Below, piece by piece: positions 1 to 64,000 of a DNA stretch of 64,000 bases; position 1 is the stretch's first letter; each line of letters starts with the position of its first letter. Below the pieces are notes generated by a model. The model saw only the letters and a list, made by a program, of their open reading frames with translations, made no database searches and had not been told where the DNA came from. Origin of the DNA: Salinimonas profundi (GTDB lineage Bacteria > Pseudomonadota > Gammaproteobacteria > Enterobacterales > Alteromonadaceae); NCBI RefSeq assembly GCF_014750655.1, contig NZ_JABBXD010000002.1, positions 421,636 through 485,635 of the forward strand. Reading direction: 5' to 3'. Both the position numbers and the translations under genes were made by a program.

Positions 1-512
1 ATATAAAAATTGTAAAAGCCCAGTTTTATAAAGCGCCGCATGATGATTTCAAGAATTGGCTTATCGCCAATTTTGAGCATTGGCTTCGGGCAACTATCGG
101 TAAGCGGCTTTAACCGCGTTCCGAACCCACCAGACATGATGAAAACAGGATTGTCATACTTTCTCTTGCGGATTGCTTCATGAAGCGTTTTAAGACCAAC
201 AACATTATACTCATCATCGACAAGCGGCACCGACGACAGGCGTTTTCCCTTCATAAGCTCTAACAATCTGTCGTTTGACGTATTGTAGGGTGCTGTCACT
301 GGCGCTGCATTCATCACCTTTTGGACGCAGTCGCCTATGGATACTTCCCGCAGAAGACCTCTTCTGATATCACCGTCAGTGATCGTGCCCATGAGGCGAT
401 TGCCCTCACTAACCACCAACGCAATACCTAAAGACTCGCTGTTTATGATCTCAATAGCTTCTTTGATCGTGCCTGAAGAAGAAATCAGCGTTTTTTGCCA
501 GTGATAAGACAT
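1..512 (-). CDS. ptmE: CBS-domain sugar nucleotidyltransferase (PtmE-like), 3' end cut by window edge
   Basis: Only the first 170 or so codons lie in the window; the gene runs off the left edge. The start ATG at 512 follows an AAGGA about 8 bases upstream. Residues 1-110 look like a pair of CBS domains (for example GTITDGDIRRGLL and SSVPLVDDEYNVVGL). They are followed by the nucleotidyltransferase signature GGFGTRLKPLT. In Campylobacter, PtmE has this layout and makes GDP-glucosamine for legionaminic acid; the same role here is inferred from the layout and from the leg genes directly upstream. It is the last of six same-strand genes visible in the cluster. A general sugar-1-phosphate nucleotidyltransferase of the RfbA/GlmU type fused to CBS domains is the alternative. 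Confidence 0.8.
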   Translation of the reverse strand, partial: MSYHWQKTLISSSGTIKEAIEIINSESLGIALVVSEGNRLMGTITDGDIRRGLLREVSIGDCVQKVMNAAPVTAPYNTSNDRLLELMKGKRLSSVPLVDDEYNVVGLKTLHEAIRKRKYDNPVFIMSGGFGTRLKPLTDSCPKPMLKIGDKPILEIIMRRFIKLGFYNFY

Positions 513-553
513 AATTCAGGTCCTTGTCGTAAGGTCTACTATAAGTTCTACAG

Positions 554-1180
554 TTAGCGACGAACTGTTTTCCCATCTTCGACGGCGCGCGTTATACATG
601 TGCCTGCGCCAATAATGGCATTCGAGCCGATGGTCATGCCATTAATTATCGTAGCTCCCGCGCCGACGAAAACGTCGTTACCTGTTGTTACTTCACCACA
701 AACAGTCGAACCAGGAGCAATATGATTGCGTAAACCAATTTGGCAATCGTGCTCTATGACAGCCTGGGTATTAACGATTGTCTGCTCGCCAATAACCGCA
801 CCAGCCTGAATGATCGCGCCCGACATTATTTGTGCACCTTGTTTTACTGTTGCATAAGCAGAGACCGTTGCAGTCGGTGCAATGACCGATTCAAAGGTAT
901 ACCCGTGTGCCAGAAAGTACTCACAAACTTTCTTTCTGCTGTCTGCGCCCGGAAGCATCCCGATAGCATTGACCAATGAGACCTCGTCAGGCGCATAGCG
1001 TCTAACATCCTCATCGCTGCTAAGATGTTTGATACCATCAAACAGCGGACTTCTCATCAGTGGTTCAGGGCAGACCACAGCAGCTATTTGCTTATCCTGC
1101 TGCACTAAGATATCTGCCAGAACCCGGGCATGCCCACCGCCTCCAATTAATATTATCGGCAGGCCCGTATTATTCTTCAA
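554..1180 (-). CDS. legH: NeuD/PglD-family sugar O/N-acetyltransferase (LegH role)
   Basis: A 208-residue protein with a glycine-rich N-terminal nucleotide-sugar binding segment (IILIGGGGHARVLADIL, about residues 9-25) and a left-handed parallel beta-helix of hexapeptide repeats from about residue 100 to the end. The His-Asp in VIEHDCQIG sits where PglD/NeuD enzymes keep their catalytic base. In the legionaminic pathway the matching step acetylates the 4-amino group of the nucleotide sugar using acetyl-CoA. The start is TTG at 1180, inside the last codons of legI, with a GGGGGA 8 bases upstream; the 11-base overlap suggests translational coupling. The family is certain; the substrate is inferred from neighbours, and a NeuD-type sialic acid O-acetyltransferase would look similar. 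Confidence 0.82.
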   Translation of the reverse strand: MKNNTGLPIILIGGGGHARVLADILVQQDKQIAAVVCPEPLMRSPLFDGIKHLSSDEDVRRYAPDEVSLVNAIGMLPGADSRKKVCEYFLAHGYTFESVIAPTATVSAYATVKQGAQIMSGAIIQAGAVIGEQTIVNTQAVIEHDCQIGLRNHIAPGSTVCGEVTTGNDVFVGAGATIINGMTIGSNAIIGAGTCITRAVEDGKTVRR

Positions 1181-2252
1181 CGATTAGGTCCCCCGCCCGA
1201 TAATGCCGCAACGCACGTCGCCCCAGCATCTCCCAATACTGATAAGGAGAAACGCCGCTACCAGGCCTCATGGTTGTCAGATCCGCTGCGCTGAATACTT
1301 CTCCTTTGGGGATCTCACGTGCAGCCACTACACTTTTTCTGGCGATATCTTTGTTTTTCAGTTCAGACGGTGTAGGAGATTTTTGGTCAGAGCCCAAAGC
1401 CTGCTCTACTTCACGAATAGACTTGACCATCTGCGATAATTCAGTGGGGTCCAGTGACGCCTTGTGATCCGGCCCGTCCATATTTTTATCCAGCGTAAAA
1501 TGCTTTTCTATTACCACGGCGCCTCTGGCAACCGCTGCAATTGGCACAGATATACCTGAGCTATGATCAGAATATCCTGTAGCAAGCCCGAATTTACGTT
1601 TCAGCGTATCCATGGCTCTTAAGTTTATCTCGTCAAACGGAGCGGGATACTCCGTTGTACAGTGCAGCAAGGTGACGCTGTTTTTCAGTGCTTTTTGTCC
1701 TGCCATGGAATGATAAGCGTCGTCAAATGCCTGTCTTGACGGTTTAGATGTGGTATCGGCTGTCAGCCCATAGGCAATGACGCCAAGGGCAGCCTCAATT
1801 TCTGCTTCCGATGCCATTCCGGTTGACAGAATAAGCTGGCAACCGGCGCGGGCGTACTCCAAAACTAACGGAGCATTAGTCAGCTCGCCAGAAGGAATTT
1901 TAAGTCGCGACAATCCAAGCTCGTTAACTAAAAAATGAAGGCTTGTCAGATCGAATGCGGTTGATAAAAACTCAATTCCAGACTGATGGCAGTAAGACAT
2001 CAGTTTGTGATGGCTTTCATAAGAAAGCTCCAGGCGCGACAGCATCGACAACTGTGATTCCTCACGCTGGGTGTTGTGCACCTGATAATCCGCTTGTCTG
2101 GCCTGGGCTGTAACCAGCTTGGCCGCTTTGAAGGTTTGGAACTTGACCACGTCAGCGCCTGCTGCACAGGCGGCGTCGACAAGCTTAAATGCTAAATCTT
2201 CACTACCATTGTGATTTACGCCAGCTTCAGCAATTATCAATGTCACTGTCAT
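1170..2252 (-). CDS. legI: N-acetylneuraminate/legionaminate synthase (NeuB family)
   Basis: A 360-residue NeuB-family enzyme that condenses a six-carbon N-acyl amino sugar with phosphoenolpyruvate to form a nine-carbon nonulosonic acid in the cytoplasm. The family start IIAEAGVNHNG is at residues 6-16, the TTEYPAPF motif lies near residue 205, and a C-terminal SAF (antifreeze-like) domain covers about residues 303-360. Its length is typical for the family. It overlaps legG by 26 bases at its start and the acetyltransferase gene by 11 bases at its end, so the three are probably one translational unit. Context (LegB- and LegC-type enzymes, no mannose-type sialic acid genes) favours a legionaminic product over sialic acid, but sequence reading alone cannot fix the stereochemistry. 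Confidence 0.9.
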   Translation of the reverse strand: MTVTLIIAEAGVNHNGSEDLAFKLVDAACAAGADVVKFQTFKAAKLVTAQARQADYQVHNTQREESQLSMLSRLELSYESHHKLMSYCHQSGIEFLSTAFDLTSLHFLVNELGLSRLKIPSGELTNAPLVLEYARAGCQLILSTGMASEAEIEAALGVIAYGLTADTTSKPSRQAFDDAYHSMAGQKALKNSVTLLHCTTEYPAPFDEINLRAMDTLKRKFGLATGYSDHSSGISVPIAAVARGAVVIEKHFTLDKNMDGPDHKASLDPTELSQMVKSIREVEQALGSDQKSPTPSELKNKDIARKSVVAAREIPKGEVFSAADLTTMRPGSGVSPYQYWEMLGRRALRHYRAGDLIVEE

Positions 2253-3411
2253 CTACCTTTAGATTGAAAAATTTTTTGAATGGTGGCCCGGAAAAACGTT
2301 TGATGATTTGCAGGACTTTTTCACTACTATCGCCCTGACCATAGGGGTTGGTAATATTCTCGTCAGCCGCTTTGTAACCTCTATCAAGAGCAACCCCCAC
2401 CGCCTCACTGATTGCTCGGTGAGTCGCTTCACAATGTAAAACGCTTTTGGCCGCCAGGCGTCCTTTTTGTCGAACCCCGATATTGATGGTCGGAATATCA
2501 AAGGACGGCACCTCAATAATGCCACTTGACGAATTGCCAATCACCGCAGAGCAATGCTTTATCGCGCTTAAGTATCTTATGTGCCCGAGTGATGGAATAG
2601 TGAGCACACGTTCTGGTGCTTTTGCGCCATATGCTTCCAGTAATGGAATAATTTTTCTGCCACCATTATCGGCGTTAGGATAGGTCAGAATGACCTGCAA
2701 GTGAGGATAGTCGTCCAAAGCATTCAACAATGCGCTGAAAGTTTGTTCCGGATCCTCATCGCCAGATGTAACAGGATGATAGGTTACAACAACGTAAGGC
2801 CGGGCAAGCTTGAAGCCCAGCGATGCACTAAGCTCTTCTGGTGATAACAGAGTCGACTTTGTTAAGTGATCCAGCCCCAACGCCCCCACATTAATGACCC
2901 GCTCCGGCGCTTCCCCCAACTGAATCACCCGTTGTCTGTATTCTTCGGTTGAGACACCGTGCAGATAACTTAGCTTTGTTATCGCGTGCCTGATATTGTC
3001 ATCATAAGCACCTTCTGATATTTCCCCACCGTGTAGGTGGAGTACCGGAATGCCCAGAATCATGGCAGTCTGTGCGGCGGCAAGTGCCTCGTAGCGATCC
3101 CCCAAAATAACGATAATATCTGGCTTGAGTCTGACTAATGCATCGGTGAAGCCCAGTACACCCAAGCCAATACTTTTGGCTACCGCCGACGCTGAATTCG
3201 ATGAAAGTAAAATCTCAATCTTTTCATCGATAAAAAATCCGTCTTTCTCAATTTGTTGATAGGTATTGCCAAACTCTTCACTCAGGTGAGAACCGCTTAC
3301 CAGCAGTTGTAACTTCAGGGCGGGGTCGTTCTGAATGTCCTTCATCAGCCAATACAACAACCCGTAGTCTGCTCGGGTACCGGTAAAAACGGTGACTTTT
3401 TTTATATCCAT
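2227..3411 (-). CDS. legG: UDP-N-acetylglucosamine 2-epimerase, hydrolysing (NeuC/LegG family)
   Basis: A 394-residue protein of the hydrolysing NDP-sugar 2-epimerase family, which releases the NDP and inverts C2 to give the free sugar used by the NeuB-type synthase. Visible family motifs are GTRADYGLL (residues 11-19), LGDRYE (103-108) and HGGEISEG (127-134), with a GT-B-like two-lobed fold expected. In the legionaminic pathway LegG acts on a 2,4-diacetamido-trideoxyhexose nucleotide. The gene sits between the aminotransferase and synthase genes, and its 3' end overlaps legI by 26 bases. NeuC for sialic acid is the main alternative; the adjacent aminotransferase and dehydratase make LegG the better reading. 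Confidence 0.88.
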   Translation of the reverse strand: MDIKKVTVFTGTRADYGLLYWLMKDIQNDPALKLQLLVSGSHLSEEFGNTYQQIEKDGFFIDEKIEILLSSNSASAVAKSIGLGVLGFTDALVRLKPDIIVILGDRYEALAAAQTAMILGIPVLHLHGGEISEGAYDDNIRHAITKLSYLHGVSTEEYRQRVIQLGEAPERVINVGALGLDHLTKSTLLSPEELSASLGFKLARPYVVVTYHPVTSGDEDPEQTFSALLNALDDYPHLQVILTYPNADNGGRKIIPLLEAYGAKAPERVLTIPSLGHIRYLSAIKHCSAVIGNSSSGIIEVPSFDIPTINIGVRQKGRLAAKSVLHCEATHRAISEAVGVALDRGYKAADENITNPYGQGDSSEKVLQIIKRFSGPPFKKFFNLKVDDSDIDNC

Positions 3412-3427
3412 GATTTGTTAACCCACA

Positions 3428-4573
3428 TCAGACAGAAACTGGCGAGCTGGGCAGATTGATCAGGTGAGCCTCAAAATACTCAGCATTGGGTAAGCTGCCC
3501 CGTAAAGCATTTTCATACATAGGTAACCTGTGCATCAGTCGCCATACCGGCCTGGTCATTACCCCATCACCGTTGGTTTCAGCCAATACTTTGTCACGTG
3601 TTTCCTGGTCAGGGCACAGGACCGCATTTAGCCAAAAATTAGATGTTGCGTGCGCTGGTTCATCGACGAACCTGAAGATTGAGTTGTCGAAAAATGCTTT
3701 GTAATTTGCGGCCAACTCTCTCTTGCTTTTAATGAAGGTGTCCAGTTTTTCGATTTGGGCACACCCCAGGGCCGCGTTCAGATTCGGCATTCTGTAATTA
3801 AAGCCCGCTTCATCATGGTAAAACTCATAGGGGTGCGGCACTTTCGCGGTGGTAGTAATATGCTTTATCCGATCGCCAAGGGCAGCATCATTGCAAAGCA
3901 CCATACCACCTCCGCCGGTCGTAATAATCTTATTGCCATTAAAACTTATCGCACCGAACAGACCGAATGTTCCGGTATGCTGTCCTTTATAAAAAGAGCC
4001 CAGGCTTTCGGCGGCATCTTCTATCAGAGTGATACCCCACTTTTCACATACGCTGATGAGCGCGTCCAACTCCACAGGATGGCCGAAGGTATGCACAGGC
4101 AGCGCGGCTTTAATACGTCTACCGGACTTTTGATGAATACAGCCCTGTTCACTTAATACTGCATGCTGTTCAAGAAAATCGTCAACAGCGTTCGGGCACA
4201 GACCCAGCGTATTGGCAGATACATCGACGAAAACAGGTTCCGCCCCAAGATGAAATAATGCATTACAGGTTGCCACAAAGGTGAGGGCCTGAGTAATGAC
4301 AAGATCACCGGCTTTAATATCAGCCAGATGCAGACTTGTGTGTAAGGCCGCCGTACCATTTGTTGTGGCAACCGCTCTGGTAGCGCCGGTATAGTTGGCC
4401 ACCCGTTTTTCAAACTCATCAACATACTTGCCGACACTGGAAACAAACGTGCTGTCGATGGTATCCAACAAAAACGCCTTTTCCGTACTATCAAACGTTG
4501 GCGCGTGTAAAGGAATGAATTCATTGGTTTTGTACAAATCCCGAATAAATTCATTAATCATTTTGCTCATCAT
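3428..4573 (-). CDS. legC: PLP-dependent LegC-family aminotransferase
   Basis: A 381-residue DegT/DnrJ/EryC1-family sugar aminotransferase. The PLP contact motif EDAAES is at residues 185-190 and the Schiff-base lysine is K215 in FNGNKIITTGGGG. It should add the 4-amino group, from glutamate, to the 4-keto sugar made by the dehydratase encoded just upstream. The first ATG (4573) has AGG 8 bases upstream; a second ATG directly follows. It lies 10 bases downstream of legB and 16 bases upstream of legG, so the genes are probably co-transcribed. The gap before legG is too small for a separate regulated promoter. The role as LegC is inferred from family and context. Confidence 0.88.
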   Translation of the reverse strand: MMSKMINEFIRDLYKTNEFIPLHAPTFDSTEKAFLLDTIDSTFVSSVGKYVDEFEKRVANYTGATRAVATTNGTAALHTSLHLADIKAGDLVITQALTFVATCNALFHLGAEPVFVDVSANTLGLCPNAVDDFLEQHAVLSEQGCIHQKSGRRIKAALPVHTFGHPVELDALISVCEKWGITLIEDAAESLGSFYKGQHTGTFGLFGAISFNGNKIITTGGGGMVLCNDAALGDRIKHITTTAKVPHPYEFYHDEAGFNYRMPNLNAALGCAQIEKLDTFIKSKRELAANYKAFFDNSIFRFVDEPAHATSNFWLNAVLCPDQETRDKVLAETNGDGVMTRPVWRLMHRLPMYENALRGSLPNAEYFEAHLINLPSSPVSV

Positions 4574-4583
4574 CTGTTTGCCT

Positions 4584-5774
4584 TTACATCTTGCTGTCCA
4601 GGTATTTACCGGTTTCCAAATGATTGAAGTTGTTCAGCATTTCGCTGAACAGCTCAACAAGCTGAGCTTTTTCCCAATAGCCTGCACGCTTCAGTGCGTC
4701 GATAGCGTCGGAAAAGTAGTGAAGCCGCTCCTCACTGACGTTTAGTGCATTTTGAATAACGCCTATACTTTTGAAGCTATCCATATTTACGTTTTCATCA
4801 GCGGTGAAGAATTCTTCAAAATCTTTTTCGCCGGTCGTATCGCTGCTTGTGAACAAACAAGGCCATTGGCCCTTTGCAGGTAGTGTCGCCATGAGTGATC
4901 GTGCTTCCTGCTCGGACTCACAGTGGTAAGGGGCGTACCCCTGTAACCTTACATATTTCTCTGCAATCTCAGCAAAGGTAATCAAATGCAATGACTCAGA
5001 AAGCTTAGGAAAAAAGATATCTCTGTTATCACCAAAGATACAGGACATAAGGCAAAGTTCTCCTGACTCTTTGGGTGTCAGGAAATAGCGTTTAATGTCG
5101 TTCGGCGCCACGATAGGCTGTTTTTTTTGTAGACGCTGATTGAAGCTGTGCAGTAAAGAGCCATCCGAAAATGCCACATTGGCAAATCTGGCCGTGGAAA
5201 TAGCAACAGACTGACTTTCACGCATCAGGTACATTTCCATAATGCGCTTCGACGCGCCCATCATATTCACCGGGTTCGCCGCTTTGTCTGTGGACACGCA
5301 AAAATATTTTTTCACACCGCTTTGGACGGATTGCTGAAGCGTTTTCAGTGTATTGAAAATGTTTACATCAATCATACGCATTAACGTGAATGGATCTTTT
5401 TCACTTCTGACATGCTTCAGTGCTGACAGGTTAAGTACGTAATCAAACTCTCCTGCGCTTTTGATAAAAGCATCATAGGCGACAGAACCGATATCAAGCG
5501 CGTAGGTTTGAAAATCACCGTCTATATAGCCAAAGCTGCTTCTGATATCACGGACCAGTTCTGCCAGGTTGTTCTCGCTGATATCGACAACGTATAGCTT
5601 TTTGGGGTGCCTTTTAAACACCTCTTTGGTCACCGCCTGGCCAATCGTGCCTGCCCCCCCTAAAACTAAAAAGCGAGACTTGCTGACAATTGTGTTAAGC
5701 GCGTTCTCTCGTTCATAGATATCGTCGCTAAATATTTCGTTCTGTCGACCGATTAGCTGTAAAACATCCGTCAT
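4584..5774 (-). CDS. legB: NDP-N-acetylglucosamine 4,6-dehydratase-type SDR (LegB role)
   Basis: A 396-residue short-chain dehydrogenase/reductase of the CapD/polysaccharide biosynthesis type. The Rossmann motif GGAGTIG is at residues 39-45 and VSTDKAANP at 160-168. The usual catalytic Tyr of the YxxxK motif is replaced: the sequence reads MGASK, with M172 and K176. This Met is known in the WbpM/CapD group of inverting dehydratases, so the enzyme is probably active. It would remove water across C4-C6 of an NDP-GlcNAc to start the pathway. It is the first gene of the leg cluster. The 111 bases upstream contain a perfect TATAAT at 5812-5807 without a convincing -35, so a separate promoter after maf is possible but unproven. 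Confidence 0.85.
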   Translation of the reverse strand: MTDVLQLIGRQNEIFSDDIYERENALNTIVSKSRFLVLGGAGTIGQAVTKEVFKRHPKKLYVVDISENNLAELVRDIRSSFGYIDGDFQTYALDIGSVAYDAFIKSAGEFDYVLNLSALKHVRSEKDPFTLMRMIDVNIFNTLKTLQQSVQSGVKKYFCVSTDKAANPVNMMGASKRIMEMYLMRESQSVAISTARFANVAFSDGSLLHSFNQRLQKKQPIVAPNDIKRYFLTPKESGELCLMSCIFGDNRDIFFPKLSESLHLITFAEIAEKYVRLQGYAPYHCESEQEARSLMATLPAKGQWPCLFTSSDTTGEKDFEEFFTADENVNMDSFKSIGVIQNALNVSEERLHYFSDAIDALKRAGYWEKAQLVELFSEMLNNFNHLETGKYLDSKM

Positions 5775-5885
5775 GAAAGCACCTTCAGGAAAAGAAATTT
5801 TTAGTAATTATAAAAAGCTGAGCGTTCTCACAGCATTACTATACATACGAAAGCAAAACCCTGACCGTGGGCAGTTATGAACGTG

Positions 5886-7997
5886 TCATGATCGATCGTT
5901 TAACTGTCGAATTTTATTATGCTGTTCAAGAGAGTGATCGCAGCGTTGATTCCACGCATGCCGGTAATCATTTTTCATCGCCTCCAGACATGCTGACCAT
6001 ACTTCCAACGCCTGAGCGAACCAATCCAGCGTTTTTTCTTCATTCTCATACAGATAGAGCAGGCTTATCATCGGACCGTGAAAATACAAAAGCGTACCTT
6101 TGATAACGTGAAACAGATGACCATATCGTCTGCCACGATACGCAAACACGACTCTGGCTTGTGCACGTAAGAGGTCCGAAGCCTGCTTGCGCGTTGAATA
6201 AGGACGCCGGGCAATCTCCAGTAAATAATCACATAGCGATTCAAACTCGGCAATACCGACAGCCTCTTCAGGCTGACTTGTGGTAAAGCGACGGAAGAAG
6301 GTGCTTTTTATTTCTTCAATGAGCGCCTGCTTGTTGTGTTTAAGCGGCACACACAGAATATCGTCCGCCTGCAATGGTTCAGCACCATTAATCTTTGCCC
6401 CATGTCCCACATTATAAAACTGGGAATGTGGAGAGTATTTGACCAGATATTCAAGCTGTTGCTTTGACTGAACCAGCAAACTGGTAGCTTTCACATGCCC
6501 TTCCAGATTGCCTTCCAATTCAAACGGTGCATTTGTCTCAGCAACCAGTTTTTGTTTAAAAGCCGGATCGCGATATACGCTATGGGATGAATGCGTTGAG
6601 CCATCTACAGGGTAGCCGTTATCAACGCCGAACATATAGATCTCACCAAATCCCATCATTGCTGCAAATGACAGGGCGGTATTGGCAACCAGAGGCCCGG
6701 CGTAAGGTAACGAAGAAACGATGTGCTGATGCTGCTTAAAATACTCAAACTGCGAAAATACGGTCGCCGCTTCAGGGCCTTTTAAGCCCAAACCTGTCCA
6801 TTGATATAGCGAGGGGACTTCCGAATACATAACATCTACTGCCAACAGATTGAGATCTTTAAGCATCTCTCGCTCATTGGTTTCCAGCAGCACGTCGTAG
6901 GTAATTTTTGGGCGCTCTACCAGCACATGAAAATCAGGCTTTACACCCAACTTTGTTAGCGTGGGCAGGGCTGTTCCCGCGGCAAATAAGATAACGTCGT
7001 CGCGGTTTTCCCGAATCACGTCGATAGCTTCATCAACCGAGGGACCGTTGGCAACAACATAGGCTGTTAACTGCTTAAACTTCGCTTTTTCTTTAGACCC
7101 CACGAATAACGGGCACTGATTTTCGTTGAAATTCTCAATGCAGTGCGCAAGCCCTGTTACCGCATCGTTATAGAAGCCGTACCCAAGCTGAATCTGATGA
7201 AAGTGATTAAAAAATTCCTTTATCAGCGCGTTGGTTGTCTCGCCGGGGGTGTGCTGATAACAAAAACTACTGATAAGTGAGAAGGCACCCACATCATTAT
7301 AAATTTGCTGAATTTGTTCGAAGAACACATCATAAGTGACACCGACATGCAGAAACACGCAGCCACTTTCCACATCGGCCTTTTTAAAGATTGCTTCCCA
7401 GTCGGTACAAAAAAGACTGGCATAGAACATCTCAAAATCCGGTTCGCATACAAAAATGTAGTCGAAGGTATGGGATTCCAGTAATGCTGTGAGTGCGTAA
7501 CCCAGTCCGACACCAAACATGATACAGGTTGGATAATGCGCAGGCAGAGATTCCAGCAGCGGTTCATCTTCCGGGACGTTTTCAGTAAGTGTTTGCGCCA
7601 GTTCAGCCATATAGCGCATGTGTAAACGCTTATCAGCCTTTATCGATGCATCAACACCACGATATAACAGCGAGCGACCAAACGTTGCGTCCGCTGTATT
7701 TTTTGACACCTGGCGCTGCGACTGCTGATACGGATCATCACCGTAAAGCGGCACCGTGGCATCACGCGGCACAAAATTGCCGTCGCCGGACGGGCTGGCA
7801 AATACATTGAAATCCTGACGCGGTGTAAAATCCGAAATTTGTTTAAAAAGCTCAGGGTAGTATGTTTTAAACGCCGTCAGGTTATTTTGAAAACGCTGTT
7901 CAGAATCTTTGGCAAACCTGGCCTGGCGCGCCTGGTAATCCTGCGTCTCCCTGAGTTTTTGTTCAAGTTCCAGCAGTGAAGCCTGTAGATTATCCAT
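5886..7997 (-). CDS. maf: Maf-type motility accessory factor / flagellin nonulosonate transferase
   Basis: A 703-residue protein with the central MAF_flag10/DUF115 domain. The telling segment is AYVVANGPSVDEAI, followed by an SDR-like stretch ending FHVLVERP (about residues 310-380), and a later NVGHGAKI-type segment. Maf proteins of Campylobacter, Aeromonas and Shewanella-type bacteria transfer pseudaminic or legionaminic acid to Ser/Thr of flagellin in the cytoplasm before export. It is encoded between the flagellin/cap genes and the nonulosonate pathway, as expected for that job. Its start overlaps the end of the FliT-like gene by 8 bases, suggesting coupling. The length is within the usual range for Maf. 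Substrate choice is inferred. Confidence 0.87.
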   Translation of the reverse strand: MDNLQASLLELEQKLRETQDYQARQARFAKDSEQRFQNNLTAFKTYYPELFKQISDFTPRQDFNVFASPSGDGNFVPRDATVPLYGDDPYQQSQRQVSKNTADATFGRSLLYRGVDASIKADKRLHMRYMAELAQTLTENVPEDEPLLESLPAHYPTCIMFGVGLGYALTALLESHTFDYIFVCEPDFEMFYASLFCTDWEAIFKKADVESGCVFLHVGVTYDVFFEQIQQIYNDVGAFSLISSFCYQHTPGETTNALIKEFFNHFHQIQLGYGFYNDAVTGLAHCIENFNENQCPLFVGSKEKAKFKQLTAYVVANGPSVDEAIDVIRENRDDVILFAAGTALPTLTKLGVKPDFHVLVERPKITYDVLLETNEREMLKDLNLLAVDVMYSEVPSLYQWTGLGLKGPEAATVFSQFEYFKQHQHIVSSLPYAGPLVANTALSFAAMMGFGEIYMFGVDNGYPVDGSTHSSHSVYRDPAFKQKLVAETNAPFELEGNLEGHVKATSLLVQSKQQLEYLVKYSPHSQFYNVGHGAKINGAEPLQADDILCVPLKHNKQALIEEIKSTFFRRFTTSQPEEAVGIAEFESLCDYLLEIARRPYSTRKQASDLLRAQARVVFAYRGRRYGHLFHVIKGTLLYFHGPMISLLYLYENEEKTLDWFAQALEVWSACLEAMKNDYRHAWNQRCDHSLEQHNKIRQLNDRS

Positions 7998-8307
7998 GCG
8001 TGTTTTTACCCTGATATTTATTGTTCGTTTTTAATTCGCTTTTTTTATTGAACGGAGCGATCACATCAATGAGCTGACGACTGCGTTTATTCATCGCCCC
8101 CTCTTCGTCCGTTAGCCATGCAGCCAGTTCGTAGAGATAACGCTGCTGCTCAGCGCTTAACGCCATTAATTCCGATTGCGATAATTGCCGTATTGACGCC
8201 GCTAATTTATCTGCCACCGATACCGCATCATCGTACTGCTCTTGTTCGATAAGTTCAGCAAGCGCTGCCGCATGAAGGGTGACATCATTAAAGTTATTAT
8301 TTGGCAT
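7990..8307 (-). CDS. FliT-like small helical protein, possible FliD export chaperone
   Basis: A 105-residue, highly charged, probably all-helical protein (for example IEQEQYDDAVSVADKLAASI, then a Gln/Leu-rich helix and a Lys/Asn-rich tail). There is no signal peptide or membrane segment. FliT proteins are about this size, helical, poorly conserved, and bind the cap protein FliD; this gene lies directly downstream of fliD and overlaps maf by 8 bases. I recognise the pattern and position, not a clear sequence match, so the FliT assignment is an inference. The 245 bases between it and fliD hold an inverted repeat (8486-8501) without a U-run and no promoter I would defend. Confidence 0.6.
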   Translation of the reverse strand: MPNNNFNDVTLHAAALAELIEQEQYDDAVSVADKLAASIRQLSQSELMALSAEQQRYLYELAAWLTDEEGAMNKRSRQLIDVIAPFNKKSELKTNNKYQGKNTHG

Positions 8308-8552
8308 TTCTCTGTGCTCGTTATCTGGATGTAATCAACAGCAAAAGCAGGATCGTTGTCAATGTTGGCCTACGTTCGTGGTAAAAGCACAAAGTATGCC
8401 TGTTTTGCCTCGTCGTTTTTACGGCATATGTGTCAATAATCAGGCAGGGGCAGCGCGGTAAAGCAGATGTTGATAAACGGCAGCCTGCCCGCAAGCGGGC
8501 ATAAACTGCGTTATAAAGGTATCACGATTAGTGAAACGTCAGGGGGCGGCAA

Positions 8553-9974
8553 TTACTTTTCCCTGACAAAACCTGGTAAAGAGTCCAGTTGTCCCATCAG
8601 ATAACTACCGGTGCTTCGCATCGATGCAATCAGAGTATCCAGTGAGGCATACTTGTTACGCAAACTGGCTTCAAGTTGCTGCATCCGATATTGATGGTCA
8701 CTGCGGTCATCTTCTAAATCATCTTTTTGAATATTCAGATAATCCTGACGCTGTTTAAGAATACCGCCACTGTCAACATAGCTATCAAGAATGTTACCAA
8801 AGGTCTCAGCAAGACCACCCGGGTTTGTGAACAGCTTACCTACATCAGAAAAGCCGCTGTCCAGCGCCTCGTTGACACTGCGAACCACATTCTCTTTTTC
8901 CAGCTTACCGTTCTGATTCAATGACAAACCTACATCAAAAATGGTTTGAAAATCACCGGCACCACTGATTTGTGTGGTTAATGCGTTAGTAAGCTGGTCT
9001 TTAATCGCTCTGACCGTGGCATCACCAAACAAGGGGGCATTGACCGATGCTGATTGCTGGTTAATCATATCAATCGTATTATTAAACGCTGTAACGAAGC
9101 TATCGATTTTCTCTGTCACCCCTTCACGGTCAAAGGCGATATCCGCATTAGCAATCTCGCCATTCTCACTGGGTCTTTTGGCGGTGATCGTCAGTCCTTG
9201 CACGGCATCGCTGAAAACGTTGCTATCGTTGGTTATCTGAATTCCATCGACTTCTATAATTGCATCCTGGGCAACATCTTCAGGTGCGATGGCCAGCCCA
9301 CCCGCTCCCCCGCCATTAGCAACGGTAGACAACCGGTCAAGTTCAGGGTTGTTGTTGGTGATGACTAGATCATTACCCGTACCCGCTTCAGATGACTCAA
9401 TGACCAGCAAGCTCTCAGAACCCGTATTGATAATGTTTGCTGACACGCCAAATGAGCCGCTTGCGTCATTGATCGCCTGGCGGATGTCTTCAAGAGTCGC
9501 CCCGGCGTCAATATCAATATCAAACGAATTGGTGCCTGCTGAAAACGTCAAAGTACTGGCGCTTGTTGCTACCACTTCATCTGCCGAAGTGAATGTATTG
9601 GCGGGGTTAGATGTATCAGTCTGAGCGCGGCTACCCTGCGCCAGTTGCAAAACACTGATATCAAACGAGCCGGTTGTAGCGGTTTCATCCGCTTTTACCG
9701 AAACAAGATCACCTAATGAGCCGGACGTGTCAGGTTGGCGAACGGTGGCAGCGCGCTGATTAAACTTGTCAGGATCTGAGAGCTCTTCAAAAATATCCTG
9801 CAGCTTACTCATCACGGATTTGATACCGCCAATGCCGGTAAGCTCAACGGACAATTCAGACTCGCGCTTGGCGAATTTCTGTAATTTTGGTTGGTTAGTG
9901 GCCTGAAGGGTTGCTGAAATAATAGATTCGAGATCGATTCCTGAACCTACACCAGCATTTGTGATTGTTGCCAT
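8553..9974 (-). CDS. fliD: Flagellar cap protein FliD (hook-associated protein 2)
   Basis: A 473-residue FliD. The N-terminal FliD_N domain starts GVGSGIDLESIISATLQA at about residues 8-25, the large variable middle contains the flagellin hook IN motif-like region, and the C-terminal coiled-coil domain (about residues 280-455) ends with MQQLEASLRNKYASLDTLIA and MRSTGSYLMGQLDSL. FliD forms the pentameric or hexameric cap at the filament tip under which flagellin folds. Its length is typical. It lies 23 bases downstream of flaG and upstream of the FliT-like gene. fliS, which usually follows fliD, is not here but sits upstream of the flagellins. Confidence 0.96.
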   Translation of the reverse strand: MATITNAGVGSGIDLESIISATLQATNQPKLQKFAKRESELSVELTGIGGIKSVMSKLQDIFEELSDPDKFNQRAATVRQPDTSGSLGDLVSVKADETATTGSFDISVLQLAQGSRAQTDTSNPANTFTSADEVVATSASTLTFSAGTNSFDIDIDAGATLEDIRQAINDASGSFGVSANIINTGSESLLVIESSEAGTGNDLVITNNNPELDRLSTVANGGGAGGLAIAPEDVAQDAIIEVDGIQITNDSNVFSDAVQGLTITAKRPSENGEIANADIAFDREGVTEKIDSFVTAFNNTIDMINQQSASVNAPLFGDATVRAIKDQLTNALTTQISGAGDFQTIFDVGLSLNQNGKLEKENVVRSVNEALDSGFSDVGKLFTNPGGLAETFGNILDSYVDSGGILKQRQDYLNIQKDDLEDDRSDHQYRMQQLEASLRNKYASLDTLIASMRSTGSYLMGQLDSLPGFVREK

Positions 9975-9997
9975 ACTCCGCCCTTACATAAATAGAC

Positions 9998-10477
9998 TTA
10001 CAAGCGCTCGTTAATGAAAATGCCAGACGCATGTATTTCCTGCTCATCATGCAGATTATGTGCCTGCTCTTTTAGGCTATCGGCAATATCGCTCAACGCT
10101 TTAGCGATCTCGCGAAGTTCCTTAGGCGGAAGCTCTCTGATAACGTCGCCGCTTTCTTTATCGACAACCTTTATGACCGGTGGATCGTTTGTATCATCAA
10201 ATTCAAATACAAGACTGGTCGCTTTTAAAGGAAACTGCTCATTGATGGTAGATAGACGTTCCAAAATAGCCTGACTATCCGGCTCTGCGTTGTTTTGCAT
10301 TTGTGAGGCGTCATCAGAAGACGTAGAAACAGTTGAAGTGACTGAATCTTTCTTTTCAGTCTCTGCCTTTGATGCTTTGATATTGGCTTCCACATCCAGG
10401 TTTACTTTGGCAGAAAGCTGACTATCACCCTGTGTCGAGGAATAGCTTTTAATATCTGATAAATTATTTACCGCCAT
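9998..10477 (-). CDS. flaG: FlaG-family flagellar protein
   Basis: A FlaG-family protein of 159 residues when started at the ATG at 10477, which has GGAG 8 bases upstream; an in-frame ATG at 10501 has no ribosome binding site and lies against the flagellin terminator, so I prefer the inner start. The N-terminal half is Ser/Thr/Asp-rich and low in complexity. The C-terminal half carries the family core: LVFEFDDTNDPPVIKVVDK, then SGDVIRELPPKELREIAKAL. FlaG affects filament length in several polar-flagellated bacteria. It lies between the proximal flagellin gene and fliD, 23 bases before fliD, in the usual vibrio/alteromonad order fla-flaG-fliD. Confidence 0.9.
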   Translation of the reverse strand: MAVNNLSDIKSYSSTQGDSQLSAKVNLDVEANIKASKAETEKKDSVTSTVSTSSDDASQMQNNAEPDSQAILERLSTINEQFPLKATSLVFEFDDTNDPPVIKVVDKESGDVIRELPPKELREIAKALSDIADSLKEQAHNLHDEQEIHASGIFINERL

Positions 10478-10506
10478 ATCCGTCTCCAATTTCATTACCA
10501 TTAATA

Positions 10507-10531
10507 GAAAATGCCCATACCGGGCATTTTC
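10507..10531 (-). terminator. Rho-independent terminator after the downstream flagellin gene
   Basis: A perfect 10-base inverted repeat, GAAAATGCCC and GGGCATTTTC, with a 5-base loop. On the minus strand the right arm runs into TTTTCTATTAA. It begins 25 bases after the flagellin stop codon and lies before the flaG ribosome binding site, so it should cap most of the abundant flagellin mRNA while some readthrough reaches flaG-fliD. Confidence 0.8.
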
Positions 10532-10555
10532 TCAAGGTAAAGAAACAAATATAAC

Positions 10556-11527
10556 TTAGCCTAATAAGCTCAGTGCAGCCTGTGGACGCTGGTTAGCCTG
10601 GGCAAGAATAGACTGAGAAGCCTGTTGCAAAATCTGGTTTTGCGTCAGCTTCGCTGTTTCAGCTGCAAAGTCAGCATCTTTGATACGCGATTTCGCGGCA
10701 GACAGGTTTTCAGCAATGTTCGACTGGTTGTTAATAGCAGACTGAAAACGGTTTTGAACCGCACCCAGCTCGGCACGCTTTTTATCAACAACCGCAATCA
10801 GACTATCCATGCCACCCAAAACGGCCTGGGCATTACCCTGGCTTGAAACGCTGATCGTGCTCAGCGAGAACGATCCCGCAAAGCTGTAAGAGGCAGCAGC
10901 AGCTGTACCGCCGGCTTCACTGATACCCGCTACATTAGCAGCTAAAGTTTTACCAGTTACTGTACTGGCTGCACCAGCGATACCTGACAATGTAAATCCA
11001 CCGTTGGCAGTTAACGAGTTACCGGCCGCAGTTCCACCCACATTTTTCATGCTAAAACCGATAGCCTGGGTCGCGTCTGCACCTACCTGGAACTTGGCAT
11101 CGTAGGAACCATCCAGCAAGTTCTGACCACCGAAGGTTGTATCCTCGGCAATACGGTTAACTTCGGTCATCAAAGACTTGATTTCTTCCTGGATTGCCAG
11201 GCGATCTTCGTCAGTGTTAGAGCCGTTGGCGGCTTGTGATGCCAGAGTTCTTACACGCTGGAATGAATTAGTAATTTCATCCATGGCACCTTCAGCAGTT
11301 TGCGCCAGTGAAATACCGTCGTTGGCATTACGGATACCCTGGTTCAGACCATTGATCTGACCTTCCAGGCGGTTAGAAATTTGTAAGCCCGCCGCATCGT
11401 CTTTCGCGCTGTTGATTCGAAAACCTGAAGACAACCGCTCAAAGGCTTGATCTAAACGATTTCCAGAGTTCATTAACTGACGCTGTGCGTTCAGTGAACT
11501 TACATTAGTATTTACAGTTAAAGCCAT
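10556..11527 (-). CDS. fliC: Flagellin (downstream copy)
   Basis: A 323-residue flagellin when started at the ATG at 11527, which has GGAGG 5 bases upstream and gives the invariant start MALTVNTNVSSLNAQ; the longer frame begins four codons earlier inside that ribosome binding site. Conserved D0/D1 domains cover about residues 1-165 and 235-323 (N side ERLSSGFRINSAKDDAAG, C side AAETAKLTQNQILQQASQSI). The middle domain is short (about residues 170-230) and rich in Ala, Gly, Ser and Thr, which leaves many Ser/Thr for glycosylation. It is very similar throughout to the second flagellin at 12126-13094, so they look like a tandem duplication. A strong FliA promoter lies upstream and a terminator downstream. 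Confidence 0.97.
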   Translation of the reverse strand: MALTVNTNVSSLNAQRQLMNSGNRLDQAFERLSSGFRINSAKDDAAGLQISNRLEGQINGLNQGIRNANDGISLAQTAEGAMDEITNSFQRVRTLASQAANGSNTDEDRLAIQEEIKSLMTEVNRIAEDTTFGGQNLLDGSYDAKFQVGADATQAIGFSMKNVGGTAAGNSLTANGGFTLSGIAGAASTVTGKTLAANVAGISEAGGTAAAASYSFAGSFSLSTISVSSQGNAQAVLGGMDSLIAVVDKKRAELGAVQNRFQSAINNQSNIAENLSAAKSRIKDADFAAETAKLTQNQILQQASQSILAQANQRPQAALSLLG

Positions 11528-11628
11528 TGTAGCCTCCACTTCTTTATATAGTATCCGGTATCATTGCCTACCCCTAAGCAAGTAATTCCGGGTTTTACGA
11601 GTAACCTGAATAGATCCTCTAATTAAGG

Positions 11629-11655
11629 ATATCGACTACATTTCCTCAACCTTTA
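11629..11655 (-). promoter_or_regulatory. Sigma-28 (FliA) promoter of the downstream flagellin gene
   Basis: On the minus strand TAAAGGTT is followed by exactly 11 bases and GTCGATAT. The sigma-28 consensus is TAAAGTTT-N11-GCCGATAA, so the site matches 6 of 8 at both -35 and -10, with the right spacing. It lies about 100 bases before the flagellin start. Confidence 0.82.
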
Positions 11656-11833
11656 GTTTTTTCGTTGCTTTTTGGTTAACACTTTAGGATGAGATAAATT
11701 ATTAATAAGGCTTTATAGGGACAAAGGCGAGCTGGGGCCTTTGTTTAATTGATACCGACTAAGGATAGTGCACGCCGCGCCATTACATGTAGATATAAAT
11801 CAGCGTTTATATTTTTCTTCGTTAAACGCTGCC

Positions 11834-11878
11834 GAGGCGGCAATAATTGTCACAAAAAATGAAAAACATTGCCGCCTC
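11834..11878. repeat. Perfect 11-base inverted repeat between the flagellin genes
   Basis: GAGGCGGCAAT (11834-11844) and ATTGCCGCCTC (11868-11878) are perfect inverted copies with a 23-base A-rich loop. Neither strand has a U-run after it, so it does not look like a simple terminator. A weaker 8-base repeat, ACAAAGGC and GCCTTTGT, lies at 11721-11744. Confidence 0.65.
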
Positions 11879-11908
11879 ATCAGAATGGTATTCACTTTTC
11901 ACCAGGAC

Positions 11909-11939
11909 AAAAAAAGCGGAAGGCAAAGACCTTCCGCTT
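11909..11939 (-). terminator. Rho-independent terminator of the upstream flagellin transcript
   Basis: AAGCGGAAGG and CCTTCCGCTT form a perfect 10-base stem with a 6-base loop, and on the minus strand the stem is followed by seven T residues. It lies about 190 bases past the stop of the flagellin gene at 12126, leaving an unusually long 3' untranslated region. Confidence 0.8.
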
Positions 11940-12071
11940 GACTTACGATTGAGAGAGATAAACCCGTGGAAAACTGGCGCAGGTTTTGCTTCACTTTTAT
12001 TGTGTCAAAAGTTTGTACGCCTTACTTTTGTTACTATGGTACAAGCCTCCACTTCTAGCTTGCCATACTTT

Positions 12072-12109
12072 AAGCACCCTTATCACTACCCCTAACGATG
12101 AGGGTGCTT
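12072..12109. terminator. Terminator-like hairpin just after the upstream flagellin gene
   Basis: AAGCACCCTTATC and GATGAGGGTGCTT pair over 13 positions (one G-U) with a 12-base loop. The T-run TTTT follows on the plus strand, not on the flagellin strand, so it may stop a plus-strand RNA or protect the flagellin mRNA 3' end rather than end it. Confidence 0.5.
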
Positions 12110-12125
12110 TTCCTACCTTTACTTA

Positions 12126-13094
12126 TTAACCCTGTAATAAGCTAAGAGCAGCCTGAGGGCGTTGGTTTGCCTGACCCAGGATAGACTGCGATGCCTGCTG
12201 CAGAATCTGGTTTTGTGTCAGCTTCGCTGTTTCAGCAGCAAAGTCAGCATCTTTGATGCGGGATTTCGCGGCTGACAGGTTCTCAGAAATATTAGATTGG
12301 TTATTGATTGCCGATTGGAACCGGTTTTGTACAGCACCCAGCTCAGCGCGCTTTTTATCTACAACGGCTATCAGGCTATCCATTCCGCCGAGCACCGCTT
12401 GGGCGTTGCCCTGACTTGATACGCTGATTGTACTTAGTGCGAACGTACCAGCAAAGTCGTAGGATGCCGCCGCAGCAGTACCACCAGCTTCACTGATGCC
12501 TGCAACGTTTGCAGCCAGAGTTTTACCTGTAACCGCACTGGCTACGCTGGCAATACCCGACAGCGAGAAACCACCATCGGCACTCAAACTGTTTGCCGAC
12601 CCGCCAACATTCTGCATACTAAAACCAATTGCCTGTGCTGCATCCGCACCGACCTGGAATGTGGCATCGTAAGTACCGTCCAGCAGGTTCTGACCACCGA
12701 AAGTAGTATCCTTTGCAATCCGGTTAACTTCGGTCATCAGCGATTTAATTTCTTCCTGAATCGCCATACGGTCTTCATCAGTGTTAGAACCATTCGCAGC
12801 CTGTGAAGCCAGCGTTCTTACGCGTTGGAAAGAGTTAGTAATCTCATCCATGGCACCTTCAGCAGTTTGCGCTAGTGAGATACCGTCGTTGGCGTTACGA
12901 ATACCCTGGTCCAGGCCCATAATCTGTGATTGCAAACGGTTACTGATTTGCAGACCTGCCGCGTCGTCTTTTGCGCTGTTAATTCTAAAGCCTGATGAAA
13001 GACGCTCGAAAGCCTGATCCAGACCATTTGATGAGCTCATCATCTGACGTTGTGCATTCAATGAACTTACATTAGTGTTAACTGTTAAAGCCAT
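12126..13094 (-). CDS. fliC: Flagellin (upstream copy)
   Basis: A 322-residue flagellin starting MALTVNTNVSSLNAQ at 13094, with GAGGAG about 8 bases upstream. The conserved helical ends match the other copy almost residue for residue; differences cluster in residues 165-225, for example SANSLSADGGFSLSGIASV here against GNSLTANGGFTLSGIAGA there, and at the last residues. It has its own FliA promoter and a terminator far downstream, so the two copies can be made in different amounts. Such pairs are common in polar-flagellated marine bacteria, where flagellins build different parts of the filament; which copy dominates cannot be read from the sequence. Confidence 0.97.
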   Translation of the reverse strand: MALTVNTNVSSLNAQRQMMSSSNGLDQAFERLSSGFRINSAKDDAAGLQISNRLQSQIMGLDQGIRNANDGISLAQTAEGAMDEITNSFQRVRTLASQAANGSNTDEDRMAIQEEIKSLMTEVNRIAKDTTFGGQNLLDGTYDATFQVGADAAQAIGFSMQNVGGSANSLSADGGFSLSGIASVASAVTGKTLAANVAGISEAGGTAAAASYDFAGTFALSTISVSSQGNAQAVLGGMDSLIAVVDKKRAELGAVQNRFQSAINNQSNISENLSAAKSRIKDADFAAETAKLTQNQILQQASQSILGQANQRPQAALSLLQG

Positions 13095-13192
13095 GATTTA
13101 TCTCCTCAATCTTACTAAAAAAGGTGTGCCGGCTCTGGCCTGGTCATCCCTTCGTTTTGTTGATTCCGGTCTCTCATCTCCGGACAATTAAG

Positions 13193-13219
13193 TTAACGGC
13201 GCTACCGAAAATTACTTAA
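13193..13219 (-). promoter_or_regulatory. Sigma-28 (FliA) promoter of the upstream flagellin gene
   Basis: TTAAGTAA, 11 bases, GCCGTTAA on the minus strand: 5 of 8 at -35 and 7 of 8 at -10 against TAAAGTTT-N11-GCCGATAA. It lies about 100 bases before the flagellin ATG, the same distance as in the other flagellin gene. Confidence 0.75.
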
Positions 13220-13880
13220 GACATTTTTTCAATTTTTGATGGTATTTTCTGAGGGCGAATAACCAGCGGGGTAAGTAAAAATAAAATAAGACAATGATTT
13301 ATAAATCTTTTTTCAACTATTGTCGCGTTAAAAAATAATGACAAAAATCTTTTATCCGATGCATTTGCACTACGTTCTATGAAGTAGGGGTGCCGAACAA
13401 AGCCAGTCCTAAATTCTCCTTCGACACACCGATGACAGGCGCCGGGTCATTCATATTTGAGTCACGAGTAATGTGGATAAGCGGCAGCTGGTATTAAGCA
13501 AAATGGTAAGTGAAAACTGAGCAGGATGATTAACAGGTCGCGTCCGGATAACCTGTTTGAGCTACCGCTGTACTGAGGCTGAGCAAGACGTTATGCCCGC
13601 TTAGTTATATTATCGGAATCCGACAGCTGCACTGAGCACATCTATTATCAGGCTTGCCAGTACTCGTCAGACGCAACACGCGCGACACCTTTATAGCGAA
13701 GAGGGTTCAGGAAACAGTATCGATACATCGGTGATGTTAAAAGAAGAAAATAGCACGGATGGAGGCGTAACTGTTGCGACAGGCTCTGTCATTGCTTTGG
13801 CAGCAAATGAGCCTGTCAGTAAACATCGATCAGGAATGAATTGTGTGAGGTTCGATATGAGAAAGCTGTCGCAGACGTTT
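13220..13880. other. Gene-free stretch between fliS and the upstream flagellin
   Basis: About 660 bases with no reading frame I can defend on either strand. It holds several inverted repeats: GATTTATAAATC at 13296-13307, AACAGGT/ACCTGTT at 13532-13557, TCGGAATCCGA at 13613-13623, and GACAGGCTC/GAGCCTGTC at 13778-13817. The last has further internal pairing. No U-run marks any of these as the fliS terminator. It may hold long untranslated regions, a small RNA, or the worn remains of a lost gene. Confidence 0.5.
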
Positions 13881-14294
13881 TTACCCTGCGCGGCGCGCGT
13901 AAGCTTCCTGCTTATCGGCTTCAGGAATCTGTACCCACGCTGTGCGAATAGGTTCCAGCAACGCGTAGGTTTCTTCCAGTGGTCCGATATTATTGCTTAA
14001 CAACGCTTCATTGACTTTTTCTATCATGTAGGTGTAAAGCGCGTACATATTTTCCGCAATCTCTCCACCGACTTCAACATCCAACGTGTCTCTCAGATAG
14101 ATCAATATAGAAACAGCCTTTGAAATGTTCTCTGATTTAGCCTCGAAGTCGTTACGCTCGATGGCACCTTTAGCATAAGCTATACGGTCCAGCGCGCCCT
14201 GAAATAACAACAGCGTCAGGCGATGCGGATCGGCAGCGGAAATATCCTGCTTAACGTTACCTTTTTTGTATGCGTTGATACCTCGTAAAGACAT
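13881..14294 (-). CDS. fliS: Flagellin export chaperone FliS
   Basis: A 137-residue FliS, the cytoplasmic chaperone that wraps the C-terminal D0 helix of flagellin and stops it polymerising before export. Family features are visible: ADPHRLTLLLFQGALDRI (about residues 21-38), a LIYLRDTLDVEVGGEIAENM helix (65-84) and YALYTYMIEKVNEAL. Its size is typical. Unlike the usual fliD-fliS order, it lies alone between flgL and the flagellin genes, 200 bases downstream of flgL, with its own FliA-type promoter. That promoter class makes sense for a late chaperone needed with flagellin. Confidence 0.95.
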   Translation of the reverse strand: MSLRGINAYKKGNVKQDISAADPHRLTLLLFQGALDRIAYAKGAIERNDFEAKSENISKAVSILIYLRDTLDVEVGGEIAENMYALYTYMIEKVNEALLSNNIGPLEETYALLEPIRTAWVQIPEADKQEAYARRAG

Positions 14295-14407
14295 ATAAAC
14301 TCCGATTCGTTTTTAGTGCAATGAAACGCTCAATGCATGTCTGAATTAAAATGATGCGACTGGCTACCCGTGCTTATGCAGTTGAGGTGCGCCGCTTTAT
14401 ACACATC

Positions 14408-14434
14408 ATATCGGCAGTTAACATAATTCCTTAA
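14408..14434 (-). promoter_or_regulatory. Sigma-28 (FliA) promoter of fliS
   Basis: TTAAGGAA, 11 bases, GCCGATAT on the minus strand. The -10 matches 7 of 8 of GCCGATAA; the -35 is weaker (4 of 8) but resembles that of the upstream flagellin promoter. It lies about 110 bases before the fliS start. Confidence 0.65.
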
Positions 14435-14493
14435 GGTGCAATCAGGCCTTTCCGCAAGATTTTTTCCTGATTATAAAAATAAAGATATAACAA

Positions 14494-15717
14494 TTACTTA
14501 ATATAATTAAACAGTGACAGGCCCGTCACTTTCCCGAACGATGAGTACGCTGCGTTTAACGCGGTTTCACGTTTGGTCAGTTCAGTAGCCGCTTCTGCGA
14601 AGTCAACGTCTTCGATGGACGAACGTATTTTCTTGGCTTCTATCTGTAAATCTGCATTGGTTTGATACATTGAGCTGGCGAGATTCAACCTCCCACCCAC
14701 CGAAGAGCGTTCCTGTGCAACTTTGTCTACGCCGTTGTCCAGGCCAATTAGCGCGTCGTCCAGCGCGTTGCTGATAGCATCAGTTGTTAATGAGTCATCC
14801 ATAAGCATAGACGATACATCATGCAGCGTTTCAGCGAGGTTCTTTTTCTGGGGAGGGTCAAGCGCAAACTCGACGCTATCTCCGGGGTTCCCACTTAAGG
14901 TAAATGTCATGCCCTGAATTGAAAAAGGCTGTGAGGGAGTAAATGCTGTGCTCCCCACCGTCTCACCGGTTCCCGGATTAGTCAAAGTCACCTGATTGGC
15001 AGCGGTGATTTGAAGCTGAAAGGTATTATTTGCTGGTGTGACAGGATCGTAATTCGCTTTACTAAACGCATCAAATGTCTTCTGACTGTCGATACCGCTG
15101 CTTTCTACAACCGCTGACGGCGTATTTACCACACTGAAGTTACGTCTGGCCAATACATTTTCAAAGACGTCCTGACCACTAACTGAGCGCTGTACCTCTA
15201 CACCATCAGCAAGCTTCACCGTGTTCTGACCACTGTCACCCTGATAGGACACGGCATTTGTCGCACCGCCGTTGAAGACAAAGGGCTGATTTTGTGACTG
15301 ATGACCGCCAAAAATATAATTACCGTTGGCATCCTGCGAGTTCATCAACCCCAGCATTTCATCTCTCATCTGCCCCAGCTCTATACCAATGGCTTTTCTG
15401 TCGCTGTCACTTAATGCACCTGAGCCGGCTTGTAAAATAAGCGTGCGAGCGCGTGTTGCAGTATTGTTGATGCTATCAAAAACTGTTTCCTGTTGCTCCA
15501 GGGCATTGACAAGAAAGTCATTATTACGCTGATATTGTTTTAATTTGTCGAGCTCTTCAGTCAAACGGATAACTTTTGCAGCCCCCACAGGATCATCCGA
15601 TGGCTTATTTAACTTTTTACCCGTACTTAGTTCGTTCTGCGTTTCAGATAGCCCGCGCTGATTATCCATAATTGCACGGATATTTCTGTCATAGAGTTGA
15701 TTCGTAGAAATACGCAT
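14494..15717 (-). CDS. flgL: Hook-filament junction protein FlgL (HAP3)
   Basis: A 407-residue flagellin-like junction protein. The N-terminal helical domain has MRISTNQLYDRNIRAIMDNQ and LSTGKKLNKPSDDPVGAAKV (residues 1-50), and the C-terminal helix has AEAATELTKRETALNAAYSS followed by FGKVTGLSLFNYI, as in other FlgL proteins. FlgL joins FlgK to the first flagellins at the hook tip. It follows flgK by 6 bases and must be co-transcribed with it. No convincing terminator follows before the fliS promoter. Confidence 0.96.
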   Translation of the reverse strand: MRISTNQLYDRNIRAIMDNQRGLSETQNELSTGKKLNKPSDDPVGAAKVIRLTEELDKLKQYQRNNDFLVNALEQQETVFDSINNTATRARTLILQAGSGALSDSDRKAIGIELGQMRDEMLGLMNSQDANGNYIFGGHQSQNQPFVFNGGATNAVSYQGDSGQNTVKLADGVEVQRSVSGQDVFENVLARRNFSVVNTPSAVVESSGIDSQKTFDAFSKANYDPVTPANNTFQLQITAANQVTLTNPGTGETVGSTAFTPSQPFSIQGMTFTLSGNPGDSVEFALDPPQKKNLAETLHDVSSMLMDDSLTTDAISNALDDALIGLDNGVDKVAQERSSVGGRLNLASSMYQTNADLQIEAKKIRSSIEDVDFAEAATELTKRETALNAAYSSFGKVTGLSLFNYIK

Positions 15718-15723
15718 AATACG

Positions 15724-17775
15724 TTACCTGGCCGCCGATAAAATGGTATCAAAAAGTTCCTGCGCGGTGGAAAGGATCCGCGCCGCCGCTGCATAAGACT
15801 GCTGGTAACGAATAAGATTCGCCGCCTCTTCATCCAGGCTGACTCCTGACACGGAGTCAAACCATGACTGCGATTGTTCTTTCATCGCCTCAGCTGCCTG
15901 CAAAGACACATCTGCTGTCGAGGACTTTTCCCCTACCCTTCCCACCAGCGAGGAATAGGCATCGTGTAAGGTGCGAGTCTGACTCGCAGAATTCGTACTT
16001 AACTGTACCACGCCTTTTTTCTGAATTTCTGCCAGCTTTACAGCATTCGTATTGTCATTAATACCCTGCGAATTATAACCCAGGTTAAACGCATCCCCGG
16101 CCGCTGGCTGACCACTTAAAGAGAAATCATATCCGGGATAATCGGCACCAAAGCCGGCTTGCTTTAGTAAATCATTATAGTTATTGCCCACAGTAGCAGA
16201 AGCAAGCGTATTTCCTGCACTATCCAGCACGTCAAAATCAGTAGCAGAAGTGAAGACAACCTTAACCGGCGCCTCTGTACCGGCACTGGGTGGTGTGGCA
16301 ATGCCGCCGGCACCATCAAAGGCAGACACATCGTACTCGGTATTTGTCACATTCACTGCGCTCACTCTGGCATCACCCAGGTTGGCAGAACCGGATTCAA
16401 CGCGCAGCGGAGAAGCAAAGGCCAAATCTTCCGGACGCTCTGTAGCCAATGACAGATTGGATGCGATAGCTTTGGTGGGTTGCAACAAAAATGCATCGTC
16501 GACAGCGTAAGGATTTGCAGCGTCGAACTCAATTTCCATTCCGCCGGGAATTTCAGTAAAGCCACCGGTAACTACGCTAAGACCGGTGTAAATTAGCGGA
16601 TCTCCGTTCTGATCACGCTTTGGTGTGCCATCGGCACTTATCATATGAACATCAAAGGTCGCAGGAGCACCCGCCCCATCTACTGAGGTCACCACAACCT
16701 TTAAATCAGCATCGGTCACTTCATTGCCTTTACCCGGCGTGAACCGACCGGCCATCGTCAGACTGTTATCAGAATTATCAAAATTAAGCCCGGAAAGCTC
16801 CGGCAGACTGAAAATATCACCGCCTAGCTGCATGTCCATATCCATGCCCAGTCTATTTTGCGCATTGACCGCATCGGCCATGGCAACGGCAATCTGGCCT
16901 ATATCCCGTTGAGCAGGGCTGAGGATTTCGTTACGAAAACGGAACAAGCCACCCAGACTACCGCCTAGCCTATCTTCTGTAATGGGCACTGATGCCTGAG
17001 GCTGGCTATCTACCATATTAAATGCCAGCTGAAGATGCTTTTGACCCGTGTCGGCACCGGTTTTTAGCTCAAAGATGTTAAAGCCGCCGTTTTCAAGTAC
17101 CACCGATTCGCCAGAGCTTAAGTTAACGGCCTTTGTCCCATTTTTATTTTCCCGCACCTCAATGGACATCATTTCGGCCAGTTGATTAATGGCCTTGTCA
17201 CGTTCATTCAGTAAGGTGTTGGGCTGATCGTTACTGGCCCCCTGCATGCTAAGTATTTTCTGGTTTAAATCACCGATGTTCTGTATCAGTTCGTTAGCCT
17301 GAGTCACTTGCGCATCAAATTCGAGGTTTAGCTCTTTTTCTTTCGCCAGCAAGTAGTCCGAGGATGTGGACATCCTGTACAGTAGCCCCTGCGCTTCTCC
17401 TAACACTGACTGCCGCGATGCAAGATTCGTAGGATCGTCGGCTGCGGTTTGTAAAGCAGAGAAAAACTTGCTCAGCCCGGTCGACAACGCATTGGCCTCA
17501 CCGGCCAGCAGATTATCAATAGCGCTGGCTTTTTGTTTAAAGGCTTCTAATTCGCCAACGGCGGTAATATCACGGCGCAACTGATTCTGCGCAAAGGTAT
17601 TGATAACACGTTCTGTGGTGCCCCGGCCGGCCCCCTGTGTATTGGAATTGGTAAAAACAGTTTGTTCACGAACATAGCCTTCAGTATTGACGTTCGCGAT
17701 ATTATTGGATGTAGTTTGCAGCAGCTTGTTACTGGCGCTTACACCGCTGTTGGCAATAGAAAATAAATCAATCAC
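15724..17775 (-). CDS. flgK: Hook-filament junction protein FlgK (HAP1)
   Basis: A 683-residue FlgK. The N-terminal rod-family motif LLQTTSNNIANVNTEGYVRE is at about residues 18-37, the C-terminal helix ends SGVSLDEEAANLIRYQQSYA then AAARILSTAQELFDTIL, and the middle is a long variable region rich in Asp, Ala and Ser. The length is on the long side for FlgK but normal for marine gammaproteobacteria. The start is GTG at 17775 with GAGGA 8 bases upstream. It lies 21 bases downstream of flgJ. Confidence 0.96.
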   Translation of the reverse strand: MIDLFSIANSGVSASNKLLQTTSNNIANVNTEGYVREQTVFTNSNTQGAGRGTTERVINTFAQNQLRRDITAVGELEAFKQKASAIDNLLAGEANALSTGLSKFFSALQTAADDPTNLASRQSVLGEAQGLLYRMSTSSDYLLAKEKELNLEFDAQVTQANELIQNIGDLNQKILSMQGASNDQPNTLLNERDKAINQLAEMMSIEVRENKNGTKAVNLSSGESVVLENGGFNIFELKTGADTGQKHLQLAFNMVDSQPQASVPITEDRLGGSLGGLFRFRNEILSPAQRDIGQIAVAMADAVNAQNRLGMDMDMQLGGDIFSLPELSGLNFDNSDNSLTMAGRFTPGKGNEVTDADLKVVVTSVDGAGAPATFDVHMISADGTPKRDQNGDPLIYTGLSVVTGGFTEIPGGMEIEFDAANPYAVDDAFLLQPTKAIASNLSLATERPEDLAFASPLRVESGSANLGDARVSAVNVTNTEYDVSAFDGAGGIATPPSAGTEAPVKVVFTSATDFDVLDSAGNTLASATVGNNYNDLLKQAGFGADYPGYDFSLSGQPAAGDAFNLGYNSQGINDNTNAVKLAEIQKKGVVQLSTNSASQTRTLHDAYSSLVGRVGEKSSTADVSLQAAEAMKEQSQSWFDSVSGVSLDEEAANLIRYQQSYAAAARILSTAQELFDTILSAAR

Positions 17776-17796
17776 TGTACCAATCCTCTTACCCGC

Positions 17797-18750
17797 TTAC
17801 GGCTGGAAACCATTCAAAGTGTTACCCCGGTATACCGACATGAGCTTGTCCGCATAGGCAGGATCCGTGGCATAGCCGGCTTGCTGCAAGGCATTAAAAT
17901 AAGCCTGACTATCCTGGCTTTCAGACACCGCTTTTTCATAGCGGGGGCTGGATTGCAAAAAGCGCACATAATCCTGCATGGCTTCATCAATGGAATCGTA
18001 AGACCGGAATGCCGCCTTTTGCTTTGACGGCATGCCTTTGTCAAATTCCAGCGTGTCCACCACAGCCTGCTTACCTTGCCACCCTTTATCTGCCTTAATA
18101 CCAAACAAATTGTAAGAAGGGGTGCCACTGCCATCATGAATCACATACTGTCCCCAGCCCGTTTCCACGGCAGCCTGAGCAATAATCGCCTTGGGATCGC
18201 CACCCAGTTGTTCCGCCGCTTTTTGAGCGTGTGGATAGAGTGCTTCTATAAATGCGTTTTGATCAGCTGCGATTGGCGCTTTATAAGCTGGCCCGACAGG
18301 AGCTGGACTGTTCGGCAAAACTGCATCCTGGGCAGTTTGCACATCGTTAACGGCTTGTCGGTTGATGGACGACAAGTTACCGTCACCGCGAATAACGCTG
18401 GCGGAGGTATAATCAGGATTATTCTGACCCAGCTGTTTCACGATCAGGTCAGCCAGTCCCAGCCCGCCGTTTGAACTTAAGTCTACGGCAAGCTGCTGGT
18501 CATGCATGTCACGATAAAACTTTACCTGCTGGGAATTAAACGGACTGTCTTCATCCGCCATTGCCTCTTGCGCTTTACGCATCGACTTGAGCATCATCTG
18601 CACAAAAATCGCTTCAAATTGTTTGGCCGTTTCCTGTAGCGCGCTTTGATCTTCGCCTTTTGCAATAGCCTCGCGCAGATTGTTCAGACTACTGACATCA
18701 TGAACGTTTCGCGCCATTTCCATTTGATTACGGGTGTGCAGCGTATCCAT
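17797..18750 (-). CDS. flgJ: Rod assembly scaffold and peptidoglycan hydrolase FlgJ
   Basis: A 317-residue two-domain FlgJ. Residues 1-110 are the rod cap domain (AKQFEAIFVQMMLKSMRKA and FYRDMHDQQLAVDLS). Residues 150-315 are a glycosaminidase domain that opens peptidoglycan for the growing rod; the catalytic Glu is E196 in AAVETGWGQ, followed by YNLFGIKADKGW. The Ser/Pro/Ala linker between the domains is short. The start ATG shares one base with the flgI stop (TGATG), so translation is probably coupled. The single-gene two-domain form is typical of gammaproteobacteria. Confidence 0.96.
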   Translation of the reverse strand: MDTLHTRNQMEMARNVHDVSSLNNLREAIAKGEDQSALQETAKQFEAIFVQMMLKSMRKAQEAMADEDSPFNSQQVKFYRDMHDQQLAVDLSSNGGLGLADLIVKQLGQNNPDYTSASVIRGDGNLSSINRQAVNDVQTAQDAVLPNSPAPVGPAYKAPIAADQNAFIEALYPHAQKAAEQLGGDPKAIIAQAAVETGWGQYVIHDGSGTPSYNLFGIKADKGWQGKQAVVDTLEFDKGMPSKQKAAFRSYDSIDEAMQDYVRFLQSSPRYEKAVSESQDSQAYFNALQQAGYATDPAYADKLMSVYRGNTLNGFQP

Positions 18751-19862
18751 CAGATGACCACCAACTCGCCACGCAATGCGCCGGCCTGACGCAACGCTTC
18801 CAATATTGCCATCAAATCACCCGGTGCTGCGCCCACTTCATTGACCGCTCTGACCAGCTGATCAAGGGTGACACCCGGCTCAAATTTGAACATTCTGCTG
18901 TCAGCCAGATCGACATCTACGATGGATTGCGTTGTAACCGCAGTATTACCATCGGCAAACGCATTAGGCTGAGACACCTGTTGATTTTCAGAAATTGTAA
19001 CCGTAAGACCGCCATGCGTAATCGCTGCCGGCAGAAGCCTGACATCCTGACCGATGACAATGGTACCGGTACGGCTGTTGATAACAACACGGGCGGGGGC
19101 TTCTGCTGCCTCAAACTCAAAATTTTCAAGCACAGCTAAAAACCCTACTCGCTGCCCGGCATCGCGCGGAGCAGTCACTTTAACCGAAGCGGCATCCAGT
19201 GGCGTGGCAATGCTATAGCCTTTATCCGGATCAGCCCCAAGACGCTGATTAATGGTATCCGCCAGGCGTTTGGCCGTCGTAAAATCAGGATAGTGCAGGT
19301 TCAGTGTCAGCGAATCGCCGGCCGCGAAGCCACTGGGCACCGCCTGTTCGACTAATGCTCCGTTAGGAATCCGGCCAACGGTGGGCGTATTGATGACAAT
19401 CTTGGACCCATCATTACCCTGCGCGCCAAAACCACTGACTACCAGGCTGCCCTGTGCTACAGCGTAGACCTTTCCGTCCACCCCTTTCAAAAAGGTCTGA
19501 AGCAACGTACCACCTTGCAGGCTGCTGGCCTCACCCACCGACGACACGGTCACATCAATCGTCTGACCAGGCTTGGTAAACGCAGGTAGCTCTGCATGAA
19601 CCGCGACCGCTGCCACATTCTTAATTTTAGGCTTGGTATTCGGATCCAGACTAATGCCAAAATTGGTCAGCATGGTGCGAAAGCTTTGCTCGGTAAACGG
19701 GCTCTGCTCGCCAGTGCCTGGCAGACCCACCACAAGACCATAACCAATAAGCTGGTTGGATCGCACGCCCTGAATACTGGCCACATCTTTTATACGCTGG
19801 GCTGATGCCTGTGCAGCGCACAGTAAAATCATCAAACCAAAGAGCACTTTCACCGCTTTCAT
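18750..19862 (-). CDS. flgI: Flagellar P-ring protein FlgI
   Basis: A 370-residue FlgI started at the ATG at 19862, which has AGGAG 6 bases upstream; two upstream in-frame codons exist but fall inside that site. A Sec signal peptide ([20 protein letters not shown], cut near ASA) precedes the family start [20 protein letters not shown]. Other family segments are [12 protein letters not shown] and the C-terminal [20 protein letters not shown]. It forms the periplasmic P ring around the rod in peptidoglycan. It follows flgH closely and overlaps flgJ by one base. Confidence 0.97.
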
Positions 19863-19871
19863 AACCACTCC

Positions 19872-20552
19872 TTAAAACGGCCAGTATTGAGAGGCAAAAA
19901 ACTGGGTCAGCCAGCCTTTTTCCTGCGCCCGGGCAAAGCTTCCAGTACCACTGTACTGAATGCGGGCATTAGCAACTTTCGTTGAAACAATTTCATTTTC
20001 CGGGCTGATGTCGGCCGGACGAATAATGCCGGTCAGCCGGATATACTCATCACCCTGGTTCAGCGTCAGCCACTTTTCGCCGCGTATTACCAGGTTCTGA
20101 TTGGGCAGCACATCAACCACGGTGACTGAAATGGCGCCCGATAGGCTGTTTCGTTGATTGGCCTGCGCATCACCGGCAAATTCATTGGCTGCGTTTACGC
20201 CAAGCTGTATGGACTCGCCTCCGATATTTACCGCGTTGCCGCCCAGCCCGATAATAGGCTGCACATCAACGCCGGTTTCTTTTGACGTCGTTGTACCGGC
20301 CGATTTTGTTGCGTTGGTATTTTCACGCAGTGTGACGGTGATGATGTCGCCAACCCGGCGTGCGGTCACATCCGAATAGAGGCTGTTTGCCATATAAGGC
20401 TTAAACAGCGCGCCATCTTCAGCAATATGCTCGCGAGGGATATTTGGCACCACCGGTGCAAAAGAGGGATCATTGGCCTGAACCGGTGGCTTGGGTGTAC
20501 TGTTACACCCTGCCAGTACCATTGCACTGAAAACCGCTACGAAAATACGCAT
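19872..20552 (-). CDS. flgH: Flagellar L-ring lipoprotein FlgH
   Basis: A 226-residue lipoprotein with a lipobox LAGC at residues 13-16 (Cys16 is the lipidated residue). Family segments include SLYSDVTARRVGDIITVTLR (about 57-76), the central SGAISVTVVDVLPNQNLVIR (about 139-158), and IRPADISPENEIVSTKVANA near the end. It forms the outer-membrane L ring. The Gly/Ser/Thr-rich loop in the middle is normal for FlgH. It lies 11 bases after flgG and 9 bases before flgI in one operon. Confidence 0.97.
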   Translation of the reverse strand: MRIFVAVFSAMVLAGCNSTPKPPVQANDPSFAPVVPNIPREHIAEDGALFKPYMANSLYSDVTARRVGDIITVTLRENTNATKSAGTTTSKETGVDVQPIIGLGGNAVNIGGESIQLGVNAANEFAGDAQANQRNSLSGAISVTVVDVLPNQNLVIRGEKWLTLNQGDEYIRLTGIIRPADISPENEIVSTKVANARIQYSGTGSFARAQEKGWLTQFFASQYWPF

Positions 20553-20563
20553 AAGACTACTCG

Positions 20564-21352
20564 TTATAGCTGCTGAATAACCTGACCAAGCATTTGGTCC
20601 ACAGACGAAATGACTTTTGAGTTCATTTCATACAGGCGCTGACTTTCAATCAGATTCACCAGCTCCTCCGTCACGTTCACGTTTGACGTTTCCAGTGTTC
20701 CCTGAGAAATCGTCCCAAGCCCTTGCAGACCCGGTACACCCTGAATCGGTGCGCCGCTTGAGGCCGTTTCTACAAACAGATTCTGACCGGTAGGTTGCAA
20801 GCCGGTGGGGTTGATAAAGTCGGCCACGTTAATTTGTCCCAGAACCTGCGGTTCAGCCTGCCCACGCATGGAAGCAGAGACCTCACCGTCCTGTGAAATA
20901 GAAATTTGCTGCGCGTCTTCAGGCACGGTAATTTCCGGCTGCAAAAGAAAGCCTGCGCCCGCGGTGACGATTTGCCCCTGATCATTTAATGAGAACTGAC
21001 CATTACGCGTATACGCTATCGACCCGTCAGGTTGCAGAATTTCAAAGTAACCGCGCCCCTGAATAGACATATCCAGCGAGTTTTCCGTGCTTTGAATATT
21101 ACCCTGTGTATGGGCTTTTTGCGTGGCCACCACTTTAGACCCGGACCCTAGCATCAGTCCTGAGGGACGCTCAGTGTCTGCTGATGATCGGCCACCCGGC
21201 TGATTGATATTCTGATACAGCAAGTCTTCAAATACCGCGCGATCCTTTTTAAACCCTACTGTTGATGCGTTGGCCAGGTTGTTGGAAACCACCGAAACAT
21301 CGGTTTGTGCAGCGTCTAGACCTGTCTTACTAATCCACAATGCCGGATGCAT
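20564..21352 (-). CDS. flgG: Distal rod protein FlgG
   Basis: A 262-residue rod protein. The N-terminal rod motif is seen at DVSVVSNNLANASTVGFKKD (about residues 17-36), the SLDMSIQGRGYFEI core lies near residues 87-100, and the C-terminal NVTEELVNLIESQRLYEMNS is the matching partner helix. FlgG makes the long distal rod that crosses the P and L rings. The length is typical (about 260). It sits between flgF and flgH with a 52-base gap after flgF. Confidence 0.97.
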   Translation of the reverse strand: MHPALWISKTGLDAAQTDVSVVSNNLANASTVGFKKDRAVFEDLLYQNINQPGGRSSADTERPSGLMLGSGSKVVATQKAHTQGNIQSTENSLDMSIQGRGYFEILQPDGSIAYTRNGQFSLNDQGQIVTAGAGFLLQPEITVPEDAQQISISQDGEVSASMRGQAEPQVLGQINVADFINPTGLQPTGQNLFVETASSGAPIQGVPGLQGLGTISQGTLETSNVNVTEELVNLIESQRLYEMNSKVISSVDQMLGQVIQQL

Positions 21353-21404
21353 ACTCTACTCCTCAAGCGTTTGGGCGGGCTTACCGCCGGGCTTGTAATC
21401 TAAT

Positions 21405-22148
21405 TTATAGAATTCTTAATAACATGTTGCCGCGGGTGGATAATTCATCCGCTTTTTTCATCATTTTGACCTGCATTTCGTAATGCCTTTGCAGGCTGAT
21501 CATATCGACCATTTCATCTACTGCGTTTACATTCGAGCCTTCGACCATACCGGAACGAACCTGCACCTGTGGGTCAGCATTTAACACCGCCCCATCTTTG
21601 GTATGAAACAAGCCATCAGCACCGCGCTGAATACTGTTTAAATCCGGGTTCACCAACTTAAGCCGCCCAACCTCCTGCGAGACTGTCTCCGGTGCGCCGA
21701 CAGGGCGGACAGAGATAGTGCCGTCAGAGGCGATGTTCAGATTATCCAGTGGCACTGGCAAATAAATCGGGCCGTTGTCGCCCATGGCAATGTTGCCATG
21801 CATGTCCGTCAAAACTCCGTCAGGGCCAAGCTGAAAACTCCCGTCGCGGGATAAGGCTTCTTTTCCGTCAGCCCCCTGCATGGCAAACCAGCCATTGCCC
21901 TGAATAGCAACGTCAAGTTCCCGTCCCGTCTGCACCATCGCACCACCTTCGTAGTTATTTGACGGACTTTCGGTCATTGAAAACACGCGAGTCGGCAAAC
22001 CTTCGCCGTAAGCCGGCATTGCTCTTGCCTGTTCCAGCTGTGCTTTAAAGCCTGTGGTCTGCGCATTCGCCAGATTATTGGCTCTGACACCAGTGGCCAG
22101 AAGGTCTTGTTTGGCGCCGCTTGCAGCGATATACAGAAGTTTATCCAT
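21405..22148 (-). CDS. flgF: Proximal rod protein FlgF
   Basis: A 247-residue rod protein with the N-terminal segment YIAASGAKQDLLATGVRANN followed by LANAQTTGFKA, the core ELDVAIQGNGWFAMQG, and the C-terminal EGSNVNAVDEMVDMISLQRH. It begins the downstream half of the rod operon: a terminator after flgE and a near-consensus sigma-54 site lie directly upstream, so flgFGHIJKL has its own start of transcription besides any readthrough from flgBCDE. Confidence 0.96.
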   Translation of the reverse strand: MDKLLYIAASGAKQDLLATGVRANNLANAQTTGFKAQLEQARAMPAYGEGLPTRVFSMTESPSNNYEGGAMVQTGRELDVAIQGNGWFAMQGADGKEALSRDGSFQLGPDGVLTDMHGNIAMGDNGPIYLPVPLDNLNIASDGTISVRPVGAPETVSQEVGRLKLVNPDLNSIQRGADGLFHTKDGAVLNADPQVQVRSGMVEGSNVNAVDEMVDMISLQRHYEMQVKMMKKADELSTRGNMLLRIL

Positions 22149-22189
22149 GACTGACTTTTGACGTTTTTATGTGTAGTTACCCTTAATTC

Positions 22190-22205
22190 TGCAAGGGTAG
22201 TGCCA
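22190..22205 (-). promoter_or_regulatory. Sigma-54 (-24/-12) promoter of flgF
   Basis: On the minus strand TGGCACTACCCTTGCA, against the consensus TGGCAC-N5-TTGCA. The GG and GC pairs are 10 bases apart, as required. It lies between the flgE terminator and the flgF start, about 42 bases before the ATG. Confidence 0.85.
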
Positions 22206-22234
22206 AAAGTGAACAATTAGGTGGTGCAGATAAT

Positions 22235-22257
22235 AAAAGGGCCGCAGAATGCGGCCC
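22235..22257 (-). terminator. Rho-independent terminator after flgE
   Basis: GGGCCGC and GCGGCCC form a perfect 7-base GC-rich stem with a 5-base loop, followed on the minus strand by TTTTATTAT. It starts 23 bases past the flgE stop and splits flgBCDE from flgFGHIJKL. Confidence 0.85.
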
Positions 22258-22279
22258 CCCGAACGGTGTGAGTAATCGT

Positions 22280-23665
22280 TTATCGAATATTCAAAATGGT
22301 CTGGTTAAGCTGATTGTTGGCTTCCAGCGCTTTTGAACTTGCCTGGAAGTTACGCTGTGCAATGATCAAATCAATAAGCTCTGTGGTCAGGTTCACGTTA
22401 GCCTGCTCAAGGGCCGAAGAGTTAATCTCACCGAAGGTACCTGTGGTTGCCTCACCCGCCAGGGCTTCACCGGACTCGAGGCTTTCTTTCCACTGGGTAC
22501 TGCTTTCCTGCGTCAGACCCTGTTCATTGGCGAAACGTACCAGCGCTACCCGTACGATGGGCTCAGAGGTACCATTGGAGAACGTTGCACGAACCAAACC
22601 GTCCGCGCCGATGTCAATTCCTGTCAGACGCCCCACCGGCAACCCATCCTGCTCCAGTGACGTTACCTCAAAACTAGACGCAAACTGTGTGGGTTCGTTA
22701 GGTGTTGCATTACCCGGCTCAAGATTAAAATCCACAGAGATTTGTTGACCATCGTCCGAACCATTGGTCAGGATACCTTGACCCAGCGATTCCGTCTGAA
22801 TTTTAAAGTCAGTCTGTGCATTGCCGTCAGGCGACTCAATGCCAATGAAGTCACCACCAGCACTGAACTTCATGCGCGCTGCCGCAGTGTGATTTCCCGT
22901 GTCCGCGCCCACAGAGTTAGCCGACAACGTAGGATCTGCATCGGTGCCATCAGAGTTAACCAGATCAACCATCTGATCATCGACTGCTGTCGCCACATAC
23001 CATTCATTATCTACGCCTGCGGTATTATCTTTGATAAAATAATATGTCATTACGTGGCTGTCACCCAGTGAGTCATAAACGGTGACCGATGTAGCCGAGT
23101 TATAAGTAAGCGGATCTTTTGGGTCAAATTTTGCCGGATCCTTGCCCTGGTCTGCCGCCGGCAGATTCATTCTGATATCGACTTCACTGGTTGCCTGCGG
23201 CGAACCGGAAGAATCAGGAATACGAACAGGCTCGGTGGTACTAAGTGCAACTGAAGCGCTAGTACCATCTGAGTTAACCGGGAAGCCCAATAGATTGTCG
23301 CCGTTGCTGTTTACCACGAAATTATCTTCATCCAGCTTGAACTGACCAGCACGGGTAAATGAAAAGTCACGCGAGGTGATTTCAGGCACAGTGGCAAAAA
23401 AGCCATTGCCGGTAATCGCCAGATCCAGCGCTGTATTAGTAAACTGCAAACTACCCTGTGAGAACTGCTGGGCAACCTGTTGTGTCAAGACACCATCACC
23501 CACTTTGGTTTTACTGCCAGCCAGCAGGGATGAGGCATATACATCACCAAACTCAGCCCGTGACTCTTTAAAGCCAACGGTATTTACGTTGGCGATGTTG
23601 TTTGAAGTGACATCCAAATCTTTTTGCGCGGCGGATACGCCACTTAATGCAATATTAAAAGACAT
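22280..23665 (-). CDS. flgE: Flagellar hook protein FlgE
   Basis: A 461-residue hook protein. The N-terminal rod/hook motif is KDLDVTSNNIANVNTVGFKE (about residues 15-34), the FTNTALDLAITGNGFFATVP core lies near residues 76-95, and the C-terminal ALEQANVNLTTELIDLIIAQ with RNFQASSKALEANNQ closes the D0 domain. The variable middle (about 130-370) is Asp- and Ser-rich, as in marine species. It is the main building block of the hook. It lies 15 bases downstream of flgD and is followed by a strong terminator. Confidence 0.97.
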   Translation of the reverse strand: MSFNIALSGVSAAQKDLDVTSNNIANVNTVGFKESRAEFGDVYASSLLAGSKTKVGDGVLTQQVAQQFSQGSLQFTNTALDLAITGNGFFATVPEITSRDFSFTRAGQFKLDEDNFVVNSNGDNLLGFPVNSDGTSASVALSTTEPVRIPDSSGSPQATSEVDIRMNLPAADQGKDPAKFDPKDPLTYNSATSVTVYDSLGDSHVMTYYFIKDNTAGVDNEWYVATAVDDQMVDLVNSDGTDADPTLSANSVGADTGNHTAAARMKFSAGGDFIGIESPDGNAQTDFKIQTESLGQGILTNGSDDGQQISVDFNLEPGNATPNEPTQFASSFEVTSLEQDGLPVGRLTGIDIGADGLVRATFSNGTSEPIVRVALVRFANEQGLTQESSTQWKESLESGEALAGEATTGTFGEINSSALEQANVNLTTELIDLIIAQRNFQASSKALEANNQLNQTILNIR

Positions 23666-23680
23666 TTTTTACTTCTCCTG

Positions 23681-24364
23681 CTAGCTGATTTGAATGACAT
23701 CATCAAGATTGATACTGACGTCACCATCCAAATTCAAAATTACGCCCTGGCCACTACCGGCCATGCTTACGCTACCTACATGGCGATTCATCGCCGTAGG
23801 GATGGCAACCCCTTCACCCCGTGCCTGACCAGATGCACTGACCACATACTGACCTGGCGGCATTGGATTGCCCTGTTGATCGGTTCCGTCCCAGGCAAAC
23901 TGAATATTGCCAGCACCCTGGGTACCTGCATCAATGGATTTCACCACTTCACCCTGGGAGTTTTTAATGGTGATCTTCATGTCCTGAACGGTTTCTTCAT
24001 TGACCACAACACCGGAAAAACCAGAGCCGGCACTGCCCATATAGCCAATGTTGCTTTCAACCAATACATTCTGGCCGATTAAGCTGGATGCCTGCAGCGC
24101 CTGATTAGACGTCATTGATGCGGCAAAATCTTTAAACTTGCTGTTAAGATCGGTGATACCTTCAGCCATCGAAAACGATGTCATCTGGGAGACCATCTGG
24201 TCATTATCTACCGGCTTACTGGGGTCCTGATGTGCAAGCTGCTCGGTAAGTAGCGAGAAAAAATCTTCCTGAGACAGTTTTTGCTCACTACCATCCGCTA
24301 CCGGCTTTTTCTCTTCCTGCCAGTACAGATCGTTTATCAGGCCTTTGTTATCTACTGTATTCAC
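23681..24364 (-). CDS. flgD: Hook capping protein FlgD
   Basis: A 227-residue hook cap protein. The conserved N-terminal core LSQEDFFSLLTEQLAHQDPS is at about residues 30-49, followed by NDQMVSQMTSFSMAEGI. The C-terminal half is a FlgD tudor/Ig-like module, with FAWDGTDQQGNPMPPGQYVV as its hallmark. FlgD sits on the growing hook tip and is discarded when FlgK arrives. The start is GTG at 24364 with AGGAA 8 bases upstream. It lies between flgC and flgE in one operon. Confidence 0.96.
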   Translation of the reverse strand: MNTVDNKGLINDLYWQEEKKPVADGSEQKLSQEDFFSLLTEQLAHQDPSKPVDNDQMVSQMTSFSMAEGITDLNSKFKDFAASMTSNQALQASSLIGQNVLVESNIGYMGSAGSGFSGVVVNEETVQDMKITIKNSQGEVVKSIDAGTQGAGNIQFAWDGTDQQGNPMPPGQYVVSASGQARGEGVAIPTAMNRHVGSVSMAGSGQGVILNLDGDVSINLDDVIQIS

Positions 24365-24387
24365 GGTGCGCTTCCTTTACCCTGAAC

Positions 24388-24810
24388 CTACTGACCCTGA
24401 CCCAGCTGCAACACACGACGGAACAACCGCTTTGTGGTATCAGCTACCTGAACATTGGTTTCATACCCTTTAGAGGCAGACAGCATATTGGCCATCTCTT
24501 CAACCACATTCACATTCGGTTTATAGATATAACCGTCTTTATCAGCGAGCGGGTTATTCGGCGCGTACTCCACATTCAGCGGCGCATCACTTTCAACGAT
24601 GCCTTTTACCTGTACACCGGCACCTTTGCTCTGGTGGTCAGTGGCACGCTGTAATTCAGCGGCGAAGACCGGATGACGCGCCTTGTACGTCTCACCATAG
24701 CTGCTGCTGACTGTATTCGCGTTGGCGATGTTACTGGCGGTGGTGTTTAGTCTGACGTTCTCCGCTTCCATTCCGGTGCTAGAGATGTTCATTACATTAA
24801 ATAAGCCCAT
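24388..24810 (-). CDS. flgC: Proximal rod protein FlgC
   Basis: A 140-residue rod protein with the N-terminal motif NVRLNTTASNIANANTVSS (about residues 18-36) and the C-terminal NVNVVEEMANMLSASKGYET. The middle holds VKGIVESDAPLNVEYAPNNP, typical for FlgC. Its ATG shares one base with the flgB stop codon, so the pair is translationally coupled. It is part of the rod together with FlgB, FlgF and FlgG. Confidence 0.97.
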   Translation of the reverse strand: MGLFNVMNISSTGMEAENVRLNTTASNIANANTVSSSYGETYKARHPVFAAELQRATDHQSKGAGVQVKGIVESDAPLNVEYAPNNPLADKDGYIYKPNVNVVEEMANMLSASKGYETNVQVADTTKRLFRRVLQLGQGQ

Positions 24811-25214
24811 TAGCCATTTCCTCCGCTCAGCGCTTTTTTCATGCCTTTTAATTTACCATCAAGAAACTGTAATGAGGCCTGGTAACGCATCCCGTTCTCC
24901 AGAAACGCATTTCGCTCTGACTGCACTTCCACGGTGTTGCCATCGCCGGTGTCCGGCTGATTGGGCACCCGATATTGCAAGTCGAACTGACTGGCTGTCA
25001 TTTTTCCGGCGAAATGTTTATCGCTGGTACGGGTCATAGAACCTTGCTGGTGCTCGCGGGCAGAAGACATCGCTTTGTTAAAATCAATATCTCTTGCTTT
25101 GTAACCAGGGGTATTTGCGTTTGCCAGATTCCCGGCAATCACTTCCATACGCTCTTCGCGTATGTTGACAGCGCGCTGGTGAAAGCCGACAAGTTTATCC
25201 AGATTTATTGCCAT
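24810..25214 (-). CDS. flgB: Proximal rod protein FlgB
   Basis: A 134-residue rod protein when started at the ATG at 25214, which has GAGGAG about 8 bases upstream; a GTG three codons earlier abuts that site and is unlikely. The rod motif MEVIAGNLANANTPGYKARD is at about residues 24-43, and the C-terminal FLENGMRYQASLQFLDGKLK matches FlgB. It is the first gene of flgBCDE and lies about 30 bases after a near-consensus sigma-54 site. Confidence 0.97.
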   Translation of the reverse strand: MAINLDKLVGFHQRAVNIREERMEVIAGNLANANTPGYKARDIDFNKAMSSAREHQQGSMTRTSDKHFAGKMTASQFDLQYRVPNQPDTGDGNTVEVQSERNAFLENGMRYQASLQFLDGKLKGMKKALSGGNG

Positions 25215-25245
25215 AAATGACACTCCTCATTTGCAACGAGGATAG

Positions 25246-25261
25246 TGCAAATGAAGTGCCA
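25246..25261 (-). promoter_or_regulatory. Sigma-54 (-24/-12) promoter of flgB
   Basis: TGGCACTTCATTTGCA on the minus strand matches the -24 and -12 elements of sigma-54 promoters, with GG and GC 10 bases apart. It lies between cheR and flgB, so flgBCDE can be started apart from cheV-cheR. An activator of the FlrC type would be expected to bind upstream, inside cheR. Confidence 0.85.
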
Positions 25262-25295
25262 AATATTTTTTGACACTGCAATTTAAGGCTAAATA

Positions 25296-26129
25296 TTAGC
25301 CCTTACGTTGATAATAAAGGCCTGGCTGGCAACGTTGCATAGTGAAGTGTTCCCCCGCGCTACCGATGGATTCGGAGGCGCCGAGGAAAAGCATGCCGCT
25401 GGGCTGCAACTGGGCGGCAATTTGTTGCAGTATTTGTTGTTTGACGTCAGGTGCAAAGTAAATCAACACGTTACGACAAAACACAATATCGAAACGGCCT
25501 AACCCGGCATAGGAATGCAGCAGGTTAAGCGAGCGAAAGGACACCATATTGCGCACGTCCTGGTTAATCTGCATCATGCCAGTGACGTGAGCGCTGAAAA
25601 ACCGTTGCCTGCGATCCGGAGACAAACCTCGGGCCAGAGACAATTCATCATATATGCCTGCCTGACATTTGGTCAGCATGGAAGATGACAAATCCGTGGC
25701 GACGATCTCAGCACCATATGGCAGGGCGCCGGGTTTTTGTCGTTGGTATTCCAGCACCGTCATGGCAATGGAATAAGGCTCCTGCCCTGACGAACAGGCC
25801 GCACTCCATATTCTGATCCGACGATTGGCGCCTTTCAATTGCGGTAATATGTGGGATTTTAGTAATTCAAACGGATAAGTATCGCGAAACCACAATGTCT
25901 CGTTAGTGGTCATCGCATCAATAACATCCTGCAGTAATAACCGGTCACGGTTCTCCAGCACGGCACGAATGACATCGTCCAGCTGATCGAAGGGATACTT
26001 ATAGAGTAACGGTGAGAGGCGGCTACGCACCAGGTACTGCTTATTCGCTCCCAACACAATGCCGCACTGCTTTTCGAGAAACTCGCTGAACTGCTGATAA
26101 CATTTCAGCGATACCTCTTTATTTTTCAA
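25296..26129 (-). CDS. cheR: Chemotaxis protein methyltransferase CheR
   Basis: A 277-residue CheR that methylates glutamates on chemoreceptors using S-adenosylmethionine. A helical N-terminal domain (about 1-75) is followed by the SAM-binding domain with IWSAACSSGQEPYSIAMTVL and the active-site FDIVFCRNVLIYF. The probable start is TTG at 26129, just after the cheV stop, with GGAG 11 bases upstream; no better start is visible. Placement of cheV-cheR directly before flgB is common in vibrios and alteromonads. There is no sign of truncation. Confidence 0.95.
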   Translation of the reverse strand: MKNKEVSLKCYQQFSEFLEKQCGIVLGANKQYLVRSRLSPLLYKYPFDQLDDVIRAVLENRDRLLLQDVIDAMTTNETLWFRDTYPFELLKSHILPQLKGANRRIRIWSAACSSGQEPYSIAMTVLEYQRQKPGALPYGAEIVATDLSSSMLTKCQAGIYDELSLARGLSPDRRQRFFSAHVTGMMQINQDVRNMVSFRSLNLLHSYAGLGRFDIVFCRNVLIYFAPDVKQQILQQIAAQLQPSGMLFLGASESIGSAGEHFTMQRCQPGLYYQRKG

Positions 26130-26144
26130 GCGAAAGCCGCTCCA

Positions 26145-27074
26145 TCATTTATCTGTATTGACCAACCATTTTTGAACAGCGGTAGCCAATTCGTCCGGAT
26201 GGAACTTAGCGATAAAGTCATCCGCACCGACTTTTTTAACCATTGCCTGATTGAATACACCACTTAAGGAGGTATGGAGCACCACATGCAGGTTCTGCAA
26301 TTCCGGCGTGTTTTTTATCTCCGCGGTCAGCGTGTAGCCATCCATTTCAGGCATTTCAATGTCAGACACTAACACACCCACCTTATCGGTAACATCTCCG
26401 GTTTCCTCAGCAATTTCTTTTAGCCGGCGCAACGCTTCCAGACCATTTTTTGCTACTTCAATTTCAAGCCCCAGCGTTGTCAGTGCTTTTTTCACCTGGC
26501 TGCGTGCTACCGAAGAATCATCGGCAATAAAGATAATTTTATTTTCGCTGCCCTCTGTCGTCAGTGTTTTTGCCACTTCTTCGCTGACATCGGTGCCCAG
26601 CGGTGAGATTTCATTGAGGATTTTTTCAACATCGAGAATTTCAATTAATTCATTCTCTACTTCCGTCACGGCGGTCAGGTAGCTGGCGCGTCCTGTGCCT
26701 TTAGGCGGAGGCATAATGGCATCCCAGTTAGTGTTGATGATGCGCTCTACCGCACCCACTAAAAACCCCTGCACAGAGCGATTATATTCGGCAATTACAA
26801 TGAAGGCGTTGTCGAGATTCTCAATACGCTTGCCGCCGGTAGCCATACTAAGATCGATGACTGAAATCGTCTGACCGCGAATATGGGCAACCCCTCTGAC
26901 CAGAGCATTTAATTTTGGTATGGATGTTAACGGCGGGCACTGTAGTACTTCCCTGACCTTGAAGACGTTAATTCCAAAACGTTGGCGACCGTTAAGCCGG
27001 AACAGCAGTAACTCCAGACGATTTTGTCCCACAAGCTGGGTTCGCTGGTTTACGGAGTCGAGAATACCTGACAT
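26145..27074 (-). CDS. cheV: Chemotaxis coupling protein CheV (CheW plus receiver)
   Basis: A 309-residue CheV with an N-terminal CheW-like domain (about residues 15-165, including RFGINVFKVREVLQC and VRGVAHIRGQTISVIDLS) and a C-terminal response-regulator receiver domain (about 180-305). The phosphoacceptor is D238 in LVSDIEMPEMDG, the acidic pair is in FIADDSSVARSQ, and the conserved Lys lies in DFIAKFHPDELA. It links receptors to the CheA kinase and is tuned by phosphorylation. The 172 bases before it, shared with flgA, hold no promoter I can call with confidence. Confidence 0.96.
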   Translation of the reverse strand: MSGILDSVNQRTQLVGQNRLELLLFRLNGRQRFGINVFKVREVLQCPPLTSIPKLNALVRGVAHIRGQTISVIDLSMATGGKRIENLDNAFIVIAEYNRSVQGFLVGAVERIINTNWDAIMPPPKGTGRASYLTAVTEVENELIEILDVEKILNEISPLGTDVSEEVAKTLTTEGSENKIIFIADDSSVARSQVKKALTTLGLEIEVAKNGLEALRRLKEIAEETGDVTDKVGVLVSDIEMPEMDGYTLTAEIKNTPELQNLHVVLHTSLSGVFNQAMVKKVGADDFIAKFHPDELATAVQKWLVNTDK

Positions 27075-27245
27075 ACATCACCTCTAATAAAATCGGGCAC
27101 GATCATTGCGTTTAAGATTGCCACAACATAAAGAACATTAAAATCGCCAAAAAAGTGACACCGTAAAGGGTCTGTACCGACGACCGTTGCTTTTAATCAT
27201 AGACAAATTAGTCCGGAACGAATACGAAAAAGTGAACATCCCGTT

Positions 27246-27959
27246 ATGATTATTAAAAAAGCCAGTAAAATTGTGTTGTTATCTATTGGGCTGTTTTTAA
27301 GCATGGCGGCAGAAGCCTCAGCTCAGACAAAAGATAGCAGTAATCATGCCCAAATCCAGCAAGGTGTAAAATCATATCTTGAGGAACAGCTTGCCGCATT
27401 GAGCAACGGGCAAAATATAAATATTGACGTTTCTCAGATAGACGAAAGAATCAGTGTGCCCGCCTGTCCTCAAGGATTTGAATATTTTGCCGATGAACAG
27501 AACTTGTCGCAGGCTTATGTGTCTGTTCGGGTCAGTTGCGACAATAATGCGTGGTATCTGTTTGCCAATGCCAGGGTACAGAAAACACAACCCGTGGTGG
27601 TAACCGCAGGCATGCTCAGTCCCGGCACAGTGCTAAGCGCAGCGAATCTGGCAGTCACACAGATTGAAACAAACCGTCTGCGCCACACTGCGTATCAGCA
27701 GGTTGAAGAGCTTGTCGGTGCACGAATGAAACACAGAGTGCGACAGGGCCAGCCCGTACAGTCAAATATGTTATGCTTTATATGTGAAGGTGACCGGATT
27801 ACAATAAGCGCTGAAGTAGGCGGTATGCAGGTGAAAACATCGGGTATCGCAAAACAGGATGGCGTAATTGGCGATACGATTACTGTAACCAATGCCAGTT
27901 CTCAAAAGACGGTTGTTGCCGAGGTGGCGAGTACCGAGAAAGTCGTGGTTCGTTTGTAG
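27246..27959 (+). CDS. flgA: P-ring assembly chaperone FlgA
   Basis: A 237-residue periplasmic chaperone for P-ring assembly. A Sec signal peptide (hydrophobic core VLLSIGLFLSMAAEA, cut near ASA) is followed by an N-terminal domain holding a probable disulfide (Cys in SVPACPQG and VRVSCDNN), and then the C-terminal SAF/FlgA domain with VTAGMLSPGTVLSAANLAV, GARMKHRVRQGQPVQ and SQKTVVAEVAS. It is transcribed away from cheV. flgM follows after 94 bases with its own FliA promoter. Confidence 0.95.
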   Translation: MIIKKASKIVLLSIGLFLSMAAEASAQTKDSSNHAQIQQGVKSYLEEQLAALSNGQNINIDVSQIDERISVPACPQGFEYFADEQNLSQAYVSVRVSCDNNAWYLFANARVQKTQPVVVTAGMLSPGTVLSAANLAVTQIETNRLRHTAYQQVEELVGARMKHRVRQGQPVQSNMLCFICEGDRITISAEVGGMQVKTSGIAKQDGVIGDTITVTNASSQKTVVAEVASTEKVVVRL

Positions 27960-27990
27960 TTATATTGGTTGAAATTAACTAAAATAATGC

Positions 27991-28017
27991 TAAAGAACCT
28001 ATCGGCACTGCCGATAA
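27991..28017 (+). promoter_or_regulatory. Sigma-28 (FliA) promoter of flgM-flgN
   Basis: TAAAGAAC, 11 bases, GCCGATAA: the -10 is a perfect match to the FliA consensus, the -35 matches 6 of 8, and the spacing is exact. A perfect inverted repeat (TATCGGCA at 28000-28007 and TGCCGATA at 28009-28016) runs across the -10 element. FliA control of its own anti-sigma gene is a well-known feedback loop. Confidence 0.88.
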
Positions 28018-28053
28018 CACATACGAGGTGTTTGTAGGTAGTGGAATATAATT

Positions 28054-28392
28054 ATGGCTATTAATAATGTAAACAATAACGGGGTTCCAAAAACGCCGTT
28101 AGACAATTCAAAAGTTTCTCAGCAGCAGTCGCAGAATCAGACTGCTGTGCAACAGGAAGCGGCATCGAAATCCCAGGCAGATAAAGCGCCTCGTCAGGAT
28201 TCCGTTTCGCTGACCCAATCTGCTCAACAGTTGTCGCAAGTACAGAAGAAAAGTTCTGAAGCGCCGGTTGATCAGGAAAAAGTCGATAAGCTGAAAAAAG
28301 CGATTGAAGCGGGTGAATACCGCGTTGACCCAGAATCTCTGGCACGCAAAATCGCCCGCCTTGAAGCGCAGGTATTCGGGATAAAGTCTTAA
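28054..28392 (+). CDS. flgM: Anti-sigma-28 factor FlgM
   Basis: A 112-residue FlgM, the cytoplasmic inhibitor of FliA that is exported once the hook is finished. The N-terminal 60 residues are Gln/Ser/Asn-rich and probably disordered, as needed for export. The C-terminal binding region has QDSVSLTQSAQQLSQVQ, then VDQEKVDKLKKAIEAGEYRV and DPESLARKIARLE, all typical. It lies after a near-perfect FliA promoter and 10 bases before flgN. Confidence 0.95.
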   Translation: MAINNVNNNGVPKTPLDNSKVSQQQSQNQTAVQQEAASKSQADKAPRQDSVSLTQSAQQLSQVQKKSSEAPVDQEKVDKLKKAIEAGEYRVDPESLARKIARLEAQVFGIKS

Positions 28393-28402
28393 GGTAGCTA
28401 TT

Positions 28403-28831
28403 ATGCAGTCATTATTATCAATGTTGGATTCGCAAATTGCCCATCTGGAAAATTTGGCTGTCCTGCTGGATAAAGAACTGCATTTAATCAGCTCCCGAAA
28501 CGCTGAAGAACTGATGACGTTGCTCAAAGAAAAAGAGGGAACTCTGGAGAGCATTCAGGCGATTGACAGTGAGATACACCGTCACTACCAATCACAGCTG
28601 TCAGCCGAGAATCGTTCTGAGGATGTTCAGGCACGCCTTGATCAGGCGCAAAAATGCCTGGAACAGTGTCAGTATCAGACGCAAATTAACCAAACTGCAG
28701 TAGAACAGGGTCAGCTCCGTCTGACCCATCTGCGTAATCTTATGTTAGAGGTACGGGCTAAAGAGTCGCTGACCTATGATAAAAAAGGCAAGCCGTCAGG
28801 CGGTAAGTTGGGTTCAGGCGTTAGTGCCTGA
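28403..28831 (+). CDS. flgN: FlgK/FlgL export chaperone FlgN
   Basis: A 142-residue, Gln/Glu/Leu-rich protein predicted to be almost fully helical (LEQCQYQTQINQTAVEQGQL and similar), with a disordered Lys/Gly/Ser tail. FlgN is a substrate-specific chaperone of the hook-associated proteins FlgK and FlgL in the flagellar export system. Its identity rests on size, helical make-up and its place 10 bases after flgM, plus segments such as LAVLLDKELHLISSRNAEEL. It converges on flgP with a 16-base gap that has only a weak 5-base hairpin (28815-28830). Confidence 0.92.
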   Translation: MQSLLSMLDSQIAHLENLAVLLDKELHLISSRNAEELMTLLKEKEGTLESIQAIDSEIHRHYQSQLSAENRSEDVQARLDQAQKCLEQCQYQTQINQTAVEQGQLRLTHLRNLMLEVRAKESLTYDKKGKPSGGKLGSGVSA

Positions 28832-28847
28832 TAAGTCTGCCAGAGCT

Positions 28848-29315
28848 TTAGTAGTAGGTCACATTTTTAATTCGCTGCGGCTTAGCGGTCGACAGATATA
28901 AATCGTAAACTCGCGCCATATCTAATTCCAGTTCGGTCACATACGTATCGTCACCAACAGGATAGGCTTTCACCACCCTTGCACCCCGAATGACCCCTTC
29001 CACCGAGCTTTTAAGCTGGCTATTGGTCATCACCATATTTGCTACCGTTTGCTCACCGTCAATTTGCTGACCATAAACCTGTTCGGTTAATTCCCGGTAA
29101 GCATCCAGCTTTGATGCTTTCATGGCCATTATCGTCCGTTGCGCCTCTGAACTGCCCTGCTGAGAAGTGACAGGTGCATAACCAACGGCCGATAGCGTTG
29201 GATAGCTTTCAGGCTCAACCGTTTCCCACTCCACATGCTTGTTAAACATGGACGTGCAACCCGGCAACGTAAGACAAAGTGCTAATGCTGCATAACTTAT
29301 CAGAGACTTTTTCAT
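28848..29315 (-). CDS. flgP: Flagellar H-ring lipoprotein FlgP (LPP20 family)
   Basis: A 155-residue lipoprotein when started at the ATG at 29315, giving a standard lipoprotein signal with lipobox LPGC at residues 17-20. An in-frame start 21 codons upstream would put a charged stretch before the signal and is unlikely. The LPP20-like domain covers about residues 65-155 (AMKASKLDAYRELTEQVYGQ, VRGARVVKAYPVGDDTYVTE). In vibrios FlgP builds the outer-membrane H ring around the sheathed or fast-turning polar motor. It is divergent from flgT, and a sigma-54-like site precedes it. Confidence 0.93.
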   Translation of the reverse strand: MKKSLISYAALALCLTLPGCTSMFNKHVEWETVEPESYPTLSAVGYAPVTSQQGSSEAQRTIMAMKASKLDAYRELTEQVYGQQIDGEQTVANMVMTNSQLKSSVEGVIRGARVVKAYPVGDDTYVTELELDMARVYDLYLSTAKPQRIKNVTYY

Positions 29316-29390
29316 ACCATACCTGACCCTTAAAAACAGATGACAATAACCTGACAGCGGCGGGCGCATAACAGGCATTTTTAACAGTTA

Positions 29391-29407
29391 AGGCAAGTAT
29401 TGTGCCT
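29391..29407 (-). promoter_or_regulatory. Sigma-54-like site between flgP and flgT
   Basis: On the minus strand AGGCACAATACTTGCCT has GGCAC and TTGC with GG and GC 10 bases apart, close to the sigma-54 consensus. The site is nearly self-complementary (AGGCA and TGCCT at its ends), so on the plus strand it also has GG-N10-GC, though with poorer flanking bases. It may serve flgP alone or both genes. Confidence 0.6.
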
Positions 29408-29492
29408 GTTGCTCTCAAAATCTGGTGCGTCGGAGAAACTTTTGGAATAAAACCTGCTACATGTTGTTTATCTAACGAATCCTACTCATGAT

Positions 29493-30716
29493 ATGACGGT
29501 TTTCAGGCAGTTTATGACATCATTAATTTCTATGCTTTGCACGCTGACATTTTTAAGACCCGGGTATTATTCCAGGGCAATTGTTGCCATTTTAAGCATG
29601 TCGGTGCTCTGCCCCTGGCAGGTTTCTGCCGCCTGGTTTGAGGCGCAGGGTCAGGCACTGGTAATAGAAGGTGACAAGGAAGCGGCAAAACAAGAAGCTA
29701 CGCAAGAAGCGTTGCGCCAGGCTATGTTGTTCGCCGGCGCCTCGGTGCAAAGCGTGCAGACGCTGGCCAATGGACTGTTGAAAAAGGAACAGCTCACGGT
29801 TACTGCCAATGGTGAGGTGCAAAACGTTGAGCTTATCGATGAGATCTGGGAGCAGGATATTGTCACCGTGCGAATTCGTGCAGACATTTTTCCAAAGCCT
29901 GCGTCATGTGAAGCGGCCGGCTTTTTGAAGACCATCGCGACCACTGAATTTTTGATTGCCACGCCAGCTCAGGCTCAGGACGGCCAAATTCAGGAGTTAT
30001 CCTCGGTCATTCCACGCAAACTGCAGACGTCGCTTGCTCACCAAACAAATGCAGCAACAATTGCTCAGATTACCGACTACCCCATTGACTGGCGCAAGCA
30101 GAATTTACGACGCCAGGCTCCGACGCTGGCCAGACAGTCCCGCACACAGTATGTCATTGCCGCTACAATCACCGATCTTAGCCTGACACGCAAGCAGGCA
30201 TCTATGCTTTCTTTCTGGAAAGGCGAACAGGCTACACGTCACTTTTCGCTGGATATTTCGCTTATTGACGGCGTCCACGGCGGCGTGCTGATGCAAAAGC
30301 AGTATCGAGACCGTGCTCCATGGCACTTTGACCGGTTTGAGGATATTGATGCCTCGGGTGCACCGTTCTGGCAATCAGCCTACGGTGAGGCGATCAATAA
30401 TACTCTTCAACAGATCAGCAGTGATGTTGCCGCCAAGCTTGCCTGCCAGCCTGCAACAGGCAGAGTTATTCAGGTTGCCGGTAACTCGCTAGAAGTCTCC
30501 CTGGGGCGCTCACATGGCATTGAAGTGGGCGATGAATTGTTCTTATACCAGACTAAACAAATCAGCAATCCATTCAACGACAATTTTATTCAGTATAACC
30601 TCTACCCTGAGAAGGTAACGGTCACAGCCGCCTACGCAGATTCCGCCACGGTTACCGTTGCAAATGACGGTATTTTGATGAATATTCAGCCAAATGATTT
30701 TGTCGCCAAGCGCTAA
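29493..30716 (+). CDS. flgT: Flagellar H/T-ring assembly protein FlgT
   Basis: A 407-residue FlgT. An N-terminal hydrophobic segment ends VSAAWFEAQG, a likely signal-peptidase site after residue 46 or so; the true start may be an internal ATG, since no ribosome binding site precedes the first. The mature N-terminal domain (GDKEAAKQEATQEALRQAML) and the C-terminal domain (SLGRSHGIEVGDELFLYQ) match FlgT of vibrios, which is needed for H- and T-ring formation around the polar motor. It diverges from flgP. A third gene of that set, flgO, is not in the window. Confidence 0.92.
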   Translation: MTVFRQFMTSLISMLCTLTFLRPGYYSRAIVAILSMSVLCPWQVSAAWFEAQGQALVIEGDKEAAKQEATQEALRQAMLFAGASVQSVQTLANGLLKKEQLTVTANGEVQNVELIDEIWEQDIVTVRIRADIFPKPASCEAAGFLKTIATTEFLIATPAQAQDGQIQELSSVIPRKLQTSLAHQTNAATIAQITDYPIDWRKQNLRRQAPTLARQSRTQYVIAATITDLSLTRKQASMLSFWKGEQATRHFSLDISLIDGVHGGVLMQKQYRDRAPWHFDRFEDIDASGAPFWQSAYGEAINNTLQQISSDVAAKLACQPATGRVIQVAGNSLEVSLGRSHGIEVGDELFLYQTKQISNPFNDNFIQYNLYPEKVTVTAAYADSATVTVANDGILMNIQPNDFVAKR

Positions 30717-30719
30717 GGG

Positions 30720-30747
30720 TTCAACTTGATGGCCGAATGGTTATAAT
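30720..30747 (+). promoter_or_regulatory. Promoter of the tRNA-Arg gene
   Basis: A perfect -10 TATAAT (30742-30747) lies nine bases before the tRNA, followed by a GC-rich discriminator GCGCC of the kind seen at stringently controlled stable-RNA promoters. A weak -35, TTCAAC (30720-30725), is 16 bases upstream. Confidence 0.5.
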
Positions 30748-30755
30748 GCGCCTAC

Positions 30756-30831
30756 GTCCCCATAGTTTAACCGGATAAAACAAGAGCCTCCTAAGCTTTA
30801 GATCTGCGTTCGAGTCGCGGTGGGGACGCCA
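30756..30831 (+). tRNA. tRNA-Arg (anticodon CCT)
   Basis: A 76-base cloverleaf. The acceptor arms GTCCCCA and TGGGGAC pair perfectly, followed by the discriminator G and an encoded CCA. The anticodon arm AGAGC/GCTTT encloses the loop CTCCTAA with anticodon CCT, which reads the rare AGG arginine codon. The T loop has TTCGAGT. It stands alone after flgT. tRNA 3' ends often serve as integration sites, but I found no copy of its 3' end elsewhere in the window. Confidence 0.95.
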
Positions 30832-31051
30832 TGCTTGTGGCACATTGTTATTCCTTTCTAATTGATTTATATTACTTTCTGTTGTTAGCCAGCAATAAAA
30901 ATACTAATTAAGGATGGCTTTTCACAGGATGTGACGACTTGCTCTTGCGCAGTCAACGCTCGCGTATGCTTCCTTAAGCTTAGTAATGCATGGCGCGCAC
31001 GCGAAGCACTGAATCTATCTCAGTGTAAATCAACTGTAGCAAGAGAAAAAA

Positions 31052-32290
31052 ATGAATAAAAAAACACTCCTTTCGCTTTCCATTGCCACCACTTTATTGT
31101 CTGGGTGTGGTTCGACACCGCCTACGCCCGAAGAAAAAGCAATGATGAATAAGATGCAGCAAGCACTCTTGGGAAAAGTACAACAGCTAGGCGGAGCTCA
31201 GGCTTTACTTGGTCAGCAGGCACCTCAGCAGCAAACTCAACAAGCTGCTCCGGAGCCAACTATCAGTGAGGCTGAGCTGTTAGCGAAAAAAGCAAGCATT
31301 GATTCCACTGGTGGACCGGCTATCTTTTTTCGAAAGAAAGATGGAATTTCAATCAACGGTGAAATATACAATGATTATGAGGGCTCCGTTGCAAACTTTG
31401 GGGGTAACAAGCTAACTGGCGAGTTTACTTACGCTGTCAGAAATTTTGATGGCTCATTCAACCTCAAATATCACAGAGCCAACTCGAGTTCCGCTCCGGT
31501 GAAGATTGCGACTGTTTATAAAAATGGGGCTGTCTTTAAAGTGCGTACCGTTACAAATCGTACCTTTACAGGTAATTCCGTCATTCCTACCTCAGATGGA
31601 TTTATCGTAGGCCGCAGCGGTTCAGCCTTTCGTTATGTTATAGGGAATGAACAACCTAGCGACATAAACTTGTTAAGCGGCTACCACATCGCAAAATATC
31701 AAAATGGTGATGCTGCCTCCACTGGATATATTTTGTTAGAAAAAGATCCGAGAGATGAAAACGATGACGTGGGTGGTCTGATGGATTCGTTTACAAACCT
31801 GGGAAACACGCTAGGTCTGAACAAAGTCGACCATTACGTACTTGTAAACCTCGATAAAGCAACGCCGGTGCCCCTTGATGTGAATATCAAGGGTAAGAAT
31901 ATTGCCGAGCACTCTAACTGCCAGCGCCAAAATGCAGTAATTAATAAGTGTGAAAATGTTGAGTTCAAAGAGTCACTTTACACAAAGCTGGGTTTACCTA
32001 ATAACAGTCACTACTATTGGTCAATCAGTTGGGTAAATACTCCCGAAGGTCCACTGGCTTTTTACCGCACATCAACAAAAGTAAAAGTGGTAGATATAAA
32101 AAATGAGCAGGTTCACACGTTATTTTCACGAACTTTGGGTGTAAATCAGTTTACGCTGACCGAACACCTTGACGGCAAAATTTCGATCAAAGCGAAGTTA
32201 GGCTTCAGTGACGATGAAATTCATGACGTAGCGGATTATATTAAAAACAATTCTACTAATATCGAGCCTATTCAAAAGCTTGGCGCTTAA
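31052..32290 (+). CDS. Unrecognised lipoprotein of 412 residues
   Basis: A probable outer-membrane lipoprotein: lipobox LSGC with Cys19, then a Gln/Ala/Pro-rich linker (about residues 38-68), then a globular part of about 340 residues with many beta-type segments (VKIATVYKNGAVFKVRTVTN, GYILLEKDPRDENDD). There is one Cys pair, in HSNCQRQ and INKCENV, that could form a disulfide. I do not recognise the family and give no function. The gene stands alone between tRNA-Arg and the smrA-like gene, has its own terminator, and looks somewhat richer in A and T than the flagellar genes, which would fit a later arrival. Confidence 0.85.
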   Translation: MNKKTLLSLSIATTLLSGCGSTPPTPEEKAMMNKMQQALLGKVQQLGGAQALLGQQAPQQQTQQAAPEPTISEAELLAKKASIDSTGGPAIFFRKKDGISINGEIYNDYEGSVANFGGNKLTGEFTYAVRNFDGSFNLKYHRANSSSAPVKIATVYKNGAVFKVRTVTNRTFTGNSVIPTSDGFIVGRSGSAFRYVIGNEQPSDINLLSGYHIAKYQNGDAASTGYILLEKDPRDENDDVGGLMDSFTNLGNTLGLNKVDHYVLVNLDKATPVPLDVNIKGKNIAEHSNCQRQNAVINKCENVEFKESLYTKLGLPNNSHYYWSISWVNTPEGPLAFYRTSTKVKVVDIKNEQVHTLFSRTLGVNQFTLTEHLDGKISIKAKLGFSDDEIHDVADYIKNNSTNIEPIQKLGA

Positions 32291-32295
32291 TACTA

Positions 32296-32321
32296 AAGCG
32301 CCCTGTTTGGGGCGCTTATTT
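32296..32321 (+). terminator. Rho-independent terminator after the 412-residue lipoprotein gene
   Basis: AAGCGCCC and GGGCGCTT form a perfect 8-base stem with a 6-base loop and are followed by ATTTTG. It begins 6 bases after the stop codon. Confidence 0.8.
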
Positions 32322-32436
32322 TGCAAAAAGATTTGTAATCCAGTTACTTCTCCCTATATATAAGAAAACCAAATCGTGAACTGTGAAAAACATTGTCACG
32401 TAATGAGTTTACAGGTCGTTTGGGCGAGGGGTATCT

Positions 32437-33018
32437 ATGCATAAGTACGACGAAGAATTAAATGCATTCTTGGAAGAAATGGACGGGGTCAGACCCATCG
32501 GTCCTGACGACAAGGTCCATCATCATTCTCCTGAACAGCAAATCAAAGAAAAGCAAGCCAGGGCACGTCCCCACGCCTTGCATTCAGCGACATTGAACCC
32601 GCTTAGTATGGACGGCGTGACGCCGGTTCAACCCGATGATTTTCTCAGCTACCAGCAACCAGGAATACAGGATGGGGTATTTAAAAACCTGCGTATGGGC
32701 AAGTACCCCATCGAATATCGCCTGAACCTGAAAGGTATGCCGTTAAAAGCGTGTCGCGATGCCTTTTATGAAGAGATTTTAAAATGTCACGCCAGGGGAA
32801 CCCGTGCGCTGCTGATACAACACGGCAGGGGCGAAAACAGCAGCCCCTTCCCCGCACTTAAGAAAAGCTACGTTAAGCACTGGCTCGATGAGCTTGAGGA
32901 AGTCATTGCGTACCATACGGCCCAGCGCCAACATGGCGGCACAGCTGCCACGTATGTTTTACTAAAAAAGCATCCGGATCAGAAGCTGATAAACAGAGAG
33001 AAAAATAAGAAAGGGTAA
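32437..33018 (+). CDS. smrA: Smr-domain protein (SmrA/YdaL-like)
   Basis: A 193-residue protein with a C-terminal Smr domain (about residues 95-175). Hallmarks are YRLNLKGMPLKACRDAF, in place of the LDLHG motif, and ALLIQHGRGENSS, the HGxG motif; Smr domains bind or nick nucleic acids. The N-terminal 90 residues are charged and contain two similar short stretches, MDGVRPIGPDD and MDGVTPVQPDD, as seen in gammaproteobacterial SmrA proteins. GAGGGG lies 6 bases before the ATG. The perfect hairpin at 33024-33049 follows the stop codon. Confidence 0.85.
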   Translation: MHKYDEELNAFLEEMDGVRPIGPDDKVHHHSPEQQIKEKQARARPHALHSATLNPLSMDGVTPVQPDDFLSYQQPGIQDGVFKNLRMGKYPIEYRLNLKGMPLKACRDAFYEEILKCHARGTRALLIQHGRGENSSPFPALKKSYVKHWLDELEEVIAYHTAQRQHGGTAATYVLLKKHPDQKLINREKNKKG

Positions 33019-33023
33019 TTTCA

Positions 33024-33049
33024 TCGTACGCCGGTAAGCCGGCGTACGA
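33024..33049. repeat. Perfect 11-base hairpin after the smrA-like gene
   Basis: TCGTACGCCGG and CCGGCGTACGA are exact inverted copies with a 4-base loop TAAG. No T-run follows on either strand, so it is either a U-less terminator for the two genes that converge here or a REP-like element. Confidence 0.7.
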
Positions 33050-33057
33050 CAGAAATG

Positions 33058-33195
33058 TTATCGGCCTGATTGAATTTCGCAGGCACTTATTGCGCTACTG
33101 GCACTGGCAGAGGAACTGAAAACTGCTGTGACTATCATGAAGATCACTGCTACAGCTACCCCTGTTAAGCCAAATCCTCGTGATGAACGATTCAT
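33058..33195 (-). CDS. Possible small membrane or secreted peptide of 45 residues
   Basis: An ORF beginning MNRSSRGFGLTGVAVAVIF, with a positively charged start, one hydrophobic helix (about residues 9-26), a small-residue stretch SSSASASSAISA, and one Cys near the end. AAGAGAC lies 6 to 9 bases before the ATG. The frame could be a single-span membrane peptide, or a signal peptide with a very short mature part. A hairpin, ATCATC and GATGAT, lies in its leader at 33221-33236. It is separated from purL by that gene's terminator, so it needs its own promoter; a TATAAA lies about 50 bases upstream. I do not recognise a family. Confidence 0.45.
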   Translation of the reverse strand: MNRSSRGFGLTGVAVAVIFMIVTAVFSSSASASSAISACEIQSGR

Positions 33196-33298
33196 AGTCG
33201 TCTCTTGTTCTTACAACAATCATCTTTCGATGATCTAATTAATTTATAATCCTTTTTACTTTCGCCACCCTGGCACCAGCCACTTTAATAGACTGATT

Positions 33299-33341
33299 AA
33301 AAAATGACAAGGTAACAACTCAATAAATTGACACCTTGCCA
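33299..33341 (-). terminator. Rho-independent terminator of purL
   Basis: On the minus strand TGGCAAGGT and ACCTTGTCA pair over nine positions (one G-U), with a loop that holds a further TCAA/TTGA pairing, and six T residues follow. It starts 15 bases after the purL stop codon. Confidence 0.75.
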
Positions 33342-33355
33342 TGTTTTTTTGACAC

Positions 33356-36300
33356 TTAGCCAACAAAAACCCGCGCGTTTCTGAACATTCGCATCCATGC
33401 ACCGTCTTCCTGCCAGTCTTCCGGATACCAGGAATTGGCGACAGTTCTGAAAACGCGTTCAGGGTGAGGCATCATGATGGTACAGCGACCATCTTGGGAC
33501 GTTAAGCCCGTGATCCCTTCTGGCGAGCCATTCGGATTAGCCGGATAACGTTCCGTCACTTTTCCATAGTTATCGACATACTGCATAGCTACCTGTTGAT
33601 TGCTTTGCAGCTGCGAAATGCCGTCTGTAGCGACAAACTCAGCCCGACCTTCCCCATGCGATACTGCGATGGGCATCATTGAGCCGGCCATCCCCTTAAG
33701 TAATACTGACGGAGACTCATTGACCTGAACCATCGCAACACGGGCTTCAAAGCGCTCAGAGCGGTTAGTGACGAAATGCGGCCAGTGATCCGTTCCCGGA
33801 ATCAGTGATTTCAGGTTAGACAGCATCTGACAGCCGTTACAGACACCCAGACTGAAAGTGTCCTGTCGTGCAAAAAAGTCAGCAAACTCGGCTTTAGCCA
33901 GTTCGTTGAACAGAATTGACTTCGCCCAACCTTCACCAGCTCCCAATACGTCACCATAAGAAAAGCCGCCGCATGCCGCCAGTCCGCTAAATTCCTTAAG
34001 GCTTTGACGCCCGGAAAGGATATCGCTCATGTGCACGTCAATAGCAGCAAAGCCTGCACGGGTAAACGCCGCAGCCATTTCGTTGTGAGAATTAACGCCC
34101 TGCTCCCTCAGTATGGCGACTTTCGGTCTGCTGCCGATAGCAATCATTGGCGCCGCGACATCTTCCGTTGTCTTAAATGTGAGGTTTGCGTGTAAACCCG
34201 GGTCAGCAACGTCCTGTTTGGCGTCAAATTCCTGTTCAGCACACTCAGGGTTATCCCGCAGACGTTGCATATGGCGGGTTGTCTGCGCCCACTGGGTACG
34301 TAAGCTGACGCGACTATCAGAAAATACCGGCGCGTTACCTTTTTCGATATTAATCTGATCATGTGAGTTAAGTGTGCCGATATCGTGGCTTATATCCGCA
34401 AGACCAAACTCTTTCAGTACTGCATTAACCGCATCAGCATCAGATGCTTTAATCTGCGCTACCGCACCCAATTCTTCGCTGAACAGAACAGACAGGTCAT
34501 CATCACCCAGCCCGTCAATCGCAATATCAACACCGGTCTTACCGGCAAACGCCATTTCTGTAACGGTAGTAAATAAACCACCATCAGAGCGGTCGTGATA
34601 AGCCAGTAGCAAATCCTTTTCGATCAGTGTCTGAATTGCATTGAAAAAGCCTTTCAGCAATGCCGGATTATCTACATCAGCCGGCTCATCGCCCAACTGG
34701 CTATAAACCTGCGCAAGCGCGGAAGCACCAAGGCGGTTCTGACCGTTGCCCAGATCAATCAGCAGCAACCGCGAATCACCTTTATCCGTGCGCAGCTGTG
34801 GCGTAAGTGTTTTGCGAATATCTTTCACCGCGCCGAACGCAGAGATAACCAAAGACAACGGTGAAGTCACTGACTTATCAGCGCCGGTATCATCCTGCCA
34901 GGCTGTTTTCATGGACATGGAATCTTTACCAACAGGAATCGTCAGCCCAAGCTCTGGACATAACTCCTCGCCCACGGCTTTAACCGCTTCGTACAAACCG
35001 GCATCCTCGCCAGGATGGCCCGCTGCTGCCATCCAGTTTGCCGATAATTTAATCCGTTTCAAATCCCCGATATTTGCTGCTGCAATATTGGTTAACGCTT
35101 CGCCCACTGCCAGACGGGCCGATGCTCCGTGTGACAATAATGCAGTGGGTGTACGTTCACCCATCGCCATTGCTTCACCGTGGTAGGTGTCATAGGCAGT
35201 GGCAGTGACAGCAACATCCGCGACAGGCACCTGCCACGGACCAACCATCTGGTCACGATGCACCAGCCCCGTTACAGAGCGGTCGCCAATAGTAATCAGA
35301 AACGTTTTTTCCGCTACAGCGGGCAACTGAAGAATACGGGTAACCGCATCACTGACTGTCATTGACGCTTTTTCAACGGGTGCTTTACTGGCATTCGTCG
35401 ACTGCACATCACGGTGCATTTTAGGCGGTTTGCCTAACAACACATCCAGTGGCATATCAATAGGTTTATTATCAAACTGTGCATCATTAAGGTTCAGATG
35501 CTGTGCTTCTGTAGCTTCGCCCACTACCGCATACGGTGCCCGCTCACGCTTACAAATTGCGTCAAATTGAGCAAGATTTTCTGGTGCCACGGACAATACA
35601 TAGCGTTCCTGCGACTCATTACACCAAATCTCAAGCGGCGACATGCCCGGCTCATCGGTCAGCACGTTACGCAGCTCAAAATTACCGCCTCTGCCGGCAT
35701 CATTAACCAGCTCCGGCAACGCATTTGACAATCCACCGGCGCCCACATCGTGGATAAACTGAATAGGATTGTCGTCGCCAAGCTGCCAGCATGCATCGAT
35801 CACTTCCTGGCAGCGACGCTCCATTTCCGGGTTGTCGCGCTGAACGGAGGCAAAATCAAGATCCTCATTGGACTGGCCAGATGCCATCGATGACGCGGCG
35901 CCGCCACCCAGACCAATATTCATAGCAGGCCCGCCCAGCACGATTAATTTGGCACCTACCGTGATGTCACCTTTTTCGATGTGATCATGACGTATATTGC
36001 CCAGACCGCCGGCAAGCATAATGGGCTTGTGGTAACCACGCACTTCGGTCCCGTTAAAGCTGGTCACTTCCTGCTCGTAGGTTCTGAAATAACCAAGCAG
36101 ATTAGGACGGCCGAATTCGTTATTAAATGCCGCGCCACCTAATGGCCCGTCCATCATAATATCCAAAGCACTGACAATGCGCCCTGGCTTGCCGTACTCG
36201 CGTTCCCACGGTTGTATTGCATCAGGTATACGCAGGTTGGATACGCTGAAACCAACCAGACCTGCTTTTGGTTTAGAGCCACGTCCCGTCGCGCCTTCAT

Positions 36301-37252
36301 CCCGGATTTCCCCCCCGGAGCCGGTCGCTGCACCAGGAAACGGAGAGATTGCGGTTGGATGATTATGTGTTTCCACCTTCATCAGAATCGCAATGTCTTC
36401 GTGCGAATATTCATACTGATGGGTTTGCGGGTTCGGGAAGAAGCGTCCTGCCGGCCAGCCCTGCATAACAGCGGCATTATCTTTATAGGCCGAATGCACA
36501 TGGTCCGGACACAGTTCGTAAGTGTTTTTGATCATTTTGAACAGGGATTTTTCCTGTTCCTGTCCGTCAATAGTCCAACTGGCATTGAAGATTTTATGAC
36601 GACAATGCTCCGAATTTGCCTGCGCGAACATATATAGCTCTACATCATTCGGATTACGCCCAAGCCGGGTAAAGCTGTCAAACAGATAATCTATTTCATC
36701 ATCAGCCAGTGCCAGCCCTAAGCGCTGATTCGCCGCTTCTAACGCGCCTTTGCCCTGACCAAGGATATCAACTGACTCAAACGATTTACCATCGGCGTGC
36801 TCAAAAAGAACATGCGCCTGCTCAAGGTCATCGTACACATACTCGGTCATACGATCATGTAACTGAGCAGCAATATCATTGCGCATTGCAGCACTTAGTT
36901 CACCCTCATGCTCAATATAATAAGCACAGCCCCGCTCAATTCGCTCAATAGCATCAAGACCACAATTGTGTGCGATGTCAGTTGCTTTTGAAGACCAGGG
37001 AGAAATAGTGCCGGGGCGGGGAGTGACGAAGAAGAGGGTGCCTTTTGCGGCAGATGAGGCGTTTTTGGGTCCGTACGTGAGTAGCTTATCCAGAACAGCC
37101 TGTTCGCTATCACTCAATGCCGTTTTGGTCTTCACCAAGTGGATAAACTGCGCGGTGACCTGGTTAATCGTAATGCCGGATTGACCCAGCCGTTCAATAA
37201 GTTTAGTTTGTCTAAATTCAGACAGTGCGGGAGCGCCTCGAAGGACCAACAT
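33356..37252 (-). CDS. purL: Phosphoribosylformylglycinamidine synthase PurL
   Basis: A 1298-residue large-type PurL, which makes FGAM from FGAR, glutamine and ATP in purine synthesis. The start [14 protein letters not shown] matches the family. The ATPase domains contain [20 protein letters not shown] (about residues 290-310), and the C-terminal glutaminase domain (about 1040-1298) has [12 protein letters not shown] with the nucleophilic Cys, and MMPHPERVF with the His-Glu partners. Its length equals the E. coli form. It is divergent from mltF, the normal neighbour in gammaproteobacteria. No frame break is present. Confidence 0.98.
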
Positions 37253-37401
37253 ATCGCTTTACCTGATTGTTTAATGATAGCGCGTTGTGCAAACACGGAC
37301 TATCTTTAGTTTGACGGGTTTTCGGCGCGGATTATAGATGAAATCTGCGCGCTTGATAACCTCGCGGCACAGATTCAGCAGGATTTTTTATCGCTCAAAG
37401 T

Positions 37402-38832
37402 ATGCAAAAGAACGTTAACCACTATTCCCCAGGATGTAGCAGACGTATCGAGGTCGGGTGTGTGCGTTATGTCATCGTCTTGCTCTGGTTACTGGTACTA
37501 ATCAGTTGCCAGCCTGTCTCTACCCGTTCGTCACTGGAAAAAGTTGTCGACGATGGTGTACTGAAAATCGGCACCATGTTTGGCCGAACCACCTTTTATC
37601 ACGGTAGCGAGGCGCCGCGCGGTTTTGAGTTTGAGCTGGCCAAAGGCTTTGCCAGTTATCTTGACGTTGAAGTTCAGATTTACCCTTTTTATTCCTATCA
37701 GGCCCTGATGAAGGAGCTTGAACAAGGTCGGATTGATGTGGTCGCCGCCGGCGATGCGGTTCCTAAAGACTTTGGCAAACAGTTCAAGCTCGGTCCGGTT
37801 TACCAGCAGGTGAGCCACAAGCTGGTCTTTTTGCAGGGCCAGCAGCGGCCGCGCGATATTGATGATCTCACCCAGCCTTTGGTCGTGGTTAAGGGCAGCA
37901 GTAATGAGCACTTACTTGAACAACTCAAAGATTCACATCCAGGGCTTAACTGGAAAGCGACAGACAATAAGGATACGTGGGAGCTGTTAGATGATGTTGC
38001 CAATGGACGCCTGCCCTACACGCTGGTCGACACGAATACGTTGTCGCTTCAGCGCCGGCAGTATCCTCAACTTAGCATTGGATTTACCGTAGAACGTCTG
38101 GTGCCCATCGCATGGTTACTTAATCAGCAGCAGGATGATTCGCTACGGGCGGCTGTGATCGAATATTTCGGCACCATTCATCAGTCCGGTGTATTTAAAG
38201 CGCTTGAAGATAAATACTTTGGCCATGTCAGAGACTTCAACTACGTCGACACAAAAGTATTTTTACAGGCTGCCAGGCTAAAGCTGCCAGATTATGCACA
38301 TTGGTTTAAACAATATGCATCGGATGTTGACTGGCGTCTGCTTGCCGCCATGAGTTATCAGGAAAGTCACTGGAAACCTGATGCCACTTCCTATACCGGC
38401 GTCCGGGGCCTGATGATGCTGACCCGGGATACGGCCCGTGAGCTGAACATTGATTCGCGCACTGATGCCCAGAGCAGTATTAAAGGGGGTGCACAATACG
38501 TAAGTAACCTGTTGGCGCGAATCCCTGCGCGCATACGGCGTCCTGATCGCCTTTGGATGGCTCTGGCTGCCTACAACATCGGCATGGGGCATTTAGAAGA
38601 TGCGCGCACGCTGACCCAGCGCCAGGGCGGCAATCCGGACTTGTGGGTCGATGTAAAGCGTCGTCTTCCGCAACTGGAGCAAAAACGCTACTACAAAACC
38701 ACGCGCTATGGCTTCGCCCGCGGACATGAGGCACGCCAGTATGTAGAAAACATCCGGCGTTATTATGACTCGTTGATTTACCTTGACGAAAATACCCGCT
38801 TTTTGAGTGCCCAGGCCGCGCCGTCCTCTTGA
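37402..38832 (+). CDS. mltF: Membrane-bound lytic murein transglycosylase F
   Basis: A 476-residue MltF: a solute-binding-protein-like regulatory domain (about residues 50-275, with GVLKIGTMFGRTTFYHG) followed by an SLT catalytic domain (about 300-440). The catalytic Glu is E321 in AMSYQESHWKP, followed by YTGVRGLMMLTRDTA and WMALAAYNIGMGHL. It cuts peptidoglycan glycan strands from the periplasmic side of the outer membrane. A GTG at 37462 with GAGG 8 bases upstream would give a short lipoprotein signal ending LISC, and is a good alternative start, since no ribosome binding site precedes the first ATG. Confidence 0.95.
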   Translation: MQKNVNHYSPGCSRRIEVGCVRYVIVLLWLLVLISCQPVSTRSSLEKVVDDGVLKIGTMFGRTTFYHGSEAPRGFEFELAKGFASYLDVEVQIYPFYSYQALMKELEQGRIDVVAAGDAVPKDFGKQFKLGPVYQQVSHKLVFLQGQQRPRDIDDLTQPLVVVKGSSNEHLLEQLKDSHPGLNWKATDNKDTWELLDDVANGRLPYTLVDTNTLSLQRRQYPQLSIGFTVERLVPIAWLLNQQQDDSLRAAVIEYFGTIHQSGVFKALEDKYFGHVRDFNYVDTKVFLQAARLKLPDYAHWFKQYASDVDWRLLAAMSYQESHWKPDATSYTGVRGLMMLTRDTARELNIDSRTDAQSSIKGGAQYVSNLLARIPARIRRPDRLWMALAAYNIGMGHLEDARTLTQRQGGNPDLWVDVKRRLPQLEQKRYYKTTRYGFARGHEARQYVENIRRYYDSLIYLDENTRFLSAQAAPSS

Positions 38833-38960
38833 AATACTGTCATATTGCCTTCATTTAGGTATGGCAGGATTAGTGCATTAATTTAGCTACTGATATCCAA
38901 CTGCACCCTAGAAGTGATCCACTAACCTGCTAAAACACATTAAAAACATCAGGAGAGTGA

Positions 38961-39119
38961 ATGAAAAGAAACAACTTTATGAAGAATCGAAGAACATTGA
39001 AAAACAACAACCACCGCAGGCTTATGTTTAAGCGGTCTCATCAAAAAATGCTGCAACGCCGCCGCCTGTTCGTAACCAGCGATCTTATCTCTACGCTTAA
39101 ACCGGTGGCTAACCTTTAA
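38961..39119 (+). CDS. Small strongly basic protein of 52 residues, unknown
   Basis: A short ORF with an excellent ribosome binding site (AGGAGAG, 3 to 4 bases before ATG). It begins MKRNNFMKNRRTLKNNNHRR, and about a third of its residues are Lys, Arg or His, with no acidic residue except one Asp near the end. There is no signal peptide or membrane segment. Such a composition would suit binding to RNA, DNA or the ribosome, but I recognise no family. It lies between mltF and tadA and its last 11 bases overlap the convergent tadA stop. The ribosome modulation factor RMF has similar size and charge but does not match in sequence. Confidence 0.6.
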   Translation: MKRNNFMKNRRTLKNNNHRRLMFKRSHQKMLQRRRLFVTSDLISTLKPVANL

Positions 39120-39651
39120 GTTTTGCCGCTGCTCTGGCCGCCTTTATCTGAGCTCTGCGCTGAGCAAAAAAAGATGATACCGTTTGTGCGCATTCAGCCT
39201 CCAGGACACCGCCGGTAATCTGGCACTGATGATTCAGCCTATCGTGTTGCAAAAGTTGCATGGCAGAGCCGCCAGCACCGGTCTTTAGATCATAAGCACC
39301 AAACACCACACGTTTGAGCCTGCCATGCACAATCGCCCCTGCACACATCGGGCAGGGTTCTAATGTTGCGTACAAAGTAGCATCCACCAACCGATAGTTA
39401 GCAAGGTTGAGCGCCGCCATCTGAATAGCGCGCATTTCAGCGTGCGCACTGGGATCATTATCCTGGATGGGCGAATTAAACCCTTCACCAATAATCTGGT
39501 CATCTTTCACGATGACCGCACCTACAGGCACCTCGTTGATAGCTCGCGCTTTTTCGGCAAGCGTCAGTGCATAGCGCATCCACTTCTCATCTTCGGCGGT
39601 GCTGATTTTACTATCTGGTGAATTTGACGAATTGATAGTCTGGTTACTCAT
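39109..39651 (-). CDS. tadA: tRNA-specific adenosine deaminase TadA
   Basis: A 180-residue TadA that converts A34 to inosine in tRNA-Arg(ACG). The zinc site is His70 and the catalytic proton shuttle Glu72 in SAHAEMRAI, with PCPMC at residues 99-103. The N-terminal 20 residues (Ser/Asn-rich) extend beyond the usual start, and the C-terminal tail is Ala/Lys-rich. The adjacent mltF and nearby purL give the normal gene order for gammaproteobacteria. The window's tRNA-Arg has anticodon CCT and is not the substrate. Confidence 0.96.
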   Translation of the reverse strand: MSNQTINSSNSPDSKISTAEDEKWMRYALTLAEKARAINEVPVGAVIVKDDQIIGEGFNSPIQDNDPSAHAEMRAIQMAALNLANYRLVDATLYATLEPCPMCAGAIVHGRLKRVVFGAYDLKTGAGGSAMQLLQHDRLNHQCQITGGVLEAECAQTVSSFFAQRRAQIKAARAAAKLKG

Positions 39652-39838
39652 TTTCTTTTATTTTATCTACAGCTGGCATATCTAACTTAATGAATTCTAT
39701 AAAGAATAAATTCCGGCCGGAAAATTGCCTTAGTCTATTTGCTTACATCAAATAGCAGATCGCGCTTCATGTGCAAAAAAAAGCAATTTTTGTTAATACT
39801 GTATACACTAAACGGATGCTAAGGGCAGGAGATATACC

Positions 39839-40075
39839 ATGAATTTAACCGCCATCATTATAGTCGCAATCATCGCCACGACAATTATAAAACTGACGAA
39901 GACGGGCGAAAAGTCATCTGGAAAAAATGCTGAGCTAAAGAATGCACTTGGTGCACAGGCACGCGAGATAGCCGAACTGAAAACACGTATTCAAACCCTT
40001 GAAGCTATTGTCACCGATGAAGGCTACGATCTGAAAAAGAAATTTAAAGATCTAGAAGACGATAAAGTCGCATAG
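39839..40075 (+). CDS. PspB-like small membrane protein with coiled coil
   Basis: A 78-residue protein with one N-terminal membrane helix (LTAIIIVAIIATTII, residues 3-17), a short basic loop, and a coiled coil from about residue 33 to 75. The segment ELKTRIQTLEAIVTDEGYDL resembles the C-terminal part of phage shock protein PspB (RIQALESIL). No pspA or pspC is near, so the match is to the architecture and one motif only. AGGAG lies 8 bases before the ATG. It converges with the antiporter gene with a 16-base gap. Confidence 0.75.
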   Translation: MNLTAIIIVAIIATTIIKLTKTGEKSSGKNAELKNALGAQAREIAELKTRIQTLEAIVTDEGYDLKKKFKDLEDDKVA

Positions 40076-40091
40076 CCAGTTACAGACCGCG

Positions 40092-42065
40092 TTATCCCCC
40101 CTCAAGCAGATAGCGTTCAGCCCGTTCCACGCGGCGGGGCTTGCCGGCGATCACGAGGACGTCGCCGGCGCGTAATGACGTTTCTCCGTCGGGGTCTTTG
40201 ATTTCCTTGCCGTCTCTTCGTAACCCTTTTACGGAAACCCGCATGCGCGAAAGTGTCAGTGCGTTTATGGCTTTTCCCAGACACGCTGCATGACCCGGCA
40301 GCGATACGGCATGAATAAACTCCAGTTTATCTTCAGTGCCGTAACTGATCTCTGTTGTTTCGCCAGGGTAAAAACCATGCAGATGGTCGTACCGGCCTTT
40401 ACGCTCCTGTCTTACCCGCTTGAGAATTCGGGACATGGGAACACCTGAATAATGGAGCACCTGAGAGATGAGCATCAGACTTCCTTCCTGTAATTCCGGA
40501 ACAACCTGTGATGCACCGGCCGCATATAACCCGTCCAGCTCGTAATCCCTTTTCGTCCTGACCATCACCTGTAGACCGGGCTGGAGTTGCCGGGCAGCAT
40601 CAATCACACAGACAGCAACATCAGGCCGGTCAAAACTGATCAGAAGCAGCTTTGCCGTTTTCACACCGGCCGATTCAAGAATATCTTTATGAGCGGCGTC
40701 CCCGAAAATGACCGGCTCTCCGGCGTTTCGACTTTCATGCACCCGAATGGGATCGACGTCTGCGACCACAAACTCCACCCCTTCCATTTTAAGTAAACGA
40801 GCGACCGACTGACCTACTCGTCCGAATCCGGCAATGACCACATGGCCTGTCTGAGGTTGTGAGGTAACGCAGGGTGGTTGCTCCAGCTGGTTGGCGTGTT
40901 TGTACGGCGCCAGTTTTCTGGCAAACTCCAGGCTTCGGGATACCAGATACGGCGTAACCGCCATGCTGATGATACCCATACTTACCAACACAGAAGACTG
41001 TTCCTGAGTGATGACGTTATGTCGGGCGGCAAGCGCAGCAATAACAAAGCTAAATTCGCCAATCTGGCAAAGCTTAAAACCCGCCGACCAGGCATGTTGT
41101 GGGTCGCAGTTTACGATCCAGGCCGCCGCCCGGACCATCACCACTTTTACCACCATAATTCCGATAACCCCGCCAATAACCAGTGCCAGATGCTCAAACA
41201 TCACGGATACATCAAGCTGCATGCCCACCGTGATGAAGAAAAGGCCCATCAAGATATCTCTGAACGGCCGGATATCGGCCTCCAGTTGATACTTGTACTG
41301 ACTTTCACCCAACATCATACCCGCCAGAAATGCCCCCAGTGCCATGGACAGTCCAAATACGTACGTTAGTCCGGCGGCCAGCAGGACAACCAAAATAGTG
41401 GTAAGTACAAATAGCTCGTCAGTACGCGTTCTGGCAACTTCCCGAAATAACCAGGGCAGCCCCCATTTTCCGGCTGAAAGCAGGATTGCCACGACAATAA
41501 CACCTTTTATCAGCGCTAAAGCCAGCGCAAACCAGATAGAGGTATCCGCCCCATCGCCTAACAAAGGCACTGCGATAAGCAGGGGAACAACGGCAATATC
41601 CTGAAAAAGCAATATGCTGATGGCCAGTTGACTACGATGCTGATTGATGATGCCCAGCTCGGTAATTTGCTTGATAACAATAGCTGTCGAGCTTAAAGCC
41701 AGCATACCGCCAATAATAATTGCGGCGGGAGCCGGCAGGGAAAAGGCGTAGGCTATGCCGGAGAAAAATACAGAGGTAAATAATACCTGCCCCATCCCGG
41801 CCCCGAATACCAGATTGCGCATTGCCAGGAGCCGTGGCAAGGAAAATTCCAGCCCCAGGGAAAACAGCAGAAAAACAATACCTATTTCAGCCAGCAGATG
41901 CATATCATCCGCGTTGGTAAACAAACCGCTTAGCGATGGACCTGCAATAATACCTGCTGCCAAATATGCCAGAATAGCGGGCAAGTGTATGCGTCGAAAG
42001 GTTGCCACTAAAGCCACTGCCAACGTCATAAGTATCACTATTTCAGCGAATCCGTTTTCCAGCAC
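40092..42065 (-). CDS. CPA2-family cation/proton antiporter with TrkA domains (KefB-like)
   Basis: A 657-residue inner-membrane transporter when started at the GTG at 42065, which has GGGAGG 4 bases upstream; an ATG 12 codons earlier lacks a binding site and adds a hydrophilic stretch. Residues 1-375 form the multi-span Na/H exchanger domain (LAYLAAGIIAGPSLSGLF, LALSSTAIVIKQ). A TrkA-N nucleotide-binding domain follows (GHVVIAGFGRVGQSVARLL, about 390-510), then a TrkA-C domain (about 560-650, ending RAGDVLVIAGKPRRVERA). This is the KefB/KefC/YbaL layout, exchanging K+ or Na+ for H+. Which ion it moves cannot be read from the sequence. Confidence 0.9.
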   Translation of the reverse strand: MLENGFAEIVILMTLAVALVATFRRIHLPAILAYLAAGIIAGPSLSGLFTNADDMHLLAEIGIVFLLFSLGLEFSLPRLLAMRNLVFGAGMGQVLFTSVFFSGIAYAFSLPAPAAIIIGGMLALSSTAIVIKQITELGIINQHRSQLAISILLFQDIAVVPLLIAVPLLGDGADTSIWFALALALIKGVIVVAILLSAGKWGLPWLFREVARTRTDELFVLTTILVVLLAAGLTYVFGLSMALGAFLAGMMLGESQYKYQLEADIRPFRDILMGLFFITVGMQLDVSVMFEHLALVIGGVIGIMVVKVVMVRAAAWIVNCDPQHAWSAGFKLCQIGEFSFVIAALAARHNVITQEQSSVLVSMGIISMAVTPYLVSRSLEFARKLAPYKHANQLEQPPCVTSQPQTGHVVIAGFGRVGQSVARLLKMEGVEFVVADVDPIRVHESRNAGEPVIFGDAAHKDILESAGVKTAKLLLISFDRPDVAVCVIDAARQLQPGLQVMVRTKRDYELDGLYAAGASQVVPELQEGSLMLISQVLHYSGVPMSRILKRVRQERKGRYDHLHGFYPGETTEISYGTEDKLEFIHAVSLPGHAACLGKAINALTLSRMRVSVKGLRRDGKEIKDPDGETSLRAGDVLVIAGKPRRVERAERYLLEGG

Positions 42066-42132
42066 GATACCTCCCGGTTGCACCTTGGAAAAGGCACACA
42101 TATTGCTTAGTCAAAACAAAAACTAGTACTAA

Positions 42133-43116
42133 ATGCGTATTCGGCAAATTTTTGACGATTCGCGCATTCCAGAAATTGCCGTGTTTACGTGGCACAGGTT
42201 AAAGGCGCTCACCATGGATTTTATCAGCAACGGTTATGACAGCACTGTCGAGACATCCTATCCGCTATGCGCATCGCCAGCGGAGCTGGACAGCTCGCAG
42301 TTACACACATTTGTAAATAAAATCTTATCCACACTGGAAACACGCAGCCTTTGCTCTGTGTATTTCCACCAAACCCGTCACCATTTGCCCGTGCGCAAGT
42401 TCGAACTTAGTAGCATTTCGCCTTCATTAAGTGTAGGCGAGCAAATGCCTTTAGAAACACGCCCTGTAAAAATCAGCCTGTGTATTGGAAATACCTGCGA
42501 TGAACGCGCGGATCACGCCTGCATTTATTACTTTACACGAACTTTGACCCGTGGCGAGCGTAATCTGCTAGGCCAGATGCATATGATATTCGTCCAGCAG
42601 CTGAAACAGGCACTGGCCTTTGAACAGCTGAAAAAAATGGCCACCAAGGATACGCTTACCGGTTTAAGCAATCGTAATGGTTTCAATGAAGCCAGTATCC
42701 GCCTAATTAGCCGCGCAGTGCGCTACGGTGATGCCTTCGCGCTGCTCGTCATAGACCTGGACAACTTTAAAACGGTTAATGACACAATGGGCCATAATGA
42801 GGGCGATGCTGTGTTAGAGCGTGTAGCGGGCATTATCCGCAATACGCTGCGCGCCGGTGATGAAGCATTCAGATTTGGCGGCGACGAGTTCTGCTGCCTG
42901 TTGGACTGCGCGACAGCGCAATGTATAAATTCTGTTGCCAGCAGGATCAGAAACAGAGTTGGTCAGGATGCTTATCTGACGGAGCGCGGTGTGTCTTGTA
43001 GCATTGGTGGGGCGACCTATCGTGCCGGTGATGATATCAATAGCTTATTCGACCGCGCTGATGGCGCGCTGTATGCAGTGAAGGCAAACGGCAAGAATGC
43101 ATTCTCTGCCGCCTGA
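42133..43116 (+). CDS. GGDEF-domain diguanylate cyclase
   Basis: A 327-residue protein ending in a GGDEF domain (about residues 165-325). The active site GGDEF is at 249-253, and the RAGD at 240-243, five residues before it, is a standard inhibitory I site, so product inhibition by c-di-GMP is likely. The nucleotide-binding DLDNFKTVNDTMGHNEGD is also intact. The N-terminal 160 residues have no membrane segment; I do not recognise the sensor domain. High c-di-GMP usually opposes swimming, so a link with the flagellar genes is possible but only guessed. It converges with tilS over a shared terminator. Confidence 0.9.
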   Translation: MRIRQIFDDSRIPEIAVFTWHRLKALTMDFISNGYDSTVETSYPLCASPAELDSSQLHTFVNKILSTLETRSLCSVYFHQTRHHLPVRKFELSSISPSLSVGEQMPLETRPVKISLCIGNTCDERADHACIYYFTRTLTRGERNLLGQMHMIFVQQLKQALAFEQLKKMATKDTLTGLSNRNGFNEASIRLISRAVRYGDAFALLVIDLDNFKTVNDTMGHNEGDAVLERVAGIIRNTLRAGDEAFRFGGDEFCCLLDCATAQCINSVASRIRNRVGQDAYLTERGVSCSIGGATYRAGDDINSLFDRADGALYAVKANGKNAFSAA

Positions 43117-43120
43117 CCCA

Positions 43121-43147
43121 AAAAGGCGGCAGCCTGTTGCCGCTTTT
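43121..43147. terminator. Bidirectional terminator between the GGDEF gene and tilS
   Basis: GCGGCA and TGCCGC (6-base stem, 6-base loop) are flanked by AAAAG on the left and TTTT on the right, so each strand has a T-run after the hairpin: TTTT on plus, TTTTT on minus. It fills the 33-base gap between the two convergent genes. Confidence 0.75.
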
Positions 43148-43149
43148 AG

Positions 43150-44448
43150 CTAGTCAACAAACGTCACGCTGAAGTCATCAGGCTTTTCTGCAAAATAAAA
43201 TATCTGCGTCGCTGTAACGACCGCTATCGGCCGCTGCGCATCAAACAGTACCGGCAAATGTTGACGTTCCCACACGGGAATCTGCCACTCTTTCATCCAT
43301 TTTTTTAACGGCTTGGATACGCCGCTTTCTGTCATTTTGCATGTTACAGATGGCATACCGGCACGCACCTGTACAGCTTGATTTACCCGAAATCTGCCTG
43401 ACGCTGACCAGGTGTAATCTATGATTTCACCAGGCTTAGCACACAGCGTATCCTGGGCCGGCGCACAGCGAGGCTGAACCAGATAAAGTTTGCCGGCGAA
43501 ACGACGAACATGCCGGTCTCCCACGTGGACGTCTGGCTGGGCATCTTCTCTGGCTGAACACGCACAGAGGATTTGCTCAAGCTGAGATGCTCCGGGCATT
43601 GGCAATGCAGACGCTGAAAACCAGGCTCTGATGATCTGCTGTTGCCACTGCACTGAATGCTGCTGAAGAGAGGAAATAACGATGGCGTCACCCGCTAATA
43701 CCGCTGTCAATTTTTCGTCAACCACTTCTTCAAGCAATTGCTGTTGCTGGGCACACAACGCCGCACTCCGGGACAGCGTTTTGGCAATCCCCGGCCACCG
43801 CTTACGAAGCGAGGGCATGATAGCGTTTCTTAAAAAGTTGCGGTCAAAGCGGTTATCCGCGTTGGATTCATCGTCAATCCATGAGAGCCCGGCTTGGTGA
43901 GCAGTTTGCGTAATCTGAGACTGGGGAATATGCAGCATGGGCCGCAACACAAGTATGCCGTCCCGGTATGCGCTTGACGGCATTCCGCTTAAGCCCCTGG
44001 GCCCTGCACCGCGTTTGGCCTGCAACAGAAACGTCTCGGCCTGATCATCCTGGTGCTGGCCAAGAACAAGCGCTCCCTGGTGCGTTTTACAGTAATTTAA
44101 AAGCGCGTCATAACGCCCTTCCCGCGCTGCCGCCTCAAGGCTCTGTCTGGCTTGCGCGCTGACACTGATGGTGCGTGCAGCAAACAAGACGTTAAGTGAT
44201 TCGCAAATGCGTTGACAATGCGCTTGCCATTGAGATGCAAACGCGCTGAGACCGTGATTAACATAAACGGCATGGATGGGGATACCGAAGGAATAATTAC
44301 TTAGTGCATGAAGTAAAACGGTGGAGTCTACCCCACCGCTAAACCCGACAACCAGACAGGAGATGTCTGGCTGCGGGTCGTTATCGTTTTGTAATAGCCG
44401 GCTCAGCGACCACTGAATGTCCTGAAATCCACTATGCTCACCCGCCAA
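43150..44448 (-). CDS. tilS: tRNA(Ile)-lysidine synthase TilS
   Basis: A 432-residue TilS, which adds lysine to C34 of tRNA-Ile(CAU) so that it reads AUA. The PP-loop SGGVDS is at residues 37-42. Further family marks are LGQHQDDQAETFLLQAKRGA (about 125-144) and RFDRNFLRNAIMPSLRKRWP (about 203-222). The C-terminal domains are present, so the protein is full length. It lies directly after accA, the usual order in gammaproteobacteria. Confidence 0.96.
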   Translation of the reverse strand: MAGEHSGFQDIQWSLSRLLQNDNDPQPDISCLVVGFSGGVDSTVLLHALSNYSFGIPIHAVYVNHGLSAFASQWQAHCQRICESLNVLFAARTISVSAQARQSLEAAAREGRYDALLNYCKTHQGALVLGQHQDDQAETFLLQAKRGAGPRGLSGMPSSAYRDGILVLRPMLHIPQSQITQTAHQAGLSWIDDESNADNRFDRNFLRNAIMPSLRKRWPGIAKTLSRSAALCAQQQQLLEEVVDEKLTAVLAGDAIVISSLQQHSVQWQQQIIRAWFSASALPMPGASQLEQILCACSAREDAQPDVHVGDRHVRRFAGKLYLVQPRCAPAQDTLCAKPGEIIDYTWSASGRFRVNQAVQVRAGMPSVTCKMTESGVSKPLKKWMKEWQIPVWERQHLPVLFDAQRPIAVVTATQIFYFAEKPDDFSVTFVD

Positions 44449-44463
44449 TTACATTGTCCTTAG

Positions 44464-45420
44464 TTAGCAGTAACCGAATGACATCAGACGGTCGTAGCGC
44501 TCACTCATCAGGTCGCTGGTATCTAACGATTGCAACTGGCTAAGCTGCTGCTTTAACGTTGCTTTCAGGTTAGCACCCATGGCATCGAAGTCACGGTGTG
44601 CACCACCTAACGGCTCATCCACTACGCTGTTAATCAGACCCAGCTCTTTGATTTGCTTGGCACTTACACCCATGGCTTCGGCCGCCTGAGGCGCCTTCTC
44701 AGCGCTCTTCCAAAGAATAGATGCACAGCCTTCAGGTGAAATCACTGAATAGGTGGAATATTGCAACATATTGACGCGATCGCCCACTCCAATGGCCAGT
44801 GCCCCGCCAGAACCACCTTCACCGATAACCGTACAAATAATGGGTACACGCAGTTCTGCCATTTCCATCAGGTTTCTGGCAATCGCCTCACTTTGTCCGC
44901 GCTCTTCTGCGCCGACACCAGGATAAGCTCCGGGAGTGTCTATTAACGTGATAATGGGCAGATTGAAACGTTCCGCCATTTTCATCAGCCGTAGCGCTTT
45001 ACGGTAGCCTTCTGGCTTTGGCATACCGAAGTTTCGTCTGACTTTTTCGTGGGTATCACGCCCTTTCTGATGACCAATCAGCATGACCGCCTGGTCATCC
45101 AGCATGGCCGGCCCGCCAATAATGGCCTTGTCATCAGCAAACGCACGGTCACCGGCCAGCTCATCAAAATCGGTAAAAACCCGGCCCAGATAATCTTTTG
45201 TATACGGGCGCATTGGATGACGTGAAAGCTGTGAAATCTGCCAGGCGCCTAAATCAGAAAATATTTTCTTCGTCAGCTCGGCGCTTTTGGCACGCAGACG
45301 GTTAATTTCTTCTTCGATGCTGACATCGAATTCTCCGCCCTGATTGACCAACCGTAGCTCTTCAATTTTTGCTTCTAGTTCGGCTATGGGTTGTTCGAAT
45401 TCCAAAAACTGTATATTCAT
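44464..45420 (-). CDS. accA: Acetyl-CoA carboxylase carboxyltransferase subunit alpha
   Basis: A 318-residue AccA when started at the ATG at 45420, giving [20 protein letters not shown], which matches the family start; AGGA lies 7 bases before it. A frame extended by 8 codons exists but lacks a binding site. Key segments include [40 protein letters not shown] and [20 protein letters not shown]. With AccD it transfers CO2 from biotin to acetyl-CoA, the first step of fatty acid synthesis. It follows dnaE by about 40 bases. Confidence 0.97.
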
Positions 45421-45458
45421 TCTGTGTCCTATTTTTACTGCCACTCACCCCGGTCAGA

Positions 45459-48400
45459 CTAATGATAACTGAGGGTAACTGCCTGCTCACCCAGACATTG
45501 CTTTAAATCGTGCAATAGCTGGTCTTCCGGAGTGACATACCACTGGGCGCCACAGGCAAGCACGGCTTCCGCATCCGGATGCAATACGTGCAACTCGACC
45601 GGACAACTGCCACCATTAAACTGCTGCAGAATATCTTGCAGCGCAGCCAGCTTTTCATTCTGCCACTGCTGTGAATCAATTTGCAGTGCCAGCGCGCGCG
45701 CATTTCGTTCACGCGCCTGCACAATGTCCATAGCGTCGCGGGCGGTGATTGTATTGCCCCCGGAGAAATCATCAAAGCTGACCTGTCCTTTTATCAGCAA
45801 AATTCTGTCAGATTCCAGGATACTTTCAAACTGTTCGTACATATCCGGGAAAAAGCGAACATCCATTCTGGCACTTTTATCGTCCAAAGTCACAATTGCC
45901 CAACGCCGACCGCGCTTATTGGTCAATACCCTGACACTTAACACCAGACCCACCGCTGAGGCCAGTTGCTCTTTACCGGTCGGCCTTAAGTCGACCAGCC
46001 GTCCATCCGTATAGTGCCTGATTTCTTTCGCATACTGGTTAATAGGGTGTCCGGTCAGGTAAAGACCAAGGGTATCTTTTTCCCCTTCAAGCCACACTTT
46101 TTCGGGCCATTGCGGCACATCCGCAAATGCCTGCTCCACCGCTTCAGGTTCAGTGGTTAACAGTCCGAACATATCAGACTGACCAAATGACTCCGCTTTT
46201 GCATGCTGTCCGGCGGCAGCAATGGCTTCAGGCAAGCTTGCCATGAGCGCAGCACGGTGCGGTCCGAGATTATCCAGAGCACCAGCCAGTACCAGCTTTT
46301 CAAGCACTCGCTTGTTCACCCGCTTGATATCCACTTTAGCACAGAAATCAAACAGATCAGTAAATTTACCCTGGTTTTCGCGGGCCTCTATAATCGCTTC
46401 TATCGGGCCTTCACCTACGCCTTTAATGGCGCCGATACCATAGACTATCCGACCATGCTCATCCACGGTAAATTTGTGCCGGCCGGCGTTCAGATCCGGG
46501 GGTAAGATTTCCAGCCCCATGCGCTGACACTCATCAACCAGGGTGACGATTTTATCGGTATTGTCCATATCAGCGGACATCACCGCAGCCATAAACTCAG
46601 CCGGGAAATGTGCTTTAAGCCATAGTGTCTGATAAGACACCAGCGCGTAAGCCGCCGAGTGCGATTTATTAAATCCATATCCGGCGAACTTTTCCACCAA
46701 ATCGAAGATTTTCATTGCCAGATCAGGATCGATATTATTTTCTTTCGAACCTTCGGCAAAAACCGCCCGCTGCTTCTCCATCTCTTCGGGCTTCTTTTTA
46801 CCCATCGCACGACGAAGTAAGTCAGCGCCACCCAGAGAGTAACCCGCCATTTCCTGCGCAATCTGCATTACCTGTTCCTGATACAGGATAATGCCGTAAG
46901 TGGGTTCCAGAATTTCCTTCAGGCATTCATGCTGATAGTCCGCATCCGGATAAGAAATTTCCTCGCGACCGTGCTTCCGGTCGATAAAGTTATCCACCAT
47001 CCCGGACTGTAGCGGGCCGGGTCTGAACAGCGCAACCAATGCGATAATATCTTCAAAGCAATCTGGCTTAAGGCGTTTAATAAGCTCTTTCATTCCACGG
47101 GATTCAAGCTGGAATACCGCGGTGGTTTCTGCATTTTGCAGCATTCTGAAACTGCGGGTGTCTTCAAGAGGTATTGATGTAATATCGATTTTTTTACCCT
47201 TGCCCTCTTCAATCATATCAATGGCCCATTGAATGATTGTCAGAGTACGCAGACCAAGAAAGTCGAATTTAACCAGTCCGGCGGTTTCTACATCATTTTT
47301 GTCAAACTGCGTAACCGGGTTATTGCCTTCATCATCACAATACAGCGGCGCAAAGTCAGTAATGGTAGTAGGAGCGATAACTACCCCACCGGCATGTTTA
47401 CCGGCGTTTCTTGTGACACCCTCTAAAATGCGCGCCATGTCGATAAGATCTTTAACGTCCTCGTCCTCATCGTACAACTCTGGCAAGCGCGGCTCGACGT
47501 CAAAGGCTTTGCCTAATGTCATCCCCGGATCAGAGGGAATCAATTTGGAAATTCTGTCAACAAATCCGTAAGGATGGCCCAATACGCGCCCTACATCCCG
47601 CACCACGGCCTTGGCCGCCATGGTACCGAAGGTTATAATCTGCGACACCGCCTGTCTGCCGTATAGTTCGGCAACATGGTCAATCACCTCATCGCGCCGG
47701 TCCATACAAAAATCGACGTCAAAGTCAGGCATGGAGACCCGTTCAGGGTTGAGGAATCGCTCGAAAAGCAGATCGAATTCCAGCGGGTCAAGATCGGTAA
47801 TTTTCAGCGCATAGGCCACCAGCGAGCCGGCACCGGACCCCCGCCCCGGACCAACCGGAATATCGTTATCTTTACTCCACTGGATGAATTCCATAACGAT
47901 CAGGAAGTAACCGGGGAACCCCATCTGATTGATAACGCCTAACTCTATCTCAAGGCGTTCATCGTAAGCAGGTCGTTTTTGTGCTCTCTCATTTTCATCA
48001 GGAAATAAAAATTCCAGGCGCTCTTCCAGGCCTTCCTGCGAGACTTTTACCAAAAAGTCTTCGGTGGTCATGCCGCCGGTAGGAAACTGCGGCAGAAAGT
48101 ATTCATTGAGACGGACAGTGACGTTACAGCGTTTGGCAATCTCAACCGTATTTTCTATCGCCTCGGGAATATCGCTGAACAGCTCAACCATTTCTTCTGC
48201 TGAGCGCAAATACTGCTGGTCGCTGTAGTTTTTGGGCCGACGCACATCTTCCAGGGTATACCCGTCATGAATAGACACGCGGATTTCGTGGGCATCGAAA
48301 CCTTCTCGGCTGACAAAACACACCTCATTAGTAGCGACCACAGGCAGGGATTTATGCTCAGCCAGCTCAACGGCGCGGTGCAGATAATCTTCCTCGCCAG

Positions 48401-48923
48401 GGCGCCCTGTGCGAATAAGTTCAAGGTAAAAGCGTTCGTTAAAATGCTGCTGATAGAAAGCTAATGCTTCGTCTAACAAGGCCTTATTATTCTTCGTGAG
48501 CGCTACGCCAACATCGCCAAATTGTGCCCCTGAGAGGACGATCACCCCTTCAGCGTGCTCGGCAAGCCAGCTTTGGTCTATCACGGCCCGATGCGATATA
48601 TGACCACGCAGGTAAGCTTTGGAAATAAGAATAGTGATATTCTTATAACCTTCATTATTCATTGCCAGCAGGGTAAGCCTGAAGGGCGTATCGCCGAAGG
48701 CCTCGTTGGTCACCCAGAAGTCGGTACCAATGATAGGCTTGATACCCCGGCCATGGCATTCGGAATAAAATTTAACCAACCCACACATGTTCATCTGGTC
48801 GGTCAACGCCACAGCGGGCATATTCATTTGTGAGACTTTTTCCAGAATAGGTTTGACCTTATTCAGGCCGTCCATCATGGAAAAGTCACTGTGCACACGA
48901 AGATGAATAAAGGGCGATGTCAT
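45459..48923 (-). CDS. dnaE: DNA polymerase III subunit alpha
   Basis: A 1154-residue replicative polymerase. The PHP domain is at residues 1-280 ([16 protein letters not shown]), the polymerase active site has [20 protein letters not shown] with its catalytic Asp pair near residue 400 and [16 protein letters not shown] just before, and a helix-hairpin-helix and an OB domain ([19 protein letters not shown]) lie in the last 350 residues. Length matches the E. coli form (1160). It lies between rnhB and accA in the usual gammaproteobacterial order and shows no frame break. Confidence 0.98.
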
Positions 48924-48947
48924 AACACCTGCTTTTGCTTATAAATT

Positions 48948-49517
48948 TTACGGATTGAGTACAGCCTGAACCGGCCGGAAACTTTTACGGTGACAGGATA
49001 ACGCGCCGTGCTCGGCCAGTGCTTCAAAGTGTGCTTTGGTAGGGTAGCCTTTGTGACCGGCGAATCCATACTGCGGATATGCTTTATCCAGCAACAACAT
49101 ATCGTTATCGCGTTCCACTTTGGCAAGAATGGACGCGGCTGATATCTGAGGATGCAAACTATCGCCTTTGACCACCGCTTCGGCGGCATAAGGCCAGTCT
49201 GGTAAGCGATTTCCATCTACATAGACAAAGTCCGGCTTTATCGCCAGACCTGCTACAGCCCGATGCATTGCCAGCATTGTGGCGTGCAGAATATTTAGTG
49301 TATCGATTTCCTGCGGCGTTGCCCTGCCGATAGACCAGGCTAATGCATGTTCACGGATGAGTGCGGCATAATGTTCGCGTTTTTTTGCTGACAGTTTCTT
49401 CGAATCGGTCAGCCCCTCAATGGAACAGGAGGGATCTAAAATCACAGCAGCAGTGACGACATCGCCTACCAGGGGGCCACGACCCACCTCATCGACTCCG
49501 GCAATAAGTTCAGGCAT
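48948..49517 (-). CDS. rnhB: Ribonuclease HII
   Basis: A 189-residue RNase HII that removes RNA from RNA-DNA hybrids and cuts at single misincorporated ribonucleotides. The active-site start [20 protein letters not shown] has the first Asp-Glu pair; the later Asp residues lie in DFVYVDGN and [12 protein letters not shown]. The ATG at 49517 lies inside the last codons of lpxB, an 8-base overlap, so translation is coupled. A TTG one codon earlier is an equal alternative. dnaE follows after 24 bases. Confidence 0.96.
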
Positions 49518-50667
49518 CAATTAAATCCAGTATAGCAGCGGCAGATTGCTTATCCGCGTCTTGTTTAAGTGTTTCGTGCAATTCACAAAACCTGTCTAAA
49601 AGCGGCTGATTATCAGTCTCCAGGTAGTGCAGCAGTTGTTCGCTAAGCGTGTGAGGGTTGACGTCCTCCTGCAACAGTTCCGGAATGATTTTTTCACCTG
49701 CCAGAAGGTTTGGCAACGTGAAAAATGGCGCTTTATACAGGTATTGCATAATTTTATAGGTTAGCCCGGACAGCTTATAGGCGGCTACCATCGGACTTTT
49801 ACACAGCATAGCTTCCAGCGTCGCGGTACCTGATGCTAGCAGGATCACATCACTGGCGATCATTGCGTTTCTGGCATTGCCCCGCACAACCTGTACCTGA
49901 GACGATGATAACGTCGTTGGCAGGTTTTCGCTCAAATAGCCGGTGATGTCATCATAACGATAGCTATTTGCAGCGGGTATCACGAAGGTGCAATTTGGTT
50001 TTTGGCGTGCAACTTCAGCCATAGTTTCGGTAAATACCGGTAGCAGAGACTTTATCTCAGAGTTTCTGCTGCCTGGCAGAACGGCAATGACCGTATCATC
50101 TTTTGAAAGCGATAACGTATCACGTGCCGCCTGTTTATCCGGATGCAGGGGAATCGCATCGGCCAAAGTGTGGCCTACATAGCGGTACGGTACACCGTAC
50201 TTTTGATAGACCTCTGCCTCGAAGGGAAACAAACCTAATACACAGTTTGTTGCCCTGGCAATCTTATGGATTCGCTTCTCACGCCACGCCCATATCGTCG
50301 GACTAACATAATGAACGGTTTTAATACCAAGCTTCTTAAGTTCAGCCTCAACGCGAAGATTAAAATCAGGGGCATCCACACCGACAAAGATATCCGGCGG
50401 ATGCTTTGTAAAGTGCGCAACCAGTGCGTTTTTCACTTTAAGGATGGCAGGCAGGTGAGCCACCACTTCGATTAACCCCATTACCGACAATGTTTCCATA
50501 TCGAATAATGAGTCGCAGCCTGCGGCAATCATATTGTCACCGCCTATCCCTTCGATAACCGCATTCGGGTGTTGGCGCTTGAGTTCGGCAATCATGCCCG
50601 CGGCCAGCACATCGCCGGACGGCTCACCAGCAACAACACCTATTCTCAGCGGTCTCTGGGACGCCAT
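49510..50667 (-). CDS. lpxB: Lipid-A-disaccharide synthase LpxB
   Basis: A 385-residue GT-B glycosyltransferase that joins UDP-2,3-diacylglucosamine and lipid X to form the lipid A disaccharide at the inner membrane. Family marks are [17 protein letters not shown] (residues 8-24), [36 protein letters not shown] (about 137-154) and [20 protein letters not shown] near the donor site. It starts on the base after the lpxA stop and overlaps rnhB slightly. The length is normal. Confidence 0.97.
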
Positions 50668-51438
50668 TTATCGAATAATTCCGCGTTCAGCACTTTCTAA
50701 AAATTTTATCAGTACATTAAGTTCTGAGTGGGTGCCGGCGTCATTTTTCAGAATATCTAACGCTTCATCGACCGTGTTGTTGGCGCGATAAAGTGTACGG
50801 TACGCCCGTTTTATCGCCATTACAGCTTCAGACGTGAACCCGCGACGACGGAGACCTTCAGAATTGATGCCAGCAGGCACATTTTTTTGTCCGTTCACCA
50901 TGATATAAGGAGGAACATCGCGCAGCACAATGGCACCGGCCCCGACAAACGCATGATCACCCACCTTGCCAAACTGATGAATGGCAGCACCGCCACCGAA
51001 AATAACAAAGTCACCGATGTGCACATGGCCGGCCAGTGAAACATTATTGGCCAGAATCACATTGTCGCCCAGTACGCAGTCATGGGCGACGTGAGCGTTA
51101 ACCATTAACAGATTGTTGGAACCGATAATGGTGATGCTTTCATCCTGGATTGTGCCGCGATGCACAGTGCTTCCTTCCCGAAACACATTGTTATCACCGA
51201 TCACCAGCTCAGTTGGCTCGCCAGCATATTTCTTATCCTGACAATCTTCTCCGATGGAGCAAAACTGGAAAAAGCGGTTACCCTTGCCAATTCGGGACGG
51301 ACCTTTTATAACGACATGGCTTTCTAAAATGCAGTCGTCACCCAGTTCTACATTATCGCCCACATAACAAAATGGGCCGATAGTGACGTTGTTGCCGATT
51401 TTCGCAGAGTCAGCTATGACGGCGGTAGAATGAATCAC
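50668..51438 (-). CDS. lpxA: Acyl-ACP--UDP-N-acetylglucosamine O-acyltransferase LpxA
   Basis: A 256-residue LpxA when started at the GTG at 51438, one base past the fabZ stop; this gives [20 protein letters not shown], which fits the family. A longer frame would run 20 codons into fabZ. The left-handed beta-helix covers residues 1-185 or so, with the catalytic base H119 in [13 protein letters not shown], and the helical C-terminal domain follows. It puts the first 3-hydroxyacyl chain on UDP-GlcNAc. It is flanked by fabZ and lpxB as usual; the normal partner gene lpxD is not in this cluster. Confidence 0.96.
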
Positions 51439-51439
51439 G

Positions 51440-51889
51440 TTAAACGATCTCTCTGATTGCGCACATAAATTCTGCACTACAGGCATTTTCACCATCAACG
51501 CTCGCAGTGCCCTTAAACTTCCAAATCCCTCTGCGCTCTTTTACCAGACATACATCAAAGTCTAAGCGATCACCGGGAACCACCGGACGCTTAAAACGCG
51601 CGCAGTCGATCCCCGCATAAAGATAAAGTTTGTCAGATTTGCCCATGGTTTTGAAGCCCAGGACACCCGCAGCCTGTGCCATTGCTTCTAAAATAAGCAC
51701 ACCCGGAAATATCGGACGACCCGGAAAGTGTCCGGTGAAGCATGGCTCATTCATAGTGATATTCTTATACGCTTTAATGGATTCGCCGATTTCATAGTCG
51801 GTCACTCTGTCCACGAGCAAAAACGGATACCGATGAGGAAGTAATTCAAGAATTTCCTGAATATCAATTGTGTTGAGTGAGTTGGCCAA
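51440..51889 (-). CDS. fabZ: 3-hydroxyacyl-ACP dehydratase FabZ
   Basis: A 149-residue hotdog-fold dehydratase of fatty acid elongation. The active-site His54 lies in [14 protein letters not shown] and Glu68 in [12 protein letters not shown]. The [18 protein letters not shown] start region is typical. It is the first gene of the fabZ-lpxA-lpxB-rnhB-dnaE-accA-tilS run. Since a terminator ends the skp unit upstream and lpxD is missing, it must have its own promoter in the 250 or so bases before it; I do not see an obvious one. Confidence 0.97.
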
Positions 51890-52227
51890 AAGTCTCTCCT
51901 ATGCCATTGACCGCTGCGAGTTGGAATATTGCAGACGGTTTGCCGTCGTAGCCTACCTATCTGGGTTATAGTCGCTTATACACTGGCGAATCTCAAGTAT
52001 AGGATTTCGCAAGTTTCACGCTACGTTACTACCTCACCGATTAATAATTGTTCGTATGGATTAAAAGTCGGTGATGCTGGTGCCGGAAGGTGGACAACTG
52101 GAATTTTAAATCGGCGGCAACCATACGCTTTTTAACGCAAAAAACAAGTCAGACCAACACCTATGGCGGATCGGTCTGACCTGTTTTATTTAGCGATAAT
52201 TGCTTTGCCTATCATAAGGCGGGTGAC
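51890..52227. other. Intergenic stretch where lpxD would be expected
   Basis: 338 bases between fabZ and skp. It holds the skp terminator (52139-52186) and no reading frame resembling lpxD, which needs about 1 kb, nor any fragment of its hexapeptide repeats that I could see. The rest should contain the fabZ promoter. Confidence 0.7.
52139..52186 (-). terminator. Rho-independent terminator after skp
   Basis: On the minus strand AAACAGGTCAGACC and GGTCTGACTTGTTT pair over 14 positions with a single mismatch, with a 17-base loop, and the right arm runs into six T residues. It starts about 40 bases after the skp stop codon. Confidence 0.8.
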
Positions 52228-52743
52228 TTAATTGGTTTTCTTAACCTGATTAAGTACCTGTTCAGAAATGTCATGTTGTTCTTTAGAGAACGAAACTGCA
52301 TTAGACGTCAGCACCAGATCATAGCCTTCTTTTTTCGCTACGCCGTCAATTGCCTGCTTGATAAGACCAAGCAACTTATTACGCTCTTCGTTGCTACGGC
52401 GCTGGATATTTTGCTGAAGCGGCTGACCTTTTTCTGCCAACTGTTCGCGAACACCCTGAATTTTCTGCTGCAGTTCTTTCTTTTCCTGCTCGCTCATTGT
52501 CGCCGCGTCACGCTGCAAACGCTCAGCAAAGAACTGACCGTCTTTTTGAAGCTGGTTTACTTCTTCAATCTGGTCTTTAAATTCCATCTGAATGTTATTA
52601 GAGATTTCAGCTGCCTGAGGCATCGCCTGAAAAACGCTCTGTACATCTACAACGCCGATTTTCTGTTCAGCCATGGCCGAACCGCTAACCAACGCACTAC
52701 CTAACATCGCGGTTGCTACAAAATGTTTTGCCAACTGTTTCAA
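52228..52743 (-). CDS. skp: Periplasmic chaperone Skp (OmpH)
   Basis: A 171-residue periplasmic chaperone for outer-membrane proteins. A Sec signal peptide (residues 1-25, cut after SAMA) is followed by EQKIGVVDVQSVFQAMPQAA, a long helical hairpin rich in Gln, Lys and Glu (about 50-140), and a short C-terminal strand DLVLTSNAVSF. It forms a trimer with grasping arms that holds proteins on the way to the BAM complex. It follows bamA by 50 bases and ends the bamA transcript, with a terminator after it. Confidence 0.96.
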   Translation of the reverse strand: MKQLAKHFVATAMLGSALVSGSAMAEQKIGVVDVQSVFQAMPQAAEISNNIQMEFKDQIEEVNQLQKDGQFFAERLQRDAATMSEQEKKELQQKIQGVREQLAEKGQPLQQNIQRRSNEERNKLLGLIKQAIDGVAKKEGYDLVLTSNAVSFSKEQHDISEQVLNQVKKTN

Positions 52744-52793
52744 AGGGAACTCCTTTTTTAATTATTTATAAGACGCTGAGGTCAATTTTAAAA

Positions 52794-55274
52794 TTAGAAT
52801 GTTTGCCCGATATTAAATGTGAAGAACCTGGCGTCATCACCTTCACGTTCTTGTATGGCTTTAGAAAAACTAAATACCATAGGGCCCATCGGTGAAATCC
52901 ATTGTACAGATAAACCGGCGGAACTACGATACTGCTTCCAGTCTGAATAGTCTATTAACTGTCCGGCATTCTGCGTATTCGCCTGTGTCAGATCTTTATA
53001 CTTGTTGTAATCAAACTCTGTATCCCAGACGTTACCCACATCGAAGAACACACTGGTTCTGACCGAATTATCCATGTCTTCATCAACAAAGGGGGTCGGT
53101 ACGATGAGCTCAAGACCACCAAGTGCCATGGCGTTTCCGCCCAGTGAGCGCGGTGAAATAGCAATTTGTGCATCCGACGCATCACCCGGATACGTTTCGC
53201 CATCAGGGCCAATCAGACGGCCATTGGTAAATAACTGCACGCCACGGGGACCAACGGTATTGTTCTCGAAGCCACGCAATGTATCGGCACCACCGGCGGT
53301 GAAGTTCTCGGTAAATGGCAGAATCTGGTCATTACCATCAATATCACCATAACCGTTACCATAACCCAGTCTCAATCTGGCCAGCACCGACCACTTATTA
53401 TCACGTGACAGCGGGAAGTAAAACTTCGTATCAAAAACCGTTTTGAAGTAATTCACATCAGAGTTTGGCGTAGTGATACTGAACGTCGCACGCTGTGATG
53501 ACCCCGCTGTCGGGAACAGCCCCCGGTTCAACGTATTACGACTCCAGCTTACGCTTGCCAGATAGCTGTCGTACTTGATAGGCGCTTCAGGATCGCCACC
53601 ACGGAACTGATTATAAAACTGTTCGGTTTGCTCGTAGTACCCGGTGTTGTAAAGCTCAACATTCGAGTACGTCATGCCAAAGTTAATCCGGTTAATCTCA
53701 TCAATCGGGTAACCTACGTTGGCACCTACGGATAACCGCTTGGAGTTATACTGGATAACGTTAAAGTCTGAGCCGTCAAATTCGCTGTAGCCAATAGAGC
53801 CACCCAGGCTGATCCCATCAATCGTAAAGAAGGGGTCGTTATACGTAATCTGTGCAGACTGTTGGTAAGAGACCGTGCTCAGATTAACGCCCACGCGCTT
53901 ACCGGTGCCCAGGAAATTGTCCTGCTGGATACCTGCCTGCAGGCTCAGCTTGGTTCTGTCACCATAACCAATACCAGCATTAAACGAGCCTGATGGCTGC
54001 TCTTCCACGTTAAAGTCAACGTCGACTTTGTCTTCCTGGCCTGGTATACGAGTCGTCTCAAACTCAACTTCTTTCATATACGTCAAACGAGACAGCTGAC
54101 TTTTCGATGACTCAAGCAAGTTGTTAGACAGCCAGGCACCTTCCATCTGATTAACATTCTGACGTAACACATCATCAGCAGTGACAGTGTTGCCATTAAA
54201 ATTAATCCGACGAACATAGATACGTTTACCAGGATCCACCGACAACGTCAGTTTTACGGTCTTATCTTCATCGTTTATCTCAGGAACCGTAGTTACTTCA
54301 GGATAAGCATAACCAAAGCGACCTAAAAATTTGGCGATAAACTCTTCGGTATAGGTAACTTCGGCCTGGTTATAAAGCTCGCCTTTGGTCAGCGGCAGTA
54401 CTTTTTCAATATACTCTTCATTACCCAGTAAATCGCCCACCAGCTCTACGCCGGAGATCGTATATTGCTCACCCTCTGACACATTGAGCGCGATATAAAT
54501 ACCGTCTTTTTCCGGCGTCATAGAAACCTGCGTGGAATCAATATTGAAGCGCAGGTAACCGCGGTCCATATAATGATTTTTCACCGTTTCCATATCACCC
54601 TGCAGCGTTTGTTGCTGATAACGGGTTTCGGACAGAAAATCCCACCAGGGCGTATCAAATTGCAGTTCAAGATCTTCCATCAACTCTGAGTCGGAAAACT
54701 CCTGATTGCCCACGATATTGATTTGCCTGATTTCTGCTGCATCGCCTTCTTCGAACAACAGTTTCAGGTCGACCCGGTTGCGGGGTAGCGGTGTGATAAT
54801 CGCAGAGACGTCTGCGTTATATTTACCGATACTGTAGAAAAAGTCCTTCAATCCGTTTTCGATAGAGGTAAGCACCGTACGATCGAGGGGCTCACCGACA
54901 CGGATGCCGTTGCCATCCAGACTTTCCTGCAATTGTTCGTCTTTAATATCATCATTGCCTTCAAAAATGATATTACTGATAGTCGGACGTTCTGCGACTT
55001 TGATGACCAGTGTATTTCCATCACGAAGCACTTCAACACTTTCAAAGTGCGTAGATGAATAAAGAGAGCGAATAGCCTGAGAAACCCGAAATGAATTTAA
55101 TCTGTCGCCGACTTCCACGGGTAGATAAGTCAGCGCCGCACCCAATGCGACACGCTGAAGACCTTCGACACGAATGTCTTCAACGACGAATTGGGTTTGT
55201 TCTGATGTTGCCGCGTTGGCTAAGCTAGCACTGGAGGCAATCGCTCCGGCTGCTACTAACTGTCTTAACTTCAT
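52794..55274 (-). CDS. bamA: Outer membrane assembly factor BamA
   Basis: An 826-residue BamA, core of the machine that inserts beta-barrel proteins in the outer membrane. A signal peptide (residues 1-22) is followed by five POTRA domains (about 28-425, starting VVEDIRVEGLQRVALGAALT) and a 16-stranded barrel (about 430-826). The conserved loop motif is present in TLRGFENNTVGPRG, and the protein ends FTFNIGQTF with the C-terminal Phe expected of barrel proteins. It lies between rseP and skp in the standard order. No break is present. Confidence 0.97.
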   Translation of the reverse strand: MKLRQLVAAGAIASSASLANAATSEQTQFVVEDIRVEGLQRVALGAALTYLPVEVGDRLNSFRVSQAIRSLYSSTHFESVEVLRDGNTLVIKVAERPTISNIIFEGNDDIKDEQLQESLDGNGIRVGEPLDRTVLTSIENGLKDFFYSIGKYNADVSAIITPLPRNRVDLKLLFEEGDAAEIRQINIVGNQEFSDSELMEDLELQFDTPWWDFLSETRYQQQTLQGDMETVKNHYMDRGYLRFNIDSTQVSMTPEKDGIYIALNVSEGEQYTISGVELVGDLLGNEEYIEKVLPLTKGELYNQAEVTYTEEFIAKFLGRFGYAYPEVTTVPEINDEDKTVKLTLSVDPGKRIYVRRINFNGNTVTADDVLRQNVNQMEGAWLSNNLLESSKSQLSRLTYMKEVEFETTRIPGQEDKVDVDFNVEEQPSGSFNAGIGYGDRTKLSLQAGIQQDNFLGTGKRVGVNLSTVSYQQSAQITYNDPFFTIDGISLGGSIGYSEFDGSDFNVIQYNSKRLSVGANVGYPIDEINRINFGMTYSNVELYNTGYYEQTEQFYNQFRGGDPEAPIKYDSYLASVSWSRNTLNRGLFPTAGSSQRATFSITTPNSDVNYFKTVFDTKFYFPLSRDNKWSVLARLRLGYGNGYGDIDGNDQILPFTENFTAGGADTLRGFENNTVGPRGVQLFTNGRLIGPDGETYPGDASDAQIAISPRSLGGNAMALGGLELIVPTPFVDEDMDNSVRTSVFFDVGNVWDTEFDYNKYKDLTQANTQNAGQLIDYSDWKQYRSSAGLSVQWISPMGPMVFSFSKAIQEREGDDARFFTFNIGQTF

Positions 55275-55338
55275 CTATTCTTTTTATCCTGCGCCGCGTT
55301 ACTTCGATGTTTTATGTCGTGTTTAGCGCTACATCTTA

Positions 55339-56691
55339 TCAAGCGATGCGGCTAATATCGTTAAAGATGGCAATGCCCATTATCATAAACAGGATCACCC
55401 CTCCGATTCTGAATCCCCACTCCTGGGCTACTTCTGAAACAGGCTTACCTGTTACCCATTCGATGGCGAAATACATTAAATGACCACCATCAAGCATTGG
55501 AAGAGGAAGCAAGTTGATAATGCCTAAGTTGACACTGATCAACGCTAAAAAGCTCAGAAAATATACCAAACCGTAACCAGCGCTTACACCAGCGCCCTGA
55601 GCAATGGATATCGGTCCGCTTAAATTGTTCAGCGATACATCACCGGTAAGTAACTTTCCAATCATCGAAAGACTTAATGTGATCAACCGCCAGGTTTTGT
55701 CACCCGCTTTTACCAGCGCCTCGACAGGGCCATACTGATGAACGAACACATATCCTTCCGGCCAGTCAGTAAACTGCGGACTCACGCCCAAATACCCTGA
55801 TTGTCCCTGCTCTGTATCACGGCGGGCGATCGTGGCATTAATTGTACGCGCTTGTCCATCCCGATTCACGGTAAGGACAATATTTTCGCCGGGCTTATCG
55901 CTGATTGCCTCTACCAGCGCTGCCCAGTCATCAATCGGATCACCGTTAAACATGGTTAACGTATCACCGACTTGTAATCCGGCTTGCGCTGCCGGACTGT
56001 CCGGTGCCACCACCGCAAGGGTCAGTGTTGCATCGGGCCGGAAAGGCGTAATACCCAAGCTGCCTAATGCAGACTCCTTTTCAGGGTCAAAGTTCCAGTC
56101 AGTCGTGTTCAGCGTGGTATTAATCGTGCCATGGCTCGACGTTTTCAGCGATATCGGCACCTGCTGCTTACCAATATAGGAAACCAGCTCAAAATTAACC
56201 GACTCCCAGTCTGGCGTAGTGCGACTGCCCACAGTAACAATTTCGGCCTGCTCCGGCAGGTTCGCCTGCGCGGCTATTGAGTCAGGTTCAATCTGTCCAA
56301 TGACAGGTTTTACCGTCTGCAATCCAATCAGGTACATAACAAACAACGCGAACAGGGCAAAAATAAAGTTAACCCCCGGACCGGCCGCGATAATGGCGAT
56401 TCTTTGCAGTACCGGTTTGTTATTAAAGGCTTTATCTTTTTGGCCTGGCGCAACCGTATCAATACGTTCATCAAGCATCCGAACGTAGCCACCTAGCGGA
56501 ATCGCAGCGACCACAAATTCAGTGCCGTGCTTATCCACTCGCCGCCACAATGGCTTACCAAAACCAATGGAAAAACGCTCCACTTTGACACCACAACGAC
56601 GTGCAACGAAAAAGTGTCCCCATTCATGCACGGCAACTAAGATACCGAGCGCAACGATGAAGGCACCGAGGCTCCAGAAAAACGAAAACAC
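55339..56691 (-). CDS. rseP: Site-2 intramembrane metalloprotease RseP
   Basis: A 450-residue protease that cuts anti-sigma-E factor RseA in the membrane and also clears signal peptides. The zinc motif HEWGH is at residues 22-26 in the first membrane helix, two PDZ domains cover about 110-310 (SPAAQAGLQVGDTLTMFNGD), and the LDG motif in LLPLPMLDGGHLMYFAIE (near 395) completes the active site. The start GTG overlaps the dxr stop by one base, so the genes are coupled. bamA, a sigma-E target in many species, follows. Confidence 0.96.
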   Translation of the reverse strand: MFSFFWSLGAFIVALGILVAVHEWGHFFVARRCGVKVERFSIGFGKPLWRRVDKHGTEFVVAAIPLGGYVRMLDERIDTVAPGQKDKAFNNKPVLQRIAIIAAGPGVNFIFALFALFVMYLIGLQTVKPVIGQIEPDSIAAQANLPEQAEIVTVGSRTTPDWESVNFELVSYIGKQQVPISLKTSSHGTINTTLNTTDWNFDPEKESALGSLGITPFRPDATLTLAVVAPDSPAAQAGLQVGDTLTMFNGDPIDDWAALVEAISDKPGENIVLTVNRDGQARTINATIARRDTEQGQSGYLGVSPQFTDWPEGYVFVHQYGPVEALVKAGDKTWRLITLSLSMIGKLLTGDVSLNNLSGPISIAQGAGVSAGYGLVYFLSFLALISVNLGIINLLPLPMLDGGHLMYFAIEWVTGKPVSEVAQEWGFRIGGVILFMIMGIAIFNDISRIA

Positions 56692-57872
56692 TAGCGTAAA
56701 CCTCTGATTAGTGTTGTAGCTGTTACCCGGGCAAGCCTGTCCTGCTCGAGAATTTGTTGGAGTGTAGAAACCGTAATTGGTTCCAACTGATTCAGGGTCT
56801 GCGCATTGACCCGTGCGATATCCGTAAACGCAATCTGCTTATTCAGAAATGCGTCAACAGCAACTTCATTGGCGGCATTCAGGCGTGTGGTTGCTGCCTG
56901 GCCTTCGGCACAGGCATCAATGGCCAACTGCAAGTTCGGATAGCGTGCATGACAGGGCGTATCAAAAGTAAATGTACCAGCCTTCATGAAGTCCAGCGGC
57001 GCAACGCCGGCATCAATGCGTTCAGGAAAGGCCAGGCCATAGGCTATCGGCGTTCGCATATCGGGGTTCCCCATCTGCGCGATCACCGAACCGTCAACGT
57101 ATTGCACCATCGAATGGATGGTACTTTGCGGGTGAAGTACAACGTTGATTTGCTTTGCACTGGCACCGAATAGCCAGCAAGCTTCAATAAACTCCAAGCC
57201 CTTATTCATCATGGTGGCCGAGTCTACGGTAATTTTGCGTCCCATGCTCCAGTTCGGATGATGGCAGGCCTCTTCGACCGTAATGGATGAAAAGCTGTCT
57301 AACGCGCGCTCTCTGAACGGCCCGCCGGAGCCGGTCAGCAAAATGCTGCTGATACCTGATCGGGCCAGATTGCCATACTCAAAGTCACGGGGCAGACATT
57401 GAAAAATCGCATTATGTTCGCTGTCGATGGGCAGGATTGTCGCTTTGGACTGTCTTGCGGCATCAATGAATAATGCGCCCGACATTACCAGAGCTTCTTT
57501 GTTTGCCAGTAAAACTCGCTTACCGGCTTTGACGGCTGCCAGAGTGGGCAGTAAACCTGCGGCGCCTACGATTGCAGCCATAACAGCATCAACCTCAGGG
57601 GCGCTGGCGACATCCTCTAACGCCTGAGGGCCGCAAAGAATTTCGGACTGCACACCCATTGCTCTGGCCAGTTCCTGCGCACGCACATAGCGGCTCTCGT
57701 CAGCAATCACGACATAACGGGCAGAGCACGCTTTGGCCTGGCTGAATAGGCGTTCCAGCTGACTATTCCCGGTGAGTGCAAATATTCTGTATTTATCAGG
57801 ATGGCGGGCAACCACATCCAGCGTGCTACACCCTATTGATCCCGTAGCACCAAGTACTGTTAAGGTTTGCAT
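56691..57872 (-). CDS. dxr: 1-deoxy-D-xylulose 5-phosphate reductoisomerase
   Basis: A 393-residue enzyme of the MEP isoprenoid pathway, using NADPH to convert DXP to MEP. The NADPH motif [16 protein letters not shown] is at residues 6-21, the metal-binding [15 protein letters not shown] lies near residue 147, and the substrate loop [20 protein letters not shown] near residue 205. It overlaps cdsA and rseP by one base at each end. Downstream isoprenoids supply UppS, encoded two genes upstream, so the neighbours share a purpose. Confidence 0.97.
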
Positions 57873-58735
57873 TACGCCATCCAGGTTACATAACAGAATG
57901 CGAAAACCGGAAATGCTGCGGTGAGACTGTCAATGCGATCCAAAACACCGCCGTGACCGGGGAGTAGTTTTCCGCTGTCCTTAATACCGGCACAGCGTTT
58001 CAGCATGCTTTCATTCAAATCGCCAAGCGCAGAGACGCTTACCGTAATACATCCAATAAGCACATGTAACCAGATACGGGAAGGCTCTACCTGATAATGC
58101 AATGCAGCAAATGCTATGATGGCGAATGACGCAGTAACACCACCCAACAGGCCTTCCAGCGTTTTGCCCGGCGATACATTCGGTCTGAGCTTGTGTCGGC
58201 CGAACTTCACACCAACAAAGAATGCACCAATGTCAGCGGCCCAGACGATACCCAAAACGTAAAAAATTAACGAGGAGCCATAAAATTCGTCAACATCATG
58301 CAAACTTGTACGAAGGCTAATGACTGCTACCCAAGTGGGAATCAGCGTCAATGCGCCAAAAGCAACCCGAATACTGCGACTGTTTCGCCAGAATGCAGAG
58401 TATCGGGGATAGGCGATGATCATCGCCAGCGATACCACCCACCACAGCGCCGCGATTCCCAGAATGAAATGATACAAACCGTGCAGCTTACCCTGGTGCC
58501 ATATCTCCTGCTCATCAACAATCAGGGAAAGCAATACGCAAACAACAAATGCCGCAAGCATCAGCGCCACTTTTTTAGGTCGCGCACAAATTCCGGACAT
58601 ATTTGCCCACTCATAGGCGCCAAGACCGATCACTGCCGCGATGGCAATCTGAAAACCCCAGATAGGAAGATAGACAATGGCATAGAGTGCCAGTGGCGCC
58701 AGTATTAATGCAGTAATTATTCGTTGTTTAAGCAT
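57872..58735 (-). CDS. cdsA: Phosphatidate cytidylyltransferase CdsA
   Basis: A 287-residue polytopic inner-membrane enzyme that makes CDP-diacylglycerol from phosphatidate and CTP, the branch point of phospholipid synthesis. About eight hydrophobic segments are visible. The family signature near the C-terminus reads [20 protein letters not shown] followed by VLDRIDSL, and [16 protein letters not shown] lies near residue 180. It is coupled to dxr by a one-base overlap and follows uppS by 54 bases. Confidence 0.96.
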
Positions 58736-58789
58736 GAGTGGCTTTTAAGCTCCTTGATGTCAGCCTTTCCTCCGATCAATCTATCATCG

Positions 58790-59560
58790 TTAAGGAACGC
58801 TTACCTGTTCGCCGGTCAGACCAAACCGTCGTTGCCGGGCTTTGAAATCATCCACGGCAGTCTGAAACACCTTCTCGTCAAAATCCGGCCATAATGTATC
58901 AGTAAAATAAAGTTCTGCGTAAGCACATTGCCAAAGCAGAAAGTTACTAATACGACGTTCACCACCGGTGCGTATGAGCAGGTCCAGCTCTGGTAAGCCT
59001 GCTGTGCAGATATACTGACCAAAGTGAGACTCATCAATTGCGTCCAGCTGCTGCTTACCATCAAGAACATCCTGCGCCATCAGTTTAGCCGCATGGGTTA
59101 TATCCCAGCGGCCACCGTAATTGGCGGCAATATTCAGAACAAGCGCGCTGTTTTGCTCAGTCAGGGCTTCTGCCTTTTGAATTTTCGTGCGCAGCTTCTC
59201 ATCAAATGCTGAGGTATCACCAATAACTTTCAGGCGCACATCATTTTTATGTAATCGCTTCACTTCGTTGTTTAATACAAAATTAAACAACTCCATCAGC
59301 ACACTAACTTCCTCTTCCGGCCGCTTCCAGTTCTCACTGCTAAACGCAAAAAGTGTTAGAGACTCAACACCCGATTCGCGAGCGAAGCGTACTACCGAAC
59401 GAACAGATTCCACCCCAGCCTTATGGCCAAAGGTACGAATCTTTCCTTTTTTCTGTGCCCAGCGACCGTTGCCATCCATAATGATAGCGACATGTCGCGG
59501 CCCTGCCACATCAGGCTGGGCCGCCGCTGTCTGGGCGGTTTTAGACCGCTTAGATAACAT
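58790..59560 (-). CDS. uppS: Undecaprenyl diphosphate synthase UppS
   Basis: A 256-residue cis-prenyltransferase that makes the C55 lipid carrier for peptidoglycan and O-antigen. The catalytic Asp is D29 in [30 protein letters not shown] and the C-terminal [20 protein letters not shown] are also intact. The N-terminal 20 residues form a Lys/Ala-rich extension. It follows frr by 8 bases and precedes cdsA. Confidence 0.97.
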
Positions 59561-59568
59561 GACAGCGT

Positions 59569-60126
59569 TTAGACTTCCATTAGCTCTTTTTCTTTATCCG
59601 CCAGCATCTCATCGACCTTTTTTACAAAGTCATTGGTAAGAGACTGAATGTTTTCTTCTGCTGCGCGACTTTCATCTTCGCTGATTTCTTTTTCTTTCAG
59701 CAATTCTTTGATATCGCTATTGGCATCGCGGCGAATGTTGCGGATAGCCACCCGTCCCTGCTCAGCTTCGTTGCGTACAACTTTAATAAGATCTTTACGG
59801 CGCTCTTCGGTTAACGCTGGCATAGGAATACGGATAGTGGTTCCAGCGCTCATCGGGTTCAGTCCCAGGTCGGACTGCATAATGGCTTTCTCTACGGCCT
59901 GTGTCGCGCTTTTATCAAACACTGTCAGCGCCAGCGTGCGGCTATCTTCAGCCACGACGTTTGCAATTTGCTTTAACGGTGTATCGGCACCATAGTAAGG
60001 CACGACAATACCGTCCAGTAGTGCCGGATGCGCGCGGCCGGTGCGAATTTTACTTAACTGGCTTTTAAGCGCACTGATGCTTTTCTCCATACGCTCACGC
60101 GCATCTTTTTCAATTTCATCAATCAC
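59569..60126 (-). CDS. frr: Ribosome recycling factor
   Basis: A 185-residue recycling factor that, with EF-G, splits ribosomes after termination. The start [20 protein letters not shown], the [20 protein letters not shown] motif (about residues 25-44) and the ending [18 protein letters not shown] are typical. Size is exact for the family. It lies 22 bases downstream of pyrH and 8 before uppS in one run. Confidence 0.97.
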
Positions 60127-60148
60127 GTTTCGTTCCTATTTTTACTTT

Positions 60149-60886
60149 TTACAGTTTATCTGCGTGGTCAATGAGTGTCCCTTCAGGCTCGCCCATTACC
60201 ACAGCTTTGAGACAACCAGGCTTGTTCATATTAAATACCCGGATAGGCAGTCCGTGATCACGGGCCAGGGTAAATGCTGACAAGTCCATTACTTTTAATT
60301 CTTTTTCAAGCACTTCCTGATGCGTAAGCTTGCTATACAACTCCGCATCCGGATTTTTTACCGGATCGTCGCTATACACACCATCCACCTTGGTTGCTTT
60401 TAGGACCGCATCCGCTTCGATTTCGATACCGCGTAAGCAGGCTGCAGAATCAGTGGTAAAAAACGGGTTTCCGGTACCGGCAGAAAAAATAACCACGCGT
60501 CCGGATTTAAGCAAACTGATTGCTTCTGCCCAGTTATACGCATCGCACACGCCATTCAATGGGATAGCAGACATCAAACGTGCATTAACAAACGCACGAT
60601 GCAATGCATCACGCATCGCCAGGCCATTCATTACGGTAGCCAGCATGCCCATGTGATCGCCAACAACGCGATTCATTCCCGCTTTAGCCAGGCCTTCACC
60701 ACGAAACAAATTGCCGCCACCGATCACCAGGCCAACCTGCACGCCCAGCTCTACCAGTTCTTTAATTTCCTGCGCCATTCGGTCGAGAACCTTCGGATCA
60801 ATGCCGAATCCCTCTGACCCCATGAGGGCCTCTCCGCTGAGTTTTAACAAAATTCGACGATAGGCTGATTTTGGTGTGATACTCAT
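60149..60886 (-). CDS. pyrH: Uridylate kinase PyrH
   Basis: A 245-residue UMP kinase when started at the ATG at 60886, giving [20 protein letters not shown]. An in-frame ATG at 60904 is possible but has a poorer ribosome binding site. The glycine loop [19 protein letters not shown] (about residues 54-72) and the later [20 protein letters not shown] with [12 protein letters not shown] are present. It phosphorylates UMP to UDP. The tsf terminator lies upstream, so a promoter is expected in the 160 bases between. Confidence 0.97.
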
Positions 60887-61048
60887 TATGTGATATGTCC
60901 TCATGAACTCGGCTTGTCGGATTTCTCGCTATACCTGACACGGTACAGCCCTGTGCGGATGCAAGAAATAGGACAAAACGACTTTCTTTAAACAGTGGGA
61001 CAGAAACTTTTGCACCTTAAATGCGTTAAAAAGACTGCCTTCACTTAT

Positions 61049-61072
61049 AAAAAAGCACCTCCGAAGAGGTGC
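61049..61072 (-). terminator. Rho-independent terminator after tsf
   Basis: GCACCTC and GAGGTGC form a 7-base stem with a CGAA/TTCG tetraloop, one of the most stable loops known, and six T residues follow on the minus strand. It starts about 48 bases after the tsf stop. Confidence 0.88.
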
Positions 61073-61119
61073 CCGTAGTGTATCTGACTATTGCGCCTGG
61101 CAAAAGTGAAAGGCCCTAA

Positions 61120-61992
61120 TTATTTCTTAGCGGCTTCCATTTGCGCTGCTACTTCAGCGGCAAAGTCTTCAGATTTCTTCTCGATACCTTCGCCCACTTC
61201 AAAGCGGATGAAGTTTACTGCATCAGCATTGTTGCTTTTCAGCAACTCACCAACAGTGCTTGAAGGATCTTTAACGAAAGGCTGACCCGTCAGGCTGATT
61301 TCGCCAGTGAACTTCTTCATGCGGCCTGCAACCATTTTCTCAGCAATATCAGCTGGCTTGCCAGACTGCATTGCGATTTCGATTTGGATAGACTTTTCTT
61401 TTTCTACCACTTCAGCAGGTACATCTTCTGGCTTAGTGAATTGTGGGCTGGCTGCAGCAACGTGCATAGCAACGTCTTTCGCCAACTCTTCATCACCACC
61501 TTCAAGGATAGTGATAACACCGATACGACCACCGTGAACGTATCCACCCAGCGTATCACCTTCAACAGTGATAACGCGACGAGGAGAGATGTTCTCACCG
61601 ATTTTAGCAACCAGATTGTCACGGACAGTGCTAACTTTTTCGCCATTTAATTCAGCGTCATTCAGCGCGTCGATATCGTTGATGCTATTTGCATGAGCAA
61701 CGTTCAGAATTTCATTACCGAACTTAAGGAAACCTTCATCTCGTGCTACGAAGTCAGTTTCACAGTTCAGTTCAAGCATTGTTGCACGGTTACCGTCAAC
61801 TTTAGTCAGAATCACACCTTCAGCGGCGATACGACCAGCTTTTTTCGCAGCTTTAGCCTGACCAGACTTACGCATGTTTTCGATTGCCAGCTCGATGTCA
61901 CCATCGGTTTCCACCAGCGCTTTTTTACAATCCATCATGCCCGCGCCTGTGCGCTCACGTAGTTCTTTAACTAGTGCTGCAGTCACTGCCAT
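61120..61992 (-). CDS. tsf: Translation elongation factor Ts
   Basis: A 290-residue EF-Ts, the GDP/GTP exchange factor of EF-Tu. The N-terminal motif [20 protein letters not shown] is at residues 8-27, and the EF-Tu contact region with [15 protein letters not shown] lies near residues 74-88. It follows rpsB after a gap that holds a large hairpin, and ends with a terminator. Length is typical for gammaproteobacteria. Confidence 0.97.
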
Positions 61993-62064
61993 TTTTCAAT
62001 TCCTCAGCATTAATATTTAATTAGGTATAAGAGGCGATCGCCTCTCAAAGATATTCTTTAGTAT

Positions 62065-62100
62065 CTGTAACGGTGCCATAATATTATGACACCGTTACAG
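62065..62100 (-). promoter_or_regulatory. Large hairpin between rpsB and tsf
   Basis: CTGTAACGGTG and CACCGTTACAG (11 bases each) enclose a 12-base perfect palindrome, CATAATATTATG, so nearly the whole 36 bases pair. It starts 9 bases past the rpsB stop. No U-run follows on the minus strand, so it is more likely a partial attenuator or an mRNA-stability element than a full stop; tsf is made in different amounts from rpsB in well-studied species. Confidence 0.6.
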
Positions 62101-62108
62101 TCATGCGA

Positions 62109-62840
62109 TTACTCAGCCGCTTCGACGAAGTCGTCTTGTTCTGCCTGAACTTCCAGGTTGCTGTCGCGACCTGAATTCACTGCATTAGCAGCCGCTTCAA
62201 GGTAAAGTTGAATCGCACGGATTGCATCGTCGTTACCAGGAATAACGTAGTCAACACCGTCTGGGTTTGAGTTAGTATCTACAACACCAACTACCGGAAT
62301 ACCCAGGTTGCGTGCTTCAGTGACTGCGATGTGCTCGTGGTCAGCATCGATTACAAAAATTGCGTCAGGCAGACCGCCCATGTTTTTGATACCGCCAAGG
62401 CTGTTTTCAAGCTTGTCCATTTCACGCTGAAGCATCAACGCTTCTTTTTTGGTCAGCTTTTCAAACGTACCGTCCTGGCTCTTTTGCTCAAGGTCTTTAA
62501 GACGCTTGATTGACTGACGAACTGTTTTCCAGTTAGTCAGCATGCCGCCCAGCCAACGCTTATTTACGTAGTACTGGTCGCATTTCAACGCTGCTTCTTT
62601 TACTGCGTCGCCAGCAGCACGCTTAGTTCCGACGAAAAGGATTTTTCCTTTTTTACCCGCAACACCTGACAGGTAGTTCATCGCTTCGTTGAAAAGCGGA
62701 ACTGTTTTTTCAAGGTTGATGATATGAACTTTGTTACGCGCACCGAAGATGAAAGGCTTCATCTTTGGGTTCCAGTAACGAGTTTGGTGACCGAAGTGAA
62801 CACCTGCTTTTAGCATGTCACGCATTGAAACATTAGCCAT
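62109..62840 (-). CDS. rpsB: 30S ribosomal protein S2
   Basis: A 243-residue S2. [20 protein letters not shown] (residues 6-25), [17 protein letters not shown] and [20 protein letters not shown] (about residues 178-197) are family marks. The acidic tail ([13 protein letters not shown]) is usual in gammaproteobacteria. It leads the rpsB-tsf pair and has a structured leader upstream. It is divergent from map, the standard arrangement. Confidence 0.98.
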
Positions 62841-62857
62841 GATTTTTCCTCTATATT

Positions 62858-62909
62858 GGGGTTAGGCCTCCATACACCCCTTGTATCGATCCAGCGAACT
62901 GGACACCCC
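62858..62909 (-). promoter_or_regulatory. Structured rpsB leader, probable S2 autoregulation site
   Basis: On the minus strand the leader reads GGGGTGTCC, a CCAG/CTGG hairpin, then GGGGTGTATGGAGG followed by CCTAACCCC. The first GGGG can pair with the final CCCC, next to a hairpin, giving a pseudoknot-like fold just before the ribosome binding site GAGGAA. Gammaproteobacterial rpsB leaders carry a conserved structure through which S2 represses its own operon; I match this by pattern and position only. Confidence 0.55.
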
Positions 62910-63188
62910 GATATCAAGTGTCGGTATATGTGTGTTATTAATTAAGATTCGTACCTGAAGCAGCCACACAAGTTCAATTTTTACCCGGGCAGTGAAACAG
63001 GCGGGCGCTTTATACCATGCCTGAGACATCAGCTCAAGAAAAAGGTGCGTTTTACGTGCCGTCTGACAGCGCCCTAACTATACAGCGCAGCCCTTAATCG
63101 TTAATATAGGCAGACTTTACGCTTGATAATGGCAGTGGCCGTTCATATCTGGCTATTCATTATGACTAACGACTGATCGGGGATTCTG
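62910..63188. other. Intergenic region between rpsB and map
   Basis: About 280 bases shared by two divergent genes. It should hold both promoters. A weak sigma-70 candidate for rpsB is TTGAAC, 18 bases, TACGAA on the minus strand (about 62950-62980). No small ORF or RNA gene is evident. Confidence 0.4.
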
Positions 63189-63983
63189 GTGGCAGCAACA
63201 ATTAAAACCGCTGAAGAAATTGAAAAAATGCGCGTGGCCGGCAAGCTGGCCTCTGAGGTACTCACAATGATTACTCCTTATGTGAAAAAGGGAGTAACCA
63301 CTGATGAGCTAAATACAATCTGCCATGATTATATTGTCAATGAACAAGGTGCCACACCGGCTCCGCTTAATTATGGTGAGCCACCGTTTCCCAAGTCAAT
63401 TTGCACCTCTGTTAATCATTGTATCTGCCACGGCATTCCGTCTGACAAGAAGCTTAAAGACGGCGATATCATCAATATTGATGTCACGGTAATAAAAGAT
63501 GGTTATCACGGCGACACATCGAAAATGTTTATTGTGGGCAAGCCCTCCATTCTTGCCGAGCGCCTGGTGCGCGTCACACAGGAATGCTTGTACAACGCAA
63601 TCAAAGAGGTAAAGCCCGGGATGCGCCTGGGTGATATAGGCCATCTTTGTCAGACTCACGCCGAGGCGCATAATTATTCAATCGTTCGTGAATATTGCGG
63701 GCATGGTATCGGCAAGCACTTTCATGAAGACCCACAAATTGTGCACTACGGTAAGCCCGGCACGGGTGAGGAACTGGTACCGGGAATGTGCTTTACCATT
63801 GAACCGATGGTAAACGCGGGAAAACGGTATTCTAAAATTCTGCCTGATCAATGGACGGTTGTTACCAAAGATCGCAGCCTGAGCGCGCAGTGGGAACATA
63901 CGCTTCTGGTAACGGAAACCGGCGTGGAGGTGCTGACTCTGCGAGAAGAAGAAGACCTTCCCAGAGTGATTAACCACGACTGA
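63189..63983 (+). CDS. map: Type I methionine aminopeptidase
   Basis: A 264-residue enzyme that removes the first Met from new proteins. All five metal ligands can be placed: two Asp in NIDVTVIKDGYHGDTSKM, His in YCGHGIGKHFHEDP, Glu in FTIEPMVNAG and Glu in WEHTLLVTE; the substrate His is in NHCICHGIP. The start is GTG at 63189, giving MAATIKTAEEIEKMRVAGKL. It is divergent from rpsB. The window ends 17 bases after the stop codon. Confidence 0.97.
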   Translation: MAATIKTAEEIEKMRVAGKLASEVLTMITPYVKKGVTTDELNTICHDYIVNEQGATPAPLNYGEPPFPKSICTSVNHCICHGIPSDKKLKDGDIINIDVTVIKDGYHGDTSKMFIVGKPSILAERLVRVTQECLYNAIKEVKPGMRLGDIGHLCQTHAEAHNYSIVREYCGHGIGKHFHEDPQIVHYGKPGTGEELVPGMCFTIEPMVNAGKRYSKILPDQWTVVTKDRSLSAQWEHTLLVTETGVEVLTLREEEDLPRVINHD

Positions 63984-64000
63984 GTTTACACGCCGCGCCT

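Follow-up and report, generated by a model that had tools for sequence, protein, structure and literature searches.

Does the short open reading frame (ORF) lying between mltF and tadA in Salinimonas profundi encode a protein, and if so, what might this protein do? The ORF is part of a 64,000-nucleotide stretch of contig NZ_JABBXD010000002.1, hereafter the window. The features of the region are as follows.

37402 to 38832, plus strand: mltF, encoding SLT and SBP_bac_3 domains; the constant upstream neighbour by synteny
38951 to 38957, plus strand: Shine-Dalgarno sequence AGGAGAG, read directly from the sequence
38961 to 39119, plus strand: ORF of the basic protein, 52 residues, ATG at 38961, stop codon ending at 39119
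39012 to 39071, plus strand: codons of the conserved core (residues 18 to 37, HRRLMFKRSHQKMLQRRRLF), from the gapless placement of 127 members
39109 to 39651, minus strand: tadA, encoding a Deaminase domain; convergent, overlapping the ORF by 11 nt

The first-pass annotation had described a very basic protein of 52 residues, preceded by AGGAGAG and overlapping tadA on the other strand. Coordinates, frame, length and ribosome binding site are all correct, and the overlap is real, though restricted to positions 39109-39119. The AGGAG stretch (38951-38955) ends five bases ahead of the ATG, and 128 nt separate the end of mltF from the ORF. The protein contains 6 Lys, 9 Arg and 2 His residues (K+R 15/52) and one acidic residue. 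K+R+H contents of at least 30% are found in 5 of the 285 window ORFs of 40-80 residues, only one of which, the 38961-39119 ORF, also carries a Shine-Dalgarno-like sequence. A 55-residue frame on the minus strand (40284-40117) is more basic (42% K+R+H); it overlaps, out of frame, a long gene of the same strand, lacks a Shine-Dalgarno sequence and is probably spurious. Basicness alone therefore proves nothing.

Conservation of the ORF

Matches to the protein were obtained by tblastn (E value of 8e-4 or better) in 36/36 genomes of the genus, S. profundi included, and each genome carries an intact ORF with the core, four of the ORFs being short forms of 37 residues. Among the named relatives are Salinimonas chungwhensis (82%) and numerous Alteromonas. 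Among 30 full-length members from the genus (435 pairs), mean pS and pN are 0.75 and 0.23, respectively; in 15 disjoint pairs of genus members the values are 0.57 and 0.13, corresponding to a pN/pS ratio of about 0.23. The ORF is under purifying selection. Differences number 5937, 4570 and 10990 at the three codon positions. Within two sets of closely related genomes, the gap between mltF and the ORF is poorly conserved, except for the bases directly preceding the ATG. Because the ORF is conserved throughout the genus, shows a low pN/pS ratio and keeps a constant place after mltF, it is more than a chance ORF and almost certainly a genuine, overlooked gene, as the first-pass annotation had proposed.

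Conservation might instead reflect the overlap with tadA, a terminator serving the minus strand or another DNA or RNA element. Within the ORF (39065-39053), one weak hairpin resembling a minus-strand terminator was detected, versus 0.8 expected. The distribution of differences among codon positions and the pN/pS ratio argue against an element of this type, as does the position of the core, which is located outside tadA in all 118 loci featuring a convergent tadA; ORF and tadA overlap in 62 of these loci and do not in 56. For this count, a regular expression delimited the core, and non-matching loci were taken as not reaching tadA. No Rfam family reaches the gathering score there. A chance ORF is likewise opposed by the codon pattern and the location of the core, and conservation without a protein is scarcely credible. 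Neither of the two findings that the first-pass annotation had named as adverse, absence of the frame from close relatives and conservation due solely to the tadA overlap, was thus encountered.

Distribution and genomic context

Outside the genus, tblastn matched 9 of 24 other genomes of the order (E values of 0.003 to 1), and in the two that were inspected (G043 and G054) the match falls between mltF and tadA. A 27-member profile matches 54/394 genomes of the order and 78/196 genomes of the family (E value up to 0.01). Two further profiles were built from sequences that we selected: A2, a wider one, from 57 of 104 distinct members, and A5 from 66 of 77 non-redundant cores. A2 matches 131/394 genomes of the order, Vibrionaceae among them, a few of the matches being due to chance; those above an E value of 0.002 (11/131) are doubtful, as four of five inspected (L277-L280, versus L091) are not beside mltF. 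One matched family (f21) is taken as Vibrionaceae because Qrr sRNAs were found in 5/7 of its genomes and in 0/7 genomes of other families tested; the Qrr-bearing genomes have a member of the small-protein family at the tadA/mltF place. In a sample of the class, 9/369 genomes matched: three belong to the family of S. profundi, and six fall outside the order and have neither mltF nor tadA near the match. In 30 genomes, each from a different genus, the region after tadA was also inspected by position. A small basic ORF scored by the profile is present in 11, nine of which had been missed by the first profile, and 19/30 genomes have no such ORF.

Gene order was compared in 121 locus records (112 distinct places). 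These are L001-L125 minus L039 (E. coli), L088, which has neither mltF nor tadA nearby and was taken as a chance match, and L035 and L097, in which the script found no start; nine records duplicate the same place. L087, which has no plausible start, was removed from the composition, Arg-codon and tadA-overlap counts. In 115/121 records mltF is located upstream on the same strand, and in 113 tadA is also found downstream in convergent orientation; the other eight records have one of the two genes within the DNA examined. Of 20 further A2 matches that we picked, which were mostly weak, 16 lie downstream of mltF, and 10 of these 16 also have tadA; the four not beside mltF are L277-L280. The ORF follows mltF, and tadA is absent from the DNA examined, in six loci (L265, L266, L267, L269 and L272, which belong to one other family, and L275). 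In the genome of L275, tadA maps about 1.7 kb away, and the convergent genes next to the ORF in L272 were recognised by eye as a zinc-ribbon ORF and one for a Der-like GTPase.

The steady neighbour of the ORF is mltF, not tadA, and a link to tadA is unsupported. The position between mltF and tadA given by the first-pass annotation thus holds for mltF and fails for tadA in the six loci. The same-place search that it had suggested shows that the frame is kept beside mltF in the genus and in other families of the order. Many bacteria of the GTDB order to which Alteromonas and Vibrio belong maintain an unnamed family of small proteins, encoded directly after mltF. Mobile origin was considered and rejected, the window protein having no tblastn match in plasmid and phage collections. 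Beyond tadA, a plus-strand ORF of 78 residues (39839-40075) combines a hydrophobic N-terminus with a charged, coiled-coil-like part and is weakly similar to PspB (E value of 0.0067, below the cut-off).

So steady a neighbour would be explained if the product cooperated with MltF or the envelope, its basic helix acting alongside the lytic transglycosylase or at the membrane. The 115/121 and 16/20 counts agree with such a role, and the association persists even when tadA is not next to the ORF. The position, however, is also explained by gene order simply being inherited; the proteins have charged starts and, by eye, neither a signal peptide nor a membrane stretch is obvious; and E. coli K-12 has no such gene although it has mltF, which there overlaps tadA by 4 nt. 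We regard a role with MltF as improbable.

The core and its likeness to bS22

The core approximates the consensus RR[RK]xxLKxxHxK[VI]LxRR[RK]xF. A gapless placement on 23 columns accommodates all 127 member sequences, the window row being NHRRLMFKRSHQKMLQRRRLFVT; as the placement was built on the members themselves, using it to test membership is circular. Weighted column conservation is 100% at R33, 96% at R19, 93% at F/Y37, 88% at K/R29 and 61% at H27. Outside a few columns, the family evolves fast. Members range from 37 to 63 residues as called (median 50), and K+R content from 21 to 39% (median 30%, 104 members). The C-termini end in Ala-Ser or Ala-Cys in 28/118 loci (14 each), often as EAC, EAS or QAS (L046, L071 and L072, for instance).

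The AlphaFold2 (AF2) model, obtained from 20 sequences, predicts one long helix spanning residues 16-50 and a short turn at residues 9-12, with a mean pLDDT of 76.5, a pTM of 0.45 and the best values at residues 21-40. The model agrees with the single short helix of bS22 and mS38, an unspecific feature. No PDB entry was matched by the model in Foldseek, and no PDB sequence matched the family profiles at E values up to 10. Searches of 57 members against Pfam, NCBIfam and PHROGs returned scattered weak matches only (best E value of 0.011), none convincing. The protein is hence unrecognised, as had been annotated.

Because one of the 57 members touched NF047430, the model of ribosomal protein bS22, at an E value of 0.035, the family was compared with bS22. 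bS22 is described as occupying the h27/h44/h45 pocket of 16S rRNA in the form of a short basic helix (PMC10618245, PMC10085706), and 55-65% of the residues of bS22 and eL41 are reported as positive (PMC10085706), a range that the family does not reach. For each of the models PF08213 and NF047430, 0/40 genomes exceeded the cut-off, and neither matched any of ten diverse members.

In hhalign, the alignment of actinobacterial bS22 is matched with probabilities of 43% (A2) and 76% (A5) in the same gapless register, and 0/300 column shuffles equalled the real score with either profile. A joint alignment of actinobacterial bS22 and mS38 gave 14% with A2 (2/300 shuffles) and 41% with A5 (0/300). Of 16 single references, Mycobacterium (Msm) bS22 scored 19-20, and the other 15 scored 12 or less. 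Taken singly, human mS38 and the Flavobacterium (Fjo) and Borrelia (Bbu) bS22s remain at shuffle level, mS38 being matched only jointly with bS22. For two actinobacterial bS22s, a position-specific matrix of the core gave p values of 0.0005-0.0025; bL34 reached about 0.03, and 11 other references exceeded 0.05. Two earlier, weaker tests were carried out. In the first, the members at p < 0.01 among 104 numbered 45 for Msm bS22, 13 for bL34, 3 each for Fjo bS22 and Sra, 1 for Bbu bS22 and 0 for five other references; the second gave p values of 0.006-0.027 for two actinobacterial bS22s.

Other basic ribosomal proteins scored lower. bL20 beat 50/50 shuffles with A5 and 48/50 with A2, and bL34 beat 47/50 with either profile, with scores of 10-12 versus 19-20 for bS22. 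An identity with bL34 was rejected, as hhalign probabilities are 1.3-3.0% and a separate bL34 is encoded elsewhere in 40/40 genomes of the genus. No similarity was found to Sra, the stationary-phase ribosome-associated protein of E. coli, whose hhalign score was reached by 43-44/50 shuffles. The family thus resembles actinobacterial bS22, and neither mS38 nor non-actinobacterial bS22s, beyond what composition explains. Since bS22 is one of 14-16 references tried, some selection is involved in this result. No account of bS22 in Gammaproteobacteria, or of small proteins at mltF/tadA in Alteromonas, was found in the literature searched.

A toxin-like or antimicrobial-like peptide would share the basic helical build, and one study reports that purified Cutibacterium acnes bS22 inhibits growth and cell-free translation (PMC10085706). 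The gene, on the other hand, occupies one fixed place in all genomes of the genus and has no partner gene, the window protein has no match in the plasmid and phage collections, and the family searches with 57 members gave nothing convincing. Such an activity is very improbable.

Expression and possible role

Within the genus, Arg codons of family members are AGA (32%), CGC (31%) and CGT (23%), versus CGT (59%), CGC (31%) and AGA (10%) in bL34 genes from 30 loci. AGA accounts for 13% of Arg codons in 39 long genes of the window, and CGT for 9/11 (82%) in an rpsB-like gene. Codon usage therefore argues against output at the level of core ribosomal proteins. A t44 RNA (RF00127, 75 bits) maps to the minus strand at 62861-62952, just upstream of the rpsB-like gene.

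In Vibrio cholerae, VC_0864 is tadA and VC_0866 is mltF (PMC12588516, PMC8820737). VC0865 is probably a member of the family, judging by locus position. The mRNA of VC0865, listed as a hypothetical protein, is reported to decrease 3.4-fold upon expression of the sRNA VqmR; in E. coli, VqmR represses a GFP reporter fused to the 5'UTR and the initial 20 codons, and does so more weakly when domain R2 is missing (PMC6451090). No function of VC0865 was found in the literature searched. A table of AphA binding sites lists one at VC0864, which adjoins VC0865 (PMC6855506), and AphA is itself given as a VqmR target (PMC6451090).

We infer that the small protein probably binds RNA or the ribosome. The nucleic-acid or ribosome binding proposed by the first-pass annotation is plausible and favoured by the composition-controlled likeness to bS22. 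According to the best reading, to which we assign a probability of roughly 0.4, the product would be an accessory protein that binds RNA or the 30S subunit and works like bS22. The core would fold into one basic helix that binds structured RNA; the most likely target would be 16S rRNA in the small subunit, contacted as bS22 contacts it, in the h27/h44/h45 pocket. The protein might be a conditional or sub-stoichiometric accessory, steadying h44 or the subunit interface. That it occupies the bS22 site itself is possible, at somewhat less than even odds. Curated models fail, no PDB entry matches and the charge is about half that of bS22; the protein may act like bS22, yet is not filed as bS22.

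A broader proposal is more tentative: a lineage-specific small-subunit protein, so far unrecognised, may sit at the bS22/mS38/eL41 site in Gammaproteobacteria, namely Alteromonadaceae, Vibrionaceae and further families of their order. The ribosomes of these bacteria would then differ from that of E. coli at h44 of the decoding centre, and the dose in Vibrio would be set by a quorum-sensing sRNA. An equally tentative alternative is an RNA-binding regulator unrelated to bS22, in which an Arg-rich helix would contact mRNA, tRNA or another rRNA site under growth-phase or stress control, its likeness to bS22 being the convergence of basic helices. Fast evolution outside a few columns, Arg codons unlike those of highly expressed ribosomal proteins, sRNA control of the probable Vibrio member and the lack of matches to mS38 and non-actinobacterial bS22s taken singly are all consistent with a regulator. 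Convergence sits less well with the hhalign scores, which set bS22 apart from 15 other references and were equalled by no shuffle.

Should the bS22 site be bound, many marine bacteria and Vibrio would have a ribosome component absent from E. coli, and tiny h44 proteins would be commoner among bacteria than is apparent from the structures to date. Even otherwise, this is a conserved family with no curated model in the libraries searched, and its fixed position and short core make it easy to delete, to tag and to seek in ribosomes.

Among known systems, bL34 is about as short (roughly 45 residues), very basic and weakly matched (hhalign 1-3%), but its N-terminus is missing from the family. For the Flavobacterium and Borrelia bS22s and eL41, a small basic helix in the 30S pocket of bS22 has likewise been reported, yet these proteins share no sequence likeness with the family beyond composition. 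V. cholerae VC0865, by the order of locus tags, lies between tadA and mltF as family members do. Most likely the nearest known analogue is bS22. The family scores under the curated cut-offs of actinobacterial bS22 (COX24_C, PF08213; NF047430), has about half its charge density, is longer and carries at column 37 an aromatic residue not found in bS22, but the two share a short basic helix and the register RR[RK]xM....H.K.L.R.R.
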